DNA of 64,000 nt from Glaciecola sp. HTCC2999. Lineage in GTDB: Bacteria; Pseudomonadota; Gammaproteobacteria; Enterobacterales; Alteromonadaceae. This document shows, piece after piece, positions 1-64,000 of the stretch. Location: NCBI RefSeq assembly GCF_000155775.1, contig NZ_DS989811.1, positions 378,914-442,913 on the forward strand. The letters run 5' to 3'. Position 1 is the first letter of the stretch, and the number at the start of each line of letters is the position of its first letter. The position numbers and the translations under genes were made by a program. Below the pieces are notes generated by a model, which saw nothing but the letters and a program-made list of their open reading frames with translations, searched no databases and was not told the origin of the DNA.

Positions 1-1230
1 ATCGGCAATGAGACCGGCAGATAGACCGAATTTGGTATTATTGGCCTCAATAATTGCAGTATCAAAATCATCATAACGGATGACTTTCAACAATGGCCCA
101 AAATGCTCTTCATCGGGTAACTCAGATAATATCGGAGTGACATCGATTATCCCTGGTGTGACTAAACCGGTGTCTTCATTAATATGTGTCAAAGGTAATA
201 GCGCGTTTGCGCCTAAGTTTTCAAGCTCAGATTGAGCACTCACCATCATCTGTGCCGCTCGCGTTGAAATCATCGCTCCCATAAAAGGTTGCTCTACAGC
301 ATCATAGACACCCACATCAATCGCTTTGGTTACTTCGATGAGCCTCGCTAAGATGACATCACCTTGTGCCGTGTTAGGGATGAATAACCGGCGTGCACAG
401 GTACAACGTTGACCAGAAGTGATAAATGCAGACTGCACAATATCATGAACCGCAGCGTCCACGTCATTGACTGGACCGATAAGTAATGGATTATTTCCTC
501 CCATTTCTAAGGCCAGAATTTTACCTGGGTGACCGGCGAACTGCTCATGTAGTAGCTTGCCTGTAGTCGATGATCCGGTGAAAAATAAACCATCGATTTG
601 GTTATGCCCTGCTAACGCTTTGCCTGTAGTTACATCACCTTGAACAAGGTTAAGTACACCTTTTGGTAAACCTGCAGCTTCCCATAATTCCACCATTTTT
701 TCTGCGACTAATGGGGTTAAATCTGATGGCTTAAATACCACAGTATTGCCAGCTATTAACGCCGGAACAATGTGCCCATTAGGGAGATGCCCAGGAAAAT
801 TATAAGGACCAAATACAGCGACAACACCATGTGGTTTATGACGAATAAATGCTTTACCTTGTGGCATGGGATTTTCTGTTATACCGGTGCGAGTATGATA
901 AGACTTTATGGATAAATTAATTTTACCTACCATCGCCGCTGCTTCTGTGGCGGTTTCCCATAATGGTTTACCGGTTTCTATTGCGATGGTATGTGCTAAC
1001 AAATCTTGATTCGCTTTGAGCTGCTCAGCGTAAGCTAAGACATGTTCAATTCGCGTATCCACATCTAGCGATCCCCACTGTGAAAAAGCACTGCGTGCGG
1101 CATGGATTGCGTGGTTGATTTGTGCGGGGCTAGCCGCTTTACCTGACCAAATTACGGTGTTTTTAGCGGGATCAATTGATTCAATTACAGCGCCTTCACC
1201 GGCTAACCATTTACCATTGATGTAATGCAT
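1..1230 (-). CDS. astD: N-succinylglutamate 5-semialdehyde dehydrogenase, partial
   Basis: Fourth step of arginine succinyltransferase (AST) catabolism: NAD-dependent oxidation of N-succinylglutamate semialdehyde to N-succinylglutamate in the cytoplasm. The gene enters from the left edge; 410 codons are present and about 75-80 C-terminal residues of the usual ~490 are missing. Aldehyde dehydrogenase landmarks are visible: the [14 protein letters not shown] stretch and FKPS of the cofactor fold, the LEMGGNNP Glu motif, and the active-site GQRCTCARR with catalytic Cys276. I start at the ATG at 1230 because AGGA sits 9 bases upstream; an in-frame ATG at 1248 would add six residues. Last gene of astC-astA-astD, 42 bases after astA. 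The family assignment is secure; AstD rather than another aldehyde dehydrogenase follows from motifs and operon context. Confidence 0.95.
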
Positions 1231-1272
1231 ATTCTGTTGTCCTGTCATATATTTTGTTGCCAGTCAGCTGGC

Positions 1273-2289
1273 TTATTTTAAGGGGGCAATACGTATGTAT
1301 TCGCCATTATTGACTTTCAATGCAGCTGCAGTTTCTCGCGATATAAGGATGTGGTCATCGGTCACTTCAACGGGTTGCAATACTCCGCGAAAATCAGCCA
1401 CTTGGGTGTTAATGATGATATGTAAAGGCGCTTGTGGATTAATCGTTGCTACAAGTACTGGTTTCCTAATTGAGTCACGAACTGTTTTTAGTGAGTCTAC
1501 GTCGGCTTCAATTGTAGGACCCGCGTCAAAAATATCCACATACCCTCGACATTTAAAGCCTTCATTTTTAAGTAATGCTAATGCTGGTTTTGTTTTTTCA
1601 TGCACTTGACCAATTGCTGCCTGAGCTGCAGAAGATAAAAGATTGACATAAATTGGATATTTAGGCATTAATTCTGCGATAAAGACTTTATTACCAATTC
1701 CAGTAAGGTAATCAGCCGTAGGGAAGTCCATTGAGAAAAAATGAGTTTCCAGCCATTCCCAAAACGGTGAGCGTCCATTTTGATCACTCACACCGCGCAT
1801 CTCGGCAATGACTTGCTCGGTAAAACGGGTCTGATGTTCTGCCATAAACAAGAATCGGACTTTAGACAAAAACCGGCCCATATTAGGTAGTCGAGCTTGT
1901 TCACGTAAAAATAACGTGCATATTTCACTCACTCCCGAGTAGTCATTACAGACAGTGAGGATCTCAACCGTATTATGAATATTCAGCTCACGAGAAGCAT
2001 GTACGACTTTACCTAAATGATAATGATAAAACGCATCTTCAACGCCTACGCTCGATTCGATACCACAGGTGCCAACGACAGTCTGGCTCGCGGTTTCTTC
2101 CATGACAAATAGATAGCTTTCATTGGACGGCGTACTGACCTCTTTGTTAAAAGAGTATTCGGAACGGGCAATTTTCTTCGCTAATAAATTATCGTTAACC
2201 GGCAATGATGTGAAACCAATACCGGATTCTTCTGCAATAGCATAAAGCGCAGCAAAGTCCTTTTGCTGGATAGGTCTAATGATATTCAT
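1273..2289 (-). CDS. astA: Arginine N-succinyltransferase
   Basis: First enzyme of the AST pathway: transfers succinyl from succinyl-CoA to arginine, giving N2-succinylarginine. The 338-residue product has the family's usual length and N-terminal IRPIQQKDFAALYAIAEESG signature, and it keeps the FSMDFPTADYLTG and PIYVNLL segments typical of AstA. It is cytoplasmic, with no signal peptide or membrane segment. It lies five bases after astC and is followed by astD on the same strand, so the three are probably one transcript. astB and astE are not in the window and may lie beyond the left edge or elsewhere. Identity is considered firm. Confidence 0.96.
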   Translation of the reverse strand: MNIIRPIQQKDFAALYAIAEESGIGFTSLPVNDNLLAKKIARSEYSFNKEVSTPSNESYLFVMEETASQTVVGTCGIESSVGVEDAFYHYHLGKVVHASRELNIHNTVEILTVCNDYSGVSEICTLFLREQARLPNMGRFLSKVRFLFMAEHQTRFTEQVIAEMRGVSDQNGRSPFWEWLETHFFSMDFPTADYLTGIGNKVFIAELMPKYPIYVNLLSSAAQAAIGQVHEKTKPALALLKNEGFKCRGYVDIFDAGPTIEADVDSLKTVRDSIRKPVLVATINPQAPLHIIINTQVADFRGVLQPVEVTDDHILISRETAAALKVNNGEYIRIAPLK

Positions 2290-2294
2290 AGAAA

Positions 2295-3524
2295 TTACGC
2301 AGTTTCTGCGGCAAGTGCGTCTTGCGCTAAGACATGGGCAATGCCTTCTTCAAACCGGCGTAGACCTTCAATGATATCTTCATCCGGGATTACTAATGAC
2401 GGGGCAAAACGCACTACGTTGATGCCTGCAATTAAGCACATGGTCCCTTTTTCAGTTGCCGCGACCATAAAATCACGGGCACGACCTTGGTATTTTTCGT
2501 TCATTGCACACCCTAATAGCATTCCCTTACCACGCACTTCAGAAAACACCTGGTACTTATCATTGATACGGGTTAAATGTTCACGAAATAGGGCCTCTTT
2601 GGCTTTCACACCCGCTAAAATTGTAGGGTCATTGATAATATCAAGCGCTTTTTCTGCGATAGCACAGGCTAGTGGGTTACCCCCATAAGTAGAGCCGTGA
2701 GTACCGACTTTAAGATGCGAACCAATGGCCTTGGTGGTTAACATTGCCCCAATAGGAATGCCACCACCTAATGATTTGGCTGAAGTTAAAATGTCTGGTA
2801 CTACATCTAAGCCCATATAGGCAAATAAATCGCCGGTTCTACCTACACCTGATTGTACTTCATCAAAAATTAATAATGCATTATGCTTATCACAGAGTGC
2901 GCGGACGCCTTTCACAAATTCAGGATCTGGCACGATAATACCGCCTTCGCCTTGCAAAGGTTCCATCATAATGGCACATGTTTTGTCTGATATGATGGCT
3001 TCTAATGCGGCTAAATCATTATAAGCTGTATGAGTAATCGCTCCGGGTTTAGGTCCGAAACCGTCTGAATAAGCAGCTTGGCCGCCCACAGTTACAGTGA
3101 AGAAGGTACGGCCATGAAAGCCTTGGTTAAACGCAATGATTTGGTCTTTTTCCGGTCCGTAATGATCGAGTGCCCAACGGCGTGCTAGCTTTAGAGCTGC
3201 TTCGTTCACTTCTGCGCCTGAATTGGCAAAATAGACCATGTCAGCAAACGTGGCATCAGTTAGTTTTTTCGCTAATCGTAATGCTGGTTCATTGGTGTAT
3301 ACGTTTGACAGGTGCCAGAGTTTCTCGCCTTGTTCTTTTAGTACATTCACCAGCTCTGGATGGCAATGACCTAAAACATTGACCGCAATACCACCAGCAA
3401 AATCGATGTATTCTTTATCGTCCTGGTCCCATATTTTTGAACCTACACCGCGAACGGGTATCATCGCCGCTGGATTATAGTTTGGAACCATGACATCGTT
3501 AAATAATTCGCGAGTTACTTGCAT
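2295..3524 (-). CDS. astC: Acetylornithine/succinylornithine aminotransferase
   Basis: Class III PLP aminotransferase acting on N-succinylornithine (catabolism) and probably N-acetylornithine (biosynthesis). Visible landmarks in 409 residues: the [15 protein letters not shown] phosphate-binding segment, GFHGRT, the IFDEVQSG cofactor motif with Asp221, and the PLP lysine Lys250 in [11 protein letters not shown]. It heads the astC-astA-astD operon. Since the argCBFGHA operon in this window contains no argD, this gene could serve both pathways, as is usual in related bacteria, and argD would then be an equally valid name. The AGGG ribosome-binding site (3531-3534, 6 bases from the ATG) is part of a short inverted repeat in the leader. 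Confidence 0.93.
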
Positions 3525-3600
3525 TTTAGACCCTATACATCGGTTATTAATTGTCTATAGGATAGGGGGTTTTAACAGCGAAGTAAATGGATTTAGGCTA
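3525..3600 (-). promoter_or_regulatory. astC leader with ribosome-binding site in an inverted repeat
   Basis: On the minus strand the astC Shine-Dalgarno lies inside TATAGGG (3531-3537). Two overlapping upstream complements exist: CCTATA (3556-3561) and CCCTAT (3562-3567). Either could pair with the TATAGG/ATAGGG arm and mask the site. The stem is only six base pairs, so function is speculative. I looked for ARG boxes in the 241-base gap to pabA and found no convincing pair. Confidence 0.3.
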
Positions 3601-3765
3601 TGTATAACAAGGGTTTGAAAGGTTTTGCATATTATTCGCATAAGTATGTAAAGCTGCAATTCAATCGACTAAGACATAGGCAAGATGAGGGCTTGTATCA
3701 GTAGAATAATTTGTATCACATGAAAAACGACTATTTATGTGAAAAATATTTGCAAAGATTCAGTA

Positions 3766-4383
3766 TTAAATTGTTGTTACGCGGAGAAAATTACGCAATA
3801 TGTCATGCCCAAACTCAGTCAATAATGATTCTGGATGAAATTGAACACCATAAATATGTTGATTTTCATCTTCAATCGCCATGATTTCAATCTGATTAGA
3901 TTGAAGAAATGTAACATTAGATGAAACTGTCATTTGTTGATCACACCATGCCGTCACCTTAAAATTGTCACTTAACGTTTCAGGTTCAATGATGAGTGAA
4001 TGATAACGCGTTGCCGTAAAAGGATGAGTCACACCTTTAAATAATTGGCCAGTGCAATGATTTACTTGAGCAGTTTTTCCGTGTTTTATGGTCGGTGCTG
4101 AAATGATCTTGGCCCCAAATACTTGAGCAATAGCTTGATGGCCTAAGCATACTCCTAGCATTGGAATTTTACCCGCAAACGTCGCTATGGCATCTAACGT
4201 GATCCCTGACTCGTTTGGACTACAAGGGCCAGGTGATAGAACTAAATAATCTGGAGCGAGCGCTTTGATTTCTTCAATGCTAATGGCATCGTTGCGAACG
4301 ACCTTTACCTCTTCACCTAGCTCAATAAAGTACCGAGCCAGGTTATGCGTAAATGAATCATAGTTATCAATGAGTAACAGCAT
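3766..4383 (-). CDS. pabA: Aminodeoxychorismate/anthranilate synthase glutamine amidotransferase
   Basis: Class I glutamine amidotransferase that hydrolyses glutamine and passes ammonia to a chorismate-using partner (PabB, for folate; possibly also TrpE). The 205-residue protein shows the LLIDNYDSFTHNL start, the oxyanion-loop LSPGPCSPNE typical of PabA, the nucleophile Cys79 in GVCLGHQ, and His183/Glu185 in QFHPES. It sits 29 bases downstream of trpS and 241 bases upstream of astC on the same strand; pabA next to argD/astC is a familiar gammaproteobacterial arrangement. PabA and TrpG are hard to separate by sequence, but no trp operon genes are near, which favours PabA. Confidence 0.9.
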   Translation of the reverse strand: MLLLIDNYDSFTHNLARYFIELGEEVKVVRNDAISIEEIKALAPDYLVLSPGPCSPNESGITLDAIATFAGKIPMLGVCLGHQAIAQVFGAKIISAPTIKHGKTAQVNHCTGQLFKGVTHPFTATRYHSLIIEPETLSDNFKVTAWCDQQMTVSSNVTFLQSNQIEIMAIEDENQHIYGVQFHPESLLTEFGHDILRNFLRVTTI

Positions 4384-4412
4384 AGTTTACCTAGTTCAAA
4401 GCCACTATTTGA

Positions 4413-5417
4413 TCAACGTGCAGGAATGAAACCTACCGCTTTGTATACATCAGCTAAGGTTTTTGCTGCTCGTTCTGATGCTTTTTCTGCACCGATTTTC
4501 ATGACTTCATCCAAATAAGTTTGATCTTCACGGATGGCATGAAAACGTGTTTGGATTGGCGTGAGCATATCAACAACAGCGGTGGCAACATCGCCTTTTA
4601 AGTGACCATACATCTTATCTGTGTACTGCGGGACTAATTGGTCAATGGCAGTGCCTGTCGTACATGATAGTAAAGACAATAGGTTAGATACACCGGCTTT
4701 ATTTTCAATGTCGTAGTAAATATTAGCTGCTTCGTCAGAGTCTGTAACAGCACGTTTAATTTTTTTGGAAATCTTTTTTGGATCCTCTAACAATCCTACA
4801 AAATTATTCGGATTTTCGTCTGACTTAGACATCTTTTTATTTGGGTCTTGTAAGCTCATTACTCGTGCACCCGATTTAGGAATGTGGGGATTCGGGATCG
4901 TTAAGGTGTCACCATAGGCATTATTAAAGCGTGTAGCAATGTCGCGAGTGAGCTCTAAATGTTGCTTTTGATCTTCGCCTACAGGGACCTCGTTCGCTTG
5001 ATAGAGTAAAATGTCCGCTGCTTGTAACACCGGATAACTGTAGAGTCCGACATTGATATTAGATTCGTTTTTCGCTGACTTATCTTTAAACTGTGTCATT
5101 CTGTTGAGTTCACCCATTTGCGTGTAGCAATTTAGCACCCATGCTAATTGTGCGTGCTCAGGGACATGGGATTGCATAAATATCGTGCTTTGTTTGGGAT
5201 CAATGCCACACGCTAGGTATAAAGCAAGCCCATCTAGACATGCATTTTTTAGCGCTTCAGGGTCCTGACGTACGGTGATAGCATGAAGATCCACTATCAT
5301 GTACAAGCAGTCGTGTGTTGCTTGCATTGCAACCCATTGCTTTAATGCGCCAAAATAATTTCCGATGGTCAGTTGTCCAGATGGCTGGCAACCACTTAAT
5401 ACAATTGGTTTGCTCAT
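4413..5417 (-). CDS. trpS: Tryptophanyl-tRNA synthetase
   Basis: Charges tRNA-Trp with tryptophan; class Ic aminoacyl-tRNA synthetase, cytoplasmic homodimer. The 334-residue length is normal. Motifs: [18 protein letters not shown] near the N-terminus contains the HIGH-equivalent (GNYF, residues 19-22), and KMSKS is at 195-199. The AQLAWVLNC segment and the VGEDQ tryptophan-pocket motif (146-150) are also present. It follows rpe by ten bases and precedes pabA by 29, so rpe-trpS-pabA is likely one operon. In many gammaproteobacteria gph lies between rpe and trpS; here it is absent. Confidence 0.98.
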
Positions 5418-5427
5418 AAATATAGTC

Positions 5428-6096
5428 TTAGAGTGAAGCTAAGTTACGGCGTATTGTGCTAATGACTTCCGCATAATTAGGTTGGTTAAAGATAGCTGAG
5501 CCTGCGACAAACATGTCAGCGCCAGCAGCTGCAATGGCTGCGATGTTATCACAATTGATTCCACCGTCTACTTCGATACGGATATCACGCCCCGAGGCAT
5601 CGACCAATGCTTTGACTTTGGCAATTTTGGTCAGAGTATGCTCAATAAATTTTTGCCCACCAAATCCAGGGTTAACCGACATAAGTAAAATGTAATCAAG
5701 TTTGTGAATGGTATGCTCTAGCACTGATAAAGGTGTGGCAGGATTTAATACTAAACCGGCTTGACAACCCCCTTCAATAATGAGCTGTAAACTTCGGTCT
5801 ACATGGTCAGATGCTTCCGGATGAAAGCTGATCATACTCGCCCCTGCAGTGACGAATTGCTCAATCATACTATCGACTGGCGTTACCATTAAATGCACAT
5901 CAATCGGGGCAGTTATACCGTAATCGCGAAGCGCTTTACAAATCGGTGCACCAAAAGAAAGATTAGGTACATAATGATTATCCATGACATCAAAGTGAAC
6001 CACATCTGCACCAGCCGCTAATACAGTTTCTACTTCTTCACCTAAACGAGCAAAGTCAGCAGATAATATAGATGGGGCAATAAGAAATGATGACAT
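5428..6096 (-). CDS. rpe: Ribulose-phosphate 3-epimerase
   Basis: Interconverts ribulose 5-phosphate and xylulose 5-phosphate in the pentose phosphate pathway; metal-dependent TIM barrel. Visible landmarks: [13 protein letters not shown], metal ligands His34 and Asp36 in [12 protein letters not shown], His68 in [18 protein letters not shown] and the EVDGGIN motif. I place the start at the ATG at 6096 (222 residues), because GGAG at 6103-6106 is six bases upstream; the longer reading from a TTG at 6108 would overlap its own Shine-Dalgarno. First gene of the rpe-trpS-pabA group, with a 414-base intergenic region separating it from the divergent porin gene. Confidence 0.97.
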
Positions 6097-6510
6097 AATA
6101 ATCTCCAATGAAAGTATTCATATTTTACCTTGGATCAGTGTTGCAAAAAAGCACAATCTTATTTCGTTAATGAAAAACCATTTAATTTACATGGGCTTAA
6201 CATGTTTTTTTTCGGTGCATTACAGCGTTTGTTGTGCGCTAAAAAAGTGCAAAGTGTAATTAGATATCGTTGAATATGAAGTATATGACGAAACATTATT
6301 TTATTTAAAGTCTTTACTTATCAATTACTTATGGTATTTGTTGCTATGTTGGCACAATATCTGAATAGTTAAAGTATAGTTTAGGCAATCATTATTGGAT
6401 TGACCTAATTAACAGAAAAAATAATGACGATTAAAAATTTTTTATTACTTAACTTAAAGGCTGCAAAACAATAATAAAGCGGCTAACAATTTTATCATTT
6501 GGAGAAACAC
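6097..6510 (+). promoter_or_regulatory. Intergenic region with NtrC-like sites and sigma-54-like promoter
   Basis: This gene-free stretch separates rpe from the porin gene at 6511. TGCGCT-AAAAA-AGTGCA at 6235-6251 differs from the NtrC palindrome TGCACT-N5-AGTGCA at one base. A poorer site with a good right half (GGTGCA, 6214-6219) is centred exactly 32 bases upstream, the spacing of the tandem NtrC sites at E. coli glnA. TGGCAC at 6350-6355 matches a sigma-54 -24 element, but the -12 element reads GA rather than GC ten bases after GG. If transcription starts near 6375, the better site is centred about -132. The regulatory reading is inference. The rest is AT-rich without other clear structure. 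Confidence 0.45.
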
Positions 6511-7122
6511 ATGAAACTACTTAAATTAACAGCATTATCTGCTGCACTTCTTTCTACTTCTGTCATGGCTGAGTGGTCAGCTAACGTTGGAATGGTATCT
6601 GATTATCACTTCCGTGGTATTCAACAAACTCAATCTGCGTCTGCATCAGCGGGTGTGGATTATGAAAAAGGTGGTTTTTATGCAGGTTCTTGGGCTGCCG
6701 AAGTTGAAGATGGTTTAGAAGTTGATTTTTATGCGGGTTATGGCATTGAGTTAGACAACGGTTTAGCATTAGGCCTAGGCGCCACTACTTATCAATACAC
6801 TGGTGATTTTGATTCTGCTTACAACGAATTAAACTTTTCAGCTGGTATGGGTATGTTTAGTTTAGAATATTCTGTAGGTACATGGGATGGCCCAGTAGGT
6901 GCGGAAGTGGAAGAAGACTATGATTTCATTGGTTTATCTTTTGAAAATAATGGTTTCAGCGCTACTGTCGGTTCATGGGGTAAAGATTTCTCAGGTGAAT
7001 ACGTTGAGTTAGGTTATGGCACATCTGTGGGTGAGTTCGACGTAGGTGTTGGTCTTGTTATGTCTGGTAGTGACTTAGATGACAAAGAATCTTTATACTT
7101 CTCAATCGGTAAATCGTTCTAA
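6511..7122 (+). CDS. TorF family putative porin (TIGR02001/gcw_chp type)
   Basis: Outer-membrane beta-barrel protein of the family often found near ammonium-transport genes in gammaproteobacteria; its substrate is unknown. The 203-residue product has a clear signal peptide (MKLLKLTALSAALLSTSVMA, cleavage before EWSANVG). The mature part has the family hallmark VGMVSDYHFRGIQQTQSAS followed by alternating strands rich in Gly, Tyr and Asp, and ends in an aromatic C-terminus (GKSF). The ATG at 6511 follows GGAG at 6501-6504; a TTG at 6499 lies on that ribosome-binding site and is not the start. Monocistronic by appearance: a terminator follows at 7219-7254, and the NtrC-like region upstream suggests nitrogen control. 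Confidence 0.85.
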   Translation: MKLLKLTALSAALLSTSVMAEWSANVGMVSDYHFRGIQQTQSASASAGVDYEKGGFYAGSWAAEVEDGLEVDFYAGYGIELDNGLALGLGATTYQYTGDFDSAYNELNFSAGMGMFSLEYSVGTWDGPVGAEVEEDYDFIGLSFENNGFSATVGSWGKDFSGEYVELGYGTSVGEFDVGVGLVMSGSDLDDKESLYFSIGKSF

Positions 7123-7144
7123 TTTATTAGAATGTTGTGTGTCA

Positions 7145-7211
7145 TATAATTAGGCTCGATGTCGCTTGTTGACAATGGATTAAAATTTCATGGAAGATGA
7201 GCCTAATTATA
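7145..7211 (+). repeat. 13-bp inverted repeat downstream of the porin gene
   Basis: TATAATTAGGCTC (7145-7157) is perfectly complementary to GAGCCTAATTATA (7199-7211), enclosing 41 bases that contain a small TTGT-TG-ACAA hairpin. There is no T-run after it, so it is not itself a terminator. It lies in the 3' untranslated region of the porin transcript, just before the AT-rich terminator hairpin, and may protect the RNA end or form part of a small 3'-derived RNA. Confidence 0.6.
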
Positions 7212-7218
7212 CATAGAT

Positions 7219-7258
7219 AAAAATACAAATAGACTTAGGTGTATTTGTATTTTTTTTA
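7219..7258 (+). terminator. Rho-independent terminator of the porin gene
   Basis: AAAATACAAATA pairs with TATTTGTATTTT (arms 7219-7231 and 7242-7254, loop of 10 bases), followed by a T-run. The stem is AT-rich, so efficiency may be modest. Confidence 0.6.
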
Positions 7259-7306
7259 TTTACGCCTATAATAAAGGGTGATATAGATTTCAAAGAGATA
7301 GTAGAT

Positions 7307-7687
7307 ATGGCAGTTTCAAATAAAGTTGTAGTATTTGCATTATTAGGCTTATCTTTTGTGGCAGTAAATTATGTTGTTGCTAACAAGGATGCTAGCTTTG
7401 ATCTCGCCTGCCAATCAATCGAAAATGATTCGCTGTTTAAATTAAAAGAGATGTCCTCATCCAATACTGTGTCACCTGATAGTGTTCACTTAAAATCAGT
7501 GAAATCAAAGTCACTGCAAATTTCGGATTCTTCAGAATGTATCAATGATGCTGATAATAATGTTAGTTGGATGGACTGGGTTTTCTCTTGGCAAGACTCC
7601 CCGACATTTCATTATCTAGATTTACTCGAATTGCTAACGCCTGTTGAAAGTAGAGATAGTGCTCATTCCCATAGAGTTAAACCATAA
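7307..7687 (+). CDS. Small secreted or membrane-anchored hypothetical protein
   Basis: I do not recognise a family. The 126-residue product starts with a hydrophobic segment (about residues 6-25, VVVFALLGLSFVAVNYVVA) that could be a signal peptide or single anchor. The remainder is hydrophilic and Ser/Asp-rich, with two cysteines (in LACQS and SECIND) that could form a disulfide, a tryptophan-rich patch (SWMDWVFSW) and a His-containing basic tail. It ends three bases before the DUF2970 gene, so the two are probably co-transcribed. An AG-rich stretch precedes the ATG but no strong Shine-Dalgarno. The reading frame looks genuine from its spacing and composition; the function is unknown. Confidence 0.6.
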   Translation: MAVSNKVVVFALLGLSFVAVNYVVANKDASFDLACQSIENDSLFKLKEMSSSNTVSPDSVHLKSVKSKSLQISDSSECINDADNNVSWMDWVFSWQDSPTFHYLDLLELLTPVESRDSAHSHRVKP

Positions 7688-7690
7688 CTC

Positions 7691-7900
7691 ATGAGTGATT
7701 CTGAACAGACATCTAACAAACCTTCTTTTTTTCAAATAATTAAGGCTGTCAGCGCAAGCATGTTAGGTGTTCAGTCTCAAAAGAACTATCAAGCAGATTT
7801 TACAACCAATTCGGTAGTACCCTATTTAATTGTGGGGGTTATTTTTGTGGCTGTATTTATTTTAGGCTTGGTATTGTTAGTTAATATGATCCTGGCTTAA
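7691..7900 (+). CDS. DUF2970 family small membrane protein
   Basis: The 69-residue product matches the DUF2970 pattern: a short hydrophilic head, the FFQIIKAVSASMLGVQSQKN amphipathic segment, a D-F-x-x-x-S linker, then one C-terminal transmembrane helix (about residues 45-68). The family is widespread in proteobacteria as an inner-membrane protein of unknown role. It follows the 126-residue secreted protein by three bases and converges on dam with two bases between stop codons and no visible terminator. No Shine-Dalgarno is seen, consistent with translational coupling to the upstream gene. Confidence 0.85.
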   Translation: MSDSEQTSNKPSFFQIIKAVSASMLGVQSQKNYQADFTTNSVVPYLIVGVIFVAVFILGLVLLVNMILA

Positions 7901-7902
7901 TT

Positions 7903-8745
7903 TTATTTATCCGGCATATATAGCGCGAGTACTTCTTTAACTTTACCTCGTGCGTTGCCTTTTTGACTGATGTTACGTTGCACTGCAAACTTCACTTGTT
8001 TACTGGCGTCTTTGTAAAGTGCTTTAGTGAATGGCACTAAGTGATTCGAAATCACCGTTGCAACACCCTGTAGTTGCGCATGTTGCGCGCATGCGACTAA
8101 ACGCGCTTGTTCATCATCACCAAAACCGTTTCCAGCATACGCCGTAAAATTTGCAGTCCGATTAATTGGAGAATAAGGAGGATCGCAATACACCACATCG
8201 CCAATTGAAAGCTGTGCAAAAGCGGTTGCAAAATCACCTTGAACAAATGTTGCAGTTTGCGCTCGCTGAGCGAAAAAACGCATCTCTTTTTCGGGGAAGT
8301 ATGGATGTTTATAACGGCCAAATGGTACGTTATAACCGCCTTTTTGGTTATATCGACATAAACCGTTATACCCATGACGATTTAAATAAATGAAGAGTGT
8401 TGCGCGTTCGATGGGATCGGTTGCACTATTGAATTGTGCACGTAGCGCATAATAAGCGTCAGCGTGATTATACTCACCATTAAAATACATTCGACTTTTT
8501 TCAATGATGACGTCACAGGATGTTTTTAGCAGATTGAATAGGGTAATGAGATCGTGGTTCATATCCACCAACAAATACTCATCAAAATCTAAATTCAGGA
8601 ACACGGACCCGCCACCGACGAAAGGCTCAACTAAGCGACGTTTTCCTTCAGAAGGTAAAATGGCCTGGATATGTGGGATGACTTTCTTTTTACCGCCAGC
8701 CCATTTTAAGAAAGAACGGTGAAGATTATTATGTTTATTAGTCAT
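7903..8745 (-). CDS. dam: DNA adenine methylase (GATC)
   Basis: Methylates adenine N6 in GATC, serving mismatch-repair strand marking, replication timing and gene regulation. The 280-residue protein is class alpha: FLKWAGGKKKVIPHI (motif X, residues 12-26), PFVGGGSVFL (motif I, SAM binding, 41-50), and catalytic DPPY at 188-191 (motif IV). Length is normal for Dam. It lies 196 bases downstream of aroB on the same strand. In most relatives damX sits between aroB and dam; no damX reading frame is present here. It may be co-transcribed with aroK-aroB, although a hairpin at 8799-8834 separates them. Confidence 0.97.
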   Translation of the reverse strand: MTNKHNNLHRSFLKWAGGKKKVIPHIQAILPSEGKRRLVEPFVGGGSVFLNLDFDEYLLVDMNHDLITLFNLLKTSCDVIIEKSRMYFNGEYNHADAYYALRAQFNSATDPIERATLFIYLNRHGYNGLCRYNQKGGYNVPFGRYKHPYFPEKEMRFFAQRAQTATFVQGDFATAFAQLSIGDVVYCDPPYSPINRTANFTAYAGNGFGDDEQARLVACAQHAQLQGVATVISNHLVPFTKALYKDASKQVKFAVQRNISQKGNARGKVKEVLALYMPDK

Positions 8746-8798
8746 CCGTTAAGAAAGTTTCATATTAATGGCACTGATACCAATTAAAAATGGACATA

Positions 8799-8834
8799 GC
8801 GCGTAAACCTAAGGTGAGTAAGAGTTTACCGCGC
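8799..8834. repeat. Imperfect hairpin between aroB and dam
   Basis: GCGCGTAAAC (8799-8808) pairs with GTTTACCGCGC (8824-8834) with one bulged base and a 15-base loop. On the minus strand a T-run follows about nine bases later, so it could attenuate aroB-to-dam transcription. The neighbouring GATACCAATTAAAAATGG (8776-8793) resembles dispersed intergenic repeats of marine Alteromonadales. This is a recollection, not a database result. Confidence 0.4.
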
Positions 8835-8941
8835 GATATCCTTTTTGAATAGAAGAATAAATAATTATTTACATTAAACCACAATTTAACTGACACGTTA
8901 GTATTGGATTTTAGATACTGTTAATGACGAATATAAGTAAA

Positions 8942-10012
8942 TTAATCGGCACCTAAAATAGGGATTAATAAATCTAATGTCACATCATCCGTGACAATGG
9001 CTGAACCAATACCTGTTGGGATGATAAAGCGTATTTTACCCGCTAATACTTTTTTATCATGACTCATATGCTGCATATATATATCCGTGGTCATGTTATC
9101 TGGGCCAGAAATGGGTAAATTAAAAGCGGCATGAAGATCAATAATACGTTGAAGCTCTTGTTCGGTAATACGATGTTGTGCCGCTGCGACTTTAGATGCA
9201 ATGATCGAACCTGCTGCAACAGCTTCGCCGTGAAGCCAATTTCCATAGCCCATCTCAGCTTCAATGGCGTGGCCGAATGTATGACCTAAATTAAGCAGTG
9301 CTCGAAGGCCTTTTTCACGTTCATCTTGAGCGACAATGTCAGCTTTGATTGCACAGCAGCGTTCAATCGCATACCCAAGTGCCTCAGGATCTAAGCTGGT
9401 TAGTGAGTTAACGTTATCCTCTAACCAAGTAAACAGTTCTGCATCATAGATGATTCCATATTTAATGACCTCTGCCATACCCGCGTTAAATTCACGTGCG
9501 GGTAATGTTGCCAGTGATTGAGTGTCTATCAAAACAGATGTAGGCTGATAAAATGCGCCAATCATATTTTTTCCCAAACGGTGATTGACGGCTGTTTTTC
9601 CACCTACAGAGGAATCTACTTGAGATAATAACGTTGTAGGAATTTGAATAAAATCAATTCCGCGCTGGAACGTTGCTGCAACAAAGCCTGTTAAATCGCC
9701 GATTACACCTCCCCCTAGTGCAATAAGCGTGGTGTCACGTGATGCATGGCTCTCGAGTAGAAAGCTATGTACTTTCTCAAAATGGATAAGGTCTTTATAC
9801 TGTTCACCATCAGGTAAACTGATATGACTGACATTAGGGTGCTGTAATGCTTGGATGAGTTTATCTAAATATAGTGGAGCAATTGTCTCATTAGTAACAA
9901 TAACTACTTTTTCACTAGTAATATGATCAAATAAGCCAGATTGCGTTAACAATCCGGCTTGAATATGTATCGGGTAGCTTCGTGCCCCCAAGTCAACGTT
10001 AAGAGTAGGCAT
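8942..10012 (-). CDS. aroB: 3-Dehydroquinate synthase
   Basis: Second step of the shikimate pathway: NAD- and metal-dependent conversion of DAHP to 3-dehydroquinate. The 356-residue length is normal. Landmarks: PDGEQYKD, the NAD-binding [34 protein letters not shown], the zinc-ligand Glu in [10 protein letters not shown], and the two zinc histidines in [11 protein letters not shown] and WLHGEAVA. It follows aroK closely (18 bases), the standard aroKB pair, and precedes dam. Cytoplasmic; identity is secure. Confidence 0.98.
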
Positions 10013-10030
10013 GGGGAAAGCTCCTGTAGA

Positions 10031-10546
10031 TTATAATCCGATTTTTTGGATAATTTGGTTAGCGACTGAACGAGCACTTTGGTCATCAGTATCGACCACA
10101 TAATCTGCCACTTCTTCATAAAGTGGGTTACGTTCTTTGGCTAAATTACGTAGTACCGTTTCAGGATCATCGTTTTGTAGTAATGGACGACGCTTATCTC
10201 GCTGTGTACGGGCGACTTGTTTGTCAATAGTGGTTTGTAAATAGACCACAATACCTCGTGCGGATAGGCGATTACGTACTGCCGGAGTGATAATTGAGCC
10301 ACCGCCTGTAGCAAGGACAATACCTTGTTTATCGGACAGTTCATTAATCGTGTCTAATTCACGCTTTCGAAATCCTTCTTCACCTTCAAGGTCGAAGATC
10401 CAGGCAATATCTGCGCCGGTTTTACTTTCAATTTCGTGATCAGAGTCAAAGAATTCGAGATGCAATTCATCTGCAAGGTGTCTGCCAATGGTGCTTTTTC
10501 CTGCGCCCATAGGTCCTACCAAAAAGATATTACGTTTTTCAGCCAT
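10031..10546 (-). CDS. aroK: Shikimate kinase I
   Basis: Phosphorylates shikimate at O3 using ATP. From the ATG at 10546 the product is 171 residues, the normal length, starting [19 protein letters not shown]; the Walker A motif is GPMGAGKST (11-19). The shikimate-binding DSDHEIE and the GFRKRE and GGGS segments are present, as is the lid RPLL. An in-frame GTG at 10561 would add five residues, but neither start has a good Shine-Dalgarno, so I use the start conserved in the family. It follows pilQ after a structured 180-base gap and leads into aroB. Confidence 0.97.
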
Positions 10547-10649
10547 ATCTGGATAATTCACTTTTAAGTAATTGATTTTTAATGGGAAGGTGTATATTTC
10601 CTAAGCTACCCATTACGTAGTTGTATCGTAGGCTAACATGCTACAAACA

Positions 10650-10708
10650 CAACGCCTCAGACCTCGTCTAAATTTCGAGTGTGCGGATTATCGCAGTCTT
10701 AGGCGTTG
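10650..10708. repeat. Inverted repeat in the pilQ-aroK gap
   Basis: CAACGCCTCAGAC (10650-10662) and GTCTTAGGCGTTG (10696-10708) pair over 12 of 13 positions. The enclosed 33 bases contain a second small stem, CTCG (10663-10666) with CGAG (10675-10678). On the minus strand no T-run follows directly, so it is more likely an RNA processing, stability or attenuation element between the pilus and aro parts of the transcript than a terminator. Confidence 0.55.
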
Positions 10709-10725
10709 CAAGCAAGTTAAATGAT

Positions 10726-12147
10726 TTATTCCATTATTATTTTCGGCGTGACAAATATAAGTAGTTCACGTTTTTGTTCAATGCTAACCTTATTTTTGAA
10801 CAGCCCTCCCACTAAAGGAACATTACCAAGAATAGGGACTTTAGCGATATCATTGGTACTGATTTTTTGAAAAATCCCCCCTAACACTATGGTTTCTCCA
10901 TTTTCGACCAATACTTGAGTTTTGATTTCTTGAGTATCGATGGCTACGGCTGGACCTGTAGCAGTTGATACCGTCTCTCCACGAGTATCTTGGGTGATAA
11001 CGAGATCGAGTATGATACGATCATCCGGTGTGATTTGTGGTATCACTTTTAAACTTAGCACTGCTTTTTTAAAAGCGACTGACGTAGACCCATTAGCAGT
11101 AGATTGTACATAAGGAATTTCAGTTCCTTGTTCAATATAAGCTTCTTGTTGATTAGCGACAGTTATCCGCGGGCTGGCGATGATTTCTCCTTTATTTTCA
11201 GTTTCAAGAGCTGATAGCTCTAGATCTAAAATGGTGCCATCCATTAAACTGGCAATTTGCACACCTAGCCTTCCTGCAGAGTTAACTATGGGTAAATTCA
11301 CATTTAAGCGGTCACTGATATCAGGAATAATACCTGCCTTAATATCATTGGCTGCAGCTGCACTTCCAGACACTGCGAGATGACCTTTTTGACCGGTAAT
11401 CCCCCAACGAATACCTATTTGGTCATCAATATTGTCTCGGACAGTAATCATGCGTGATTCAATTAATACCTGACGAACAGGGATGTCGAGTTCTTTTATC
11501 ATCTGTATCGCTGTATCTATTGACGTTTGGGTATCACGTAACAAGATGGTGTTGGTACGTTCATCTACTGCAACTGCACCACGATTAGAGAGTATCCCTC
11601 CATTAGTAGATTGAATAATTTGTGCAATTTGTTCAGCTTTAGCGTAATTAACGCGATGATTTCGAGACACTAATGGCGCTAAATCCTGTGTTTGTTGCTG
11701 GGATTGTATTAATGCATTTTCACGCGCTAATAATTCGTCGTGTGGCGCAATAATAATAATGTTGCCTTCGATTCGCTGGTCTAAACCACGGATGTTGAGA
11801 ATGGTCGCCAGTGCTTGATCCCAAGGCACATCTTGTAGGTTTATAGTGACATTACCGGTGACTGTATCGGTAGTCACTAAGTTATAGTCATTAAGTTGAG
11901 CAATGATTTGTAATACTTGCCGCACAGGTACATCTTTGAAATCTAAACTAATGGGTTTACCGGTATATACACTTCGGTTGTCATTGATAGTTTCAATAAT
12001 TGGCGTTAACACATTTTGTTCAAGTACACTTGTCTCAAGCGAAGTAGATGTTTGTGCTTGTACCCTAAATACAATAATCAAACTCAAGATGCATATAATG
12101 TTCAAATCCATCCTGATGATAATCTTGCTTATCAATAAATTAAGCAT
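10726..12147 (-). CDS. pilQ: Type IV pilus secretin PilQ, short form without AMIN domains
   Basis: Outer-membrane ring through which the type IV pilus exits. The 473-residue product begins with a signal peptide ending at VQAQ (about residue 32), then an N0/STN domain (about 55-130, SLDFKDVPVRQVLQIIA), an N1-like domain (about 160-235, NYAKAEQIAQIIQ) and the secretin barrel (about 235-470), including VPLVGGLFK and a final LLIFVTPKII. PilQ is usually about 650-770 residues with AMIN peptidoglycan-binding domains ahead of N0; here they are missing and there is no room for them, since pilP overlaps the start by eight bases. GAGG supports the ATG at 12147. Last gene of pilMNOPQ. Confidence 0.93.
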   Translation of the reverse strand: MLNLLISKIIIRMDLNIICILSLIIVFRVQAQTSTSLETSVLEQNVLTPIIETINDNRSVYTGKPISLDFKDVPVRQVLQIIAQLNDYNLVTTDTVTGNVTINLQDVPWDQALATILNIRGLDQRIEGNIIIIAPHDELLARENALIQSQQQTQDLAPLVSRNHRVNYAKAEQIAQIIQSTNGGILSNRGAVAVDERTNTILLRDTQTSIDTAIQMIKELDIPVRQVLIESRMITVRDNIDDQIGIRWGITGQKGHLAVSGSAAAANDIKAGIIPDISDRLNVNLPIVNSAGRLGVQIASLMDGTILDLELSALETENKGEIIASPRITVANQQEAYIEQGTEIPYVQSTANGSTSVAFKKAVLSLKVIPQITPDDRIILDLVITQDTRGETVSTATGPAVAIDTQEIKTQVLVENGETIVLGGIFQKISTNDIAKVPILGNVPLVGGLFKNKVSIEQKRELLIFVTPKIIME

Positions 12148-12700
12148 TAGGAGCCTCTTTTGAATTCATGTTAATTGATAAACGCGTTTCCTGGCGTCGA
12201 TAACACCCTGCAACGCTAGGAATCAATTCTGATATGACGGTATGGTCTGGATTAATATGCGTTATTTGACCATGAAACAGGCCAAGGAAATCTCCGATAC
12301 GTGCATGATGTAGTTTCCCATCAGTGGTTTTCAATAATACTATTGATACCTTATTTACACGTATCACACCTGACATCAGTATGGCTTCCATTGCATATGC
12401 TTCAAGTGGCGAGATCTTGCGAGAAATATCGGGGACCGAACAGTTATCATCTTGTAAGTCGGCTGCGTGCTTCAATGTTTTGTTTGGACTGACAAACGGT
12501 GAGCGAAAGGTATATGCTTGATATTCGTAATCAGGCAATGGATGGAACTCAGGAACGGTTTCTAAAAGCACGGGTGTTGAGGTTTCTAGTGATTCAGTTG
12601 ATTGAATGACATTATTGGTTAGAGGCATGCAAGCATTCAGCGTTAAGAAAAAGAGGCTGCTGCATAAGATTTTGGTTATACGGGAAACGATGCGCATCAT
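12140..12700 (-). CDS. pilP: Type IV pilus assembly lipoprotein PilP
   Basis: Inner-membrane lipoprotein that couples the PilMNO platform to the PilQ secretin. The 186-residue product has a lipoprotein signal peptide with lipobox LNAC (cysteine near residue 24), a Pro/Glu-rich linker, and the C-terminal beta-domain (about 95-165) with ETDG-like and RIGDFLGLFHGQI segments; PilP normally shows GDYLGQNHGRI at the same place. The start codon overlaps the pilO stop (ATGA), and the stop overlaps the pilQ start, so translation is coupled. Identity rests on domain pattern and operon position. Confidence 0.92.
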   Translation of the reverse strand: MMRIVSRITKILCSSLFFLTLNACMPLTNNVIQSTESLETSTPVLLETVPEFHPLPDYEYQAYTFRSPFVSPNKTLKHAADLQDDNCSVPDISRKISPLEAYAMEAILMSGVIRVNKVSIVLLKTTDGKLHHARIGDFLGLFHGQITHINPDHTVISELIPSVAGCYRRQETRLSINMNSKEAPNA

Positions 12701-13302
12701 ATTGTGGTAGCTTCTGCTTTATTTAATGTGCGATAGGTCTTTGCTTGCATTTGTAAAACTAAACCTTCTGTTTCATTGGATAAAATAAAATCATGAAGTG
12801 TTACAATACGCGGTAACCTTGCTATTTTTGTGACAAATTGACCAAAATCGTGGTATTTACCGACTACTTCTATTTTTATAGGAAGTTCTAAGTAAAACCC
12901 TTTCTTTATCTCTGGCTGCCATTGCAATAATTTAAATGAGAGCCCTGCACTTGTTCCAATCGAAGTAATATCGTCTAGTAATCCAGGCGTTTCATTGCTG
13001 GTAGGTAAGGATTTCAAGATGAAAGCAAAATATTGCTCCATTTTTTTGAGTTGTGTTTCATGGGCAGGTAAATTTACCGAGACACGATATTTTGCTTGAA
13101 ACTGACCTTTCAATCTTTCTTCAGCTTGAACTGCAAGGTCTAATACTTGCAGTTTTGGACTGATGAATAAATGCCACCCTAATCCTGCACTGAGGATAAT
13201 GACGATAGTCGTGATGACTATTTTTACTTTGGGTGGCCAGGTTGAGATTTGATCCACATCGAGTTGATTCAATTCTTTAAATATTGATACGTCAAATAAC
13301 AT
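12697..13302 (-). CDS. pilO: Type IV pilus inner membrane protein PilO
   Basis: Bitopic membrane protein that pairs with PilN in the pilus alignment complex. The 201-residue product has a short cytoplasmic head (LNQLDVDQISTWPPKVK), one transmembrane helix (about residues 27-48), a helical region (about 55-95), and a C-terminal ferredoxin-like domain ending in a KTYRTLN strand. The VDQISTWPPKVKI lead into the membrane helix is characteristic of PilO. It overlaps the pilN stop by one base and the pilP start by four, typical of this coupled operon. Confidence 0.92.
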   Translation of the reverse strand: MLFDVSIFKELNQLDVDQISTWPPKVKIVITTIVIILSAGLGWHLFISPKLQVLDLAVQAEERLKGQFQAKYRVSVNLPAHETQLKKMEQYFAFILKSLPTSNETPGLLDDITSIGTSAGLSFKLLQWQPEIKKGFYLELPIKIEVVGKYHDFGQFVTKIARLPRIVTLHDFILSNETEGLVLQMQAKTYRTLNKAEATTI

Positions 13303-13898
13303 TAGTCTTCTCCTGCGGTAATGGCATTATTAGTATGCGGAATAGATGTCAGTGAGCTCGGAACAATCCTCACTTTTAAGCTAAATTGATTGCGTACTTG
13401 TGCACCGCTGCTGTTCGCTTTGATAGAATCAAGCTCTTCATGGCTAAAAACATCTGATTGAGTAAGCTCACGCATGAACCTAGCAAGGTGATTGTTTGAA
13501 TCCGAGTATCCCTCAATTTTCAATACGTCCTTGGTACGATTCATACTTGAAAAGTTAATACCCATGGGAACGAGTCGAGCCATGTGGTCAAATATAGTCG
13601 GAGTGACATGTCGTGAGACTTGCAATTGATCCACTAAACGTATTTTTTGCTGTAAGGTAGTTTGCTTAGTCTTGAGTACTCTAATTTGCTTAATTTGGGT
13701 ATCAACATCCGCAATTTTAGATTGTAAATAGGTATTGCGATTATCTTGTTGAGTCAACATTTCTTCTAGTATGTGCCCACCACTCCACATGCTCAATATT
13801 CCAGAGCTAGCCGCTACGAGGAGCAATACAATATAATGTTTTTTCTGACGTTGACGTTGAACCTCTCGCCAAGGTAGTAAATTAATGTATGCCATCAC
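13302..13898 (-). CDS. pilN: Type IV pilus inner membrane protein PilN
   Basis: Bitopic membrane partner of PilO. The 198-residue product carries the conserved cytoplasmic INLLPWREVQRQRQKK peptide (residues 5-20), which binds PilM, then one transmembrane helix (about 21-42), a coiled-coil (about 47-95, with repeated Gln/Lys), and a C-terminal ferredoxin-like domain (about 105-180). It overlaps pilM by 17 bases and pilO by one. Length and motif order fit the family; identity is secure. Confidence 0.95.
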   Translation of the reverse strand: MMAYINLLPWREVQRQRQKKHYIVLLLVAASSGILSMWSGGHILEEMLTQQDNRNTYLQSKIADVDTQIKQIRVLKTKQTTLQQKIRLVDQLQVSRHVTPTIFDHMARLVPMGINFSSMNRTKDVLKIEGYSDSNNHLARFMRELTQSDVFSHEELDSIKANSSGAQVRNQFSLKVRIVPSSLTSIPHTNNAITAGED

Positions 13899-14952
13899 AA
13901 CTATTCCTTAAGGCTAAACCCGTTGCGATACATAGCATGGGTTTGCACGCTTCAAGTTGCTCTGAAGAAACCTTATCGCTAATAGATATGTGTGTTGTGG
14001 GATCTAACAAGTTAACTTCGAGTTCAAGCGCTTGAGAGAGTAATTGAGTGATGTTGGGTAGCATTCCAACGCCCCCGCAAAGCTGAAGGCGTTGAGGTGA
14101 GTCTATATCCAGAGTATCTTGCATTAACTGAAAAACACGTAAAATTTGTTGTGTTAACTGGGCATAAAAAATAGGTAAAACATCGGTTTGCCACTGTGGA
14201 TTCAGTTCATTTTGACTCAACTTATTTAAGATCTCAGTGACTGAGCATTGTTGCGTCAGTGCAATATCCTGTAATAGCGAATTGATGCCAAACTGATGCT
14301 CCTTACTGTAAAGGACTTGGTTATTTTTTACCACGATGATATGCATTAATTCATTCCCCACGTGAATGGTGGCATCTTCGCTATTACGATGATCATTATT
14401 GAATAAAACTAAATTTTCTAATGCATCAAGTTCAGTATCGACAATGACCGGTTTTAGGCCCGCTTCTCGAACCACTGTCATGCGATTATCGACTAATTGT
14501 TTATGCGCTACAGTCAGTAAAACATTATCAAAATGACTATGCGTCGAACGTTGTGGTACTCGTTCAAAATCCCAGTAAACGTGCTCTAATTGATAAGGAA
14601 TTAAACTATCTGCTTCGATATGGATGTGTTCTTCTAAATGTAAATCATTTAATTGTTTTGGCATGCGTATCATTTTACTAATAACAGCACTACCTGATAC
14701 CGCAATCACGGTGGCTTGTTGTTTTAACGATAACTTGAGCATGATTTGTTTCAATGTGATAACGATACTATCAAAATCTAGAATATCTCTTTCTTTAAAA
14801 GCACTTGTTGGAATTAATTCACAAGCGATGCCTTGGCATTGCCATTCCGATGGCTGCTTACCAGGGGCAAGTAAAACTGCTTTTATGAAGGTTGTACCTA
14901 TATCAATGCCTAATAAAGGTTTGGTTTTGGGAGTAAAAACGGTAAACTTCAC
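13882..14952 (-). CDS. pilM: Type IV pilus actin-like ATPase PilM
   Basis: Cytoplasmic actin/FtsA-like protein that binds the N-terminal peptide of PilN. The 356-residue product shows PLLGIDIGTTFIKAVLL (phosphate 1, residues 13-29), a VAVSGSAVISK segment (about 102-112), the phosphate-2-like HVGNELMHIIVV region, and the adenosine-site LQLCGGVGMLPN (about 293-304). First gene of the minus-strand pilMNOPQ operon and divergent from mrcA, with a 103-base shared promoter region; this pilM-mrcA pairing is widespread in gammaproteobacteria. Confidence 0.95.
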   Translation of the reverse strand: MKFTVFTPKTKPLLGIDIGTTFIKAVLLAPGKQPSEWQCQGIACELIPTSAFKERDILDFDSIVITLKQIMLKLSLKQQATVIAVSGSAVISKMIRMPKQLNDLHLEEHIHIEADSLIPYQLEHVYWDFERVPQRSTHSHFDNVLLTVAHKQLVDNRMTVVREAGLKPVIVDTELDALENLVLFNNDHRNSEDATIHVGNELMHIIVVKNNQVLYSKEHQFGINSLLQDIALTQQCSVTEILNKLSQNELNPQWQTDVLPIFYAQLTQQILRVFQLMQDTLDIDSPQRLQLCGGVGMLPNITQLLSQALELEVNLLDPTTHISISDKVSSEQLEACKPMLCIATGLALRNSCDGIH

Positions 14953-15055
14953 GTTATCTGATTCCTTATTGCGTTAATCCGAGTTTGAACTAAAATTATT
15001 TTTGGTAAAACAAAGATGAAAGTGTCATCGTTAATGGCATATACGTATTAAATAT

Positions 15056-17866
15056 ATGACATATGGAAGTTATTGCGTTGTGATAAAGCGGTTGAAAAGA
15101 GTATTCCGATCTTTAGTATTGTTAGGAATATTAGGCCTAACGCTAGGTCTAATAGGGATGACGTCATTATACTTTTTTGTGAAACCTGATCTCCCTTCGG
15201 TTGAGTCTTTACGTGATGTGCGCTTACAAACACCGATGCGTATTTACACACAAGATGGCTTGCTCATATCTCAATATGGTGTCAAACGTCGTATCCCCGT
15301 GACTTTGGACAATGTGCCACAAACCTTAATCGATGCTATTTTGGCGACAGAAGATTCCCGATTTTATGAACATAAGGGAATTGACCCTATAGGTATGCTC
15401 CGAGCGCTAATGAATTTAGTCGTCACCGGCGAAAAAGGCCAAGGTGGGAGTACGTTAACTATGCAAATTGCTCGTGGCTTTTATTTGTCACGTGAAAAAA
15501 CGTACATTCGTAAAATAAAAGAAATCTTTATAGCTTGGCATATTGAGCAAACATTGACTAAAGATGAAATCCTGACGCTATACCTAAATAAAGTCGAACT
15601 AGGACATCGTGCATTTGGTTTTGGTGCTGCAGCTCAAGTCTATTATGGCAGCACATTAAATGAATTGAATTTAGCACAATTAGCTACATTAGCCGGATTG
15701 CCAAAAGCGCCTTCAGTACTGAATCCAATTTCAAAACCTGAACGGTCGATTGAGCGTCGGCGCGTTGTTTTATTACGTATGCTGGATGAAGGGTATATTA
15801 CGCGCCAAGAATTTCGCCTTGCTCGAGATGCCCAAGTTACTGCTCAAAAGCATGGTGCAGAAATTGAATTTTCTGCGCCATATCTAGCTGACATTATTTA
15901 TAATGAGATGGTGGATTTGTATGGTAAAGAAGAAGCAGAAACCGGTGGTTATAAGGTCTATGCTACTGTCGATTCCACTCTCCAGCGAGCTGCGCAAAAT
16001 GCTGTAGTACAAAATATTCATGATTATGATGAGCGCCATGGTTATCGCGGTGTGTTGACTAACGTAAATGAATTACATGAGTTGTGGCAGTTTGAAAATA
16101 ATATTGAGCCAACTAACCCTGAGTTAATTCAAACTCAATTTCCAGAAATAACGCTTTCTGATGATGCGCTCAAAGAAGACTATGATGATCCTGTATCTGT
16201 TCCTGACTCTGACTCTGATGTAGAGAAGCTCTCCCCTAGCGAAAGATTAGTGAATGAGTTATCTCAAAGCCGTTTACTTGAATTACTTAAACAGGTTGAT
16301 TCAGTCAAGCCTTTAGCACCTGCTGTTGTCATGTCCGTTGATGAACGCTCTATTGGTGTATTGGATCAAGCCGGCGCATCAATAACGATTCAATGGCCCG
16401 GTCTTGCATGGGCTAGACCTTACATTAATGATCATCGACAGGGCCCTATACCAGAAAGCGCGCGAGAAATCGTTAAGCCTGGTGATGTCATTTATATTCG
16501 CTTAGATGCAGAAAAAGGATGGTTTTTATCTCAACTACCAGAGGTTACCAGTGCATTTGTAGCGCTGGATCCAAATGATGGGGCTGTGCAGGCTATTGTT
16601 GGAGGATATAATTTTTATCAAAGTCAGTTTAATCGTGCAACACAAGCTAAGCGTCAAGTCGGCTCAAATATCAAACCTTTTGTTTATTCTGCCGCTTTAG
16701 AAAATGGGTATACGATTGCCAGTGTGATTAATGATGCGCCTATAAACCAGTGGGATGCGAGTAGCGGTATTGCATGGCGGCCACAAAACTCGCCAGCAGT
16801 ATACGATGGGCCTATCCGTATGCGCACAGCGTTAGGGAAATCTAAAAACGTAGTTTCTGTGCGCTTATTACGTGCGGTAGGGATAGAAAATACAGCAAGG
16901 CATTTAGCTCGATTTGGTTTTGATCTAGATGATATTCCTCGCGATGAAACATTGTCCTTAGGTTCTGGCTCACATACACCATTAGAAGTCGCTACAGGTA
17001 TAGCAACCTTCGCTAATGGTGGTTTTGCCGTAGCTCCTTATTTTATTGAACGTATCACTAATGACAATGACGTGACGTTATATAAAGCAAATATGCCGCA
17101 AGCTTGTCAAACCTGTGAAAATAAAGCGATAGTCCCTGCATCAGAAGTTGAAAATACAAATATGGATACGTTGGAAGCTTTATTAGCTGAAACACTAACC
17201 GACACTTTACCAGTTGATGCTGAATCTGAACCCAATGAAGTTATTCCCGCTACCAGAGTCATTAGCGCACAAAACGCATTTTTAATTTCTCAAATGATGC
17301 GCAGTGCCGTTCGCGCTAATGGGAGTTGGAATAAAAATACCTATTGGCTTGGCACCGGTTGGCGTGCACGAAATATTTTACAACGCACCGATATAGGTGG
17401 AAAAACAGGGACCACTAATGATTCACGTGACACTTGGTTTAGTGGTTTTGCCCCAGGTTTAGTGGCTACTAGTTGGGTTGGTTTTGATGATAATGCTCGA
17501 CAATTAGGTCGTACGACCCGAAATCAACATTTGGTCAATATGAATCCAGAAAAATTTAACTGGATAGGCAATGCCTTAATAGGTTCGGAAGATGGAGCTA
17601 AAGCTGCACAACCAGCCTGGATCCGTTTTATGCAAGTCGCTTTAGCAGGTGTGCCGCAGGGTGTTGAGAATATTCCTGATGGGATCACGCAAGTGCGCAT
17701 CGATAGAACAACAGGAAAATTGACAGACCGAACTGATCACACTTCAATGTTTGAATATTTCGCTATAGGGACTCAACCTACTATTAAAGTCAGTGAAAAT
17801 GAGGTGGTTGATCCACTTGAAGAAGAACAAGAACCCGTTACCGAAGACGGCGATGATATTTTTTAA
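15056..17866 (+). CDS. mrcA: Penicillin-binding protein 1A
   Basis: Bifunctional inner-membrane enzyme that polymerises and cross-links peptidoglycan. The 936 residues contain one N-terminal membrane anchor (about 16-40), a GT51 transglycosylase domain (about 60-240) with catalytic EDSRFYEHKGID and GGSTLTMQIAR, an OB-like insert with an acidic stretch (about 330-460), and a transpeptidase domain with SxxK in GSNIKPF, SxN in SKN, and KTGTTND. The tail is acidic. ATG at 15056 is used; a GTG at 15080 preceded by GGAAG would give a product starting at the basic KRLKRVFRS and is equally plausible. Length is slightly above E. coli PBP1A. Confidence 0.97.
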   Translation: MTYGSYCVVIKRLKRVFRSLVLLGILGLTLGLIGMTSLYFFVKPDLPSVESLRDVRLQTPMRIYTQDGLLISQYGVKRRIPVTLDNVPQTLIDAILATEDSRFYEHKGIDPIGMLRALMNLVVTGEKGQGGSTLTMQIARGFYLSREKTYIRKIKEIFIAWHIEQTLTKDEILTLYLNKVELGHRAFGFGAAAQVYYGSTLNELNLAQLATLAGLPKAPSVLNPISKPERSIERRRVVLLRMLDEGYITRQEFRLARDAQVTAQKHGAEIEFSAPYLADIIYNEMVDLYGKEEAETGGYKVYATVDSTLQRAAQNAVVQNIHDYDERHGYRGVLTNVNELHELWQFENNIEPTNPELIQTQFPEITLSDDALKEDYDDPVSVPDSDSDVEKLSPSERLVNELSQSRLLELLKQVDSVKPLAPAVVMSVDERSIGVLDQAGASITIQWPGLAWARPYINDHRQGPIPESAREIVKPGDVIYIRLDAEKGWFLSQLPEVTSAFVALDPNDGAVQAIVGGYNFYQSQFNRATQAKRQVGSNIKPFVYSAALENGYTIASVINDAPINQWDASSGIAWRPQNSPAVYDGPIRMRTALGKSKNVVSVRLLRAVGIENTARHLARFGFDLDDIPRDETLSLGSGSHTPLEVATGIATFANGGFAVAPYFIERITNDNDVTLYKANMPQACQTCENKAIVPASEVENTNMDTLEALLAETLTDTLPVDAESEPNEVIPATRVISAQNAFLISQMMRSAVRANGSWNKNTYWLGTGWRARNILQRTDIGGKTGTTNDSRDTWFSGFAPGLVATSWVGFDDNARQLGRTTRNQHLVNMNPEKFNWIGNALIGSEDGAKAAQPAWIRFMQVALAGVPQGVENIPDGITQVRIDRTTGKLTDRTDHTSMFEYFAIGTQPTIKVSENEVVDPLEEEQEPVTEDGDDIF

Positions 17867-17906
17867 ATATCAATTAATGTAGCAGCACACGACAGAGAAT
17901 CACTCA

Positions 17907-19589
17907 ATGACGACACGATATCTATACACAGCCTATTCAGGTCCCGCTTTACTCGAAACGCCATTATTAAATAAAGGTAGTGCTTTTAACGAAACTGAGC
18001 GCAAAATCTTTAATTTAATGGGATTGCTACCCACTCGTTATGAAACCATTGAGGAGCAAGTAGAGCGAGCATACATGCAATATTCAAGCTTTACAGACCC
18101 ACTAAATAAGCATATTTATTTACGTAACATCCAAGATACGAATGAAACATTGTTCTTTAAGTTATTACAGCAACATATCGAAGAAATGATGCCCATTATT
18201 TACACTCCGACGGTAGGCGATGCCTGTGAAAAGTTTTCCGATATTTATCGCAGTTCTCGTGGGTTATTTATCTCTTACAAAGAGCGTCATAACTTAGATG
18301 ATATTTTACGGAATGTGACTAAACCGAAAGTGAAAGTTATTGTAGTAACGGATGGTGAGCGTATTTTAGGATTAGGTGATCAAGGCATTGGGGGAATGGG
18401 GATCCCGATTGGTAAGTTATCTTTGTATACAGCGTGTGGTGGTATTTCACCTGCTTATACATTACCGATTACATTAGATGTAGGGACAAATAATCAAAAA
18501 TTACTCGATGATCCGATGTATATGGGAGCACGGCATGAACGTATAGCACAAGACCAATACGATGAATTTATTCAATTATTTATGGAAGCTGTCAAACGTC
18601 GTTGGCCTGAGTCAATGGTTCAGTTTGAGGATTTCGCTCAACCTAATGCGATGCCAATTTTGAATAAATACCGTGATGAGTATTGTTGCTTTAATGATGA
18701 TATACAAGGTACTGCTGCTGTTGCCTTAGGCACGTTATTAGCTGCGTGCCGGATGAAAAACAAAAAACTTTCTGATATGCGGGTGGCATTTGTTGGAGGT
18801 GGTTCGGCTGGATGTGGTATCGCTGAGATGTTAATTCAGCAAATGCGCCATGAAGGTATGTCTGAAAACGATGCGCGTAAACGTATTTACATGTTGGATC
18901 GCCTCGGTTTGATAACTGAAGGGCAGACTGGGTTACGTGATTTCCAAGCGAAACTTGCCCAGCGACCTGATGATATAGTTGATTGGGCAATTGCAGGCGA
19001 TTATGCTTCGTTATTTGAAGTCGTTCAACATGCTAAACCTGATATATTGATTGGAGTATCAGGGGTACCAGGCTTATTTACTCAAAAAGTGATTGAGTTA
19101 ATGGCTCAGCACCATGAATTACCCATTATATTTCCATTATCTAACCCTTCGCGTCAAGTCGAAGCTCATCCATTAGATGTGATTAAATGGACTCAAGGGA
19201 AAGTTATTATTGCCACTGGGAGTCCATTTGGAGAGGTAGAATACGAGGGTAATGCATACCATGTTGCTCAATGTAATAATTCATATATCTTCCCGGGTAT
19301 TGGGCTTGGCGTGATTGTTTCAAAAGCCAGTGTTATTAGTGATGAAATGATCATGGCTAGCTCTAATACATTGGCAGATGTATCTCCTTTAGCTAATACT
19401 GGCAAGGGGGGATTGTTACCGCCATTAACCGAAATTACCGAGTTAAGTAAATCGATAGCATTCAAAGTAGCGAAAGTGGCCATGCAACAAGGACACGCGC
19501 TTACAGTGAGTGATGAGGAGCTTAAGGGACGAATCGATAAATATTTTTGGTCACCCGAGTATCGTCAATATAAACGAACAAGTGTGTAG
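17907..19589 (+). CDS. maeA: NAD-dependent malic enzyme
   Basis: Oxidatively decarboxylates malate to pyruvate with NAD, linking the TCA cycle to pyruvate. The 560-residue length and motifs fit the large malic enzyme class: [15 protein letters not shown], the YTPTVGDAC and RGLFISYK segments, [20 protein letters not shown], the metal-site [22 protein letters not shown] and nucleotide-binding [12 protein letters not shown] (in place of the more usual GAGxAGxGIA). It stands alone between mrcA (40 bases upstream) and the convergent argA. MaeA rather than NADP-type MaeB follows from length and the absence of a phosphotransacetylase-like tail. Confidence 0.96.
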
Positions 19590-19626
19590 TGGAGAACGGA
19601 ATATAACGTTTCTGTGACAGGCTTTA

Positions 19627-19651
19627 ATTAGCGGTAAACTATACCGCTAAT
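19627..19651. terminator. Hairpin at the convergent ends of maeA and argA
   Basis: ATTAGCGGTA (19627-19636) pairs perfectly with TACCGCTAAT (19642-19651) around a five-base loop; the argA stop codon lies in the loop. Neither direction has a proper T-run, so termination here may be weak or depend on Rho; it could instead stabilise transcript ends. Confidence 0.4.
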
Positions 19652-20970
19652 GTAAACACTTTAGATTTGCGAGTGAAGTTATAGAGCTCTTGTTTTTGGG
19701 TCGGCAAATCACTGATACTGCCTTCAACAAAGCCTTGTTCTAAGAACCAATGAGCAGTCAATGTTGTTAACACAAATAAAGAGTGGAGCCCTTGCTGTAC
19801 TGCTTGGCTTAGTAAGGCCTCCAGCACCCTTTCTCCACGATTTGCACCGCGGTAGTCACCATGTGTAGCCACACAAGCAATCTCACCTAAGCCTTCATCT
19901 GGGTAAGCATATAAAGCGGCACACGCAATGATCATCCCATCACGCTCAATCACAGTAAATTGATCAATTTCATTCTCAAGACGTTCACGCGAGCGTTTGA
20001 CCAATGCACCAGATTCTTCCAGTGGCTTGATTAAACTTAAAATCCCTACCACGTCATTGATGTCTGCTGGGCGAAGCTGTTCATAATGATTTTCCATGAC
20101 CAATGAACCGGTACCATCTCGTGTAAATAGCTCTTTGATAAGCGCACCATCGATATCATAACTAACACAATGTGCACGGGGAGTACCTTTGTCAACACTA
20201 TCATGTAGTGCATGTATGACACTCGGCTCATTAACTAGATTACCTTGGTCTTGAAGCATCTCAAAGCGGGCAAGTTCAATGTTTCTATGGAGCACTAATT
20301 CAATACCTGAGTCAGTGCTCACTCGCTCCATAATCCCCTTGTATTCGGAGAAAGCAATCAGTTTGTCAGCACCTAGGGCGTAAGCAGCTTGCGTCGCTAC
20401 TTCTTCGTGAGATAAGTTGAACACTTCTCCTGTTGGAGAGTAACCAATCGGAGAAAGTAACACGATTGAACCATCGTTTAAATGGTCATTGATGCCTTGA
20501 GCATCAATTCGACGAACTGAACCGGTATTTTCATAATCTATCCCACCGCGAACACCCATAGGTTTAGCTACCACTAAATTACCTGAAGCCACACGAATTT
20601 GGGCGCCATGCATCGGTGAGTTGGCCAATCCCATCGTCAGTAATGCTTCAACTTGCGAACGCACTGAACCGGCTGCATCTTTAACGCATTCTAAGGTGGT
20701 TTTATCCGTGATACGAATATCATCAGCAAAACGCCCTTTGATGTTTCTTAGTGCAATACGTTCATCAATTTGAGGTCGTGCACCATGGACAATAACCACG
20801 CGCACGCCTAAAGTATTAAGTAGAGCAATATCGTGAATGATAGTAGGTAGGGTGGGGCTTTCAATCGCTTCACCGCTAAGCATCAATACGAAGGTCTTGC
20901 CACGATGGGCATTAATATATGGCGCTGAATTACGAAACAGCGTGATCATATCTTGATGTGACAACACCAT
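19639..20970 (-). CDS. argA: N-acetylglutamate synthase
   Basis: First step of arginine synthesis: acetylates glutamate using acetyl-CoA. The 443-residue protein has the classical two-domain layout: an N-terminal amino-acid-kinase-like domain (about 1-280, with VLMLSGEAIES and VVIVHGARPQID), which binds feedback arginine, and a C-terminal GNAT acetyltransferase domain (about 295-443, with GEIACVATHGDYRGANRGERVLE acetyl-CoA loop). It is last in argC-B-F-G-H-A, 12 bases after argH. Several marine relatives instead carry a short acetyltransferase fused to ArgH; here the full ArgA is a separate gene. Confidence 0.96.
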   Translation of the reverse strand: MVLSHQDMITLFRNSAPYINAHRGKTFVLMLSGEAIESPTLPTIIHDIALLNTLGVRVVIVHGARPQIDERIALRNIKGRFADDIRITDKTTLECVKDAAGSVRSQVEALLTMGLANSPMHGAQIRVASGNLVVAKPMGVRGGIDYENTGSVRRIDAQGINDHLNDGSIVLLSPIGYSPTGEVFNLSHEEVATQAAYALGADKLIAFSEYKGIMERVSTDSGIELVLHRNIELARFEMLQDQGNLVNEPSVIHALHDSVDKGTPRAHCVSYDIDGALIKELFTRDGTGSLVMENHYEQLRPADINDVVGILSLIKPLEESGALVKRSRERLENEIDQFTVIERDGMIIACAALYAYPDEGLGEIACVATHGDYRGANRGERVLEALLSQAVQQGLHSLFVLTTLTAHWFLEQGFVEGSISDLPTQKQELYNFTRKSKVFTLAV

Positions 20971-20982
20971 GTTAAATAACCC

Positions 20983-22377
20983 TTATGGCTGCTGTAGCAT
21001 TTGTGCTTGAACAAATGCTTGGGCAGATTTGACAGCTTGCGTTACAGGTTCAATACCCGTACCCCCTAGAATGTTGCGCTTATCGACTAAATATTCTAGT
21101 TGCAAAATAGGATACACATCGTCTTCAATGGTATCTGAGAATTGTTGTAGCTCAGCAATGCTCAATTCTTCCAGTGCTTTATTTTGACTAAGTGCAAAGA
21201 CGACCGCTTGACCCGAGATATCATGGGCAGTTCTAAACGGGATCCCTTTCCCCACTAGGTAATCAGCCAGTTCAGTCGCGTTAGCATAGCCTTGTTTAGC
21301 CGCTTGTTCACAACGAGCTTTATCAAGTGTTAAGGTCTCTAAGACTTCTACCCCAATAGACAAGCAGATATGCCATTGTGTCACTGCATCAATCGCGCCC
21401 TCTTTGTCTTCTTGCATATCTTTGTTATACGCTAGAGGTAAGCCTTTCATGGTCACTAATAAACCTTGTAATGCACCAAAAACACGGCCACATTTACCAC
21501 GCATGAGTTCTAACGCGTCTGGATTTTTCTTTTGTGGCATCAAGGAAGAACCTGACGTCACACTGTCGCCAAGTTTGATGAACTGGGCTTCACCTGAATT
21601 ATAGAAAATTAAATCTTCTGCTAAGCGTGACATATGCATCATGCTGGTAGAGGCGCAGAACAATAATTCTAATACAAAATCACGGTCGGATACGGCATCC
21701 AAACTATTCACACACGGGCCGTCAAATCCTAACTCACTAGCAATAGTTTCACGGTCTACCGGATAAGTTGTACCTGCGAGTGCACCACAGCCTAGGGGAC
21801 ATTGATTCATACGCTGTGCTAAGTCATCCAAGCGCGATAAATCACGCTTGAGCATTTCCACATACGCTAACGCCCAATGCGCAAAACGAACCGGTTGGGC
21901 ACGTTGTAAGTGAGTATAACCAGGTAAAATGACTTGAGTGTTGTGGTCTGCTAAAGTGACTAGCTGACTGATAAACGCCACTAAATCACTGCGGAGCATC
22001 GCAACATGATCTTTTACCCATAAACGAAAATCAGTCGCAACTTGGTCATTACGTGAACGTCCAGTATGCAGTTTACGGGCGACATCGCCTAGTTGTTCGG
22101 TTAAGGTCGCTTCAACAAAGCTGTGAATATCTTCTTCACCTTTGCCAATATAATCGAGCTCACCAGCTTCGGCTTGCGTGATCAGTGCGTTTAGTGCGTC
22201 TTCTAATTGTGTTTGCTCAGCAGACGTTAATACGCCTGCTTTACATAACGCTCGTGACCAGACAATCGAACCTGTCATGTCTTGAGTCGCCATCACCATG
22301 TCAAATCCGATTGAATCATTGACTTGACGGAACATATTACTGCTTCCACCGGCGAATCTACCACCCCATAATGCCAT
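20983..22377 (-). CDS. argH: Argininosuccinate lyase
   Basis: Last step of arginine synthesis: splits argininosuccinate into arginine and fumarate. The 464-residue length is that of stand-alone ArgH with no fused acetyltransferase tail. Landmarks: LWGGRFAGGSSNMF, the TGRSRNDQVATD motif, the catalytic TYPVDR/HLQRAQP region and the lyase-family signature GSSLMPQKKNPD. The AAKQGYANATELADYLV helix is also conserved. It lies 11 bases after argG and 12 before argA, within one operon. Cytoplasmic homotetramer in known members. Confidence 0.98.
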   Translation of the reverse strand: MALWGGRFAGGSSNMFRQVNDSIGFDMVMATQDMTGSIVWSRALCKAGVLTSAEQTQLEDALNALITQAEAGELDYIGKGEEDIHSFVEATLTEQLGDVARKLHTGRSRNDQVATDFRLWVKDHVAMLRSDLVAFISQLVTLADHNTQVILPGYTHLQRAQPVRFAHWALAYVEMLKRDLSRLDDLAQRMNQCPLGCGALAGTTYPVDRETIASELGFDGPCVNSLDAVSDRDFVLELLFCASTSMMHMSRLAEDLIFYNSGEAQFIKLGDSVTSGSSLMPQKKNPDALELMRGKCGRVFGALQGLLVTMKGLPLAYNKDMQEDKEGAIDAVTQWHICLSIGVEVLETLTLDKARCEQAAKQGYANATELADYLVGKGIPFRTAHDISGQAVVFALSQNKALEELSIAELQQFSDTIEDDVYPILQLEYLVDKRNILGGTGIEPVTQAVKSAQAFVQAQMLQQP

Positions 22378-22388
22378 GCGAATGACTC

Positions 22389-23612
22389 CTATTTTTCCAT
22401 GTCGTGCATTGCTTTAATGCGGCTTGATAAGCTAAATAAACGAATAAACCCTTCAGCATGAGATTGGTCATATACATCATCTGCACCAAATGTTGCAAAA
22501 TCTTCAGAATACAAGCTATTTGGCGATTGACGTTGTGTGACCGTTGCTGTGCCTTTATATAATTTAATAACAATTTCACCAGTAACAAGCTTAGCAAAAG
22601 ACTCTGCACCAGCAATCAGCGCATCATTTAACGCAGTAAACCAACGGCCGTCATACATAACATGCGCAAACTCTAAACCTAACTGTTCACGATATTTAAG
22701 TGCCGATTTGTCTAGCACAAGTGTTTCTAATGCTTTATACGCTTTGACCAACACAGTTCCACCTGGGGTTTCATAACAACCGCGTGATTTCATGCCAACC
22801 AAACGGTTTTCGACGATATCAATTCGTCCCACACCATGAGGAGCTGCTAAACGATTCAGTTCAACTAAGGCATCATAGGCGCCAAAAGCCTGACCATTTA
22901 CATGCGTAAGTTCACCTTCAGCAAAGGTTAAGCTAACTGCTTCAGGCGTATCAGGAGCGTCCATTGGATCTGTCGTTAATGTCCAAATACCTTTAGTCGG
23001 TTCGCACCAAGGATCCTCTAGCTCACCACCTTCATGAGAAATGTGCCATGCATTAGCATCTCGGCTATAAATTTTTGTGGCAGATGCTGTTGTTTTAATA
23101 TTACGTTCAGCAAGGTAATCTAATAAATCTTCACGTGAAACCATATCCCACTCACGCCACGGAGCAATAACCGTTAAGTCTGGGGCTAACGCTGCAAATG
23201 CACCTTCAAAGCGAACTTGGTCGTTTCCTTTACCGGTACAACCGTGGCATAGTGCATCTGCACCAACTTTACGAGCCACTTCTACTTGGGCTTTGGCTAT
23301 CACTGGACGAGCCATAGACGTACCTAATAGATATTCTCCTTCGTACACAGCGCCTGTTTTTACTGTAGGGAAGATGAAGTCTTTCACAAATTCTTGTTTT
23401 AAATCCATGATATAGCATTCACTCGCGCCACTCGCGATCGCTTTGTCATGTAAGCCTTCAAGCTCTTCATCGCCTTGACCTACATCCGCAGCAAAGGCGA
23501 CAACTTCACAGTCATAGTTTTCTTTTAGCCAAGGAATGATCGCAGAGGTATCCAAACCGCCAGAGTAGGCGAGGACGACTTTTTTGATAGCAGGTTTTGT
23601 TGTTGATTTCAC
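22389..23612 (-). CDS. argG: Argininosuccinate synthase
   Basis: Condenses citrulline and aspartate using ATP to give argininosuccinate. The 407-residue product has the ATP-pyrophosphatase P-loop AYSGGLDTS (15-23), the [13 protein letters not shown] motif, and the SKYYSRD-equivalent [10 protein letters not shown] plus [11 protein letters not shown] segments. It belongs to the shorter, type I form rather than the ~447-residue E. coli type. Located between argF and argH with gaps of 27 and 11 bases; part of the arg operon. Confidence 0.98.
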
Positions 23613-23639
23613 AGGTATACTCTTATAAATAAACAGATG

Positions 23640-24560
23640 TTAGTTGATCAAATTACCTAATAAGGTAATCAAAATAGCGTTTTGTGCGTGCATTCTATTC
23701 TCTGCCTGCATCATTAGCAATGATGCAGATGAGTCTATTAATGAACTAGTAATTTCTAAGTCACGATGAGCGGGTTGGCAGTGCATTACATATTCTGCTC
23801 CACACTGCTGCATCAGCGCTTCATTGACTTGATAGGGCATGAATTTTTCTTTAATCTCACTTAGCGGAGTATCATCACCCATCGATAACCATGTATCAGT
23901 GTAGATAACATCGGCGTTATCTAATTTATCAATATCGGTAAGTTGTGTGATAGATGCACCGGTTTGTAAGGCAAGTTCTTTCGCCATCGCGACAATCTCT
24001 TGGTCAGCTTCATGACCTATAGGAGTGACAACGACTTGATTGACACCAAGTAAGGCACCGACAATCAATAATGAATGAGTGACATTATTACCATCACCGA
24101 TGTACGCCATGGTTCGTCCCTTGACGTCGTGGAAGATCTCAGCCATAGCCAAATAATCTGCCAGTGCTTGGCACGGGTGATACAGATCACACAGCGCATT
24201 GACTACTGGTACAGATGCATGTTCAGCCAGCTCTTCTAGTGTTTCATGTTTAAATACACGTGCAATGATGCCATCACACCAGCAGGATAAATTAAGAGCC
24301 ATGTCTTTCGTGTCTTCACGACCTGCCAAGTTATTTGATTGGCTATCAAGATAAACGAGATGACCACCGAGTTTTTGGATCCCAATATCAAAACTTACTC
24401 GGGTACGAAGTGACGGTTTTTCAAATAATGCAACTAAGGATTTACCTCTTAATGCATCACGATAGTCGGAAGGCGACTTTTTAACATTCAAGGCTAAATT
24501 TAGCAGTGCTAGCATTTGCTCAGTACTGGTATCTTTGAATGTAAGTAAGTTATTTTGCAT
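23640..24560 (-). CDS. argF: Ornithine carbamoyltransferase
   Basis: Forms citrulline from ornithine and carbamoyl phosphate. The 306-residue product has the carbamoyl-phosphate site KPSLRTR (STRT equivalent), HPCQALADY, the ornithine-site VMHCQPAHRD and the DTWLSMGDD (SMG) loop. I place the start at the ATG at 24560, giving MQNNLLTFKD, with AGGA about eight bases upstream; a longer reading would overlap argB by about 85 bases and add a segment unlike the family. It follows argB by 19 bases. Confidence 0.97.
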   Translation of the reverse strand: MQNNLLTFKDTSTEQMLALLNLALNVKKSPSDYRDALRGKSLVALFEKPSLRTRVSFDIGIQKLGGHLVYLDSQSNNLAGREDTKDMALNLSCWCDGIIARVFKHETLEELAEHASVPVVNALCDLYHPCQALADYLAMAEIFHDVKGRTMAYIGDGNNVTHSLLIVGALLGVNQVVVTPIGHEADQEIVAMAKELALQTGASITQLTDIDKLDNADVIYTDTWLSMGDDTPLSEIKEKFMPYQVNEALMQQCGAEYVMHCQPAHRDLEITSSLIDSSASLLMMQAENRMHAQNAILITLLGNLIN

Positions 24561-24579
24561 AGTTCGTCCTGTCTGTGCG

Positions 24580-25359
24580 TTATTCGGGTAAAATATGAGT
24601 GCCAACACCTTGTAGGTGTGGACGTAAAAAAGCTTCTGAATCAGACCACGCACCAATGACAACACGACGCTTCAAGGTGTTGGCTGCAGTAAATGCCGCA
24701 TCAACTTTCACACGCATCCCATCAATTAAGACATTTTCTTGGGTGAGCGCATCGGCTTGAGCAGGAGTGAGGCTATCGACTTTATTTTTGTCTCCGTCCA
24801 GTACTCCTGGTACATCAGACAATAATAACAAATCAGCATGGAGTAAACAGGCAATAGCCGTTGCGGCTTGATCGGCGTTAACATTCACAAGTTGGCCATT
24901 GGGCAAAGCCCCAATAGAGTTGATAATGGGTAATTGCCCAATTTGTAATAAGGTTTTGGGGAGATGCGCTGCATGGGGTTGTGCATCGCCGACACAACCT
25001 AGCTGACGGTCAATAATTGTGCATTGTGTCATGTTGCCATCGGCTAAAGTAAGACCCACTGCAGCAATACCTTCTTTAATGGCAAAGCTAAGCATAGCGG
25101 TATTATATGTCCCGGCTAAAGCGCCTGCAACATATGGCATATGCGCTTCTGGGGTAACACGTAAACCGTTGAGTTTATGACTCTCTAAACCAAGGGCTTC
25201 TAATGTTTTTTGTACTCCAGCGCCACCGCCATGAATGATTACGACAGGGCGGATAGATTGAAGTTTGGCAATATTTTGAAAAAAAATGTCTTGGCCAACA
25301 GGTGCATCAATAAATGCACCGCCGACTTTTATCACAAGGGGTGTCGGTGAGGATGTCAT
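24580..25359 (-). CDS. argB: Acetylglutamate kinase
   Basis: Second arginine step: phosphorylates N-acetylglutamate. The 259-residue length matches the short, E. coli-like arginine-insensitive form; there is no N-terminal helix as in hexameric feedback-inhibited enzymes. Motifs: LVIKVGGAFID (nucleotide loop), VVIIHGGGAGVQ, the INVNADQAA-equivalent VNVNADQAATAIA and LLLSDVPGVL. The start codon overlaps the argC stop by four bases, so the two are translationally coupled. Identity is secure. Confidence 0.97.
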   Translation of the reverse strand: MTSSPTPLVIKVGGAFIDAPVGQDIFFQNIAKLQSIRPVVIIHGGGAGVQKTLEALGLESHKLNGLRVTPEAHMPYVAGALAGTYNTAMLSFAIKEGIAAVGLTLADGNMTQCTIIDRQLGCVGDAQPHAAHLPKTLLQIGQLPIINSIGALPNGQLVNVNADQAATAIACLLHADLLLLSDVPGVLDGDKNKVDSLTPAQADALTQENVLIDGMRVKVDAAFTAANTLKRRVVIGAWSDSEAFLRPHLQGVGTHILPE

Positions 25360-26393
25360 AGCTCACCTTTATGGTTTATGGTTGGGATTAACCCTGCACT
25401 GATGGGATACTGTTGTGATAAATTAGCGCATTGAACCGCCTGAGCCGCAGCACCTTTAAGTACATTATCAATCGCAGTCGTGACTACAATATACTGAGAT
25501 TCAGCATCATACTGGTAAAATACATCACAAAATGGTGTGTTCACGACATCATCGATTTTAGGAGCACGCTCGCGCAACCGTACACATGGAGTATCTGCAT
25601 AAGATTGGGTAAAGGCTGCATCCACTTGGGCTTGAGTCGTTCCTGGAGCTAGTTGAGCTGTAATTGTTGCGAGTATACCGCGTTTAAAATTACCTAAGTG
25701 CGGGGTGAAAATGATGGGTTGACCCAGGTAAGCTTCAATTTCTGGTTGGTGACGATGGCTTAATATGCCATAAGCTTGTAAAGATACCTCACAAAAACTA
25801 TTGACCATAGACGCCTTGCGACCCGCGCCACTGACACCGGATACTGCATTGATGATAGGCCGTGTATCTGTTAATAAAGACGCAGAGGCGAGTGGTTTTA
25901 ACCCTGTAAGGCTCGCGGTAGGATAGCAACCTGGGACGGCTATGACCGATGCCTCGGTAATTTGTTGAGGGTACCATTCCGCTAGGCCATAAACAGCTTG
26001 TTCACGCCACTCGTCACACTGATGTTCAAACCCATAATATTTAGCAAATACATTTTTATCGGCAATTCTAAATGCCCCAGATAAATCATAAATGACAGCC
26101 CGTTTACCGGCTAATACGGGCATCCAATCATGACTGGCTTCATGTGGCGTGGCTAAAAAGATAGCATCACAATTCAAGGCTATTTGAGCCAAAATTTCAT
26201 CATTAATCGGAATAAGGGGTAAGTCACACACGCCAATTAAATTGGCATGGCACTGGCTTACAAGTTGTCCTGCATCTGCAGAATGCTCTGATACATATAG
26301 GGTTTCTAGACTAAATCCAGGGTGCTTTGCTAAAATATCGACGAGTTCAGCACCGGTATAACCACTAGCGCCGATAATGCATGTTTTGATCAT
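25356..26393 (-). CDS. argC: N-acetyl-gamma-glutamyl-phosphate reductase
   Basis: Third arginine step: NADPH-dependent reduction of N-acetylglutamyl phosphate to the semialdehyde. From the ATG at 26393 the protein is 345 residues, starting MIKTCIIGASGYTGAELV (Rossmann motif GASGYTG). The active-site cysteine lies in VPGCYPTAS and the conserved VSGVSGAGRKAS follows. A GTG at 26447 would give 18 extra residues unlike the family, within the leader. First gene of argC-B-F-G-H-A. AGGA precedes the start by 12-13 bases, rather far. Upstream are a putative attenuator and tandem ARG boxes. The usual divergent argE is not present. Confidence 0.96.
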   Translation of the reverse strand: MIKTCIIGASGYTGAELVDILAKHPGFSLETLYVSEHSADAGQLVSQCHANLIGVCDLPLIPINDEILAQIALNCDAIFLATPHEASHDWMPVLAGKRAVIYDLSGAFRIADKNVFAKYYGFEHQCDEWREQAVYGLAEWYPQQITEASVIAVPGCYPTASLTGLKPLASASLLTDTRPIINAVSGVSGAGRKASMVNSFCEVSLQAYGILSHRHQPEIEAYLGQPIIFTPHLGNFKRGILATITAQLAPGTTQAQVDAAFTQSYADTPCVRLRERAPKIDDVVNTPFCDVFYQYDAESQYIVVTTAIDNVLKGAAAQAVQCANLSQQYPISAGLIPTINHKGEL

Positions 26394-26455
26394 GTTGTTG
26401 GGGATCCTGTCACTATGATGTCGTTGTTTATTCGATGATATTGTCACTTTATAAG

Positions 26456-26536
26456 AAAAAACACTTTTACCTTTACCAAAAAACAGACACGATGCTGACT
26501 TTCAGTAAAGGTAAAAAGTGAAGCTACTTCACTTTT
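26456..26536 (-). promoter_or_regulatory. Putative transcription attenuator in the argC leader
   Basis: Read on the minus strand, the leader first meets an antiterminator-like hairpin: arms 26527-26536 and 26514-26523, ten perfect pairs with a three-base loop. It then meets a terminator-like hairpin: arms 26505-26520 and 26462-26476, fifteen pairs with one bulged A and a 28-base loop, followed at once by six T (26456-26461). The two structures share 26514-26520 and cannot form together. A five-codon reading frame (26547-26530, MSVQK) ends inside the first stem but has no ribosome-binding site or arginine codon. The structures are seen directly; attenuation is inferred. Confidence 0.5.
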
Positions 26537-26599
26537 GCACACTCATTGCAAATGACTCAATAGTAGCCTAAGTAGGGAGAGTGTAAATCAACGTATAGT

Positions 26600-26650
26600 A
26601 TTATAGTACAACAATATAATATTTATGCAAATTAAATGTATAAATATTCA
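26600..26650 (-). promoter_or_regulatory. argC promoter with tandem ARG boxes (ArgR operator)
   Basis: TGTATAAATATTCA (26637-26650) matches the ARG box TGAAT-N4-ATTCA at 9 of 10 informative positions. A second box, ATAATATTTATGCA (26616-26629), matches at 7 of 10 and lies exactly 21 bases away, the standard centre spacing for an ArgR hexamer. On the minus strand TTGCAT (26625-26630) and TATAAT (26600-26605) could be the -35 and -10 with a long 19-base spacer; the boxes cover the -35. Arginine repression is a well-supported inference. Confidence 0.75.
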
Positions 26651-26912
26651 TTTTATTTTATCTTATGTCGCTTATGTGGATAGTGTGTTAAATGACAGCT
26701 TTAAATAACTGTCTACACGATATAATTTGTGTATTGTCAGACAAAAGTTAGACAGATACACTCTTAAATATATTCAACCACTGATAATTCCTGTTATTTG
26801 AATCATAGAACACATCGCCATAGAGATTATGAGCCAGACGACTATGATTAATGAAGCTTAATGTGGATTGATTACAAACGTATTACAAGATTTTATTTCG
26901 GGAGTGTCCTTT
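26651..26912 (+). promoter_or_regulatory. Upstream region of the lysophospholipase gene
   Basis: Gene-free. GTGTATTGTC (26729-26738) and GACAGATACAC (26751-26761) form an imperfect inverted repeat with one unpaired base, a possible operator or hairpin. TATAAT at 26721-26726 could be a -10 element, but its -35 is poor. There is no argE here. I see nothing else. Confidence 0.3.
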
Positions 26913-27920
26913 TTGTCAGAAAAAACCAACACATATGAACAATTGAATAAGCATGCACCTTGTTGGACAACTGAAACTGCCTTAGCACAAGGACATGGTC
27001 AAGTTATCGATGAATGGTTTGCACAGCATGCTCAAACCGGCAGATTAACCACTCAGGATGGTATTCAATGTGCATATGCCATTGTTCGCTTACCAGACAA
27101 TACCCAGTCAATTGTCATCAGTGCTGGACGTGTTGAAAGTTATGTGAAATATAAAGAAGTCATCTATGATTTGGCTCATGCGGGCTTTGATATTTATATC
27201 ATGGATCATCGCGGGCAAGGCTTATCGCAACATAGTTCAGATAATTTGATGCATGGGCATGTTGAAGATTTTGACCAATATGTGACTGACTTATTGCAGT
27301 TTGTAGATACACATGTTTTACCGCATTGTGCTACGCCTCAATTATTATGCCATTCGATGGGTAGTGCTATTGGTGCTTTGGCATTACTAAAACGTCCTCA
27401 ATTATTCAAACGCGTGGTATTCAGTGCACCTATGTTTGGGTTATTAGTACCTGTGCCGCTTTGGCTGGCCCATGCGATGATGTTTATAGGTATGTTCGTT
27501 AGTCGCTTACTGGCTAAACCGTTGTATTTTGTCGGTCAAGGTGATTATGCACCTGAGTTATTTGCGCAAAATAAATTAATGCAATCCCAAGTGCGCTATG
27601 AACGGTTTCGTCAATCACAACAACAATACCCGCAAACACAATTAGGTGGAGTGACATATCAATGGGTTAAGGCGGCCAATCAAGCATTAGAAATTCTAAA
27701 TGAGCGTGCTAACGAAATCGCAATACCTGTCCTATGTCTCAATGCGCAAAAAGACGCCGTAGTAGATAATCAATTGCAGTTTGCTTTATTGCAACAGATG
27801 CCTAATGCACAATGGTTATCTATTGAAGGGGCGAAGCACGAGGTATTATTCGAACAAGATGTAATGCGTCAGCAAGCACTAGATGCCATTCTTGGTTTTT
27901 TTGAACATGATGATGAATAA
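26913..27920 (+). CDS. pldB: Lysophospholipase-like alpha/beta hydrolase
   Basis: Serine hydrolase of the PldB/monoglyceride-lipase type, probably acting on lysophospholipids at the inner membrane. Visible: the IVISAGRVESYVKYKEV stretch, IMDHRGQGLS (oxyanion region), the nucleophile elbow CHSMG, and a late His in GAKHEVLFE; the acidic partner is probably in NAQKDAVVD. A hydrophobic stretch (VPVPLWLAHAMMFIGMF) may contact membrane. I choose the TTG at 26913, since GGGAG (26900-26904) lies eight bases upstream; the frame opens at a TTG at 26868 with no ribosome-binding site. About 335 residues. The family is clear, the exact substrate is not. Confidence 0.85.
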   Translation: MSEKTNTYEQLNKHAPCWTTETALAQGHGQVIDEWFAQHAQTGRLTTQDGIQCAYAIVRLPDNTQSIVISAGRVESYVKYKEVIYDLAHAGFDIYIMDHRGQGLSQHSSDNLMHGHVEDFDQYVTDLLQFVDTHVLPHCATPQLLCHSMGSAIGALALLKRPQLFKRVVFSAPMFGLLVPVPLWLAHAMMFIGMFVSRLLAKPLYFVGQGDYAPELFAQNKLMQSQVRYERFRQSQQQYPQTQLGGVTYQWVKAANQALEILNERANEIAIPVLCLNAQKDAVVDNQLQFALLQQMPNAQWLSIEGAKHEVLFEQDVMRQQALDAILGFFEHDDE

Positions 27921-27995
27921 TCTAGGCAGTATTACGTGACATCTCTTCCTATCATCTTATAATTCATTATTAAATAAGCTATTCGAGAAACTGCT

Positions 27996-28460
27996 ATGCT
28001 TGATATCGTTCTATATGAACCAGAAATCCCACCAAATACCGGTAATATAATCCGTCTATGTGCGAATTCTGGGTTTGCCTTGCATTTAATTGAGCCATTG
28101 GGCTTTGAATGGGATGACAAAAAAGTACGACGTGCAGGACTGGATTATCATGAATTTGCGAATGTACAACGCCACGCTAACTTAGATGCTTACTTAGCAT
28201 CGGCAAAGCCTCAGCGGATTTTTGCATGTACCACAAAAGGCTCAATGTTTCATTCAAAGGCCAGTTATGCCCCTGGAGATTGTTTAATTTTTGGGCCTGA
28301 AACTCGCGGCTTACCACATGACTTTATACTAAGCTTACCACCTGAACAGCGAGTGAGGATCCCGATGTTATCAGATAGTCGCAGTATGAATTTATCCAAT
28401 TCTGTTGCAGTGTTTATTTATGAAGCTTGGCGCCAAATGGATTTTGAAGGTGGGGTATAG
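27996..28460 (+). CDS. trmL: tRNA (cytidine/uridine-34-2'-O)-methyltransferase
   Basis: SPOUT methyltransferase that 2'-O-methylates the wobble base of tRNA-Leu isoacceptors. The 154-residue product is one knotted domain with the family pattern: [22 protein letters not shown] at the N-terminus, [19 protein letters not shown] (SAM loop) and [23 protein letters not shown] at the C-terminal knot. Length and motifs are typical. It lies 75 bases after the lysophospholipase gene and converges with gpsA, whose stop is ten bases away. Confidence 0.97.
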
Positions 28461-28469
28461 TGAACACTA

Positions 28470-29468
28470 TTATTCGTGTTTAGGAGAACGGCTTAAGAGT
28501 GCTTGAGCTGCAAGTTTTACATCTTTTCCTGCATAAAGCACTTGATAAATTTGTTCACAAATAGGCATTTCAACACCCACTCGATGAGATAGGGCGTGCA
28601 CCTCCTCGGTGTTTCTGAAACCTTCCACGACTTGACCAATTTCTGCAATGGCATCTTCGACGGTACTCCCTGCACCAAGCGCTAATCCAAAGCGGCGGTT
28701 ACGAGATTGATTATCCGTACACGTCAGTACCAAATCACCTAATCCTGCCATACCGGTAAATGTATCAGGAGATGCATTCAACGCACGGCCTAATCGTGAC
28801 ATTTCAGCTAAACCTCGAGTAATAAGTGCTGTTCGAGCATTGGCACCAAACCCTAATCCATCAGCTAAACCTGCGCCAATGGCAATCACATTTTTAACTG
28901 CACCACCAAGTTGCACACCAATAACGTCGGTATTTAAATACACACGAAAAGATTTTTCACAGTGTAGCTTATGTGCAATGCTTTCGCCAAAAGCGGCATC
29001 TTTAGTTGCAAGGGATATCGCTGTTGGTAAACCCGCCGCCATTTCTTTAGCAAACGTCGGACCGGATAAAATAGCAAATGGACGAGCAGGTCCCACTATA
29101 TCTGCAGCCACTTCATGTAATAGACGCCCGGTTTTCGGTTCTAAGCCTTTCGTTGCCCAAACAATACGATGAGCCGCTGTGAGGTGCGGTGCTATGAGTG
29201 TAAGTGTTTCAGCAAATGCATGAGAAGGGACAACGACTAATATATCCTGGCTGTGGGCAAGTGTTGCTTGAATATCGGATTGGGGAGTTAACCCTTGAGG
29301 AAATCGATAACCGGGTAAATAAGCACTATTTTCCTGAGTTTGAGTCATCAGTGAAACATGCGTCCCACTACGACCCCATAACCATGTATCTACGCCATTG
29401 CGTGCTAAGCACATTGCTAATGCGGTACCGTAAGATCCGGCTCCAATCACGCTAATGACGTTAGACAT
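28470..29468 (-). CDS. gpsA: Glycerol-3-phosphate dehydrogenase [NAD(P)+]
   Basis: Reduces dihydroxyacetone phosphate to sn-glycerol 3-phosphate for phospholipid synthesis. The 332-residue product has the NAD(P) motif [12 protein letters not shown] (6-17), the [16 protein letters not shown] substrate segment, the catalytic Lys in [17 protein letters not shown] and the GLGDLVLTC motif. It is last in the minus-strand group rhodanese-grxC-secB-gpsA, ten bases after secB. This order is conserved widely in gammaproteobacteria, which supports the assignment. Confidence 0.98.
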
Positions 29469-29478
29469 TTAGTTATCC

Positions 29479-29970
29479 TTATGCATCAGCTTGTGGTGCA
29501 TTACCTTGTTCATCGGCGGCACGTTTTTGTAAATACGCCTGGAACACGGCATCAAAGTTCACTGGTGCAAGATTTAATGCAGGGAAAGTTCCACGATTAA
29601 CTAAGTTTGAGATAGCTTCACGCGCATATGGAAATAATGTATTTGGGCAAAAAGCACCCAATAACTGTGCACGGTTAGCTTCTGGTACTGCACCAATTTG
29701 GAATAAACCTGCTTGTTGCACTTCACACAAGAACGCCACTTCATTTTCAATGGTCGCTGTTACAGTAACAGATAGCACCACTTCGTATAAATTTTCTTCA
29801 ATAGCCGTGGTTTTAGTATCTAAGTCTAGTTTAACTTCTGGTTTCCACTCTTTAGTAAAAATAGCCGGTGAGTTAGGTGTTTCAAAAGAGATATCTTTGG
29901 TGTAAATACGTTGAATGTTGAATTGCGCTTGTTGAGGTGCTGCGCCATTTACCTGTTGTTCATCAGCCAT
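29479..29970 (-). CDS. secB: Protein-export chaperone SecB
   Basis: Tetrameric cytoplasmic chaperone that keeps precursors unfolded and hands them to SecA. The 163-residue product carries [19 protein letters not shown] near the N-terminus, [10 protein letters not shown], and [22 protein letters not shown] with the family's conserved PNxLFPYAR. The N-terminus is Gln/Ala-rich, and the C-terminal tail is of the family's usual flexible, alanine-rich kind. It lies between grxC (61 bases) and gpsA (10 bases), a standard neighbourhood. Confidence 0.98.
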
Positions 29971-30031
29971 GCTGTAAATTCCTAATAAAATGTTGAAAGT
30001 AAGTTAAAAATTTGCGATCTCACTTAATATG

Positions 30032-30286
30032 TCAAGCGAGTAGCGCATCTAATTTGCCAGCTGATTCGAGGGCAAACAAATCGTCACAACCACCGATATG
30101 TTGGTCATTAATAAATATTTGTGGCACGGTAGAGGCACCATTTGCGCGTGCGATCATCGTGTCTCTAAGTTCAGGATGGACTTGAATATCAATATTTGAA
30201 AACTCGACCCCTTTTTTCTTTAACAATGCTATTGCATGTTTACAAAAAGGGCAAAAAGCTTTTGTATAAAGCTCTACAGTTGCCAT
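30032..30286 (-). CDS. grxC: Glutaredoxin 3
   Basis: Small glutathione-dependent thiol reductase. The 84-residue protein has the redox motif CPFC (residues 12-15; CPYC is commoner), the cis-Pro segment TVPQIFIN (about 53-60) and the glutathione-binding GGCDDLFAL (about 65-73). It is complete and of normal length. It sits between the rhodanese-like gene and secB, 11 and 61 bases away, in a conserved cluster. Confidence 0.96.
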   Translation of the reverse strand: MATVELYTKAFCPFCKHAIALLKKKGVEFSNIDIQVHPELRDTMIARANGASTVPQIFINDQHIGGCDDLFALESAGKLDALLA

Positions 30287-30297
30287 ATAAATATGCC

Positions 30298-30723
30298 TTA
30301 TTTAGTTGTGGGTAAGTTAGCCGAAGTCCAAGCGCTCATTCCACCCTGTAAAACAGAGGCTTCTGTAAATCCGGCTTTTAACAACGCAGAAGCGGTCTTC
30401 TTGGCACTCATTCCCATTGCACATACAACAATAATGGGTTGTGATTTATGTTTTTCAAGTTTACTAAAATCATTGCTTTCTAATTCGCTTGATTTGATTT
30501 GACGCGCCCCAACTATGTGACCTTTTTTAAACTCTTCTTGCTTACGGATATCTAGAAGCACCGCATCTTCTTTATTGATTTTTAAGGTCGCCTCATGAGT
30601 ATTTAGCTCTTTGACTGGGGAAAGCGCACCTGCAATATAGGTATATAAGATTAAGATGATTAAGGCTAACCAGATTCCAGATAAGAAAAAGTTATCTTGT
30701 GCGAACTCGATGATTTGTTCCAT
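30298..30723 (-). CDS. yibN: Membrane-anchored rhodanese-like protein
   Basis: Single-domain sulfurtransferase fold behind one N-terminal membrane helix (about residues 14-34). The rhodanese domain (about 45-135) has LLDIRKQEEFKKGHIVGARQI and an active-site loop CAMGMSAKKTA with Cys101 as the expected persulfide carrier. This YibN-type protein is usually encoded next to grxC-secB-gpsA, as here; its physiological partner is not settled. First gene of the minus-strand group, divergent from gpmI across a 173-base promoter region. Confidence 0.88.
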   Translation of the reverse strand: MEQIIEFAQDNFFLSGIWLALIILILYTYIAGALSPVKELNTHEATLKINKEDAVLLDIRKQEEFKKGHIVGARQIKSSELESNDFSKLEKHKSQPIIVVCAMGMSAKKTASALLKAGFTEASVLQGGMSAWTSANLPTTK

Positions 30724-30896
30724 GACAGATCCACTACTAAAATTTAAGAACGCAAATTATAGCGAAATTACACCATTTGACTAGTACTCTTATAAATAGT
30801 TAAAAAAATATCGACCAAAGTACGTTCAGTGGCTTTATAGATGCGCCGTAAAATGCTAATTTATAGAGGTAAATTAATTCATATTTTGAGGTACAC

Positions 30897-32435
30897 ATGT
30901 CACAGCACAAAACCCCATTAGCATTGTTGATTCTAGATGGTTGGGGCTATCGAGAAGCGAGCGAAAATAATGCAATTTTAGCGGCAAATACACCGAACTT
31001 AGATGCATTACGGGAACAGTACCCTAACACGCTCATCTCTGGTTCAGGCCTTGATGTGGGTTTACCTGATGGACAGATGGGTAATTCTGAAGTTGGGCAT
31101 GTCAATTTAGGTGCGGGTCGAGTGGTGTACCAAGATTTTACCAAAATCACCAAAGCCATTGCCGATGATGAATTCCAACACAATCCAGTGTTAGTGAATG
31201 CTATTGATAAAGCAGTGTCTGCTGGAAAAGCAGTACATTTACTCGGATTATTATCACCCGGTGGTGTCCATTCTCACGAAGATCATATTTTTGCCGCGAT
31301 TCAACTGGCGGCCTCTCGTGGTGCTCGTGATATTTACTTGCACGCCTTTTTAGACGGACGCGACACTCCACCGCGCTCAGCTCAAGCGAGCCTTGAAAAA
31401 GCAGATGCAGTATTTGCTGCTGCGGGGGTTGGTAAGACTGCGACTATCATTGGCCGTTATTATGCAATGGATCGCGATAATCGCTGGGATCGTGTCGAAA
31501 GCGCTTATACTTTAATGACAAAAGGACAAGGGTTGCATACAGCTGATAATGCTGTTGCTGGCCTAGAAGCTGCCTATGCACGGGATGAAAATGATGAGTT
31601 TGTAGGTGCGACAGTCATTGGCGATGCAGTGACTATGAATGCCGGTGATACTGTGATTTTCATGAATTTCCGTGCCGACCGAGCTCGTCAGATGGCGCAT
31701 ACATTTGTTGATGAAATATTCACCGGATTTGAACGTGGCGCGGCGATTGCATTGTCTGATTTCGTGATGCTGACTGAATACGAAAGTAATTTAGCTATCC
31801 CTTGTGCCTATCCACCAGAGCCATTACATAATGTTTTGGGTGAGTGGTTACAAAATAATGGTAAAACCCAGTTGCGTATTTCTGAAACTGAAAAATTTGC
31901 TCATGTGACTTTCTTTTTCTCTGGCGGAAAAGAAGATGAATATGGTGGAGAGCAACGTATTTTAATCCCATCTCCAGATGTGGCAACCTATGATTTACAA
32001 CCAGAAATGAATTCTACTTTATTAACTGATAAGTTAGTTGAGGCAATTCTTGCTCGTGAATATGATGCCATAATTTGTAATTATCCGAATGGTGATATGG
32101 TTGGTCATACTGGCAACTTTGCAGCTGCAGTTAAGGCTTGTGAAGCCGTCGATACTTGCATAGGACGTGTCGTAGAGGCGCTAAAAGAAGTCGGTGGTGA
32201 GTGTTTAATTACAGCCGATCATGGTAATGCTGAGCAAATGCAAGATCCGAATACAGGGCAAGCACATACTGCGCACACAAGCGAGCCAGTGCCTTTTATT
32301 TATGTGGGTCGTGATGCCACAGTGAGAACGGATGGCACCTTAAGTGATGTCGCCCCGACAATGTTACATCTAATGGGTATGACACAACCTAAAGAAATGA
32401 CTGGAACACCTATTATGCAGCTAAAAGCTGACTAA
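30897..32435 (+). CDS. gpmI: 2,3-Bisphosphoglycerate-independent phosphoglycerate mutase
   Basis: Interconverts 3- and 2-phosphoglycerate in glycolysis through a phosphoserine intermediate; two-manganese enzyme of the alkaline phosphatase superfamily. In 512 residues: [11 protein letters not shown] (first metal aspartate, about 10-20), catalytic Ser in [14 protein letters not shown] (about 61-74), the [11 protein letters not shown] and [14 protein letters not shown] substrate segments, [12 protein letters not shown], and [11 protein letters not shown] for the second metal site. Length is normal. It is followed one base later by envC, a conserved pairing. Confidence 0.98.
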
Positions 32436-32436
32436 A

Positions 32437-33612
32437 ATGAAGGTAGTTGCCGCTGTATTTAATCTGGTAGTTTATTTGCAATCATCATGGATTCGCTCAG
32501 TGATAAGAGTCAACACTGTATGTCTCGTATGTTTGTTAATGAGTGTGACCGTCGTTGCGCAAACTGCTGATTTGAAAGCGGTACAGTCTAAAATTAAGCA
32601 AACTAAGGCGGAGCTCCAGAACAAAGAGCTCCGTCGAAGTGAGATTTTTTCTGCACTTAAAAAACAAGAAGAAGCCATAGCAATTACCGCGAAAGCATTG
32701 AATCAAACGCAACTAGCACTCAACCAAAATAAAGTAGAACGGGACGATTTAACCAATAGAAAAACTATCTTAGAAGAAAAAATTAAAAAGCAGCAAGCAA
32801 TTATGGCAAAGCATATCAAAGGTTCATATGTTGCTGGAAACTACGACTATGCCAAGATGCTGTTTAATCAACAGGATGCCGCTAAATTTGAGCGTGTGTT
32901 GACGTATTACCAATTCTTATATAAACAGCGCAAACAATCTATAGATCAATTTCGTAATTACATAAGTGAATTAAGCCAATTAGAGCAGGCATTAGAGGCT
33001 AAAAAAATTGAACTATCAGCATTACTGACACAACAACAAAAACAGCAATTAGCACTGAACACTCAACGTAGTAAGCGAGAGCTTTCCATTAAAGAGTTAG
33101 AAGCGGATATTCAATCAGATACTGCAAAAATAAAGCAATTAGAGGCTGATGAGCAACGTATTGCTCAGGCAATTGAACAAGCTAAAACAGATAATGCCGC
33201 ACAGGCAACATTTGCAGGATTATTACCATTTAAAGGGGCATTGTTGCGCCCAGCACAAGGTCGCTTGCGTCGTTTATTCGGTCGCATACGTCAAGGCGAA
33301 GTGCGTTGGAAGGGGATCTTGATCCAAGGCGAAGTGGGCTCAGAAATTAGAGCGATTCAATCTGGTCGAGTGTTATTCTCAGAATGGTTACGTGGCTTTG
33401 GGTTGGTGATGATTATCGATCACGGAAAGGGTTATATGTCGGTGTATGGATATAATCAAGCACTTCTTAAACAGCCTGGTGAAACCGTTAGTCGCGGTGA
33501 GCCCATTGCTTTGATGGGGCAATCAGGTGGACAATCACGCCCTTATTTGTATTTCGAAATTCGCAGGAAAGGGATCCCGGTTAATCCCACCGTATGGTTA
33601 TCAAAACGCTAA
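32437..33612 (+). CDS. envC: Murein hydrolase activator EnvC
   Basis: Periplasmic divisome factor that activates amidases AmiA/AmiB for daughter-cell separation. The 391-residue product has a hydrophobic export segment (about 22-41, ending VVAQ), a long coiled coil (about 45-250, rich in Gln/Lys/Glu), and a C-terminal LytM-like domain (about 265-390). The zinc-binding HxH of active LytM enzymes is replaced by YLYFEI, as in E. coli EnvC, so it should be a non-catalytic activator. The ATG is one base after gpmI; the long N-terminal lead means a later start (GTG at 32497) is also possible. Confidence 0.93.
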   Translation: MKVVAAVFNLVVYLQSSWIRSVIRVNTVCLVCLLMSVTVVAQTADLKAVQSKIKQTKAELQNKELRRSEIFSALKKQEEAIAITAKALNQTQLALNQNKVERDDLTNRKTILEEKIKKQQAIMAKHIKGSYVAGNYDYAKMLFNQQDAAKFERVLTYYQFLYKQRKQSIDQFRNYISELSQLEQALEAKKIELSALLTQQQKQQLALNTQRSKRELSIKELEADIQSDTAKIKQLEADEQRIAQAIEQAKTDNAAQATFAGLLPFKGALLRPAQGRLRRLFGRIRQGEVRWKGILIQGEVGSEIRAIQSGRVLFSEWLRGFGLVMIIDHGKGYMSVYGYNQALLKQPGETVSRGEPIALMGQSGGQSRPYLYFEIRRKGIPVNPTVWLSKR

Positions 33613-33769
33613 ATATTATCCACGGTAGCTTTCGTTATGGTTAAAACATAGCCTTTATAGAACAGAAAAATGTATCTGAAACGACATATCACTCATTTAA
33701 CTTAAGTACTATCTAAGTCGTGACGCAACAATGCTGCGTAAGAATAAAATATAGATCAGTAAATACTTT

Positions 33770-33786
33770 ATGTTATACTATAACAT
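33770..33786. promoter_or_regulatory. Zur-type operator palindrome
   Basis: ATGTTATA-C-TATAACAT is a perfect 8-1-8 palindrome and equals the core of the gammaproteobacterial Zur box (ATGTTATA-N-TATAACAT). It lies 29 bases upstream of the MerC-family start and contains a plausible -10 (TATACT, 33774-33779), so bound Zur with zinc would block transcription. The match is direct; Zur control is inference from the known consensus. Confidence 0.7.
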
Positions 33787-33815
33787 CGAACGATTTATGA
33801 ATGTGATAGAAGACC

Positions 33816-34244
33816 GTGGCAAAATCGAACAATACATCTAATACAACTGACAATGTGCAATTTGATCGAGCAGGTATCTGGATATCTGGCTTGTGTGCTG
33901 TGCATTGTTTAGCCTTACCCGTATTACTGCCTATGGTACCTTTAATTGCCAGTTCATTTTTTGCCGAAGCTTGGTTCGAAAAAACGATATTGTCGATTTC
34001 CATTTTAATTGGATTTATCGGTTTATTTATTGGATTTTACAAATACCACCGCCAATTATATCCTCTCTACTCTTTAACTATGGGCGGCTTAATTTATTGG
34101 AATAAAGATATTTTTGGGCATCATTTTGAGCCGCTAACTATAGCTATAGGGGCGATACTTATTATTGCTGCACACTTTATTAATTTAAGGTTGTGTCGAG
34201 AATGCAATGATTGCGCAAATAAGAGTTGCAATACACCAGCCTAA
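33816..34244 (+). CDS. MerC-family integral membrane protein
   Basis: Small four-helix membrane protein related to the mercury transporter MerC, but here without any mer operon. The 142 residues show four hydrophobic segments (about 20-45, 52-72, 77-95, 102-122). A GLCAVHCLALP motif with a Cys pair lies in the first helix, and the C-terminal tail is Cys-rich (C-x2-C-x2-C-x4-C in RLCRECNDCANKSC), suiting metal binding. GTG at 33816 is the start; the upstream in-frame ATG at 33801 is followed at once by TGA. A Zur-type operator directly upstream suggests zinc rather than mercury as substrate. Single gene, convergent with the phosphodiesterase gene. Confidence 0.8.
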   Translation: MAKSNNTSNTTDNVQFDRAGIWISGLCAVHCLALPVLLPMVPLIASSFFAEAWFEKTILSISILIGFIGLFIGFYKYHRQLYPLYSLTMGGLIYWNKDIFGHHFEPLTIAIGAILIIAAHFINLRLCRECNDCANKSCNTPA

Positions 34245-34256
34245 GTCATCATCTTG

Positions 34257-34964
34257 TTACTTAAACTGATTTAACATTCTGTCTGTTTGGTTCGTAAATA
34301 TCGCATCGACCTGCCATTGAGCAAATATTTTGGCTTCTTCCAGATCATCTACTGTATAGACCCAAACACGTTTACCGTTTGCATGCGCATCGTCTACAAG
34401 TGCCTTGCTCACTATATCACTTGCTACTGCCACAATATCAAAGTTACCAGACACCGCGTATTGAGCTAAGTCTTTTGGTAAATGGCCAATCAAACCTCCA
34501 AACTGACAATCTGGCAGTGCGTGTTGGCAAGCATCTAATAAATAATGATCAAAAGAAGAGATAACGGTATTGGCATCGATAAGACCGGTTGCCCATAATT
34601 CTTGTAAATACATGATCAATTCAGGGAGATTATCTGTGGATTTAAGTTCAATATTGACCAAGCATTGATTGTTAATGAGTGTTAATACTTCATGTAGTGT
34701 TAGGATCTGATATTCAGTCAGATGCTTGGGCAGAAGTTTATGAATTGGGATATTTACATGATGCGTTCGTATAAGGTTTGTATCATGTAATATCAGTGCT
34801 TGACCATTGACGAAATGGACATCAAATTCAATTCCATAGACACCTTGAGCTAGTGCTATTTCAAATGCCTTTAAGCTATTTTCTAACGCAAGTGCGCTTG
34901 CCCCTCGGTGTGCGATAATCTGCATAGATAAAGGATTGTTGCTACTAGACAAGGACGATGACAT
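34257..34964 (-). CDS. ugpQ: Glycerophosphodiester phosphodiesterase
   Basis: GDPD-family hydrolase releasing glycerol 3-phosphate from glycerophosphodiesters. From the ATG at 34964 (AAAGG six bases upstream) the product is 235 residues; it lacks a signal peptide, so it is cytoplasmic, UgpQ-like. Motifs: IIAHRGASALALENS with the catalytic His, GIEFDVHFVNGQALILHD for metal binding, NIELKS, and late VWVYTVDD. It follows the EamA transporter gene on the same strand (21 bases). The length and architecture favour UgpQ over periplasmic GlpQ. Confidence 0.9.
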   Translation of the reverse strand: MSSSLSSSNNPLSMQIIAHRGASALALENSLKAFEIALAQGVYGIEFDVHFVNGQALILHDTNLIRTHHVNIPIHKLLPKHLTEYQILTLHEVLTLINNQCLVNIELKSTDNLPELIMYLQELWATGLIDANTVISSFDHYLLDACQHALPDCQFGGLIGHLPKDLAQYAVSGNFDIVAVASDIVSKALVDDAHANGKRVWVYTVDDLEEAKIFAQWQVDAIFTNQTDRMLNQFK

Positions 34965-34985
34965 ACACAACCTTTTGATTTTGAA

Positions 34986-35849
34986 TTATCGGCTCTGACG
35001 TTGAGCATGAATGGTTTCATAAACCGCTGCTGAGATGACCATCAGTCCACCCACAATAGTCTGCCAACGCGGATCTTCACCTAATAATAAAATAGCAAAC
35101 ACAATGCCGTAAAACGGCTGCATACAAGCGACTAATGAAAATGTTTTAGCACGTAAATGCTGTAATGCTGCTGCAACGGCTGCGTGGGGTACTGCAGTAA
35201 AAAATACACCTAATATCGCTAATAATATCCATGAGTGAGTATTTGCGGTACTGATCTCTTCAATCCCTAGAAATAAGATACAGCCGGTAATGATTAACGT
35301 TTGAAAAGCCATGGCCCGTGTACCTGAATAATGCGAGAAATATTTGCGGTGCATCAAATTACGCAAGGAATACAGAAAAGCGGAGAATACGCCGACGATG
35401 ATCCCATACGTGACATCATTGTCTATTGAGCCATCGGGTACCATAATAGCAATACCGATAAACACCACCAAGGCGCTCACCACATCTTGCCAAGCTAGTT
35501 TGATCCCTTCAAAAAAAGGTTCTAATAACACAGTGATCACAGGAAAAGTAAATAAAGCTATGATCCCAACAGATACCGACGCCAGCTGCATCGCCAAAAA
35601 ATAAGTCACCCAATGTGCAGCCATTAGAACACCAAGCAGGCTGCCTATCAGATAATCTCTACGGGAGTTCAAACGTACAGACTCTCCTAAAAAGCGGACC
35701 AATACACATAAAAAAACACATGCAAATAGTGAGCGCCCTAAAGTAATAGCCATCGCTGAAAGAGGAATGATTTGAGAGAATAACGCCGTCCCACCTAATA
35801 ATATTACGGTGAAGTGGAGCGAATATAAACTGCGTTTAACAGGATCCAT
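34986..35849 (-). CDS. EamA/DMT-superfamily transporter
   Basis: Inner-membrane exporter or permease with ten predicted helices in two EamA repeats across 287 residues. The first repeat covers about 10-135 (with AAHWVTYFLAMQLASVSVG, a typical EamA motif), the second about 150-280 (with LLGEDPRWQTIVGGLMVISA near the end, another hallmark). The substrate cannot be inferred; family members move amino acids, nucleobases or other small metabolites. Located 12 bases after psd and 21 before the phosphodiesterase gene on the same strand, so possibly co-transcribed with them. Confidence 0.9.
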   Translation of the reverse strand: MDPVKRSLYSLHFTVILLGGTALFSQIIPLSAMAITLGRSLFACVFLCVLVRFLGESVRLNSRRDYLIGSLLGVLMAAHWVTYFLAMQLASVSVGIIALFTFPVITVLLEPFFEGIKLAWQDVVSALVVFIGIAIMVPDGSIDNDVTYGIIVGVFSAFLYSLRNLMHRKYFSHYSGTRAMAFQTLIITGCILFLGIEEISTANTHSWILLAILGVFFTAVPHAAVAAALQHLRAKTFSLVACMQPFYGIVFAILLLGEDPRWQTIVGGLMVISAAVYETIHAQRQSR

Positions 35850-35861
35850 AGTAATGATAGG

Positions 35862-36728
35862 CTAATCGTTTGTTTTTATAGTAGCAAACGGTTGACCTAA
35901 ACGCGTGACATCATCGGCTTTTAGCGTGCCGAAATCGACTTTATTAGGTTCAAAACATGCCACGATAGTTGAACCTAGTTTAAATAAGCCCATTTCTTCG
36001 CCTTTTTCTATGGTCACGCTATCTCCCGAAGCATCTGTATATTGCCAATGGGTCACATGTTTACCGGTCGGTGGTGTAACATTTCCGGCCCAAATGGTCT
36101 CGATACTCGCCACTATAGTTGCACCTACTAAGACGATGGCCATTTTTCCAATTTCGGTATCAAAAATAGCGACAACGCGCTCATTTCGAGCGAATAATCC
36201 AGGTACGTTTTGTGCCGTAAGTGGGTTGACGGAAAATAACTCGCCCGGTACGTAGATCATATCAGTGAGTTTTCCTGTCATCGGCATATGAATACGATGA
36301 TAGTCGCGAGGTGATAAATAAATGGTCGCAAAATCGCCACCTTTAAAAGGGGCTGCAATCGTTGCATCCCCGCCCAGCAGGGCTGTAAGGCTATAGTGAT
36401 GGCCTTTAGCTTGAAAGATGGTATCACCTTTGATGGGACCTAATTGACTGACTCTGCCATCCACAGCGTGACCGAGTTCATTAGTGTCGTCACTGAAAGG
36501 TCTCAAACCATCTTTCAGTTCGCGGGTAAAAAATGCGTTAAATGAAGGATAATATTCAGGAGCTTCATGCTTAGCTTCACTCATATCAACGTTAAATTGT
36601 TTGATAAAGGCTTTGATGATTGTAGTGGTGAACTTCCCATGCTCGCCCGCAGCTAATGCGCCGACTAATCGCGAAAGCGCATGTTTAGGTAAGATGTACT
36701 GTAACTTAACTTTGAACCAATTGACCAC
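35862..36728 (-). CDS. psd: Phosphatidylserine decarboxylase proenzyme
   Basis: Makes phosphatidylethanolamine by decarboxylating phosphatidylserine at the inner membrane. The 288-residue proenzyme has the self-cleavage motif LGST (near residue 252), which yields a pyruvoyl-bearing alpha chain and a larger beta chain. Other landmarks: FFTRELKDGLRP, SPRDYHRIHMPMTG with the catalytic His, and the YVPGELFSVNP segment. Length is normal. It follows rsgA on the same strand after 84 bases; rsgA-psd adjacency is a conserved gammaproteobacterial arrangement. Confidence 0.97.
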   Translation of the reverse strand: MVNWFKVKLQYILPKHALSRLVGALAAGEHGKFTTTIIKAFIKQFNVDMSEAKHEAPEYYPSFNAFFTRELKDGLRPFSDDTNELGHAVDGRVSQLGPIKGDTIFQAKGHHYSLTALLGGDATIAAPFKGGDFATIYLSPRDYHRIHMPMTGKLTDMIYVPGELFSVNPLTAQNVPGLFARNERVVAIFDTEIGKMAIVLVGATIVASIETIWAGNVTPPTGKHVTHWQYTDASGDSVTIEKGEEMGLFKLGSTIVACFEPNKVDFGTLKADDVTRLGQPFATIKTND

Positions 36729-36812
36729 AACAAAAATTCCATGAATGTAAAAAATTGTTGCTATTGTACTAGAAAATAATAACGTTGTACTCTATCAAAA
36801 CGGACTTAATCA

Positions 36813-37835
36813 TCAGCTTTTTGAATAAGTTGGACGCTTATCATCCATTGAGTCTATTATTTTATGGTAGGACTCATAACGGGCTTCATCAATATCACCG
36901 TCAATAACCGCAGCGCGGATTAAGCAACCAGGATCATCGCCGTGTTTACAGTCTCTAAATTTACAACCACCTAGGTAATCTCTAAATTCAATGAAACCTC
37001 GTGTAATCTGCTCTTCTGGTAAGTGCCACAATGAAAATTCTCGGACTCCAGGTGAATCAATTACATCGCCACCTTGAGTAAAGTGCAGAAGTTTCGCCGT
37101 AGTCGTGGTGTGAGTACCTAAACCCGAGTTATCAGAAATATCACCGACTACTTCATCTGCTTCAGGTAATAATTGATTCACTAAAGAAGACTTACCAACA
37201 CCCGATTGTCCTACAAAGACACTGATGTTATCGGTTAATAATTTAGCAAGCTCATCAATACCTTCGCCAGTCACACAGCTAGTCAGAAGCACTTTATAGC
37301 CGATCTCATGATAAATTGTTAATAGTTCAATGACCATTTCGCGGTCTTCTTCATTGAGCAATTCCATTTTATTCACAACAATCACAGGTTGGATTTGTAC
37401 ATCTTCACAAGCAACAAGATAGCGGTCAATGATATGCGGTGATAAGGTCGGGACAATGGAGCTGACGATAATAATTTGGTCAATATTAGCTGCAATCGGT
37501 TTCACGCCATCATAAAAATCAGGTCGAGTGAGTACTGTTTTTCGATCATGGACTATTTCTATGACACCTAAATCACGTGGTTCAGATGAAATGCTTGGAC
37601 AAAAAACAACGCTATCACCACACACTACCGAGTTGATAGTGCGACGTATATGACACTTATGCTGAACACCTTGTTCATCCTCGACATTCGCATGTTTACC
37701 AAAACGCCCAACGACTAAGCCCGGTTGAGCAACGCCTAAATGATCATGTTCGATGGGCGCTTGTGCTAATCGTTTGCTTCGATTGGTTGAAACTTGTCTT
37801 TTTTGACGGTGGGTGAGTTTTGGTTTTTTTGCCAC
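36813..37835 (-). CDS. rsgA: Ribosome small-subunit-dependent GTPase A
   Basis: Late-stage 30S assembly factor. The 340-residue protein has the circularly permuted GTPase order: a basic N-terminus and OB domain (about 30-105), then G4 VVNKMEL (about 161-167), G1 [12 protein letters not shown] (about 214-225), G3 DSPGVREF, and finally a zinc-binding domain with [14 protein letters not shown] (about 295-308). It is divergent from orn, with a 96-base gap; the rsgA/orn divergence is conserved in many gammaproteobacteria. Identity is secure. Confidence 0.97.
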
Positions 37836-37931
37836 AGTTGCCTAGTCAATGTAAGATATTACTTAATTTGGTTCTTATGTTACCGTTAAGGTATATGGAT
37901 TACCATGTATTAATTAATAACAGGATATATT

Positions 37932-38507
37932 ATGACGGATCAACACTCCTCTCATGTTAGTGAACATTATCATGAACAAAATTTAATTTGGATCGACATG
38001 GAGATGACCGGCCTTGACCCGGAAGAGTGTGTGGTGCTCGAAATTGCAACTATCGTTACGGATGCGCAGTTGAATATCTTAGCCGAAGGACCTGTTATAG
38101 CGATCTATCAGCCGGATGATGTATTGGCCAACATGAATGAGTGGTGCATAGAAACTCATGGTAAAACGGGATTGACGCAGCGCTGTCGAGAAAGTAAATA
38201 CAGTGTAGAAGAAGCACAAGCGGAGACCATTGCATTTTTACAAGCCTATGTTCCTGAGAGAACATCCCCCCTATGTGGTAATACCATAGGGCAGGATCGA
38301 CGTTTCATGGTGAAATATATGCCAGAACTTGAAGCATATTGTCACTATCGTAGTATTGATGTCAGTACCATAAAAGAATTAGCTGTACGTTGGAAACCTC
38401 AGGTTTTAAAAGGTTTTCGCAAGAAAGGAGTGCATCTTGCGCTAGATGATATTCGTGAGTCAATCAGTGAATTGCAATACTATCGAGAGCATGTTTTTAA
38501 AATTTAA
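37932..38507 (+). CDS. orn: Oligoribonuclease
   Basis: 3'-5' exoribonuclease that finishes RNA degradation by hydrolysing di- and short oligonucleotides, including pGpG. The 191-residue protein is DEDDh-type: [12 protein letters not shown] (first Asp and Glu), [11 protein letters not shown] (second Asp region), and [18 protein letters not shown] with the conserved His and last Asp. An extra ten-residue His-rich N-terminal lead ([14 protein letters not shown]) precedes the core. A tRNA-Gly gene follows after 54 bases with its own promoter-like elements. Confidence 0.97.
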
Positions 38508-38519
38508 TGCATAAAAGAC

Positions 38520-38555
38520 TTGCAAGGTGTGTAAATGTTTGTAAAATGCGCACCC
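38520..38555 (+). promoter_or_regulatory. Promoter of the tRNA-Gly gene
   Basis: TTGCAA (38520-38525) and TAAAAT (38542-38547) with a 16-base spacer fit a sigma-70 promoter. The GC-rich discriminator GCGCACCC (38548-38555) just after the -10 is typical of stringently controlled stable-RNA promoters, and the same eight bases follow the -10 of the spc operon. Confidence 0.65.
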
Positions 38556-38561
38556 TAAATT

Positions 38562-38637
38562 GCGGGAATAGCTCAGCTGGTAGAGCACAACCTTGCCAAG
38601 GTTGGGGTCGCGAGTTCGAATCTCGTTTCCCGCTCCA
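38562..38637 (+). tRNA. tRNA-Gly (anticodon GCC)
   Basis: A 76-base cloverleaf: acceptor stem GCGGGAA with TTCCCGC, D-arm AGCTCAGCTGGTAGAGC, anticodon stem CAACC/GGTTG around TTGCCAA (anticodon GCC), and T-loop GTTCGAATC. The discriminator is T, and the 3' CCA is encoded. It stands alone between orn and a terminator; relatives often have several tandem glycine tRNAs here. Confidence 0.97.
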
Positions 38638-38644
38638 AATACGA

Positions 38645-38684
38645 AAAAACGCCTAAATTAACGAGATTTAGGCGTTTTTTTTTT
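38645..38684 (+). terminator. Rho-independent terminator after tRNA-Gly
   Basis: AACGCCTAAAT pairs with ATTTAGGCGTT around a seven-base loop (TAACGAG) and is followed by a run of ten T. A strong intrinsic terminator. Confidence 0.92.
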
Positions 38685-38794
38685 GCTTGAATAATATTTA
38701 GGTTGTAGAGCATTTCCAAACCAATTAAAATCAATGGATAGCAATAATACTAACCTTAATTTATCCCTCACATTACTACAACGGGAAACACATC

Positions 38795-41239
38795 ATGACA
38801 AACTCTGTATCACAACGATTTAATACATCGTTAGTTGCTCTGGCAGTTGCTTCTACTTTAGTACCTGCTCATTATGCTATCGCACAAACAGCAGAAGCCC
38901 AAATTGAAAAAATTGAAATTACTGCGACTCGTCGTTCAGGCACAGTTCAAGACGCGCCTTTAAACATCACAGCACTTACTTCTGATACATTAGCTGAGCA
39001 AAATATTGGTCAGTTAGAAGATGTTGCACGTTGGGTACCTGGCTTGACTGTGGTTGATCAAGGTGGACGCTCAGATTCGCCGATCATCGTACGTGGTTTA
39101 AATACGAATTCTACAGGGCCTGGGGCTAACGGCGGAACCGTAGCCACGTATGTAGGGGAATTACCTCTATTTGTGAATATGCGTTTAACGGATATCGAAC
39201 GTGTTGAAGTACTGATTGGTCCACAAGGTACATTATATGGCGCGGGCACATTAGGCGGCGCTATTCGTTATATTCCTAAGGCAGTTGAATTAGATTTAAC
39301 TTCAGGTGAAGTGTATGGTGATGTGTTTACATTATCCGAGTCTAACGGCAATGGTGGTGAGTTTGGTTTTGTGTTTAACACGCCACTTATCAATGATGAA
39401 CTGGCTATTCGTGCATCGTTAAATTACTACAACGACCCAGGTTTTATTGATTATAATTATGTGGTTCGTCAAGGTGGGGTGTCATTAGCTGACCCTGATT
39501 GGACTGATGCTCAAGCCGTTTCAGATAATTTACGTCAAGTAAAAGATGCAAATGGCGAAGATACTATCACTGGTCGTATTGCTGTTCGTTGGGCGCCGTC
39601 AGATACATTTGATGCGACGTTAGCATATTTTTATCAAAGCCAAGATATCGAAGGTCGTTCCATTTCACATTATAACGCGCTGCCAGCTAGTAATGCACTG
39701 AGCGGTCAGCCAGGTCCGTTTGATTCTGCCTACCGTTATGAAGAACCGCGTGAAAAAATTGATCAGCTATTATCATTAGAAGTGACAGCGGATTTAGGCT
39801 TCGCTGAACTAACAGCGGCAGCAGGTTTGTCATCATTCGAAGCAGATGGTCAACGCGATCAAACGGATTTGTTAATCCGTTTAAACTACAGTTATGAAGA
39901 TTTCCCAGCATTTTCAGCCTTTACCCGAGAGCAAGATGGCGCAGATGTGACCACGGGAGAGATCCGTTTAGTGTCTACCAGTGATTCTGATTTTAGTTGG
40001 ATTGCCGGTGCGTTTTATAATAAAAGTGAGACAGATGGTATTTCTGAAGAATTTACTCCAGGTTACGATGTATTCTTAGGAGGCTCACGTCCAGATGCAC
40101 TTGAGTACTTATCGGTAGGAGATGCTACCGTTACTGAGTCAGCAATCTTTGGTGAACTGACTTACCAAATCAACCCTAAATGGGATGTGACCTTTGGTTT
40201 ACGTAGTTATCAGTATGATGTGGAATCAACATCTGCGATTGATTTGCCATTGTTCTACACTGTTTTTGATGGCCGTGGAGCAGATTCTATAGTCTTAGAT
40301 TTCGAGACTGAATCAGCAGATGACTCTGGAACGTTATCTAAATTTAATACTTCATATAAAATTAGTGATGATGTCATGGCATACTTCACTGTTTCTGAAG
40401 GTTTCCGTATTGGTGGTGCTAACGGCGTAGCTGCATGCCCTGCTGACATTGCTACTATTACGAACCAAATCGTATGTGCATTGCCAAATGAACAGGTGTT
40501 TGTGGCGGATACGACCACTAACTATGAGTTAGGGGTGAAATCCTCGTATTTCCGTAATCGTTTATATGTGAATGCTTCAATATTTGATATTGATTGGGAA
40601 GATGCACAAGTTGCTGGCGCGACGGTAAATGGTGCTCAGCCAATTACTGCCAACGCACAAGGTGCAGGCTCTAAAGGGGTAGAACTCTCTGTACGTGGTA
40701 TTATTACTGATGAATTAACTGCCTATGCGACTTACTCAGGTGTCGAGGCGACCTTGACGGAAGATGCCCCGTTCTTATTCGGTGTGATAGATGAGCAGGG
40801 CACGGCCATTCAGGACTTTTATGATGGTAAAGCGGGTGACCGTTTATCGGGTGCCCCAGAACAGCAATTGTCTATGGGCTTTAAATACTCAACGGAAATC
40901 CTAAACGGTAAAGGATTAGACATTGTTTACGGTCTTACAGCACAAAGTGATGTGGTGACTAAAGTTGGTGGTCGTGCTGATGGTGAATTGATTCCTGGCT
41001 TTGCATTAAGCAATGTGAGTGCGACAGTGACTGAAAATAATTGGGCGGTTACCCTTTATATCGATAACTTATTCGATAAATATGCTTATACTTCAGTGCG
41101 TCGAGATCGCGCAGATCTTGGCTTAAACCAAGTTCCTTCACAAGCATTAAACCGTGTTGATTTACTTCGAAATTACGGTCGTTTCGTTGTGCAGCCACGT
41201 AAAGTAGGTGTGAAGTTTAGCTATACATTTGATATGTAA
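38795..41239 (+). CDS. TonB-dependent receptor
   Basis: Outer-membrane active transporter driven by TonB-ExbBD. The 814-residue product has a signal peptide (about 1-31, ending AIAQ), a plug domain (about 50-160, with DAPLNITALTSDTL, IIVRGLNTN and LIGPQGTLYGAGTLGGAIRY) and a 22-strand barrel (about 170-814) with ANYELGVKS-like and late IYIDNLFDKYAY segments. The last residues are FSYTFDM, so the usual terminal aromatic is one from the end-minus-one position. The EKIEITATRR segment near the mature N-terminus may be the TonB box. The substrate is not evident. A strong terminator follows, then a TPR-sulfotransferase gene. Confidence 0.95.
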   Translation: MTNSVSQRFNTSLVALAVASTLVPAHYAIAQTAEAQIEKIEITATRRSGTVQDAPLNITALTSDTLAEQNIGQLEDVARWVPGLTVVDQGGRSDSPIIVRGLNTNSTGPGANGGTVATYVGELPLFVNMRLTDIERVEVLIGPQGTLYGAGTLGGAIRYIPKAVELDLTSGEVYGDVFTLSESNGNGGEFGFVFNTPLINDELAIRASLNYYNDPGFIDYNYVVRQGGVSLADPDWTDAQAVSDNLRQVKDANGEDTITGRIAVRWAPSDTFDATLAYFYQSQDIEGRSISHYNALPASNALSGQPGPFDSAYRYEEPREKIDQLLSLEVTADLGFAELTAAAGLSSFEADGQRDQTDLLIRLNYSYEDFPAFSAFTREQDGADVTTGEIRLVSTSDSDFSWIAGAFYNKSETDGISEEFTPGYDVFLGGSRPDALEYLSVGDATVTESAIFGELTYQINPKWDVTFGLRSYQYDVESTSAIDLPLFYTVFDGRGADSIVLDFETESADDSGTLSKFNTSYKISDDVMAYFTVSEGFRIGGANGVAACPADIATITNQIVCALPNEQVFVADTTTNYELGVKSSYFRNRLYVNASIFDIDWEDAQVAGATVNGAQPITANAQGAGSKGVELSVRGIITDELTAYATYSGVEATLTEDAPFLFGVIDEQGTAIQDFYDGKAGDRLSGAPEQQLSMGFKYSTEILNGKGLDIVYGLTAQSDVVTKVGGRADGELIPGFALSNVSATVTENNWAVTLYIDNLFDKYAYTSVRRDRADLGLNQVPSQALNRVDLLRNYGRFVVQPRKVGVKFSYTFDM

Positions 41240-41258
41240 TATTCCTAGATAGCTAACT

Positions 41259-41297
41259 AACCGGTGTCGATGAGGTTTCTTATCACACCGGTTTTTT
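41259..41297 (+). terminator. Rho-independent terminator after the TonB receptor gene
   Basis: AACCGGTGT (41259-41267) pairs with ACACCGGTT (41285-41293) around a 17-base loop, followed by a T-run. It separates the receptor from the sulfotransferase gene that starts at 41352. Confidence 0.85.
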
Positions 41298-41351
41298 AAT
41301 GCCTAAAAACACGGTAAACTTCACTTATTCAAGCCAATATAGTTTGCTAAC

Positions 41352-42950
41352 ATGACCGCTCATTCTTTACATCAGTCGATACTCACATTTTTTTCTCAGG
41401 GCAAATGGGTGGATGCGCATCCTTTAGTTGTTCAGTTAATACAAATAACGGTATCTAAACATGATAAAGAGAGTGTGCATTTCCATGCCGAAGGGTATTT
41501 TCTTTTAGGAATATTGAACGCCGAATTAGGCCAGTTCAATAAGGCAACCCAGTGTATTATTCAAGCTAACAAGATCTATGCTAAAGATGAGTACCATGCT
41601 TATCTAGCCAAATGTTGGGCGTTATTAGGTGATACCAACGCTGCGATGCGGTCGGTCGATAGCATTGCATTATCACGTTTGAATGAACCTAATGCACTGG
41701 ATACTGTGGGGGTAGCACTCAGTCGTATTGGCTTTCATGATGCCGCATTACCGTTTTTCGAAAAAGCGATAGAACTTAAATCCTCGATTTTTCAATACTT
41801 TTATAATTATGGGATGTCATTAAAATTCGCGGGTAAATTCAGCCAAGCTAAGGCAGCCTATGAGCGTGCACTAGAACTGAACCCAAAACATGCTCCTACA
41901 CATTTTGCATTATCAGATTTAGGTCAAATTAATGATTCAGAGCATCATATAAAAAGATTAACGACTTTACTCGATGATGAAAGTGTTGGGGTAGATGATA
42001 GAATGCATTATGCACATGCATTAGCGCTTGAATTACAGGCGTTAGGACGCCACCCTGAAGCATTTAATGTATTGGTGCAAGCCAAAGCAAAAAAAGCCAT
42101 TTCGATCGAGTATGACATTGCCCGTGATCAGGCGTTATTTGCAAGCATAAAAAAAACGTTTTGCGAGCAAGTCACCCATAATATTCAAGCATCAACATGC
42201 ACATCGAACCGACCTATCTTTATTGTGGGGATGCCTCGTTCTGGCACGACTCTCGTTGAGAGGATTTTATCGCATCATTCACAGGTGGGTAGTGGTGGTG
42301 AACTACAAGATTTTGGCATCGCGGTAAAGCAACTAACTAAAACTTCAGGTCAAACTGTTCTTGATATACCGACATTGACGGCGTCTGCATCTTTGGATAT
42401 GACACAATTAGGCCAATTATACTTAGATAAAACTCAACGAATAGCACCCGATAACCAACGATTCATTGATAAATTACCGTTTAATTTTTTCTATATACCG
42501 TTAATTCAACGTGCTTTACCTAATGCAAAGATCATTGTCATGCTTCGTGATCCTATGGATACCTGTATTGGTAATTTTAGACAGCTTTTCTCATTGAATT
42601 CACCTTATTATCATTATGCATTTAATTTGGATACAGTGGGGGAGTTCTATGCTCAGTTTCGCCAGCATATTGATCACTGTTTTAGTATTAACCCTGATAA
42701 TATCCGTCTCCAACAATATGAAACGTTAGCTCAATTTCCAGAGACTGAAGTCCAATCATTATTAGCATTTTGTGAATTGGATTATGAAGCGCAATGTGTG
42801 GATGTACAGAATAATACATTGCCAGTGTCTACTGCCAGTAAGATGCAAGTCAGACAACCTATTAATACCAGTTCTATTGGCCGTTGGAAAAAATTTGGTG
42901 AAGCAACACAGCCACTTCAGGACATATTACATCGTTATGGACTTATGTAG
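41352..42950 (+). CDS. TPR-domain sulfotransferase
   Basis: Two-part 532-residue protein. The N-terminal half (about 40-245) holds tetratricopeptide-like helices, for example GFHDAALPFFEKAIELKSS and GKFSQAKAAYERALELNPKH. The C-terminal half (about 285-525) is a PAPS-dependent sulfotransferase with the 5'-phosphosulfate loop PIFIVGMPRSGTTLVERIL (288-306) and a VMLRDPMDTCIGNFRQ segment for 3'-phosphate binding. No signal peptide or membrane helix is seen. Members often neighbour TonB-dependent receptors in marine bacteria; the acceptor is unknown. It is downstream of the receptor but behind its terminator, and 92 bases before the DUF4442 gene. Confidence 0.9.
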   Translation: MTAHSLHQSILTFFSQGKWVDAHPLVVQLIQITVSKHDKESVHFHAEGYFLLGILNAELGQFNKATQCIIQANKIYAKDEYHAYLAKCWALLGDTNAAMRSVDSIALSRLNEPNALDTVGVALSRIGFHDAALPFFEKAIELKSSIFQYFYNYGMSLKFAGKFSQAKAAYERALELNPKHAPTHFALSDLGQINDSEHHIKRLTTLLDDESVGVDDRMHYAHALALELQALGRHPEAFNVLVQAKAKKAISIEYDIARDQALFASIKKTFCEQVTHNIQASTCTSNRPIFIVGMPRSGTTLVERILSHHSQVGSGGELQDFGIAVKQLTKTSGQTVLDIPTLTASASLDMTQLGQLYLDKTQRIAPDNQRFIDKLPFNFFYIPLIQRALPNAKIIVMLRDPMDTCIGNFRQLFSLNSPYYHYAFNLDTVGEFYAQFRQHIDHCFSINPDNIRLQQYETLAQFPETEVQSLLAFCELDYEAQCVDVQNNTLPVSTASKMQVRQPINTSSIGRWKKFGEATQPLQDILHRYGLM

Positions 42951-43042
42951 CGTTATAGTTACCCATCAGCAGGGATGTTTTGTAGCATTTTTAAAAGCAC
43001 ACTATTATAACCAATATAAAAAATTATCTAAGGTAACTATTT

Positions 43043-43531
43043 ATGTCTAAAGTTAATCCGTTACGCAATATGGTATTAAAAGTACAATCCTACCCTCTAT
43101 GGCTACAAAGGTTTGTATTGACGCGAATTTTTCGATATACCGTGAAGCTTAGTGGCACTGTTGGACAAGATATTTTAGGTACCGATCTTGATTCAGTTAC
43201 GTTTCGTCAAAAAAACAGGAAAAAGGTACAAAATCATATTGGTGGTATCCACGCAGCAGGCATGGCACTATTAGGAGAGTCTGCAACAGGGTTTATTGTC
43301 GGCGTTAATTTACCCGGTGATAAATTACCTTTACTGAAATCTATGCATGTAGATTACACGAAACGTGCTTCAGGTGAACTCATCGCAGTGGCAAGTTTAA
43401 CACAAGAACAAATGACATTGATGCAAACTGCTGAAAAAGGCGAAGTCAACGTGAAAGTTATGGTGACTGATGAAACAGGTAATGCCCCTATTGAGTGTAA
43501 ATATGTGTGGGCGTGGATCCCTAAAAAATAA
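43043..43531 (+). CDS. DUF4442 hotdog-fold protein (thioesterase-like)
   Basis: A 162-residue protein resembling the DUF4442/PaaI-like branch of the hotdog superfamily: KNRKKVQNHIGGIHAAGMALLGESATG is the usual place of the acyl-CoA-binding helix (N-H-x-x-x-x-H-A), followed by beta strands including SMHVDYTKRASG. Such proteins are presumed acyl-CoA thioesterases, but many are uncharacterised. An ATG at 43043 is preceded by an AAGGT-like sequence. It may be co-transcribed with the sulfotransferase 92 bases upstream. Cytoplasmic; the substrate is unknown. Confidence 0.8.
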   Translation: MSKVNPLRNMVLKVQSYPLWLQRFVLTRIFRYTVKLSGTVGQDILGTDLDSVTFRQKNRKKVQNHIGGIHAAGMALLGESATGFIVGVNLPGDKLPLLKSMHVDYTKRASGELIAVASLTQEQMTLMQTAEKGEVNVKVMVTDETGNAPIECKYVWAWIPKK

Positions 43532-43602
43532 GGGTAGACCATCGTCTAAATGAAAGTGTAATACAGGCTAGTAAAATATAGATAGGGTTGATTGTTACAC
43601 AT

Positions 43603-43635
43603 ATGTTAATAAAAATTCTAATTTCTGCGTTTTAA
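43603..43635 (+). CDS. Possible ilv leader peptide
   Basis: A ten-codon frame upstream of ilvI reads MLIKILISAF: five of ten residues are Leu or Ile (codons TTA, ATA, ATT, CTA, ATT), as expected for an attenuation leader. It is followed by the palindrome GATAATTATC (43650-43659 region) and an ATCCTAA/TTAGGAT hairpin about 20 bases later. Against it, the Shine-Dalgarno candidate AGGG is about 15 bases from the ATG, and no strong terminator with a T-run follows. A tentative call. Confidence 0.3.
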   Translation: MLIKILISAF

Positions 43636-43774
43636 TCCCTATTAAGATGATAATTATCCTAACTTTTTATATATTTAGGATATAAATTTCACTATTTGTG
43701 TTTTTCGGGTTTTAACTTCCTAATTCGTAAAGTACACTAACAATAATTAATACAAATAAGCTTGGAGATAGACA

Positions 43775-45493
43775 GTGAAAATGATGTCTGGCGCTGCAAT
43801 GGTAGTGCAAACCCTAAATGATCTTGGGGTCAAACATGTTTTTGGTTATCCTGGTGGAGCCGTTCTTGATATTTATGATGCGCTTTTTGCACAAGATCAA
43901 GTCGAGCATGTACTTGTCAGACATGAACAAGCAGCAGCTCATATGGCTGACGGTTATGCTCGTTCAACTGGTATAACGGGTACTGTACTGGTGACATCTG
44001 GTCCTGGTGCTACCAACACCTTAACCGGTATTGCGACTGCCTATATGGATTCTATTCCTATGGTCGTATTATCTGGTCAAGTTCCTTCTCAGCATATTGG
44101 TGAAGATGCTTTCCAAGAAACAGATATGGTCGGTTGTTCTCGTCCAGTGGTAAAACACAGTTTCTTAGTGAAACGTGCTGTGGATATTCCTAAAGCAATT
44201 GCCCAAGCATATTACATTGCTAATACTGGCCGTCCAGGGCCGGTGGTTGTTGATTTACCAAAAGACATTGTGAATGTAGCAGAAACACATCCATATGAAT
44301 TTCCTGCAGATGTGACGATGCGTTCTTATAATCCGGTATTGAAAGGACATAATAAGCAGATCCGTAAAGCTGTCGCTTCGATGACTAAAGCAAAACGTCC
44401 AGTACTATATGTTGGTGGTGGTGCTATTACCGCTGAAGCGCAAGGTAAAGTCACTGAATTAGCAGAATTATTAGGTTGTCCAGTGACCTGTACATTAATG
44501 GGCTTAGGCGCTTTTTCTGGAGTACATGAGCAATTTGTAGGTATGCTGGGTATGCATGGTACGGTAGAAGCGAATAAAACGATGCATAATGCAGATTGTA
44601 TTGTCGCCTTAGGTGCGCGTTTTGATGACCGAGTGACTAACAATGTCGAAAAGTTCTGTCCGCATGCTGATATTATTCATGTAGATATTGATCCTGCTTC
44701 TATATCTAAAACTGTTAATGCACATATACCTGTCGTTGGCAGTATAGATGTTGTCGTTGGACAAATATTAGAAGAGTTAGCGCATGAAGCATTAGACGCT
44801 CAAACAGAAAAGCTCAGTGAATGGTGGACACAAATAACACAATGGCGCACACAAAATTGTTTGGATTATGATCAGTCTTCACAAGTTATTAAACCACAGA
44901 AGGTTATAGAGGCGCTATATCAGCATACCAATGGTGATGCATTTGTCAGCTCTGATGTTGGACAACACCAAATGTTTGCTGCGCTATATTATCCTTTTGC
45001 AAAACCGCGTCGCTGGATCAACTCAGGTGGTCTAGGTACGATGGGGTTCGGTTTACCAGCAGCGATGGGAGTTCAATTCGCACACCCTGAATCGACGTCC
45101 GTTGTAGTAACCGGTGATGGTAGTATTCAAATGAATATCCAAGAACTATCGACGTGTTTGCAATACAACTTACCAATCAAAGTTATTCTTTTAAATAACC
45201 GAGCTTTAGGTATGGTTCGTCAGTGGCAAGATATGATTTATAAAGGGCGTCATTCTAATTCGTACGTAGAAGCTATGCCTGATTTTGTTAAATTAGTGGA
45301 AGCTTATGGCCATGTAGGGATCAAAGTCGATCATCTAGATGAGTTAGACGATGCGATGGCGCGTTGTTTTGCTGAGAAAGAAAAATTAGTATTCATGGAT
45401 ATTGCGGTTGACCAAGACGAACACGTATATCCAATGCAAATCAAATATGGTGCGATGGATGATATGCGCCTAAGTAAGACGGAGCGTACCTAA
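43775..45493 (+). CDS. ilvI: Acetolactate synthase large (catalytic) subunit
   Basis: ThDP-, FAD- and Mg-dependent first enzyme of branched-chain amino acid synthesis. The 572 residues keep the active-site Glu in [18 protein letters not shown], the TSGPGATN loop, the FAD-domain [10 protein letters not shown] (about 278-287), and the ThDP motif [14 protein letters not shown] with [12 protein letters not shown] (about 447-492). I use GTG at 43775, since GGAG lies seven bases upstream; an ATG at 43781 is also possible. It overlaps the ilvH start, so the subunits are coupled. IlvI is preferred over IlvB/IlvG because of the full-length IlvH-type partner. Confidence 0.96.
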
Positions 45494-45990
45494 TGAAACG
45501 TATTATTTCTGTACTAATGGAAAACGCACCTGGTGCATTATCGAGGATCGTAGGTGTGTTTTCACAACGTGGCTATAATGTTGATTCTTTATGTGTGGCT
45601 GAGACTGATGATCCCAGTTTATCGCGTTTAACGATTGCAACTCAAGGCGACAACAAAGTCATTGAGCAAATCATTAAGCAAATGAATAAGTTAATCGATG
45701 TCCTCAAAGTAACTGAGCTAACTGAAGCTGCCCATGTTGAACGTGAATTGGTTTTAGTGAAGGTCGTGGCTAATTCTGAGGCATCTAGAAGCGAGATAAT
45801 TCGTAATGTCGACATATTCAGAGCCAAAATATTAGATGTAAGTGCGGTGAATTATACTATCGAATTAACCGGTGCATCAGAAAAGCTAGATGCGTTTATC
45901 ACAACGTTAGGTAATAGTTCTACGATTGTAGAGTCAGCTAGGACTGGGGTTTGTGGTTTAGCGCGTGGTGAAAGAGCACTGACACCTTAA
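45493..45990 (+). CDS. ilvH: Acetolactate synthase small (regulatory) subunit
   Basis: Valine-binding regulatory subunit for IlvI. The 165-residue length is that of IlvH. The N-terminal ACT domain (1-75) starts KRIISVLMENAPGALSRIVGVFSQRGYNVDSL, the effector-binding signature, and is followed by the C-terminal domain with ELVLVKV and the RTGVCGLARGERAL end. The start overlaps the ilvI stop by one base. No terminator is visible behind it. Identity is secure. Confidence 0.97.
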   Translation: MKRIISVLMENAPGALSRIVGVFSQRGYNVDSLCVAETDDPSLSRLTIATQGDNKVIEQIIKQMNKLIDVLKVTELTEAAHVERELVLVKVVANSEASRSEIIRNVDIFRAKILDVSAVNYTIELTGASEKLDAFITTLGNSSTIVESARTGVCGLARGERALTP

Positions 45991-46055
45991 TAAGATAAAA
46001 GTCGATATTGATGGATTTGAAAAAACATTTATAAATATAAATCGAAATTAAAACT

Positions 46056-46252
46056 TTGATAAATATTTAGCAAGTGTTATTATACGCATGTTCTCAGTTA
46101 GGCATGATTATTTGTTCTAGCCTTATTGGTCTTAAAAGAATTTAGTTTCTGAAGTAATAATATAAGACAAACGCCTATAAGCACCCTAATTGATAACAAG
46201 GATACGCAAAAAAGGCGTTTTAATTTATATATAAAGATTTAAGGTTATACTG
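46056..46252 (+). promoter_or_regulatory. Promoter and long leader of the cold-shock gene
   Basis: TTGATA (46056-46061) and TATTAT (46078-46083), spaced by 16 bases, fit a promoter and would give a 5' leader of about 160 bases, as is usual for cspA-type genes. AAACGCCT (46169-46176) can pair with AGGCGTTT (46213-46220) across a 36-base loop, a structure that could take part in temperature-dependent folding. The promoter match is reasonable; the folding role is inference. Confidence 0.5.
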
Positions 46253-46462
46253 ATGTCTCAAGTTACAGGTTCTGTTAAGTGGTTCAATGCCGATAAAGGT
46301 TATGGTTTTATTACTCAAGACAATGGCGGTAAAGATGTATTCGTACATTTCCGTGCAATCCAGTCTGAAGGTTACAAAACTCTTCCAGAAGGTCAAAAAG
46401 TTTCTTTCGAAATTGAAGAAGGTCAAAAAGGTCTTCAAGCAGCTAACGTAAATGCTATCTAA
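46253..46462 (+). CDS. CspA-family cold-shock protein
   Basis: Single-stranded nucleic-acid-binding OB-fold protein of 69 residues that acts as an RNA chaperone or antiterminator. RNP1 (KGYGFIT, residues 15-21) and RNP2 (DVFVHF, residues 28-33) are present, and the length is typical. Whether it is cold-induced or constitutive cannot be told, although the long leader favours cold induction. Monocistronic, with its own terminator. Confidence 0.96.
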
Positions 46463-46480
46463 TTCAATTTGATGAATTTT

Positions 46481-46510
46481 AAAAACCGCGTACTCTACGC
46501 GGTTTTTTTT
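46481..46510. terminator. Bidirectional terminator after the cold-shock gene
   Basis: AAAAACCGCGTA pairs with TACGCGGTTTTT around a three-base loop, followed by T on the plus strand and A-run mirrored on the minus strand. It can serve both the cold-shock gene and the convergent flavin reductase gene ending at 46567. Confidence 0.93.
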
Positions 46511-46566
46511 CGCCTAAAATAAATAAGGCTGTTGGGATTCAGCCTTACTTGCGACCGTGATGTTGA

Positions 46567-47271
46567 TTAATCTAGAAATGCATATGCATCACCAAACAAG
46601 GCATTTTTGTTTAATCCAATGGCGAAGTAGTCATCACGCGCAACCTTCGCCATAGGAAATGGCCCGGCTATGTAAACTTGTTGCTCGGCTAAGCTATCCC
46701 CAAAATCATCTAAAACCGCTTTATGTACCAAGCCTGTTTTACCCTGCCAATGCTCATTTGTGCCTTCTAATACCGGATGGAAAGTTATGTTGTCGTGTTC
46801 TTCAGCAAGTGCAGATAACACTGATAGTTCATAAATTTGTTCGAGTTTTTTAGCACCCCAGTAAACAGATATTGGCTGGGTTAATTTTTGTTGGATACAC
46901 TCTACTAGTATTGATTTGACATAAGAATAACCAGTACCACCTGCTATGAGTACTATGCCACGTTTAGGTTCAGGCTGAAGATAAGCATTACCATGTCCAA
47001 TCTGAGCCTGTATAACATGCTGTTCGCGCATTTGCACAAGCACATCCCATGCATAACTATTTTCAGGTACAGCACCAATATGCAATTCAATTTGATTGGT
47101 AGCCGATGGCGCACTAGCAATAGAGAAGGGTCTTAAGTCGCCTTCTCCCATTTGTATTAAGCAATATTGCCCAGCTAGATAATCGAGAGTTTCGTTGCTT
47201 GATAATAAAATCTTATATACATTAGTTGCGACGGTAGTAATGGAGTCAACATGTAGTTGATGTGTTTGCAT
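46567..47271 (-). CDS. fre: NAD(P)H-flavin reductase
   Basis: Fre/LuxG-type reductase that transfers electrons from NAD(P)H to free flavin. The 234 residues show the flavin-binding RPFSIASAP (about 56-64), the LHIGAVPENSYAWDVL region, the nucleotide-binding GGTGYSYVKSIL (about 111-122), YWGAKKLEQIYEL and the YIAGPFPMA near the end. There is no 2Fe-2S domain, consistent with the short Fre form. It lies five bases after ubiD on the same strand, a well-known pairing, and ends at the shared terminator. Confidence 0.94.
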   Translation of the reverse strand: MQTHQLHVDSITTVATNVYKILLSSNETLDYLAGQYCLIQMGEGDLRPFSIASAPSATNQIELHIGAVPENSYAWDVLVQMREQHVIQAQIGHGNAYLQPEPKRGIVLIAGGTGYSYVKSILVECIQQKLTQPISVYWGAKKLEQIYELSVLSALAEEHDNITFHPVLEGTNEHWQGKTGLVHKAVLDDFGDSLAEQQVYIAGPFPMAKVARDDYFAIGLNKNALFGDAYAFLD

Positions 47272-47276
47272 GGTAA

Positions 47277-48788
47277 TTAAGTCTTTTTAGTTGATGATGA
47301 CGGACGACGGTTCGGGATTAATGCGTCGATACCTAAGGATTCCCATAAGTCGTCGATTTTGGCACTAACATCAGGATCCATGACAATAGGTTCACCCCAT
47401 TCACGATCGGTTTCACCTGGCATTTTGTTAGTTGCATCCATACCCATTTTAGAGCCTAAGCCTGATACAGGTGAAGCAAAATCTAAATAGTCTATAGGTG
47501 TATGATCGATTAATGTCGTATCTCTAGTTGGATCCATTCGGGTTGTTATGGCCCAAATAACATCTTCCCAATTACGAGCATCAATATCATCGTCACACAC
47601 AATGACAAATTTAGTATACATAAACTGACGTAAAAATGACCAAACACCTAACATGACACGTTTTGCGTGACCTGGGTATTGTTTTTTCATCGTCACAATT
47701 GCCATTCGATAAGAACAGCCTTCAGGAGGTAAATAAAAATCTGTTATCTCTGGAAATTGCTTTTGCAAAATGGGAACAAACACTTCATTTAATGCAACAC
47801 CGAGTATAGCTGGTTCATCCGGTGGACGGCCGGTATAGGTAGAGTGATAAATAGGATTAGTCCGATGGGTAATATGGGTCACAGTAAACACAGGAAAGTC
47901 ATCAACTTCATTATAGTAACCGGTGTGATCGCCATACGGTCCTTCTGGCGCAGTCTCGCCTGGCATGATATATCCTTCCAGTACAATCTCAGCATTAGCT
48001 GGTACTTGTAAATCATTACTAATGGAAGGCGTGACTTCGGTTTTACTGCCTCTGAGTAATCCTGCAAATGCATATTCAGATAAGGTATCAGGCACGGGTG
48101 TTACTGCACCGAGGATAGTGGCAGGATCCGCTCCCAAAGCAACCGAAACTGGATAGGGCTTATCTGGGAATTGTTGACACCACTCTCTAAAATCAAGTGC
48201 ACCGCCACGATGGGATAACCAGCGCATGATCACTTTATTTTTAGCGATGACTTGTTGACGGTAAATACCCAAGTTTTGACGTTTTTTATGTGGACCACGA
48301 GTGACGGTTAGTCCCCATGTGATTAATGGTGCAGCATCCCCAGGCCAACAACGTTGTACAGGGATCTTACTCAAGTCAACGTCATCTCCGCTAATAACAT
48401 GCTCTTGGCAAGGCGCTTTTCTGATGACTTTAGCCGGCATATTTAATACTTGTTTAAATACCGGTAACTTACTCCATAAATCTTTTAGCCCTTTGGGAGG
48501 ATCGGGTTCCTTTAGGTAGGCTAACAATTTACCAACATCACGTAATGCTTCGACAGAATTTTGACCCATACCCATAGCGACGCGTTCAGGTGTACCAAAT
48601 AAATTTGCTAATACTGGCATATCATGGCCAATTGCATTTTCAAATAACAAGGCTGGACCACCAGCACGAAGGGTGCGGTCAGCGATTTCAGTCATTTCTA
48701 AATCAGTTGATATTGGCTGAGATATACGGAGTAATTTACCTTGAGTTTCTAATTGGGCAATAAAATCACGTAGGTCTTTGTATTGCAT
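47277..48788 (-). CDS. ubiD: 4-Hydroxy-3-polyprenylbenzoate decarboxylase
   Basis: prFMN-dependent decarboxylase in ubiquinone synthesis. From the ATG at 48788 the product is 503 residues, starting [14 protein letters not shown] as in E. coli UbiD; an ATG eight codons upstream is possible but less like the family. Landmarks: [24 protein letters not shown], the [10 protein letters not shown] prFMN region, [19 protein letters not shown] with catalytic Glu, and [15 protein letters not shown]. No Shine-Dalgarno is obvious for either start. Operon with fre, divergent from rnr. Confidence 0.96.
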
Positions 48789-49009
48789 ATTAATTTGCCA
48801 TTCTGAAAACATGTGTCAATTATACCAAAGCTAACGCATGATTGATCATTATTATTTTCAATGTAGATATAAACTGATTATAAAGCATGAGCATTTAGAT
48901 TGACCGATAAAATGATATGAATAAAAATCATGTCATAATTTGTCATTAGCGCATTGCAGCTAAAGCCTATATACTGTCTATATGAACATTATAAAGATTA
49001 AAAAACTCT

Positions 49010-51391
49010 ATGAGTGATGACCCGCATTATAAACGGGAACAAGCCAAGTATGAAAATCCCGTCGCTAGTCGTGAACACTTGCTAACCTTATTTAAAAATC
49101 AACAAAAGCCACTTTCATTCATGGAAGTTTGTGCATTAACAGATGCTAAGTCCGATGATCAAAAGATTGGGATCCAGCGTCGCTTACGCGCAATGGAACG
49201 TGAAGGACAATTGACTTTTACCACGCAAAAAAAATATGACCTCCAACCCCAAGATGAGGTGATCCAAGGTCGTGTTATTGGTCATCGTGACGGGTTTGGT
49301 TTCCTACATATCAGCCGAGACCATAAAGATTTATACATTTCCGCTGGTCAGATGAAACAAGCCGTTCACGGCGATATTGTTCAAGCGGTGACGAAAGGTG
49401 TAGATCGTAAAGGACGTGAAGAAGCACGTATCACCAAAGTCATTACCCCTCGAACAGAAGCAATTGTTGGACGTTTTTTTGTCGAGCATGGTGTAGCGGT
49501 CGTTATACCTGATGACAGTCGTATCAACCATGAAATCTACATTGGACCTCAAGACACTAAAGGTGCTCGTCAAGGTCATGTTGTGGTCGTGGAATTTATA
49601 AAGCGTCCATCTCGACAGTCCAGTGCAACAGGTAAAATAGTAGAAGTGCTAGGTGAGCATATGGCGCCAGGCATGGAAATCGAAATGGCATTACGTACTT
49701 TCGATATCCCGCATGAATGGCCCAAGGCTGTGCTAAAACAAGTGGCCAATATCGGTGAAGAAGTTCCTGAAGAAGCTAAAACTGAGCGCAAAGATTTACG
49801 TCAGTTACCTTTAGTCACTATTGATGGTGAGGATGCGCGAGATTTTGACGATGCGGTGTATTGTCATCCAATTATAAAGGATGGCGAAAAGGTTGGTTAT
49901 ACACTGTATGTGGCTATCGCTGATGTATCTTATTACGTGCGTCCGGGAACTGCGCTCGATGTTGAAGCGGTTGAGCGTGGTAATTCAGTATACTTCCCAG
50001 ACCAAGTCGTCCCAATGTTACCCGAAGTGCTATCTAATGGCTTATGCTCATTAAATCCTGAAGTAGATCGTCTGTGTATGGTCTGTGAGATGACTATCAA
50101 TAACATGGGAGAATGTTCTGAGTTTGAATTCTACGAAGCTGTGATGCGTTCTCAAGCACGTTTAACCTACACTAAGGTCGCTAAAATTTTGGAAAATGAT
50201 CCAGAATTAACGGAACGTTATCAAACTCACGTTCCAGATCTGATTAATTTGCACCAATTATTTCATGCACTTAAATATGCACGAGATGGCCGTGGGGCGA
50301 TTGAATTTGAAACGAAAGAAAATAAGTTTGTCTTTAATGCACAGCGAAAGATTGAAAACGTTGTACCAGTAGAGCGTAATGACGCCCATAAATTGATTGA
50401 AGAATGTATGATCATGGCGAATGTATGCGCAGCAAAATGTATTTTGACGCAAGACGCCCAAGGCCTCTTTAGAGTGCATGATAAACCAGATGAAGACCGG
50501 TTGTTAACCTTCACTTCTTATCTAGCTGAAGTAGGTATAACGCATCAACTCAAAGGCGATACCTCTGTCCATGCGTTTACTCAAGTCGTCAATAAAATCC
50601 GCAACCGCCCTGATAGCGAATTGCTGCAAACGATGCTACTACGCAGTATGAAACAGGCTGTATATGACCCAGTCAATATAGGGCATTTTGGATTAGCATT
50701 AGAAGCTTATGCACATTTTACCTCACCCATACGTCGTTATCCCGATTTGGTTGTTCATCGTGCATTAAAAGCCATTATCGATAGCAAAGCTCAGCGTAAA
50801 TCTAAAACTGGCGGCAAATCATATTCAGTTGAAGAAGTTGAGCAACTTGGTGAACAGTGTTCCATGACAGAACGTCGTGCAGATGATGCAACACGTGATG
50901 TCGCTGATTGGTTAAAATGCGAATTTATGCAAGATCATGTAGGCGATAGCTTTCCTGCTGTTGTTGCTTCCGTGACTAACTTTGGTTTATTTGTTCGCAT
51001 TGGTGAATTTGGTATTGATGGTCTGGTTCATGTTACTTCACTCGGGAATGACTATTATGTCTTTGATGATGTAAAACAAATGCTCATTGGCGAGAATAGC
51101 GGTCGCGTATTTAGATTAGGTGACAGCTTAGAAGTAAAAGTTGCTGCTGTGAATTTAGATGATCGGAAGATTGACTTAGTGCTTGATGGTGTCGATCATG
51201 AGATCCGCGCAAAAAAGAAAAAATCAAATAAAGGATCTGCAGATACTAAAAAGGCGAAGAGTGGCAGTACTAAAAAAAGCGAGCGCACCTTATCTTTACG
51301 TAAAACCGGTACAGGAAAAGGTAAAAAGAAACCCGCCGCTAGCCGAGACAAGAAAAAACGCAAGTCATCCAAACATACTAAGAAAAAATAA
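49010..51391 (+). CDS. rnr: Ribonuclease R
   Basis: 3'-5' exoribonuclease able to degrade structured RNA and involved in rRNA and tmRNA quality control. The 793-residue protein has an N-terminal winged-helix region (about 1-75), two cold-shock domains (about 85-235), the RNB catalytic domain (about 265-600, with DGEDARDFDDAVY holding the catalytic aspartates and TSPIRRYPDLVVHR), an S1 domain (about 645-730), and a Lys-rich tail. RNase II lacks the N-terminal domain and basic tail, so RNase R is clear. It precedes rlmB by 21 bases. Confidence 0.98.
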   Translation: MSDDPHYKREQAKYENPVASREHLLTLFKNQQKPLSFMEVCALTDAKSDDQKIGIQRRLRAMEREGQLTFTTQKKYDLQPQDEVIQGRVIGHRDGFGFLHISRDHKDLYISAGQMKQAVHGDIVQAVTKGVDRKGREEARITKVITPRTEAIVGRFFVEHGVAVVIPDDSRINHEIYIGPQDTKGARQGHVVVVEFIKRPSRQSSATGKIVEVLGEHMAPGMEIEMALRTFDIPHEWPKAVLKQVANIGEEVPEEAKTERKDLRQLPLVTIDGEDARDFDDAVYCHPIIKDGEKVGYTLYVAIADVSYYVRPGTALDVEAVERGNSVYFPDQVVPMLPEVLSNGLCSLNPEVDRLCMVCEMTINNMGECSEFEFYEAVMRSQARLTYTKVAKILENDPELTERYQTHVPDLINLHQLFHALKYARDGRGAIEFETKENKFVFNAQRKIENVVPVERNDAHKLIEECMIMANVCAAKCILTQDAQGLFRVHDKPDEDRLLTFTSYLAEVGITHQLKGDTSVHAFTQVVNKIRNRPDSELLQTMLLRSMKQAVYDPVNIGHFGLALEAYAHFTSPIRRYPDLVVHRALKAIIDSKAQRKSKTGGKSYSVEEVEQLGEQCSMTERRADDATRDVADWLKCEFMQDHVGDSFPAVVASVTNFGLFVRIGEFGIDGLVHVTSLGNDYYVFDDVKQMLIGENSGRVFRLGDSLEVKVAAVNLDDRKIDLVLDGVDHEIRAKKKKSNKGSADTKKAKSGSTKKSERTLSLRKTGTGKGKKKPAASRDKKKRKSSKHTKKK

Positions 51392-51412
51392 GTAACAAGG
51401 TCTATTTAAACT

Positions 51413-52156
51413 ATGGCACAACAACAAGATTGGTTATATGGCATTCATGCTTTAACCGCAGTATTAGAGCGCGAACCACAACGTATATTAGAATTATATA
51501 TTGCCAAAGGTCGTGATGATGAACGTTTACATAAGCTGATAAACTTAGCCCGTAAAGAAGGTATAAGCATCCAGTTTTGTAATAAAAAAGTATTGGATGA
51601 TAAATCTAAGGGTGAGTCACATCAAGGTGTAGTCGCCAGAGCATACCCTGCGAAAGTGCTAACAGAAACGGATTTAGATACTATTATTAGCCAATCAGCT
51701 AAACCATTCTTATTAGTACTTGATGGTGTTACTGATCCTCATAATTTAGGTGCTGTTTTACGTAGTGCCGATGCTGCTGGGGTTGACGCTGTAATTGTTC
51801 CTAAGGATAAGTCTGCATCGCTTAACGCTACCGTTCGTAAAGTGGCATGTGGTGCCGCAGATGTAATCCCTTTGATTCAAGTGACTAATTTAGCAAGAAC
51901 ATTGTCAGAGCTTCAAGAGCAACAAATATGGGTAGTAGGCACCGCTGGTGAAGCCCGTCAGAGTGTGTTTGATTGTGATATGGCAGGACCCGTTGCACTA
52001 GTCATGGGGGCAGAAGGTAAAGGTATGCGTCGATTGACTCGCGAACGCTGTGATGAATTAATAAAATTACCCATGTTGGGCACAGTATCTAGTCTGAATG
52101 TGTCCGTAGCAACAGGTATCTGCTTATATGAGATTGTGCGTCAACGGGGCGCATAA
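51413..52156 (+). CDS. rlmB: 23S rRNA (guanosine-2251-2'-O)-methyltransferase
   Basis: SPOUT-class methyltransferase modifying G2251 in the peptidyl transferase P-loop. The 247-residue protein has an N-terminal substrate-binding domain (about 5-90, starting [16 protein letters not shown]), then the knotted domain with [22 protein letters not shown] (motif 1), [18 protein letters not shown] (motif 2) and [19 protein letters not shown] (motif 3). It follows rnr, the usual order. In many relatives rpsF-priB-rpsR-rplI would come next; here the spc ribosomal operon follows instead. Confidence 0.97.
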
Positions 52157-52218
52157 TCCACTCATCATGCTAAAAGGTATCAAGCATGTCAGTACGCAAT
52201 TCTTTTTCTAAATAACAC

Positions 52219-52304
52219 TATCTTCCTTCAGTTTATTTTGGTATATTAGCGCACCCTTTTTATGGGGTAATAGGCTATTTATTCGACAAAAGTCAAGTAA
52301 ATAG
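52219..52304 (+). promoter_or_regulatory. Promoter and leader hairpin of the spc operon
   Basis: TATATT (52242-52247) is a good -10, followed by a GC-rich discriminator containing GCGCACCC (52249-52256), the same octamer as at the tRNA-Gly promoter; the -35 (around 52219-52224) is weak. Downstream, CTATTTA (52275-52281) pairs with TAAATAG (52298-52304) with an inner GAC/GTC stem. The leader hairpin's role is not known to me. Confidence 0.5.
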
Positions 52305-52351
52305 CGGTTATATGGCTCAAATGAGTCTTAATTCAACAGCGGAGCACTAAC

Positions 52352-52720
52352 ATGATCCAAATGCAAACTAACCTGGATGTGGCAGATAATTCTGGCGCTC
52401 GCAGGGTTCAGTGTATTAAGGTTCTTGGTGGCTCGCATCGCCGTTATGCACATATCGGTGATATCATCAAAGTTACTGTAAAGGAAGCAATTCCACGCGG
52501 TAAAGTAAAAAAAGGTGATGTCCTGAATGCAGTGGTGGTGCGTACTAGGAAAGGCGTTCGTCGCGCAGATGGTTCAACCATTCGTTTCGATAATAACGCA
52601 GCTGTTTTGCTTAATGCAAACAAGCAACCTATTGGTACGCGTATTTTTGGCCCGGTGACAAGAGAACTTCGTGGAGATTCATTCATGAAAATCATCTCAT
52701 TGGCCCCAGAAGTACTATAA
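52352..52720 (+). CDS. rplN: 50S ribosomal protein L14
   Basis: Early 23S-binding protein at the subunit interface, contacting 16S helix 14. The 122-residue product is full length, beginning [22 protein letters not shown], with the conserved [20 protein letters not shown] and the C-terminal [22 protein letters not shown]. First gene of the spc operon. The S10-operon genes rplP, rpmC and rpsQ, which normally precede it, are absent; rlmB lies upstream instead, and a promoter appears to fill the 195-base gap. Confidence 0.99.
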
Positions 52721-52732
52721 GGAGTCACGATA

Positions 52733-53047
52733 ATGGCTAGAAAAATTCGTCGTGATGATGAAATAGTCGTATTAGCAGGCAAGGATAAAGGAAAGCAGGG
52801 CAAAGTCCTTCGCGTTCTAGCGTCTGAAGACCGTTTAGTTGTAGAAGGTGTTAACCTTGTCAAGAAGCACACTAAGCCTAACCCACAATTGGGTGAGCCG
52901 GGTGGTATTGTTGAGAAAGAAGCATCTATACATGTGTCAAATGTAGCGATTGTTAACCCAGCAACGGGTAAAGCAGATCGCGTTGGTTTCCGTTTCGAAG
53001 ATGAGAAGAAAGTACGTTTCTTCAAATCGAACGGCGAACTAGTTTAA
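52733..53047 (+). CDS. rplX: 50S ribosomal protein L24
   Basis: Initiator protein of 50S assembly, binding the 5' domain of 23S rRNA. The 104-residue product carries the KOW motif ([22 protein letters not shown], residues 8-29) and the [12 protein letters not shown] loop. It lies 12 bases after rplN with GGAG ahead of the ATG. The frame on the other strand across rplN and rplX is a shadow of these highly conserved genes. Identity is secure. Confidence 0.98.
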
Positions 53048-53063
53048 TTAATTGGAGAGTACG

Positions 53064-53603
53064 ATGGCGAAACTGCATGATTTCTATAAAGAAACAGTAG
53101 TAGCTGAACTTGCTAAGCAGTTCGGGTACAAAAGCGTCATGCAAGTCCCTCGGATTGAAAAAATCACTCTAAACATGGGTTTAGGTGAGGCAATTGCTGA
53201 CAAGAAGATTTTAGAATCTGCGCAGGCCGACATGGCTGCAATCGCAGGTCAAAAACCGATTGTTACTGTTGCGAGAAAATCCGTCGCGGGTTTTAAAATC
53301 CGTGAAGGTTATCCGATTGGCTGTAAAGTAACCCTACGTGGTGAGCGTATGTGGGAATTCTTAGAGCGTTTAATCTCTATTACTATTCCTCGTATCCGTG
53401 ACTTCCGTGGTCTTAACGCTAAGTCTTTTGACGGACGCGGTAACTATAGCATGGGCGTTAAAGAACAGATTATCTTCCCTGAAATCGATTTCGATAAAGT
53501 AGATAAGGTTCGTGGTATGGATATTACTATCACTACTAGCGCACAAACTAATGAAGAAGGGAAAGCGTTGTTAACAGCGTTCAACTTCCCATTTAGAAAA
53601 TAA
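53064..53603 (+). CDS. rplE: 50S ribosomal protein L5
   Basis: Central-protuberance protein binding 5S rRNA and contacting P-site tRNA. The 179-residue product starts [10 protein letters not shown] at the ATG at 53064, with GGAG at 53053-53056; a TTG at 53052 overlaps that site and is not used. Conserved segments include the [16 protein letters not shown] and [15 protein letters not shown] stretches and FGVKEQ-like [14 protein letters not shown]. In E. coli the S8 translational repressor site overlaps this start; I could not resolve it here. Confidence 0.98.
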
Positions 53604-53614
53604 GGTGTAGGGTT

Positions 53615-53920
53615 ATGGCAAAAGAATCAATGAAGGCGCGCGAAGCAAAACGCGCCAAATTAGTAAGCAAGTACGCTGAAAAACGTGCTGCGCTTAAAGC
53701 GATTATCAGCGATATCAACGCTTCTGAAGAAGAACGTTGGGATGCTGTGCTTAAGCTACAACAATTGCCGCGTGATAGTTCACGTTCGCGTCAACAAAAT
53801 CGTTGTCGTATAACGGGTCGTCCACACGGTTTCCTACGCAAATTTGGTCTTTCCCGTATTAAGCTTCGTGAAGCTGCAATGCGTGGCGAAGTCCCTGGCC
53901 TTAAAAAAGCCAGCTGGTAA
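53615..53920 (+). CDS. rpsN: 30S ribosomal protein S14
   Basis: Late-assembly protein of the 30S head. The 101-residue product is the long, zinc-independent form (C-minus type): the loop [20 protein letters not shown] carries one cysteine and not the four-cysteine cluster. The end, [23 protein letters not shown], is canonical. Located 11 bases after rplE. The zinc-free type matters because L36 in this operon is the zinc-binding form. Confidence 0.98.
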
Positions 53921-53933
53921 GGAGTAGCAGAAT

Positions 53934-54326
53934 ATGAGCATGCAAGATCCTATCGCGGATATGTTTACCCGCATCAGAAATGGTCAGATGGCAGCGAAAG
54001 TTGCGGTATCTATGCCATCTTCTAAACAACGTGTTGCTATTGCAGCGGTGTTAAAAGAAGAAGGTTATGTTACCGACTACGCAGTTACTGGCGAAGTTAA
54101 GCCTGTTTTAGAAGTTACTTTAAAGTATTTCGAAGGCAAGCAAGTAATCGATACAATTGAACGTGTAAGCCGTCCTGGTCTTCGCATCTATAAGAAAAAA
54201 GATGAGTTGCCAAAAGTTATGGGTGGTTTAGGTGTCGCAATCGTGTCTACCTCAAAAGGTGTGATGACTGACCGTGCAGCGCGTAAAGCTGGCATGGGTG
54301 GTGAGATCATCGGTTATGTAGCGTAA
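53934..54326 (+). CDS. rpsH: 30S ribosomal protein S8
   Basis: Primary binder of the 16S central domain and, in E. coli, translational repressor of the spc operon. The 130-residue product starts [18 protein letters not shown] and ends [16 protein letters not shown], with RPGLRIY and [16 protein letters not shown] intact. Length is normal. It lies 13 bases after rpsN and 13 before rplF. Autoregulation is likely by family precedent, but its mRNA target was not identified. Confidence 0.98.
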
Positions 54327-54339
54327 TCAGGAGATAACA

Positions 54340-54873
54340 ATGTCACGAGTAGCAAAAGCACCTGTCGACTTGGTATCTGGCGTAGAAGTATCTATCGCAG
54401 GACAAGACGTTACAGTTAAAGGTAAGAACGGTTCGTTAACCCGTACGTTTAATGACGCTGTAGAAATTAAGCAAGAAGATAACCAAATTACGTTTGCACC
54501 TGTTGAAGGCGCGGCGAATGGTTGGGCACAAGCTGGTACTGCACGTTCGTTAATCAATGCAATGGTTATCGGTGTATCTAAAGGTTTTGAAAAGAAACTC
54601 GAGTTAAATGGTGTTGGTTACCGTGCACAAGCACAAGGTAGCAAACTTAACCTAACTCTTGGTTTTTCACATCCAGTAGCCTACGAAATGCCAGCTGGCA
54701 TTACCGTAGAGACTCCTAGCCAAACTGAAATCATCGTCAAAGGCGCTGATAAGCAGGTGGTAGGTCAAGTTGCAGCGAACATTCGTGCATATCGTCCACC
54801 AGAGCCTTATAAAGGTAAAGGTGTACGTTATTCAGACGAAAATGTCCGTCGCAAAGAAGCTAAGAAAAAGTAG
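54340..54873 (+). CDS. rplF: 50S ribosomal protein L6
   Basis: Binds 23S helix 97 near the sarcin-ricin loop and factor-binding site. The 177-residue protein has the family's two similar domains, with [23 protein letters not shown] in the first. The second contains [22 protein letters not shown] and the C-terminal signature [15 protein letters not shown] before a basic KEAKKK tail. Thirteen bases after rpsH, with GGAG before the ATG. Confidence 0.98.
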
Positions 54874-54885
54874 GTGGGTGATACG

Positions 54886-55239
54886 ATGGATAAAAAATCA
54901 GCTCGCTTACGTCGCGCAACGCGTGCACGTAAGAAGATCAGTGAATTGGCCGCGCATCGCTTGGTTGTTAACCGCACACCACGCCACATTTATGCGCAGT
55001 TAATCGCACCAAGTGGTTCTGAAGTATTAGCATCTGCGTCAACTGTTGAAGCAACTGTAAAAGGTAGCGTTTCATCAACAGGTAACGTAGAAGCGGCTGC
55101 AGCTGTAGGTAAAGCGATCGCAGAACGCGCTATTGAAAAAGGCATCTCTAAAGTTGCTTTTGACCGTAGTGGTTTCAAGTATCACGGTCGCGTTAAGGCC
55201 TTAGCAGATGCAGCTCGTGAAGCTGGTCTACAGTTCTAG
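54886..55239 (+). CDS. rplR: 50S ribosomal protein L18
   Basis: 5S rRNA-binding protein of the central protuberance. The 117-residue product starts [18 protein letters not shown] at the ATG at 54886; a GTG at 54874 lies in the ribosome-binding region immediately after the rplF stop and is not favoured. The [17 protein letters not shown] and [24 protein letters not shown] segments are conserved. Basic N-terminal tail as usual. Twelve bases after rplF, nine before rpsE. Confidence 0.98.
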
Positions 55240-55248
55240 GAGTAGAAA

Positions 55249-55755
55249 ATGGCTAATAAACAAGAAAATCAACAACAGGGTGATTTGTTAGAAAAGCTCG
55301 TTGCTGTAAATCGTGTGTCTAAAGTTGTTAAAGGTGGTCGTATCTTTAGCTTCACAGCACTAACGGTTGTCGGTGATGGCAATGGCCGCGTTGGTTTTGG
55401 TTACGGTAAGGCACGTGAAGTACCTGCTGCAATCCAAAAAGCAATGGAAAAAGCTCGTCGTAACTTAGTTACTGTCGATCTTAACGGCAATACTCTACAA
55501 CATCCTATCAAAGGTCGTCATTCTGGCTCTAAAGTATATATGCAGCCTGCATCTGAAGGTACTGGTATCATTGCCGGTGGTGCGATGCGTGCAGTACTTG
55601 AAGTAGCTGGTGTACAAAACGTACTTTCAAAATGTTACGGCTCTACTAACCCAATGAACGTTATTCGCGCAACAATCAACGCTTTAGTTGATATGAACTC
55701 TCCTGAGTCTGTTGCTGCAAAACGTGGGTTACCTGTAGATGAAATTTTGGGGTAA
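55249..55755 (+). CDS. rpsE: 30S ribosomal protein S5
   Basis: Involved in translational fidelity and mRNA helicase activity at the entry tunnel; the site of spectinomycin-resistance changes. The 168-residue protein has the N-terminal double-stranded-RNA-like fold ([25 protein letters not shown], about 18-42) and the [22 protein letters not shown] segment. The C-terminal part includes [19 protein letters not shown]. The spectinomycin-site region looks like the ordinary sensitive form. Nine bases after rplR. Confidence 0.98.
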
Positions 55756-55761
55756 TTGAAC

Positions 55762-55944
55762 ATGGCTAAAACACTAAAAGTTAAACAAACCAAAAGTGCG
55801 ATCGGTCGTCTTCCTAAGCATAAAGCAACGCTTAAAGGCTTAGGTTTACGTAAGATTGGACATGTTCGTGAATTAGAAGATACCCCTGCCGTTCGTGGCA
55901 TGATCAACCGTGTATTTTACATGGTTGAAGTAGTGGAGGAGTAA
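55762..55944 (+). CDS. rpmD: 50S ribosomal protein L30
   Basis: Small single-domain ribosomal protein binding 23S domain II. Taken from the ATG at 55762, the product is 60 residues, [16 protein letters not shown] onward; a TTG two codons upstream immediately follows the rpsE stop and is unlikely. The conserved [25 protein letters not shown] core is intact, as expected for the short bacterial form. Three bases before rplO. Confidence 0.97.
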
Positions 55945-55947
55945 AAG

Positions 55948-56382
55948 ATGCATCTTAATACTCTTGCTCCTGCACCGGGAGCTAAAAGTTCTGGTAAGCG
56001 CGTTGGTCGCGGTATCGGGTCTGGTTTAGGTAAGACTGGTGGCCGTGGTCACAAAGGTCAAAAGTCTCGTTCAGGCGGGTCTGTTAAGCCAGGTTTCGAA
56101 GGCGGTCAAATGCCAATTCAGCGTCGTCTACCAAAGTTTGGTTTTACATCGCGTAAGTCTATGGTTTCTGACCAAGTGACATTAAGCGAAATTGCCAAGG
56201 TTGACGGAGATACAGTTACTGTTCAAGCACTTAAAGATGCGGGTCTTGTGAAAAAAGAGATCTTATTCGTAAAAGTCATGAAGAGTGGTGAAATCTCACG
56301 CGCAGTGACAGTTAGTGGTGTGAAGGTATCTAAAGGCGCTCGCGAAGCTATTGAAGCTGCTGGCGGCAAAATAGAGGAATAA
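55948..56382 (+). CDS. rplO: 50S ribosomal protein L15
   Basis: Late-assembly 50S protein with a long glycine-rich N-terminal extension. The 144-residue product starts [26 protein letters not shown], continues [14 protein letters not shown], and ends with the [20 protein letters not shown] globular domain. Only three bases separate it from rpmD and five from secY, so translation is closely coupled. Identity is secure. Confidence 0.98.
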
Positions 56383-56387
56383 GCTAA

Positions 56388-57707
56388 ATGGCTAAACCAG
56401 GTGTAGATTCAGGCGCAAAAAACGGCTTGAGTGAATTACGAAGCAGATTGTTCTTTGTATTAGGTGCAATTATTGTGTTTCGTCTTGGCTCTTATGTGCC
56501 GATCCCTGGTATTGATGCCGCTGTGTTGTCTCAATTATTTGAACAACAAAAAGGTACTATCGTAGAGATGTTTAACATGTTCTCTGGTGGTGCTCTTGAG
56601 CGAGCTTCAGTATTAGCGCTTGGGATTATGCCTTACATCACTGCATCGATCATTATTCAGCTTCTGACAGCGGTACATCCGCCAATGATGGAGTTGAAAA
56701 AAGAAGGTGAAGCAGGTCGTCGTAAGATCAGTCAATACACACGTTATTTAACGTTAGTATTGGCTACATTCCAATCTATTGGTGTGGCGACAGGTTTACC
56801 TAACTTGATCAGTGGTTTGGTTATTAATCCTGGCTTTGGATTTTATTTTACTGCAGTAGTTAGTTTAGTCACAGGAACTATGTTCCTTATGTGGCTAGGT
56901 GAGCAAATTACTGAACGAGGTATTGGTAACGGTATCTCTATTTTGATTTTTGCAGGTATTGTGGCAGGTCTACCAACAGCGATTGGTCAGACTGCAGAGC
57001 AGGCACGTCAAGGTGAGATTAATTTATTATTCTTGCTATTGATTGCTGCAATTGTAATTGGTTTAACGTACTTAGTGGTTTTTGTAGAACGTGCTCAACG
57101 TCGTATCGTTGTGAACTATGCAAAACGCCAACAAGGCCGTAAAGTAATGCAAGCACAAAGCTCACATTTACCATTGAAAGTGAACATGGCAGGTGTAATA
57201 CCTCCTATTTTCGCTTCAAGCATCATTCTTTTCCCTAGTACTATTGCGGGATGGTTTGGTCAAAATGAAGCAACTTCATGGTTGCAAGATGTGGCGTTAT
57301 TACTATCGCCAGGTCAACCGTTATATGTTGGGTTATACGCTGCGGCGATTATCTTTTTCTGTTTCTTCTACACTGCGTTGACATTTAATCCTCGCGAGAC
57401 GGCAGATAACTTGAAAAAGTCAGGTGCTTTTGTGCCTGGAATTCGTCCTGGTGAACAAACCTCACGTTACCTTGACAAAGTAATGACTCGCCTCACATTA
57501 GCTGGTGCGTTGTATATAACCTTTGTTTGTTTAGTGCCTGAATTCTTGTTGCTAACTTGGAATGTCCCATTCTATTTTGGCGGTACTTCACTACTCATCA
57601 TAGTGGTAGTAATTATGGATTTCATGGCGCAGGTCCAGACCCATTTGATGTCAAGTCAATATGAGTCTGTTCTTAAAAAAGCGAATCTTAAAGGCTACGG
57701 CCGATAA
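56388..57707 (+). CDS. secY: Protein translocase subunit SecY
   Basis: Channel-forming subunit of the SecYEG inner-membrane translocon. The 439-residue protein has ten transmembrane helices. The [17 protein letters not shown] stretch at the first helix, the [19 protein letters not shown] equivalent in helix 2, and the [18 protein letters not shown] equivalent in helix 7 are recognisable, as is the cytosolic loop [15 protein letters not shown]. The cytosolic C-terminus is [15 protein letters not shown]. It lies in the spc operon before rpmJ, the standard position. Confidence 0.98.
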
Positions 57708-57730
57708 GTTCGCAGCTACGGAGTGATGAA

Positions 57731-57844
57731 ATGAAAGTTCGTGCATCCGTTAAAAAGATTTGCCGTAATTGCAAAATCATTAAACGTAACGGCGTTGTTA
57801 GAGTGATTTGCATAGAGCCTAAGCATAAGCAAAGGCAGGGCTAA
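57731..57844 (+). CDS. rpmJ: 50S ribosomal protein L36, zinc-binding form
   Basis: The smallest ribosomal protein, 37 residues, at the end of the spc operon. [17 protein letters not shown] is followed by residues that complete the zinc ribbon: Cys11, Cys14, Cys27 and His32 in CIEPKHKQ. This is the zinc-containing (C-plus) type. GGAG at 57720-57723 precedes the ATG. Twenty-three bases after secY. A Zur-repressed zinc-free L36 paralogue may exist elsewhere, but none is in this window. Confidence 0.95.
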
Positions 57845-57857
57845 TCTAGCTGGGTTA

Positions 57858-57899
57858 TTAAACACCTATTCGATGTTTCGGCATCATTTAGGTGTTTAT
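57858..57899 (+). terminator. Hairpin between the spc and alpha operons
   Basis: TTAAACACCTA can pair with TTAGGTGTTTA, with an inner GATG/CATC stem. No T-run follows directly, so it is a partial terminator or an attenuating/processing structure between rpmJ and the alpha leader. Confidence 0.5.
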
Positions 57900-57920
57900 T
57901 GACCTTAAATTTGCATTTTT

Positions 57921-57999
57921 GTCGATGGGTAAGTATCCTAACGGGCTTTTTAGGCTGTCGACCAAAATTATTTAACTTAGAGGAGTACAGTTAATGGCC
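57921..57999 (+). promoter_or_regulatory. S4-binding leader of the alpha operon (Alpha_RBS type)
   Basis: The leader of rpsM contains GTCGA (57921-57925) pairing with TCGAC (57958-57962), an inner CCTAA/TTAGG stem, and the segment AAGTATCCTAACGGGCTTTT. This closely resembles the E. coli alpha operon S4 pseudoknot (which has AGTATCCTGAAAACGGGC). The ribosome-binding site GAGGAG is about 12 bases from the ATG, also as in that family. S4 (rpsD, in the same operon) probably represses translation here. Confidence 0.75.
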
Positions 58000-58350
58000 C
58001 GTATCGCTGGCATTAACATTCCTGAACACAAGCACACCGTAATTGCTATTCAAGCAATTTTCGGTATTGGTGCCACTCGTGCTAAAAGCATTTGTGCATC
58101 TGCTGGTGTTGCAGAATCTACCAAGATCAAAGATCTTGATGAAACCACTATTGATAAACTTCGTGATGAAGTTGCTAAGTTCACTGTTGAAGGTGACCTT
58201 CGTCGTGAAGTATCAATGAGTATTAAACGTTTGATGGACCTAGGTTGCTTCCGTGGTATTCGCCACCGTCGTAGCTTACCTCTACGTGGTCAGCGCACTA
58301 AAACTAATGCGCGTACCCGTAAAGGTCCTCGTAAGCCGATTAAAAAGTAA
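57994..58350 (+). CDS. rpsM: 30S ribosomal protein S13
   Basis: 30S-head protein contacting P-site tRNA and bridging to L5. The 118-residue product starts [20 protein letters not shown], contains the GIGATRAK helix-hairpin motif, and ends in the conserved basic tail [20 protein letters not shown]. First gene of the alpha operon; its start region lies within the S4-responsive leader. The gap from rpmJ is 149 bases. Confidence 0.99.
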
Positions 58351-58364
58351 GCGAGGGTTAAGTA

Positions 58365-58754
58365 ATGGCTAAAGCACCTACTCGCGCGAAGAAGCGCGCA
58401 AAACGTCAAGTTGCTGATGGTATGGCTCATATCCATGCTTCTTTCAACAACACAATAGTGACTATCACCGATCGTCAAGGTAATGCCTTGTCTTGGGCTA
58501 CTTCTGGTGGTTCAGGTTTCCGTGGTTCGCGTAAATCAACTCCGTTTGCTGCACAGGTTGCTGCTGAACGAGCTGGTGAAGCTGCTCAGGAATACGGTCT
58601 TAAGAACTTAGAAGTATTTGTTAAAGGTCCAGGTCCAGGTCGTGAATCTGCAATCCGTGCCTTAAATGCTACTGGGTATAAGATCACTAATATTACCGAT
58701 GTGACGCCTATACCTCACAACGGTTGTCGTCCACCGAAAAAACGTCGCGTTTAA
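58365..58754 (+). CDS. rpsK: 30S ribosomal protein S11
   Basis: Platform protein at the mRNA exit. The 129-residue product contains the conserved [20 protein letters not shown] segment, [38 protein letters not shown] and the terminal [16 protein letters not shown]. Asn-Gly near the end corresponds to the site where isoaspartate forms in other bacteria. Fifteen bases after rpsM. Confidence 0.99.
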
Positions 58755-58778
58755 TCGACGGACAGTTGGAGAAAGATC

Positions 58779-59399
58779 ATGGCTAGATATTTGGGTCCAA
58801 AACTCAAACTAAGTCGTCGCGAAGGAACAGATTTGTTCCTAAAAAGTGGCGTACGTGCAATTGATACAAAATGTAAATTAGATACTGCTCCGGGCCAACA
58901 TGGTGCTCGTCGCGGTCGTTTATCTGATTACGGTATCCAGTTGCGTGAAAAACAAAAAGTTCGTCGTATGTATGGCGTTCTTGAAAAACAATTCCGTAAT
59001 TACTACAAAGAAGCTGCTCGTCTAAAAGGGAACACAGGTGAAAACTTGTTACAACTTTTAGAACAGCGTCTTGATAACGTTGTTTATCGTATGGGCTTTG
59101 CTAGCACACGTGCTGAAGCTCGTCAGTTAGTAAGTCACAAAGCAATTTGTGTTAACGGACAAGTGGTTAATATTCCTTCATTCAAGGTTTCTGCAGAGAC
59201 TAACGTTTCTGTTCGTGAAAAAGCAAAAAAACAAGCACGAATTATTTCTGCTGTTGAATTAGCTGACCAGCGTGAGAAGCCAACCTGGATCGAAGTAGAT
59301 GGTGCTAAATTATCTGGTGATTTTAAACGTTTACCAGAACGTTCAGACCTATCTGCAGAAATTAACGAACAGTTGATCGTCGAACTTTACTCTAAGTAA
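58779..59399 (+). CDS. rpsD: 30S ribosomal protein S4
   Basis: Primary 16S 5'-domain binder and, by family precedent, repressor of this operon through its leader. The 206-residue product starts [24 protein letters not shown]; it has one cysteine in the [19 protein letters not shown] loop, so it is the zinc-free form. The S4 RNA-binding domain (about 95-155, [22 protein letters not shown]) is intact. Twenty-four bases after rpsK. Confidence 0.99.
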
Positions 59400-59421
59400 A
59401 GCTAACTAAAGAGGAAGCATT

Positions 59422-60402
59422 GTGGGATCTGTAACTGAATTCCTTAAACCAAGATTGGTTGATATTGAAAATGTATCTCCAACTCGCGCTAAAGTTGTAC
59501 TTGAACCATTAGAGCGTGGCTTTGGTCACACTTTAGGTAATGCACTGCGTCGTATCTTGTTATCTTCTATGCCTGGCGTAGCAGTAACAGAAGTAGAAAT
59601 CGATGGTGTATTACATGAGTACAGCACTAAAGAAGGCGTGCAAGAAGACGTAATTGAAATTTTACTAAACCTTAAAGGCTTAGCAGTACGTCTAGAAGGT
59701 AAAACTGAAGCAACCTTAACTTTGGTCAAATCTGGAGCGGGCGCTGTTGTTGCTGGTGATATTCAGCATGATGGTGACGTTGAGATTATCAACCCTGAAC
59801 ATGTTATTTGCACACTTACGGGTGAAGCAGAAGTAAGCATGCGCATTAAAGTTGAAACTGGCCGTGGTTATGTACCTGCATCAGTTCGTCGCTCCTCTGA
59901 AGAAGATGATCGCCCAATTGGTCGTTTACTGGTTGATGCTTCATTCAGCCCTGTTGAACGTATCGCATATTCTGTTGAGTCTGCACGTGTTGAACAACGC
60001 ACAGATTTAGACAAATTAATTATCGATATGGAAACTAACGGTACATTAGATCCTGAAGAAGCGATTCGTCGCTCAGCAACAATCTTAGCTGAACAGCTAG
60101 ATGCATTCGTAGATTTACGTGATGTATCACAGCCTGAAGCGAAAGAAGAGAAGCCAGAATTTGATCCAATTCTTTTACGTCCTGTGGACGATTTAGAGTT
60201 GACCGTGCGTTCAGCTAACTGTCTTAAAGCAGAAGCGGTTCAGTATATTGGTGACCTTGTACAGCGTACCGAAGTTGAGTTATTAAAAACTCCTAACTTA
60301 GGTAAGAAGTCATTAACAGAAATCAAAGACGTGCTTGCATCTCGTGGTTTATCTTTAGGCATGCGCCTTGAGAATTGGCCACCAGAAAGTATTGCCGACT
60401 AA
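59422..60402 (+). CDS. rpoA: RNA polymerase alpha subunit
   Basis: Assembly scaffold and activator/UP-element contact of RNA polymerase. The 326-residue product has the N-terminal dimerisation domain (1-235, with [23 protein letters not shown]) and the C-terminal DNA-binding domain (about 245-315, with [20 protein letters not shown], which includes the DNA-contacting Arg). GTG at 59422 is the start, with GAGGAAG eight bases upstream; no ATG lies in a suitable place. Normal position between rpsD and rplQ. Confidence 0.99.
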
Positions 60403-60452
60403 GATGTATTAGCGTGTGGTAAGCACACGCTACTTGAAAGAAGGATATAGCT

Positions 60453-60851
60453 ATGCGCCATCGTAAGAGTGGTCGAAAGTTAAATCGCAACAGCAGCCAC
60501 AGAAAAGCAATGTTTAAAAACATGGCTTCTTCAATGGTTAAGCATGAAGTGATTAAAACTACTTTGCCTAAAGCAAAAGAACTTCGTCGTGTTATCGAGC
60601 CGTTAATTACATTAGCGAAAGTTGATAGTGTTGCTAACCGTCGTTTAGCAATGGTTCGCACAGGCGATAAAGAAGTGGTTGGTAAATTATTTAACGAATT
60701 AGGGCCTCGCTATGAAGCTCGTCCAGGTGGTTACATTCGCATTCTTAAATGTGGTTTCCGTACTGGTGATAAAGCGCCTATGGCGTACGTTGAGTTTGTT
60801 GACCGCCCAGTTGTTGAAGCTGAAGAAGTAGTTGAAATAACTGAAGAGTAA
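60453..60851 (+). CDS. rplQ: 50S ribosomal protein L17
   Basis: Near the polypeptide exit tunnel. The 132-residue product has the canonical start [52 protein letters not shown], and the end [15 protein letters not shown], which is acidic. Last gene of the alpha operon, followed by two hairpins, the second a clear terminator. Identity is secure. Confidence 0.99.
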
Positions 60852-60863
60852 TATACTCTCATA

Positions 60864-60889
60864 GTTAAGTGTTTACGTTATCACTTAAC
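60864..60889 (+). repeat. Hairpin upstream of the rplQ terminator
   Basis: GTTAAGTG (60864-60871) pairs perfectly with CACTTAAC (60882-60889) across a ten-base loop. It lies between the rplQ stop and the terminator hairpin, so the transcript end carries two tandem stems; the first may stabilise it. Confidence 0.5.
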
Positions 60890-60894
60890 CACAT

Positions 60895-60922
60895 AAAAAA
60901 ACCGAGCTTAGCTCGGTTTTTT
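60895..60922. terminator. Bidirectional terminator after rplQ
   Basis: AAAAAACCGAGC pairs with GCTCGGTTTTTT around a TTA loop, with A and T runs on both flanks. It can stop both the alpha operon and the convergent repeat-protein gene whose stop is at 60944. Confidence 0.95.
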
Positions 60923-60943
60923 GTTATTGGTATTCATCACTAT

Positions 60944-61762
60944 TTAATAAAAAAGATCATCATCAGAAGTACTTATTTTTTTATTTGTATTCGTTGGTGC
61001 CGCATTAATACCTGCAACAATCTCAGCATTTGTTGCTCCTCCCATTAATGCAAACTTACTAACGTCATCAACAGTGACACCTGCATTTATTGCCGTTACA
61101 ATAATTTTTTCTATTTGTTCACGTTCAGCTAAAGATTCTCTTACGGTTATTGATACTACTTCTTCAGCTTTATTTGGGAAAACGGCAAGTAAAGCATCAA
61201 CTATATATTCACCTACGAGCGGTACGTATTGAACTGTATTTGACAATATTTCTACTATTTTGTCAGGATATGATGAAGCCATATGTTGTACAATTTTGTC
61301 TGCAGAATCGGGTTCAGTTATCACTGCCACTCTTAATATATCATTAAAATCATCAGGTGAAGCATGAGCCGCAGCACTAGTCACAAAGCTTACATAACTT
61401 GGTTCTGCCTTGATAGCAGCCATCACAATACTTTCACATTTTGTAATCCCTTTCTTAACAGCAATGCTAACAATATCTTCAGCTGATGAGGGTTGGGTTG
61501 ATACAGCACTATGTATGATCTCTTTATAATCTGTTGGATACAAATCTAATGCGACATCAACAATGCCTGCAGTACTTTGAGGGTAATGACTAATTAACGA
61601 CCTAACCGCTCTACCGGGCGACATGGTTTGTTTTACTTGTTTCTTAAAAAACTCATTATCAATTTTCCAAGTTTCACTATTGCTATCAGTATTCCCAATT
61701 ACACCCATAGAATATAATAAACAGCTACAGATTAATGAAGTTTTGAATAAAGTATTTACCAC
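60944..61762 (-). CDS. Secreted protein of ten tandem 15-residue helical repeats
   Basis: I do not recognise a named family. The 272-residue product begins with a hydrophobic export segment (about 3-23). Residues 61-210 are ten consecutive units of exactly 15 residues, most starting with Pro: PQSTAGIVDVALDLY, PTDYKEIIHSAVSTQ, PSYVSFVTSAAAHAS, PDDFNDILRVAVITE and PNKAEEVVSITVRES are examples. The common pattern is P-x5-[IV]-[IV]-x2-A-[VA]-x3, suggesting a short-helix solenoid. A short hydrophilic Asp-rich tail ends it. I use GTG at 61762, five bases after AGGTGA; a GTG at 61771 opens the frame. Flanked by housekeeping genes, single gene. Envelope location is likely; role unknown. Confidence 0.75.
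   Translation of the reverse strand: MVNTLFKTSLICSCLLYSMGVIGNTDSNSETWKIDNEFFKKQVKQTMSPGRAVRSLISHYPQSTAGIVDVALDLYPTDYKEIIHSAVSTQPSSAEDIVSIAVKKGITKCESIVMAAIKAEPSYVSFVTSAAAHASPDDFNDILRVAVITEPDSADKIVQHMASSYPDKIVEILSNTVQYVPLVGEYIVDALLAVFPNKAEEVVSITVRESLAEREQIEKIIVTAINAGVTVDDVSKFALMGGATNAEIVAGINAAPTNTNKKISTSDDDLFY
61133..61582 (-). repeat. Ten-unit, 45-bp periodic coding repeat
   Basis: These bases encode the ten 15-residue units of the secreted protein. The nucleotide copies have diverged strongly, so the periodicity shows in protein rather than DNA, pointing to an old expansion under selection rather than a recent slippage tract. Confidence 0.7.
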
Positions 61763-61987
61763 AATTATCACCTACATATATTATGAGCATATGATTGCTC
61801 ATCAATTAGTCAACATACAGCATAAAAAGTTCAATAACATTATATTTTTAACAATTTATTTACTTTGTTAAACTTACTATATCTTATGATTATTAAATGA
61901 TTGTTAAGCAAATATTTAGTCCTATAAATCATAGATGTCATTTTTTCAGACTGATATACTAAGTAAAATATTAATGTTGGATCAATT

Positions 61988-62980
61988 TTGATATCACTAT
62001 CAGCACTTCACACATTTGGTTTTAATACGTTTGCTAAATCTGTTAAACGTGTAGATTCTTTGTCTACACTTTATGCACTAGCTCAACAAAATATACCCAA
62101 TGTTATTTTAGGAGAAGGATCTAATACGGTATTTACCGAAGATTATTATGGTGTGATATGGCAAAATTGTTTATCTGGTATAACGTTCACTGAAGATTCA
62201 GATTTCCATTATATTACGGCAGCCTCTGGTGAAAATTGGCATCAATTGGTTACAAAGTGTGTGAGTTTGTCTATAGGTGGCTTTGAGAATTTAGCATTAA
62301 TCCCTGGCACTGTAGGGGCTGCACCAATACAAAATATTGGCGCATATGGCGTAGAAATATCATCATTTATCAGTGAAGTTGAATATTTTGACTTTCAAGA
62401 TAAAACGTTAAAAACCATCAATGCTTATAACTGTCAGTTTGGTTATAGAGATTCTATTTTCAAGCATGAGCTCCGTGATGTAGCATTTATCACTAAAGTC
62501 ATGTTCTCACTACCCAAACGATATGAATTTGTAACTCACTATGGTGAATTATCGGAATTAGAAAATCCCTCGATTGATAGTATTTATGAAGCAGTCATTC
62601 GTGTTCGAAAAAATAAATTACCAGATCCACACCAGGTTGGTAATGCAGGGAGTTTTTTTAAAAATCCAGTTGTCCCGTTAGAGGTATTTGAAAGTATACA
62701 GATTCAGTTCCCAGATATTCCTCATTATCCGATTTCTGATAAATACATAAAGATCCCTGCGGCTTGGTTAATAGATACGTTAGGGTTTAAGGGGACGATA
62801 GAAGACGGCATACAGTGTCACCCTCAACAAGCTCTTGTGCTGACAAATTATAACAACGGTACAGGTCGTTCATTACTTAATTTTGCGAACATAATAAAGT
62901 CGGCTGTGAAAGCACAATTTGGAATTGTGTTGGAACATGAAGTGCAGTTATTAGGCCAAACAGAACGGATTGTATTATAA
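61988..62980 (+). CDS. murB: UDP-N-acetylenolpyruvoylglucosamine reductase
   Basis: FAD- and NADPH-dependent second step of UDP-MurNAc formation. The 330-residue protein is the E. coli-like type I form: HTFGFNTFAKSV, FAD-site ILGEGSNTVFTEDY, LIPGTVGAAPIQNIGAYGVE, YRDSIFKHE, and the catalytic Ser in GNAGSFFKNPV, with C-terminal Glu in LEHEVQLLG. The start is a TTG at 61988, with GGA about seven bases upstream; no in-frame ATG gives a family-like N-terminus. It touches birA with no gap. Normally the head of the murB-birA-coaX set. Confidence 0.95.
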   Translation: MISLSALHTFGFNTFAKSVKRVDSLSTLYALAQQNIPNVILGEGSNTVFTEDYYGVIWQNCLSGITFTEDSDFHYITAASGENWHQLVTKCVSLSIGGFENLALIPGTVGAAPIQNIGAYGVEISSFISEVEYFDFQDKTLKTINAYNCQFGYRDSIFKHELRDVAFITKVMFSLPKRYEFVTHYGELSELENPSIDSIYEAVIRVRKNKLPDPHQVGNAGSFFKNPVVPLEVFESIQIQFPDIPHYPISDKYIKIPAAWLIDTLGFKGTIEDGIQCHPQQALVLTNYNNGTGRSLLNFANIIKSAVKAQFGIVLEHEVQLLGQTERIVL

Positions 62981-63961
62981 ATGCATGAAACACGATTGAA
63001 TTTACTAAAAGCATTAGCATGTGGTGCATTTATATCTGGTACTGAGTTAGGTGAAATTTGTGGTGTCTCTAGAACCGCAATTGCAAAACACATTGAGGGA
63101 TTAAAAGAATTAGGGATTAATGTTTATTCAGTCAAAGGTAAAGGCTATAAATTATCATCACCATTATCTTTGTTGGATAAAAAGGATATATTTAAAAATT
63201 TTGATTCATTACAACATTCGTTGACTCCGTCTTTAGACTTGTCCGTTTTAACACAAATTGACTCTACAAATACTTACCTCAAACAACATATTTCACAGCT
63301 TAAGTCAGGACACTCGGTTATAGCTGAGTCTCAAACTGCAGGTCGAGGCCGTCATGGGCGCAAGTGGGTATCGCCATTTGCCAGTAGTATATATTTATCA
63401 ATGTACTGGCGTTTTGGCACCGGTTATCAGGCACTTTCGGGTTTATCTTTAGTAATAGGCCTCGCAGTGGTCGATACATTGACTCAAATAGGGATCCTAA
63501 ATGCCCAATTGAAGTGGCCTAATGATGTCTACGTAAATATGCAAAAAATAGCTGGCGTTTTGATAGAAGTAGAAGGAGCTGTTGGCGATGCTGCTCATTG
63601 TATTATTGGTATAGGTTTAAACGTTCAGTTACCTGATGATATTGATGGAATAGATCAATCTTACACTGATATACAATCACAATTGGGTGTTCCTCTTGTC
63701 GACAGAAATAAATTAACGGCAATATTACTTAATAATATGCACCGTATCATTCGTACTTTTGAGGCTGAAGGATTAACGCCATTCATACATCGCTGGGAAT
63801 CACTCAATGTATTTGCGAATAAAAATGTGAAGTTAGTAACTGGCAATCAATCGATAGAAGGTATTTGTTTAGGTATAAATACTGAAGGGGCACTGCGGAT
63901 GCAAGTTAATGATTTGCAGCAAACATTCCATGGGGGGGAAATTAGTGTCCGAGCAATCTAA
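62981..63961 (+). CDS. birA: Biotin-protein ligase / biotin operon repressor
   Basis: Activates biotin and attaches it to carboxyl-carrier protein; also represses bio genes. The 326-residue product has the N-terminal winged helix (about 1-65, FISGTELGEICGVSRTAIAKHIEGLKELG), indicating the repressor-competent type. The catalytic domain follows with the GRGRHGRKWVSP biotinyl-AMP loop, LKWPNDVYVNMQKIAGVLIE, and a short C-terminal SH3-like domain (from about 275). The ATG directly follows the murB stop, and the 3' end overlaps coaX by 17 bases. Confidence 0.97.
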   Translation: MHETRLNLLKALACGAFISGTELGEICGVSRTAIAKHIEGLKELGINVYSVKGKGYKLSSPLSLLDKKDIFKNFDSLQHSLTPSLDLSVLTQIDSTNTYLKQHISQLKSGHSVIAESQTAGRGRHGRKWVSPFASSIYLSMYWRFGTGYQALSGLSLVIGLAVVDTLTQIGILNAQLKWPNDVYVNMQKIAGVLIEVEGAVGDAAHCIIGIGLNVQLPDDIDGIDQSYTDIQSQLGVPLVDRNKLTAILLNNMHRIIRTFEAEGLTPFIHRWESLNVFANKNVKLVTGNQSIEGICLGINTEGALRMQVNDLQQTFHGGEISVRAI

Positions 63962-64000
63962 AACAGTTTTATTTATAGACGTAGGTAATACTGCGGCAAA
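63945..64000 (+). CDS. coaX: Type III pantothenate kinase, 5' part
   Basis: Only the first 18 codons are inside the window: from the GTG at 63945 the product reads MSEQSKTVLFIDVGNTAAK, where LFIDVGNT is the phosphate-binding motif of CoaX at its expected N-terminal place. A G-rich ribosome-binding stretch precedes the start. It overlaps birA by 17 bases, and birA-coaX is a familiar order. This would be the first CoA-synthesis enzyme; the rest is off the right edge. Confidence 0.75.
   Translation, partial: MSEQSKTVLFIDVGNTAA

Follow-up and report, generated by a model that had tools for sequence, protein, structure and literature searches.

The window, by which we mean the whole 64,000-nucleotide stretch of Glaciecola sp. 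HTCC2999 DNA that was analyzed, carries on its minus strand a six-gene arginine operon, and NCBIfam matches for argC, argB, argF, argG, argH and argA bear out the operon assignment of a first-pass annotation made from the sequence alone. Read from the promoter toward the operon, the region is composed as follows:

26637 to 26650, minus strand: ARG box 1 (TGAATATTTATACA), upstream half of a tandem, predicted ArgR operator, 13 of 14 positions matching the consensus
26616 to 26629, minus strand: ARG box 2 (TGCATAAATATTAT), 11 of 14 positions matching the consensus
26600 to 26605, minus strand: −10 element TATAAT, 6 of 6 positions matching
26574 to 26583, minus strand: CACTCTCCCT, start of the conserved leader region, identical in 10 of 10 genus genomes
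26562 to 26569, minus strand: region 1, 5' arm of the putative anti-antiterminator (AGGCTACT), homologous to GCTAYGC of the relatives
26534 to 26552, minus strand: inner hairpin TTTGC/GCAAA with the loop AATGAGTGT; TTTGC and GAGTGTGCAAA are invariant in leaders L001 to L006
26529 to 26546, minus strand: MSVQK frame, no Arg codon, reading frame unconserved in the relatives
26521 to 26528, minus strand: region 2, 3' arm of the putative anti-antiterminator (AGTAGCTT), placed by alignment, covariation and model match
26514 to 26536, minus strand: ten-pair hairpin competing with the base of the terminator, species-specific and absent from L002 to L006
26462 to 26520, minus strand: intrinsic terminator stem-loop, 15 pairs with one bulged T, from C26520 to G26462
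26456 to 26461, minus strand: terminator T run of six T
25356 to 26393, minus strand: argC, ATG at 26393 (TIGR01850, E 8e-109)
19639 to 25359, minus strand: argB, argF, argG, argH and argA, downstream of argC (NCBIfam matches, open reading frames)

Arginine operons of gammaproteobacteria are generally presented as ArgR-controlled, and the promoter of the window is of this type: It combines tandem ARG boxes, as judged by the ARG box consensus, with an argR gene that is found in 10 of 10 genus genomes, and ArgR binding is predicted. The box-to-box spacing of 21 nt is unchanged in the other argC leaders of the genus (L002 to L010; that of the window is L001); single ARG-like sites with 10 to 11 matches occur elsewhere too in the AT-rich leaders of the genus. 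The arrangement is akin to that of Escherichia coli argCBH, which is repressed by ArgR at tandem ARG boxes lying over the promoter; the argC leader of E. coli is not known to contain a terminator. Arginine control in the window species is probably carried by ArgR at these boxes, and transcription would start near 26593, about 10 bases ahead of the conserved CACTCTCCCT.

The leader itself contains the two hairpins that had been read as antiterminator and terminator. Both are real and lie on the minus strand where they had been placed: a hairpin of ten pairs, AAAAGTGAAG-TAG-CTTCACTTTT, at 26536 to 26514, and the 15-pair stem-loop that runs into six T. They share positions 26514 to 26520, as claimed. 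Folding of the 208-nt leader yields −47.3 kcal/mol as compared to −37.9 ± 3.83 kcal/mol for shuffled sequences (z −2.45; 3 of 200 shuffles as good). The argC-leader terminator did not appear in the output of a simple terminator scan of the window with a loop limit of 8 nt, and an Rfam search of the window gave no match over the argC leader. ACACTC at 26579 to 26584 and GAGTGT at 26539 to 26544 within the loop of the inner hairpin, both invariant in L001 to L006, could form a cross-leader pairing or a pseudoknot. The first-pass annotation had included neither the tandem ARG boxes nor the anti-antiterminator helix (26562 to 26569 with 26521 to 26528), nor the peptides with Arg-Arg that the leaders of the relatives encode.

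For a comparative analysis, argC leaders were gathered from the genus (10 genomes), the family, a set of named genomes and the order. From 163 distinct leaders, 82 without a TCCCTG-type motif or a T run were excluded, and alignments A1 (34 leaders) and A3 (24 leaders, without the genus) were drawn from the 81 that were retained. The terminator stem shows compensatory changes at 10 of 10 scored pairs in A1 and still at 10 of 10 in A3, which upholds the earlier proposal of an attenuator-type leader ahead of argC. Moreover, the whole-structure covariation score amounts to 0.432, compared with 0.256 for shuffled alignments (0 of 500 as high) and at most 0.173 with the pairing partners slid. Covariation had been proposed as a check on both stems, and the ten-pair hairpin does not pass it, because its fold in the sister species, L002, is weak (−0.5 versus −10.6 kcal/mol) and L003 to L006 form a different 5-bp pairing; as a conserved antiterminator it has to be given up. 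At the start of the conserved region, the family leaders as aligned recognizably contain TCCCTGCCT or the related CTCCCCTGGCT, which falls into three different peptide frames. In this stretch (26574 to 26583 of the window), TCCCTGCCTnGCT (CTCCCCTGGCTnGCT in Alteromonas) is kept across the leaders of A1 and A3 despite the three reading frames and survives loss of the ORF start.

Regions 1 and 2 can pair to an anti-antiterminator (helix 1:2), which was picked from an offset scan. In A1, 78% of its cells are paired and double changes occur at 3 of 7 pairs, with a compensatory change left at 1 of 7 pairs when the genus is removed (24 leaders); the pairing proxy has a mean of 0.845 over 56 leaders. 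At two inner pairs, 21 and 20 of the 34 rows lack complementary bases, which we count against an attenuator reading, and RNAalifold on A1 predicts the terminator alone, without helix 1:2. The helix that a leader-peptide attenuator needs at this position appears to be present, with RNAalifold dissenting. Support for a further pairing of region 2 with the terminator arm (2:3 antiterminator) was sought by masking the footprint of a stalled ribosome, scored for 65 of the 81 leaders at first and then for 56 of the 72 distinct ones: Terminator-base pairing rose in 22 and fell in 12 of these 56. We rejected this mixed outcome as proof, and a family-wide 2:3 antiterminator is not well supported by the modeling.

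The element can also be retrieved by model searches. R2, a model built from the 24 leaders without the window genus, finds the window element at 26455 to 26584 with an E-value of 6.7e-4 in 96 kb; at whole-genome scale the window leader scores E 0.018, and nothing else in its genome is matched up to E 1. Across the genus, R2 whole-genome scans match the argC site in 7 of 10 genomes and return no argC-site match in G001, G002 and G003, the leader L007 of G002 being matched when searched directly. Besides argC, further copies in the genus genomes are limited to weak matches, two of which are the opposite strand of the argC leader (G000, G008). With a second model, R1, and a cutoff of E 0.01, matches are obtained in 52 of 246 family genomes. 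For 47 of them the best match (E 1.1e-6 or better) lies just upstream of argC, many of these being the model's own sequences, and the remaining five have matches elsewhere only (E 0.001 to 0.007).

Outside the genus, argC leaders of the family commonly contain a short upstream open reading frame (uORF) with an in-frame CGA-CGA (Arg-Arg) pair. It occurs in 88 of 115 non-duplicate leaders, whereas 40 sets of dinucleotide shuffles contain 0.9 on average and never more than 4, and the reverse strand yields 1. The underlying set comprises the 152 of 187 leaders retained after removal of offset duplicates, and the count supersedes a first one of 94 of 123, for which the filter had removed only exact duplicates and leaders of less than 250 nt. 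The sampling of leaders is phylogenetically uneven; by genus, the uORF is present in 20 of 29 genera (61 of 88 genomes, L011 to L107), a count that covers L001 to L107 only. CGA is otherwise the rarest Arg codon in the argC genes, making up 21 of the 461 Arg codons in 55 of them. Examples of the encoded peptides are MISITSQFDSLPSFASMLYRR and MNCCHIEDFSQPGYAHHIMRR, each followed by a stop codon, while others, such as one ending in MHQLTQVYSSLPCYAPIAVRRRY and a stop, are given from an earlier TTG start. In two genera of the family, g73 and g74, the uORF is absent from all nine leaders (L079, L082, L086, L087, L089, L091, L094, L096 and L098), and in L015, from a Paraglaciecola MAG, the leader frame has TAG where relatives have TTG and lacks CGA-CGA.

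Beyond the family, 7 of 19 sampled families of the order contribute CGA-CGA uORFs, which were found in 14 of 49 leaders (shuffles average 0.55 and do not exceed 3); the Vibrio set has them in 0 of 19 leaders. In the seven families (L209 to L217, L225, L194, L195, L023, L030), some of the leaders encode quite different peptides and lack a clear intrinsic terminator in the scan, so other modes of termination may be used there. A strong intrinsic terminator was returned by the scan for 78 of 108 leaders with and 44 of 95 leaders without a CGA-CGA uORF, offset duplicates being retained in these counts; as a discriminator of uORF leaders it is too weak, and the 30 of 108 CGA-CGA leaders without a strong terminator in the scan count against an attenuator reading, as do the 44 leaders that have a terminator and no uORF. 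No known aptamer or T-box family was matched in Rfam by the window leader or by 8 related loci (the latter up to E 0.5), five related argC leader peptides had no Pfam match up to E 1, including PF10940, and four leader peptides had none in NCBIfam. On the strength of reading frame, codons and structure, the leaders of the relatives look like ribosome-mediated, arginyl-tRNA attenuators. Among the matches listed in the open-access literature, none describes an arginine biosynthetic leader-peptide attenuator for these bacteria; a comparative paper by Lopatovskaya and others from 2010 reportedly deals with attenuation of amino-acid operons and could mention arginine.

Within the window genus, CGA-CGA is absent (0 of 10 leaders) and the reading frame is found in several states. 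L007 has an ATG frame ending in VLR and a stop with one CGA, and a single CGA is likewise found in an ATG frame of L006; in L008 and L009 the one CGA lies further upstream, and L010 has the same codon and no standard start. In L003 to L005 the old frame still contains CGA and CGT and has neither ATG nor GTG; an internal TTG is situated ahead of both Arg codons in L003 and L005 and ahead of CGT alone in L004, so that some translation may persist in these three. In L001 and L002, finally, none of the frames that cross the conserved motif has a start codon ahead of an Arg codon. Among window-leader frames of at least 5 codons, Arg is found in only one, which starts with GTG, contains one CGT and extends through the terminator. 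A translatable leader ORF with Arg codons, as demanded of a leader-peptide attenuator, is by sequence missing from the window species. The first-pass annotation had set arginine-dependent ribosome stalling aside, which is in keeping with the window itself, but stalling is the likely mechanism in the relatives with their CGA-CGA peptides. The MSVQK frame to which it had pointed does exist at 26546 to 26529 and lacks Arg codons, but it is altered in L002 to L006 (alignment A2; MSVQIDK in L002) and was rejected as a leader peptide for being unconserved. A longer leader ORF starting from an upstream promoter was likewise dismissed for L001, since its three motif frames are each stopped within 39 nt upstream, with no start before an Arg codon.

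The spacing of the promoter elements suggests how the ORF start was lost. The two ARG boxes precede the conserved motif by 67 and 46 nt in L001, L002, L004 and L005 and by 68 and 47 nt in L003, compared with 118 and 97 to 147 and 126 nt in L006 to L010, so the motif-to-operator distance is 51 to 80 nt shorter in the L001 to L005 subclade than in its congeners. L001 to L005 are nested in the genus ArgC tree (support 92/82, a branch below the tree tool's star). The simplest account is the loss, in L001 to L005, of a spacer that held the ORF start; judged by tree and spacing, the window species is a derived case.

The terminator has persisted in this subclade: 15 of 15 pairs are retained in all of L001 to L005, and only 3 of 31 arm columns are variable as compared to 23 of 28 loop columns. 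The conservation of the arms suggests that the terminator still matters, because a simple relic should decay. In full-length equilibrium folding, the six bases that precede the T run have a pairing probability of 0.61 to 0.88 in the window species, with its ten-pair hairpin, and of 0.94 to 1.0 in L002 to L005, except for the last base in L003 to L005. As the ten-pair hairpin and the terminator are almost in balance in the window species, RNA folding should allow a fraction of its transcripts to read through at any arginine level.

We consider it fairly probable that the window leader is the descendant of a ribosome-mediated, arginyl-tRNA-dependent attenuator that no longer has its sensor peptide, arginine probably being sensed by ArgR. 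In the relatives, a ribosome would translate the short leader peptide with its CGA-CGA pair. With charged tRNA-Arg in short supply, it would stall at this pair and keep region 1 off region 2; because the stalled ribosome blocks the 1:2 pairing, the terminator before argC would be disfavored and the operon read. With ample charged tRNA, the ribosome would depart, helix 1:2 would form and the terminator would end transcription. The spacer with the ORF start is missing from the window subclade and, in the window species, so are the Arg codons of the ORF, with the terminator and helix 1:2 remaining. Anatomy and homology of the leader, the loss of the ORF start and the pairing have been shown by the comparison, while ribosome stalling, termination, read-through and binding of ArgR are predicted.

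Other readings of the window leader have to be weighed against this descent. It might still be a working switch, in which an RNA-binding protein, a small RNA or a ligand picks the ten-pair hairpin, or ACACTC:GAGTGT, over the terminator. This would agree with the retention of all terminator pairs in five species after loss of the ORF start, with the invariance of CACTCTCCCT and GAGTGTGCAAA in L001 to L006 and with the near-equal energies of the two states in the window species; yet no Rfam family matches the leader, the competing hairpin is unconserved and the terminator base, save for its last base in L003 to L005, is almost fully paired in L002 to L005, and with only five close species the conservation may reflect recency, so we regard such a switch as rather unlikely. 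The broader notion of a peptide-less attenuator whose terminator is under selection and which, read by a protein, a small RNA or a metabolite, tunes the arginine operon of this marine lineage atop ArgR and without a ribosome, we hold to be unlikely as well, and a touch more so.

Leader translation might instead persist from a non-standard or leaderless start, so that ribosome control continues in the window lineage. Frame 0 is indeed open through the conserved region in L001 (ending DLHSPYLGYY and a stop) and in L002 (ending ELHSPYLGYY and a stop), with an ATG of this frame at −210 in L002, but frame 0 is devoid of Arg codons in both and of a start codon in L001, and the L002 ATG falls within a likely −10 element, TATGAT, upstream of the inferred transcription start; this renders continued ribosome control quite improbable. 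That the hairpins arose by chance and have no regulatory role would fit an AT-rich leader, a moderate fold z-score of −2.45 and a ten-pair hairpin unique to the species. For the terminator, a chance origin is already contradicted by the covariation in 34 leaders and the retrieval by the genus-free model, whereas the ten-pair hairpin may be fortuitous; for the leader as a whole we deem chance highly improbable.

The inferred attenuator of the relatives can be set beside several known systems. The fungal arginine attenuator peptide, a nascent peptide that stalls translation in eukaryotes, likewise senses arginine via an upstream peptide but acts translationally and involves no transcription terminator. 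The leader-peptide attenuators of trp, his, leu, thr, ilv and phe share with the argC leader a terminator between promoter and first gene and upstream pairing alternatives, and with the relatives a short ORF containing codons for the end product, but differ in that the relatives use a CGA-CGA pair and that a usable ORF is lacking in the window member. PMC3223726 names six attenuators for Shewanella, none of them for arginine. In the Salmonella speF leader, arginine is sensed by two consecutive Arg codons of orf34, and the gene under control is that of ornithine decarboxylase, by way of Rho and RNase G (PMC6386406); the consecutive Arg codons are alike, whereas the argC element has an intrinsic terminator and its five peptides have no PF10940 (DUF2618) match. 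T-box control of arginine genes is named in PMC1262725 and also couples them at the RNA level to tRNA charging, but a T-box leader binds the tRNA directly. Moreover, in an assay with the his leader of Salmonella, de-attenuation was high for Arg-Arg pairs containing CGA, AGA or AGG, and AGG was highest as a single codon (PMC4046918), which favors the attenuator reading.

A CGA-CGA peptide before argC, in 20 of 29 genera of the family and in 7 of 19 other families, would put arginine biosynthesis under classical attenuation, the sensor being a rare, slowly read arginine codon. The window genus would then provide a graded series, from one Arg codon through Arg codons without a good start to none, of a switch that is being dismantled or rewired, in which the conserved terminator leaves room for a new, ribosome-free input.
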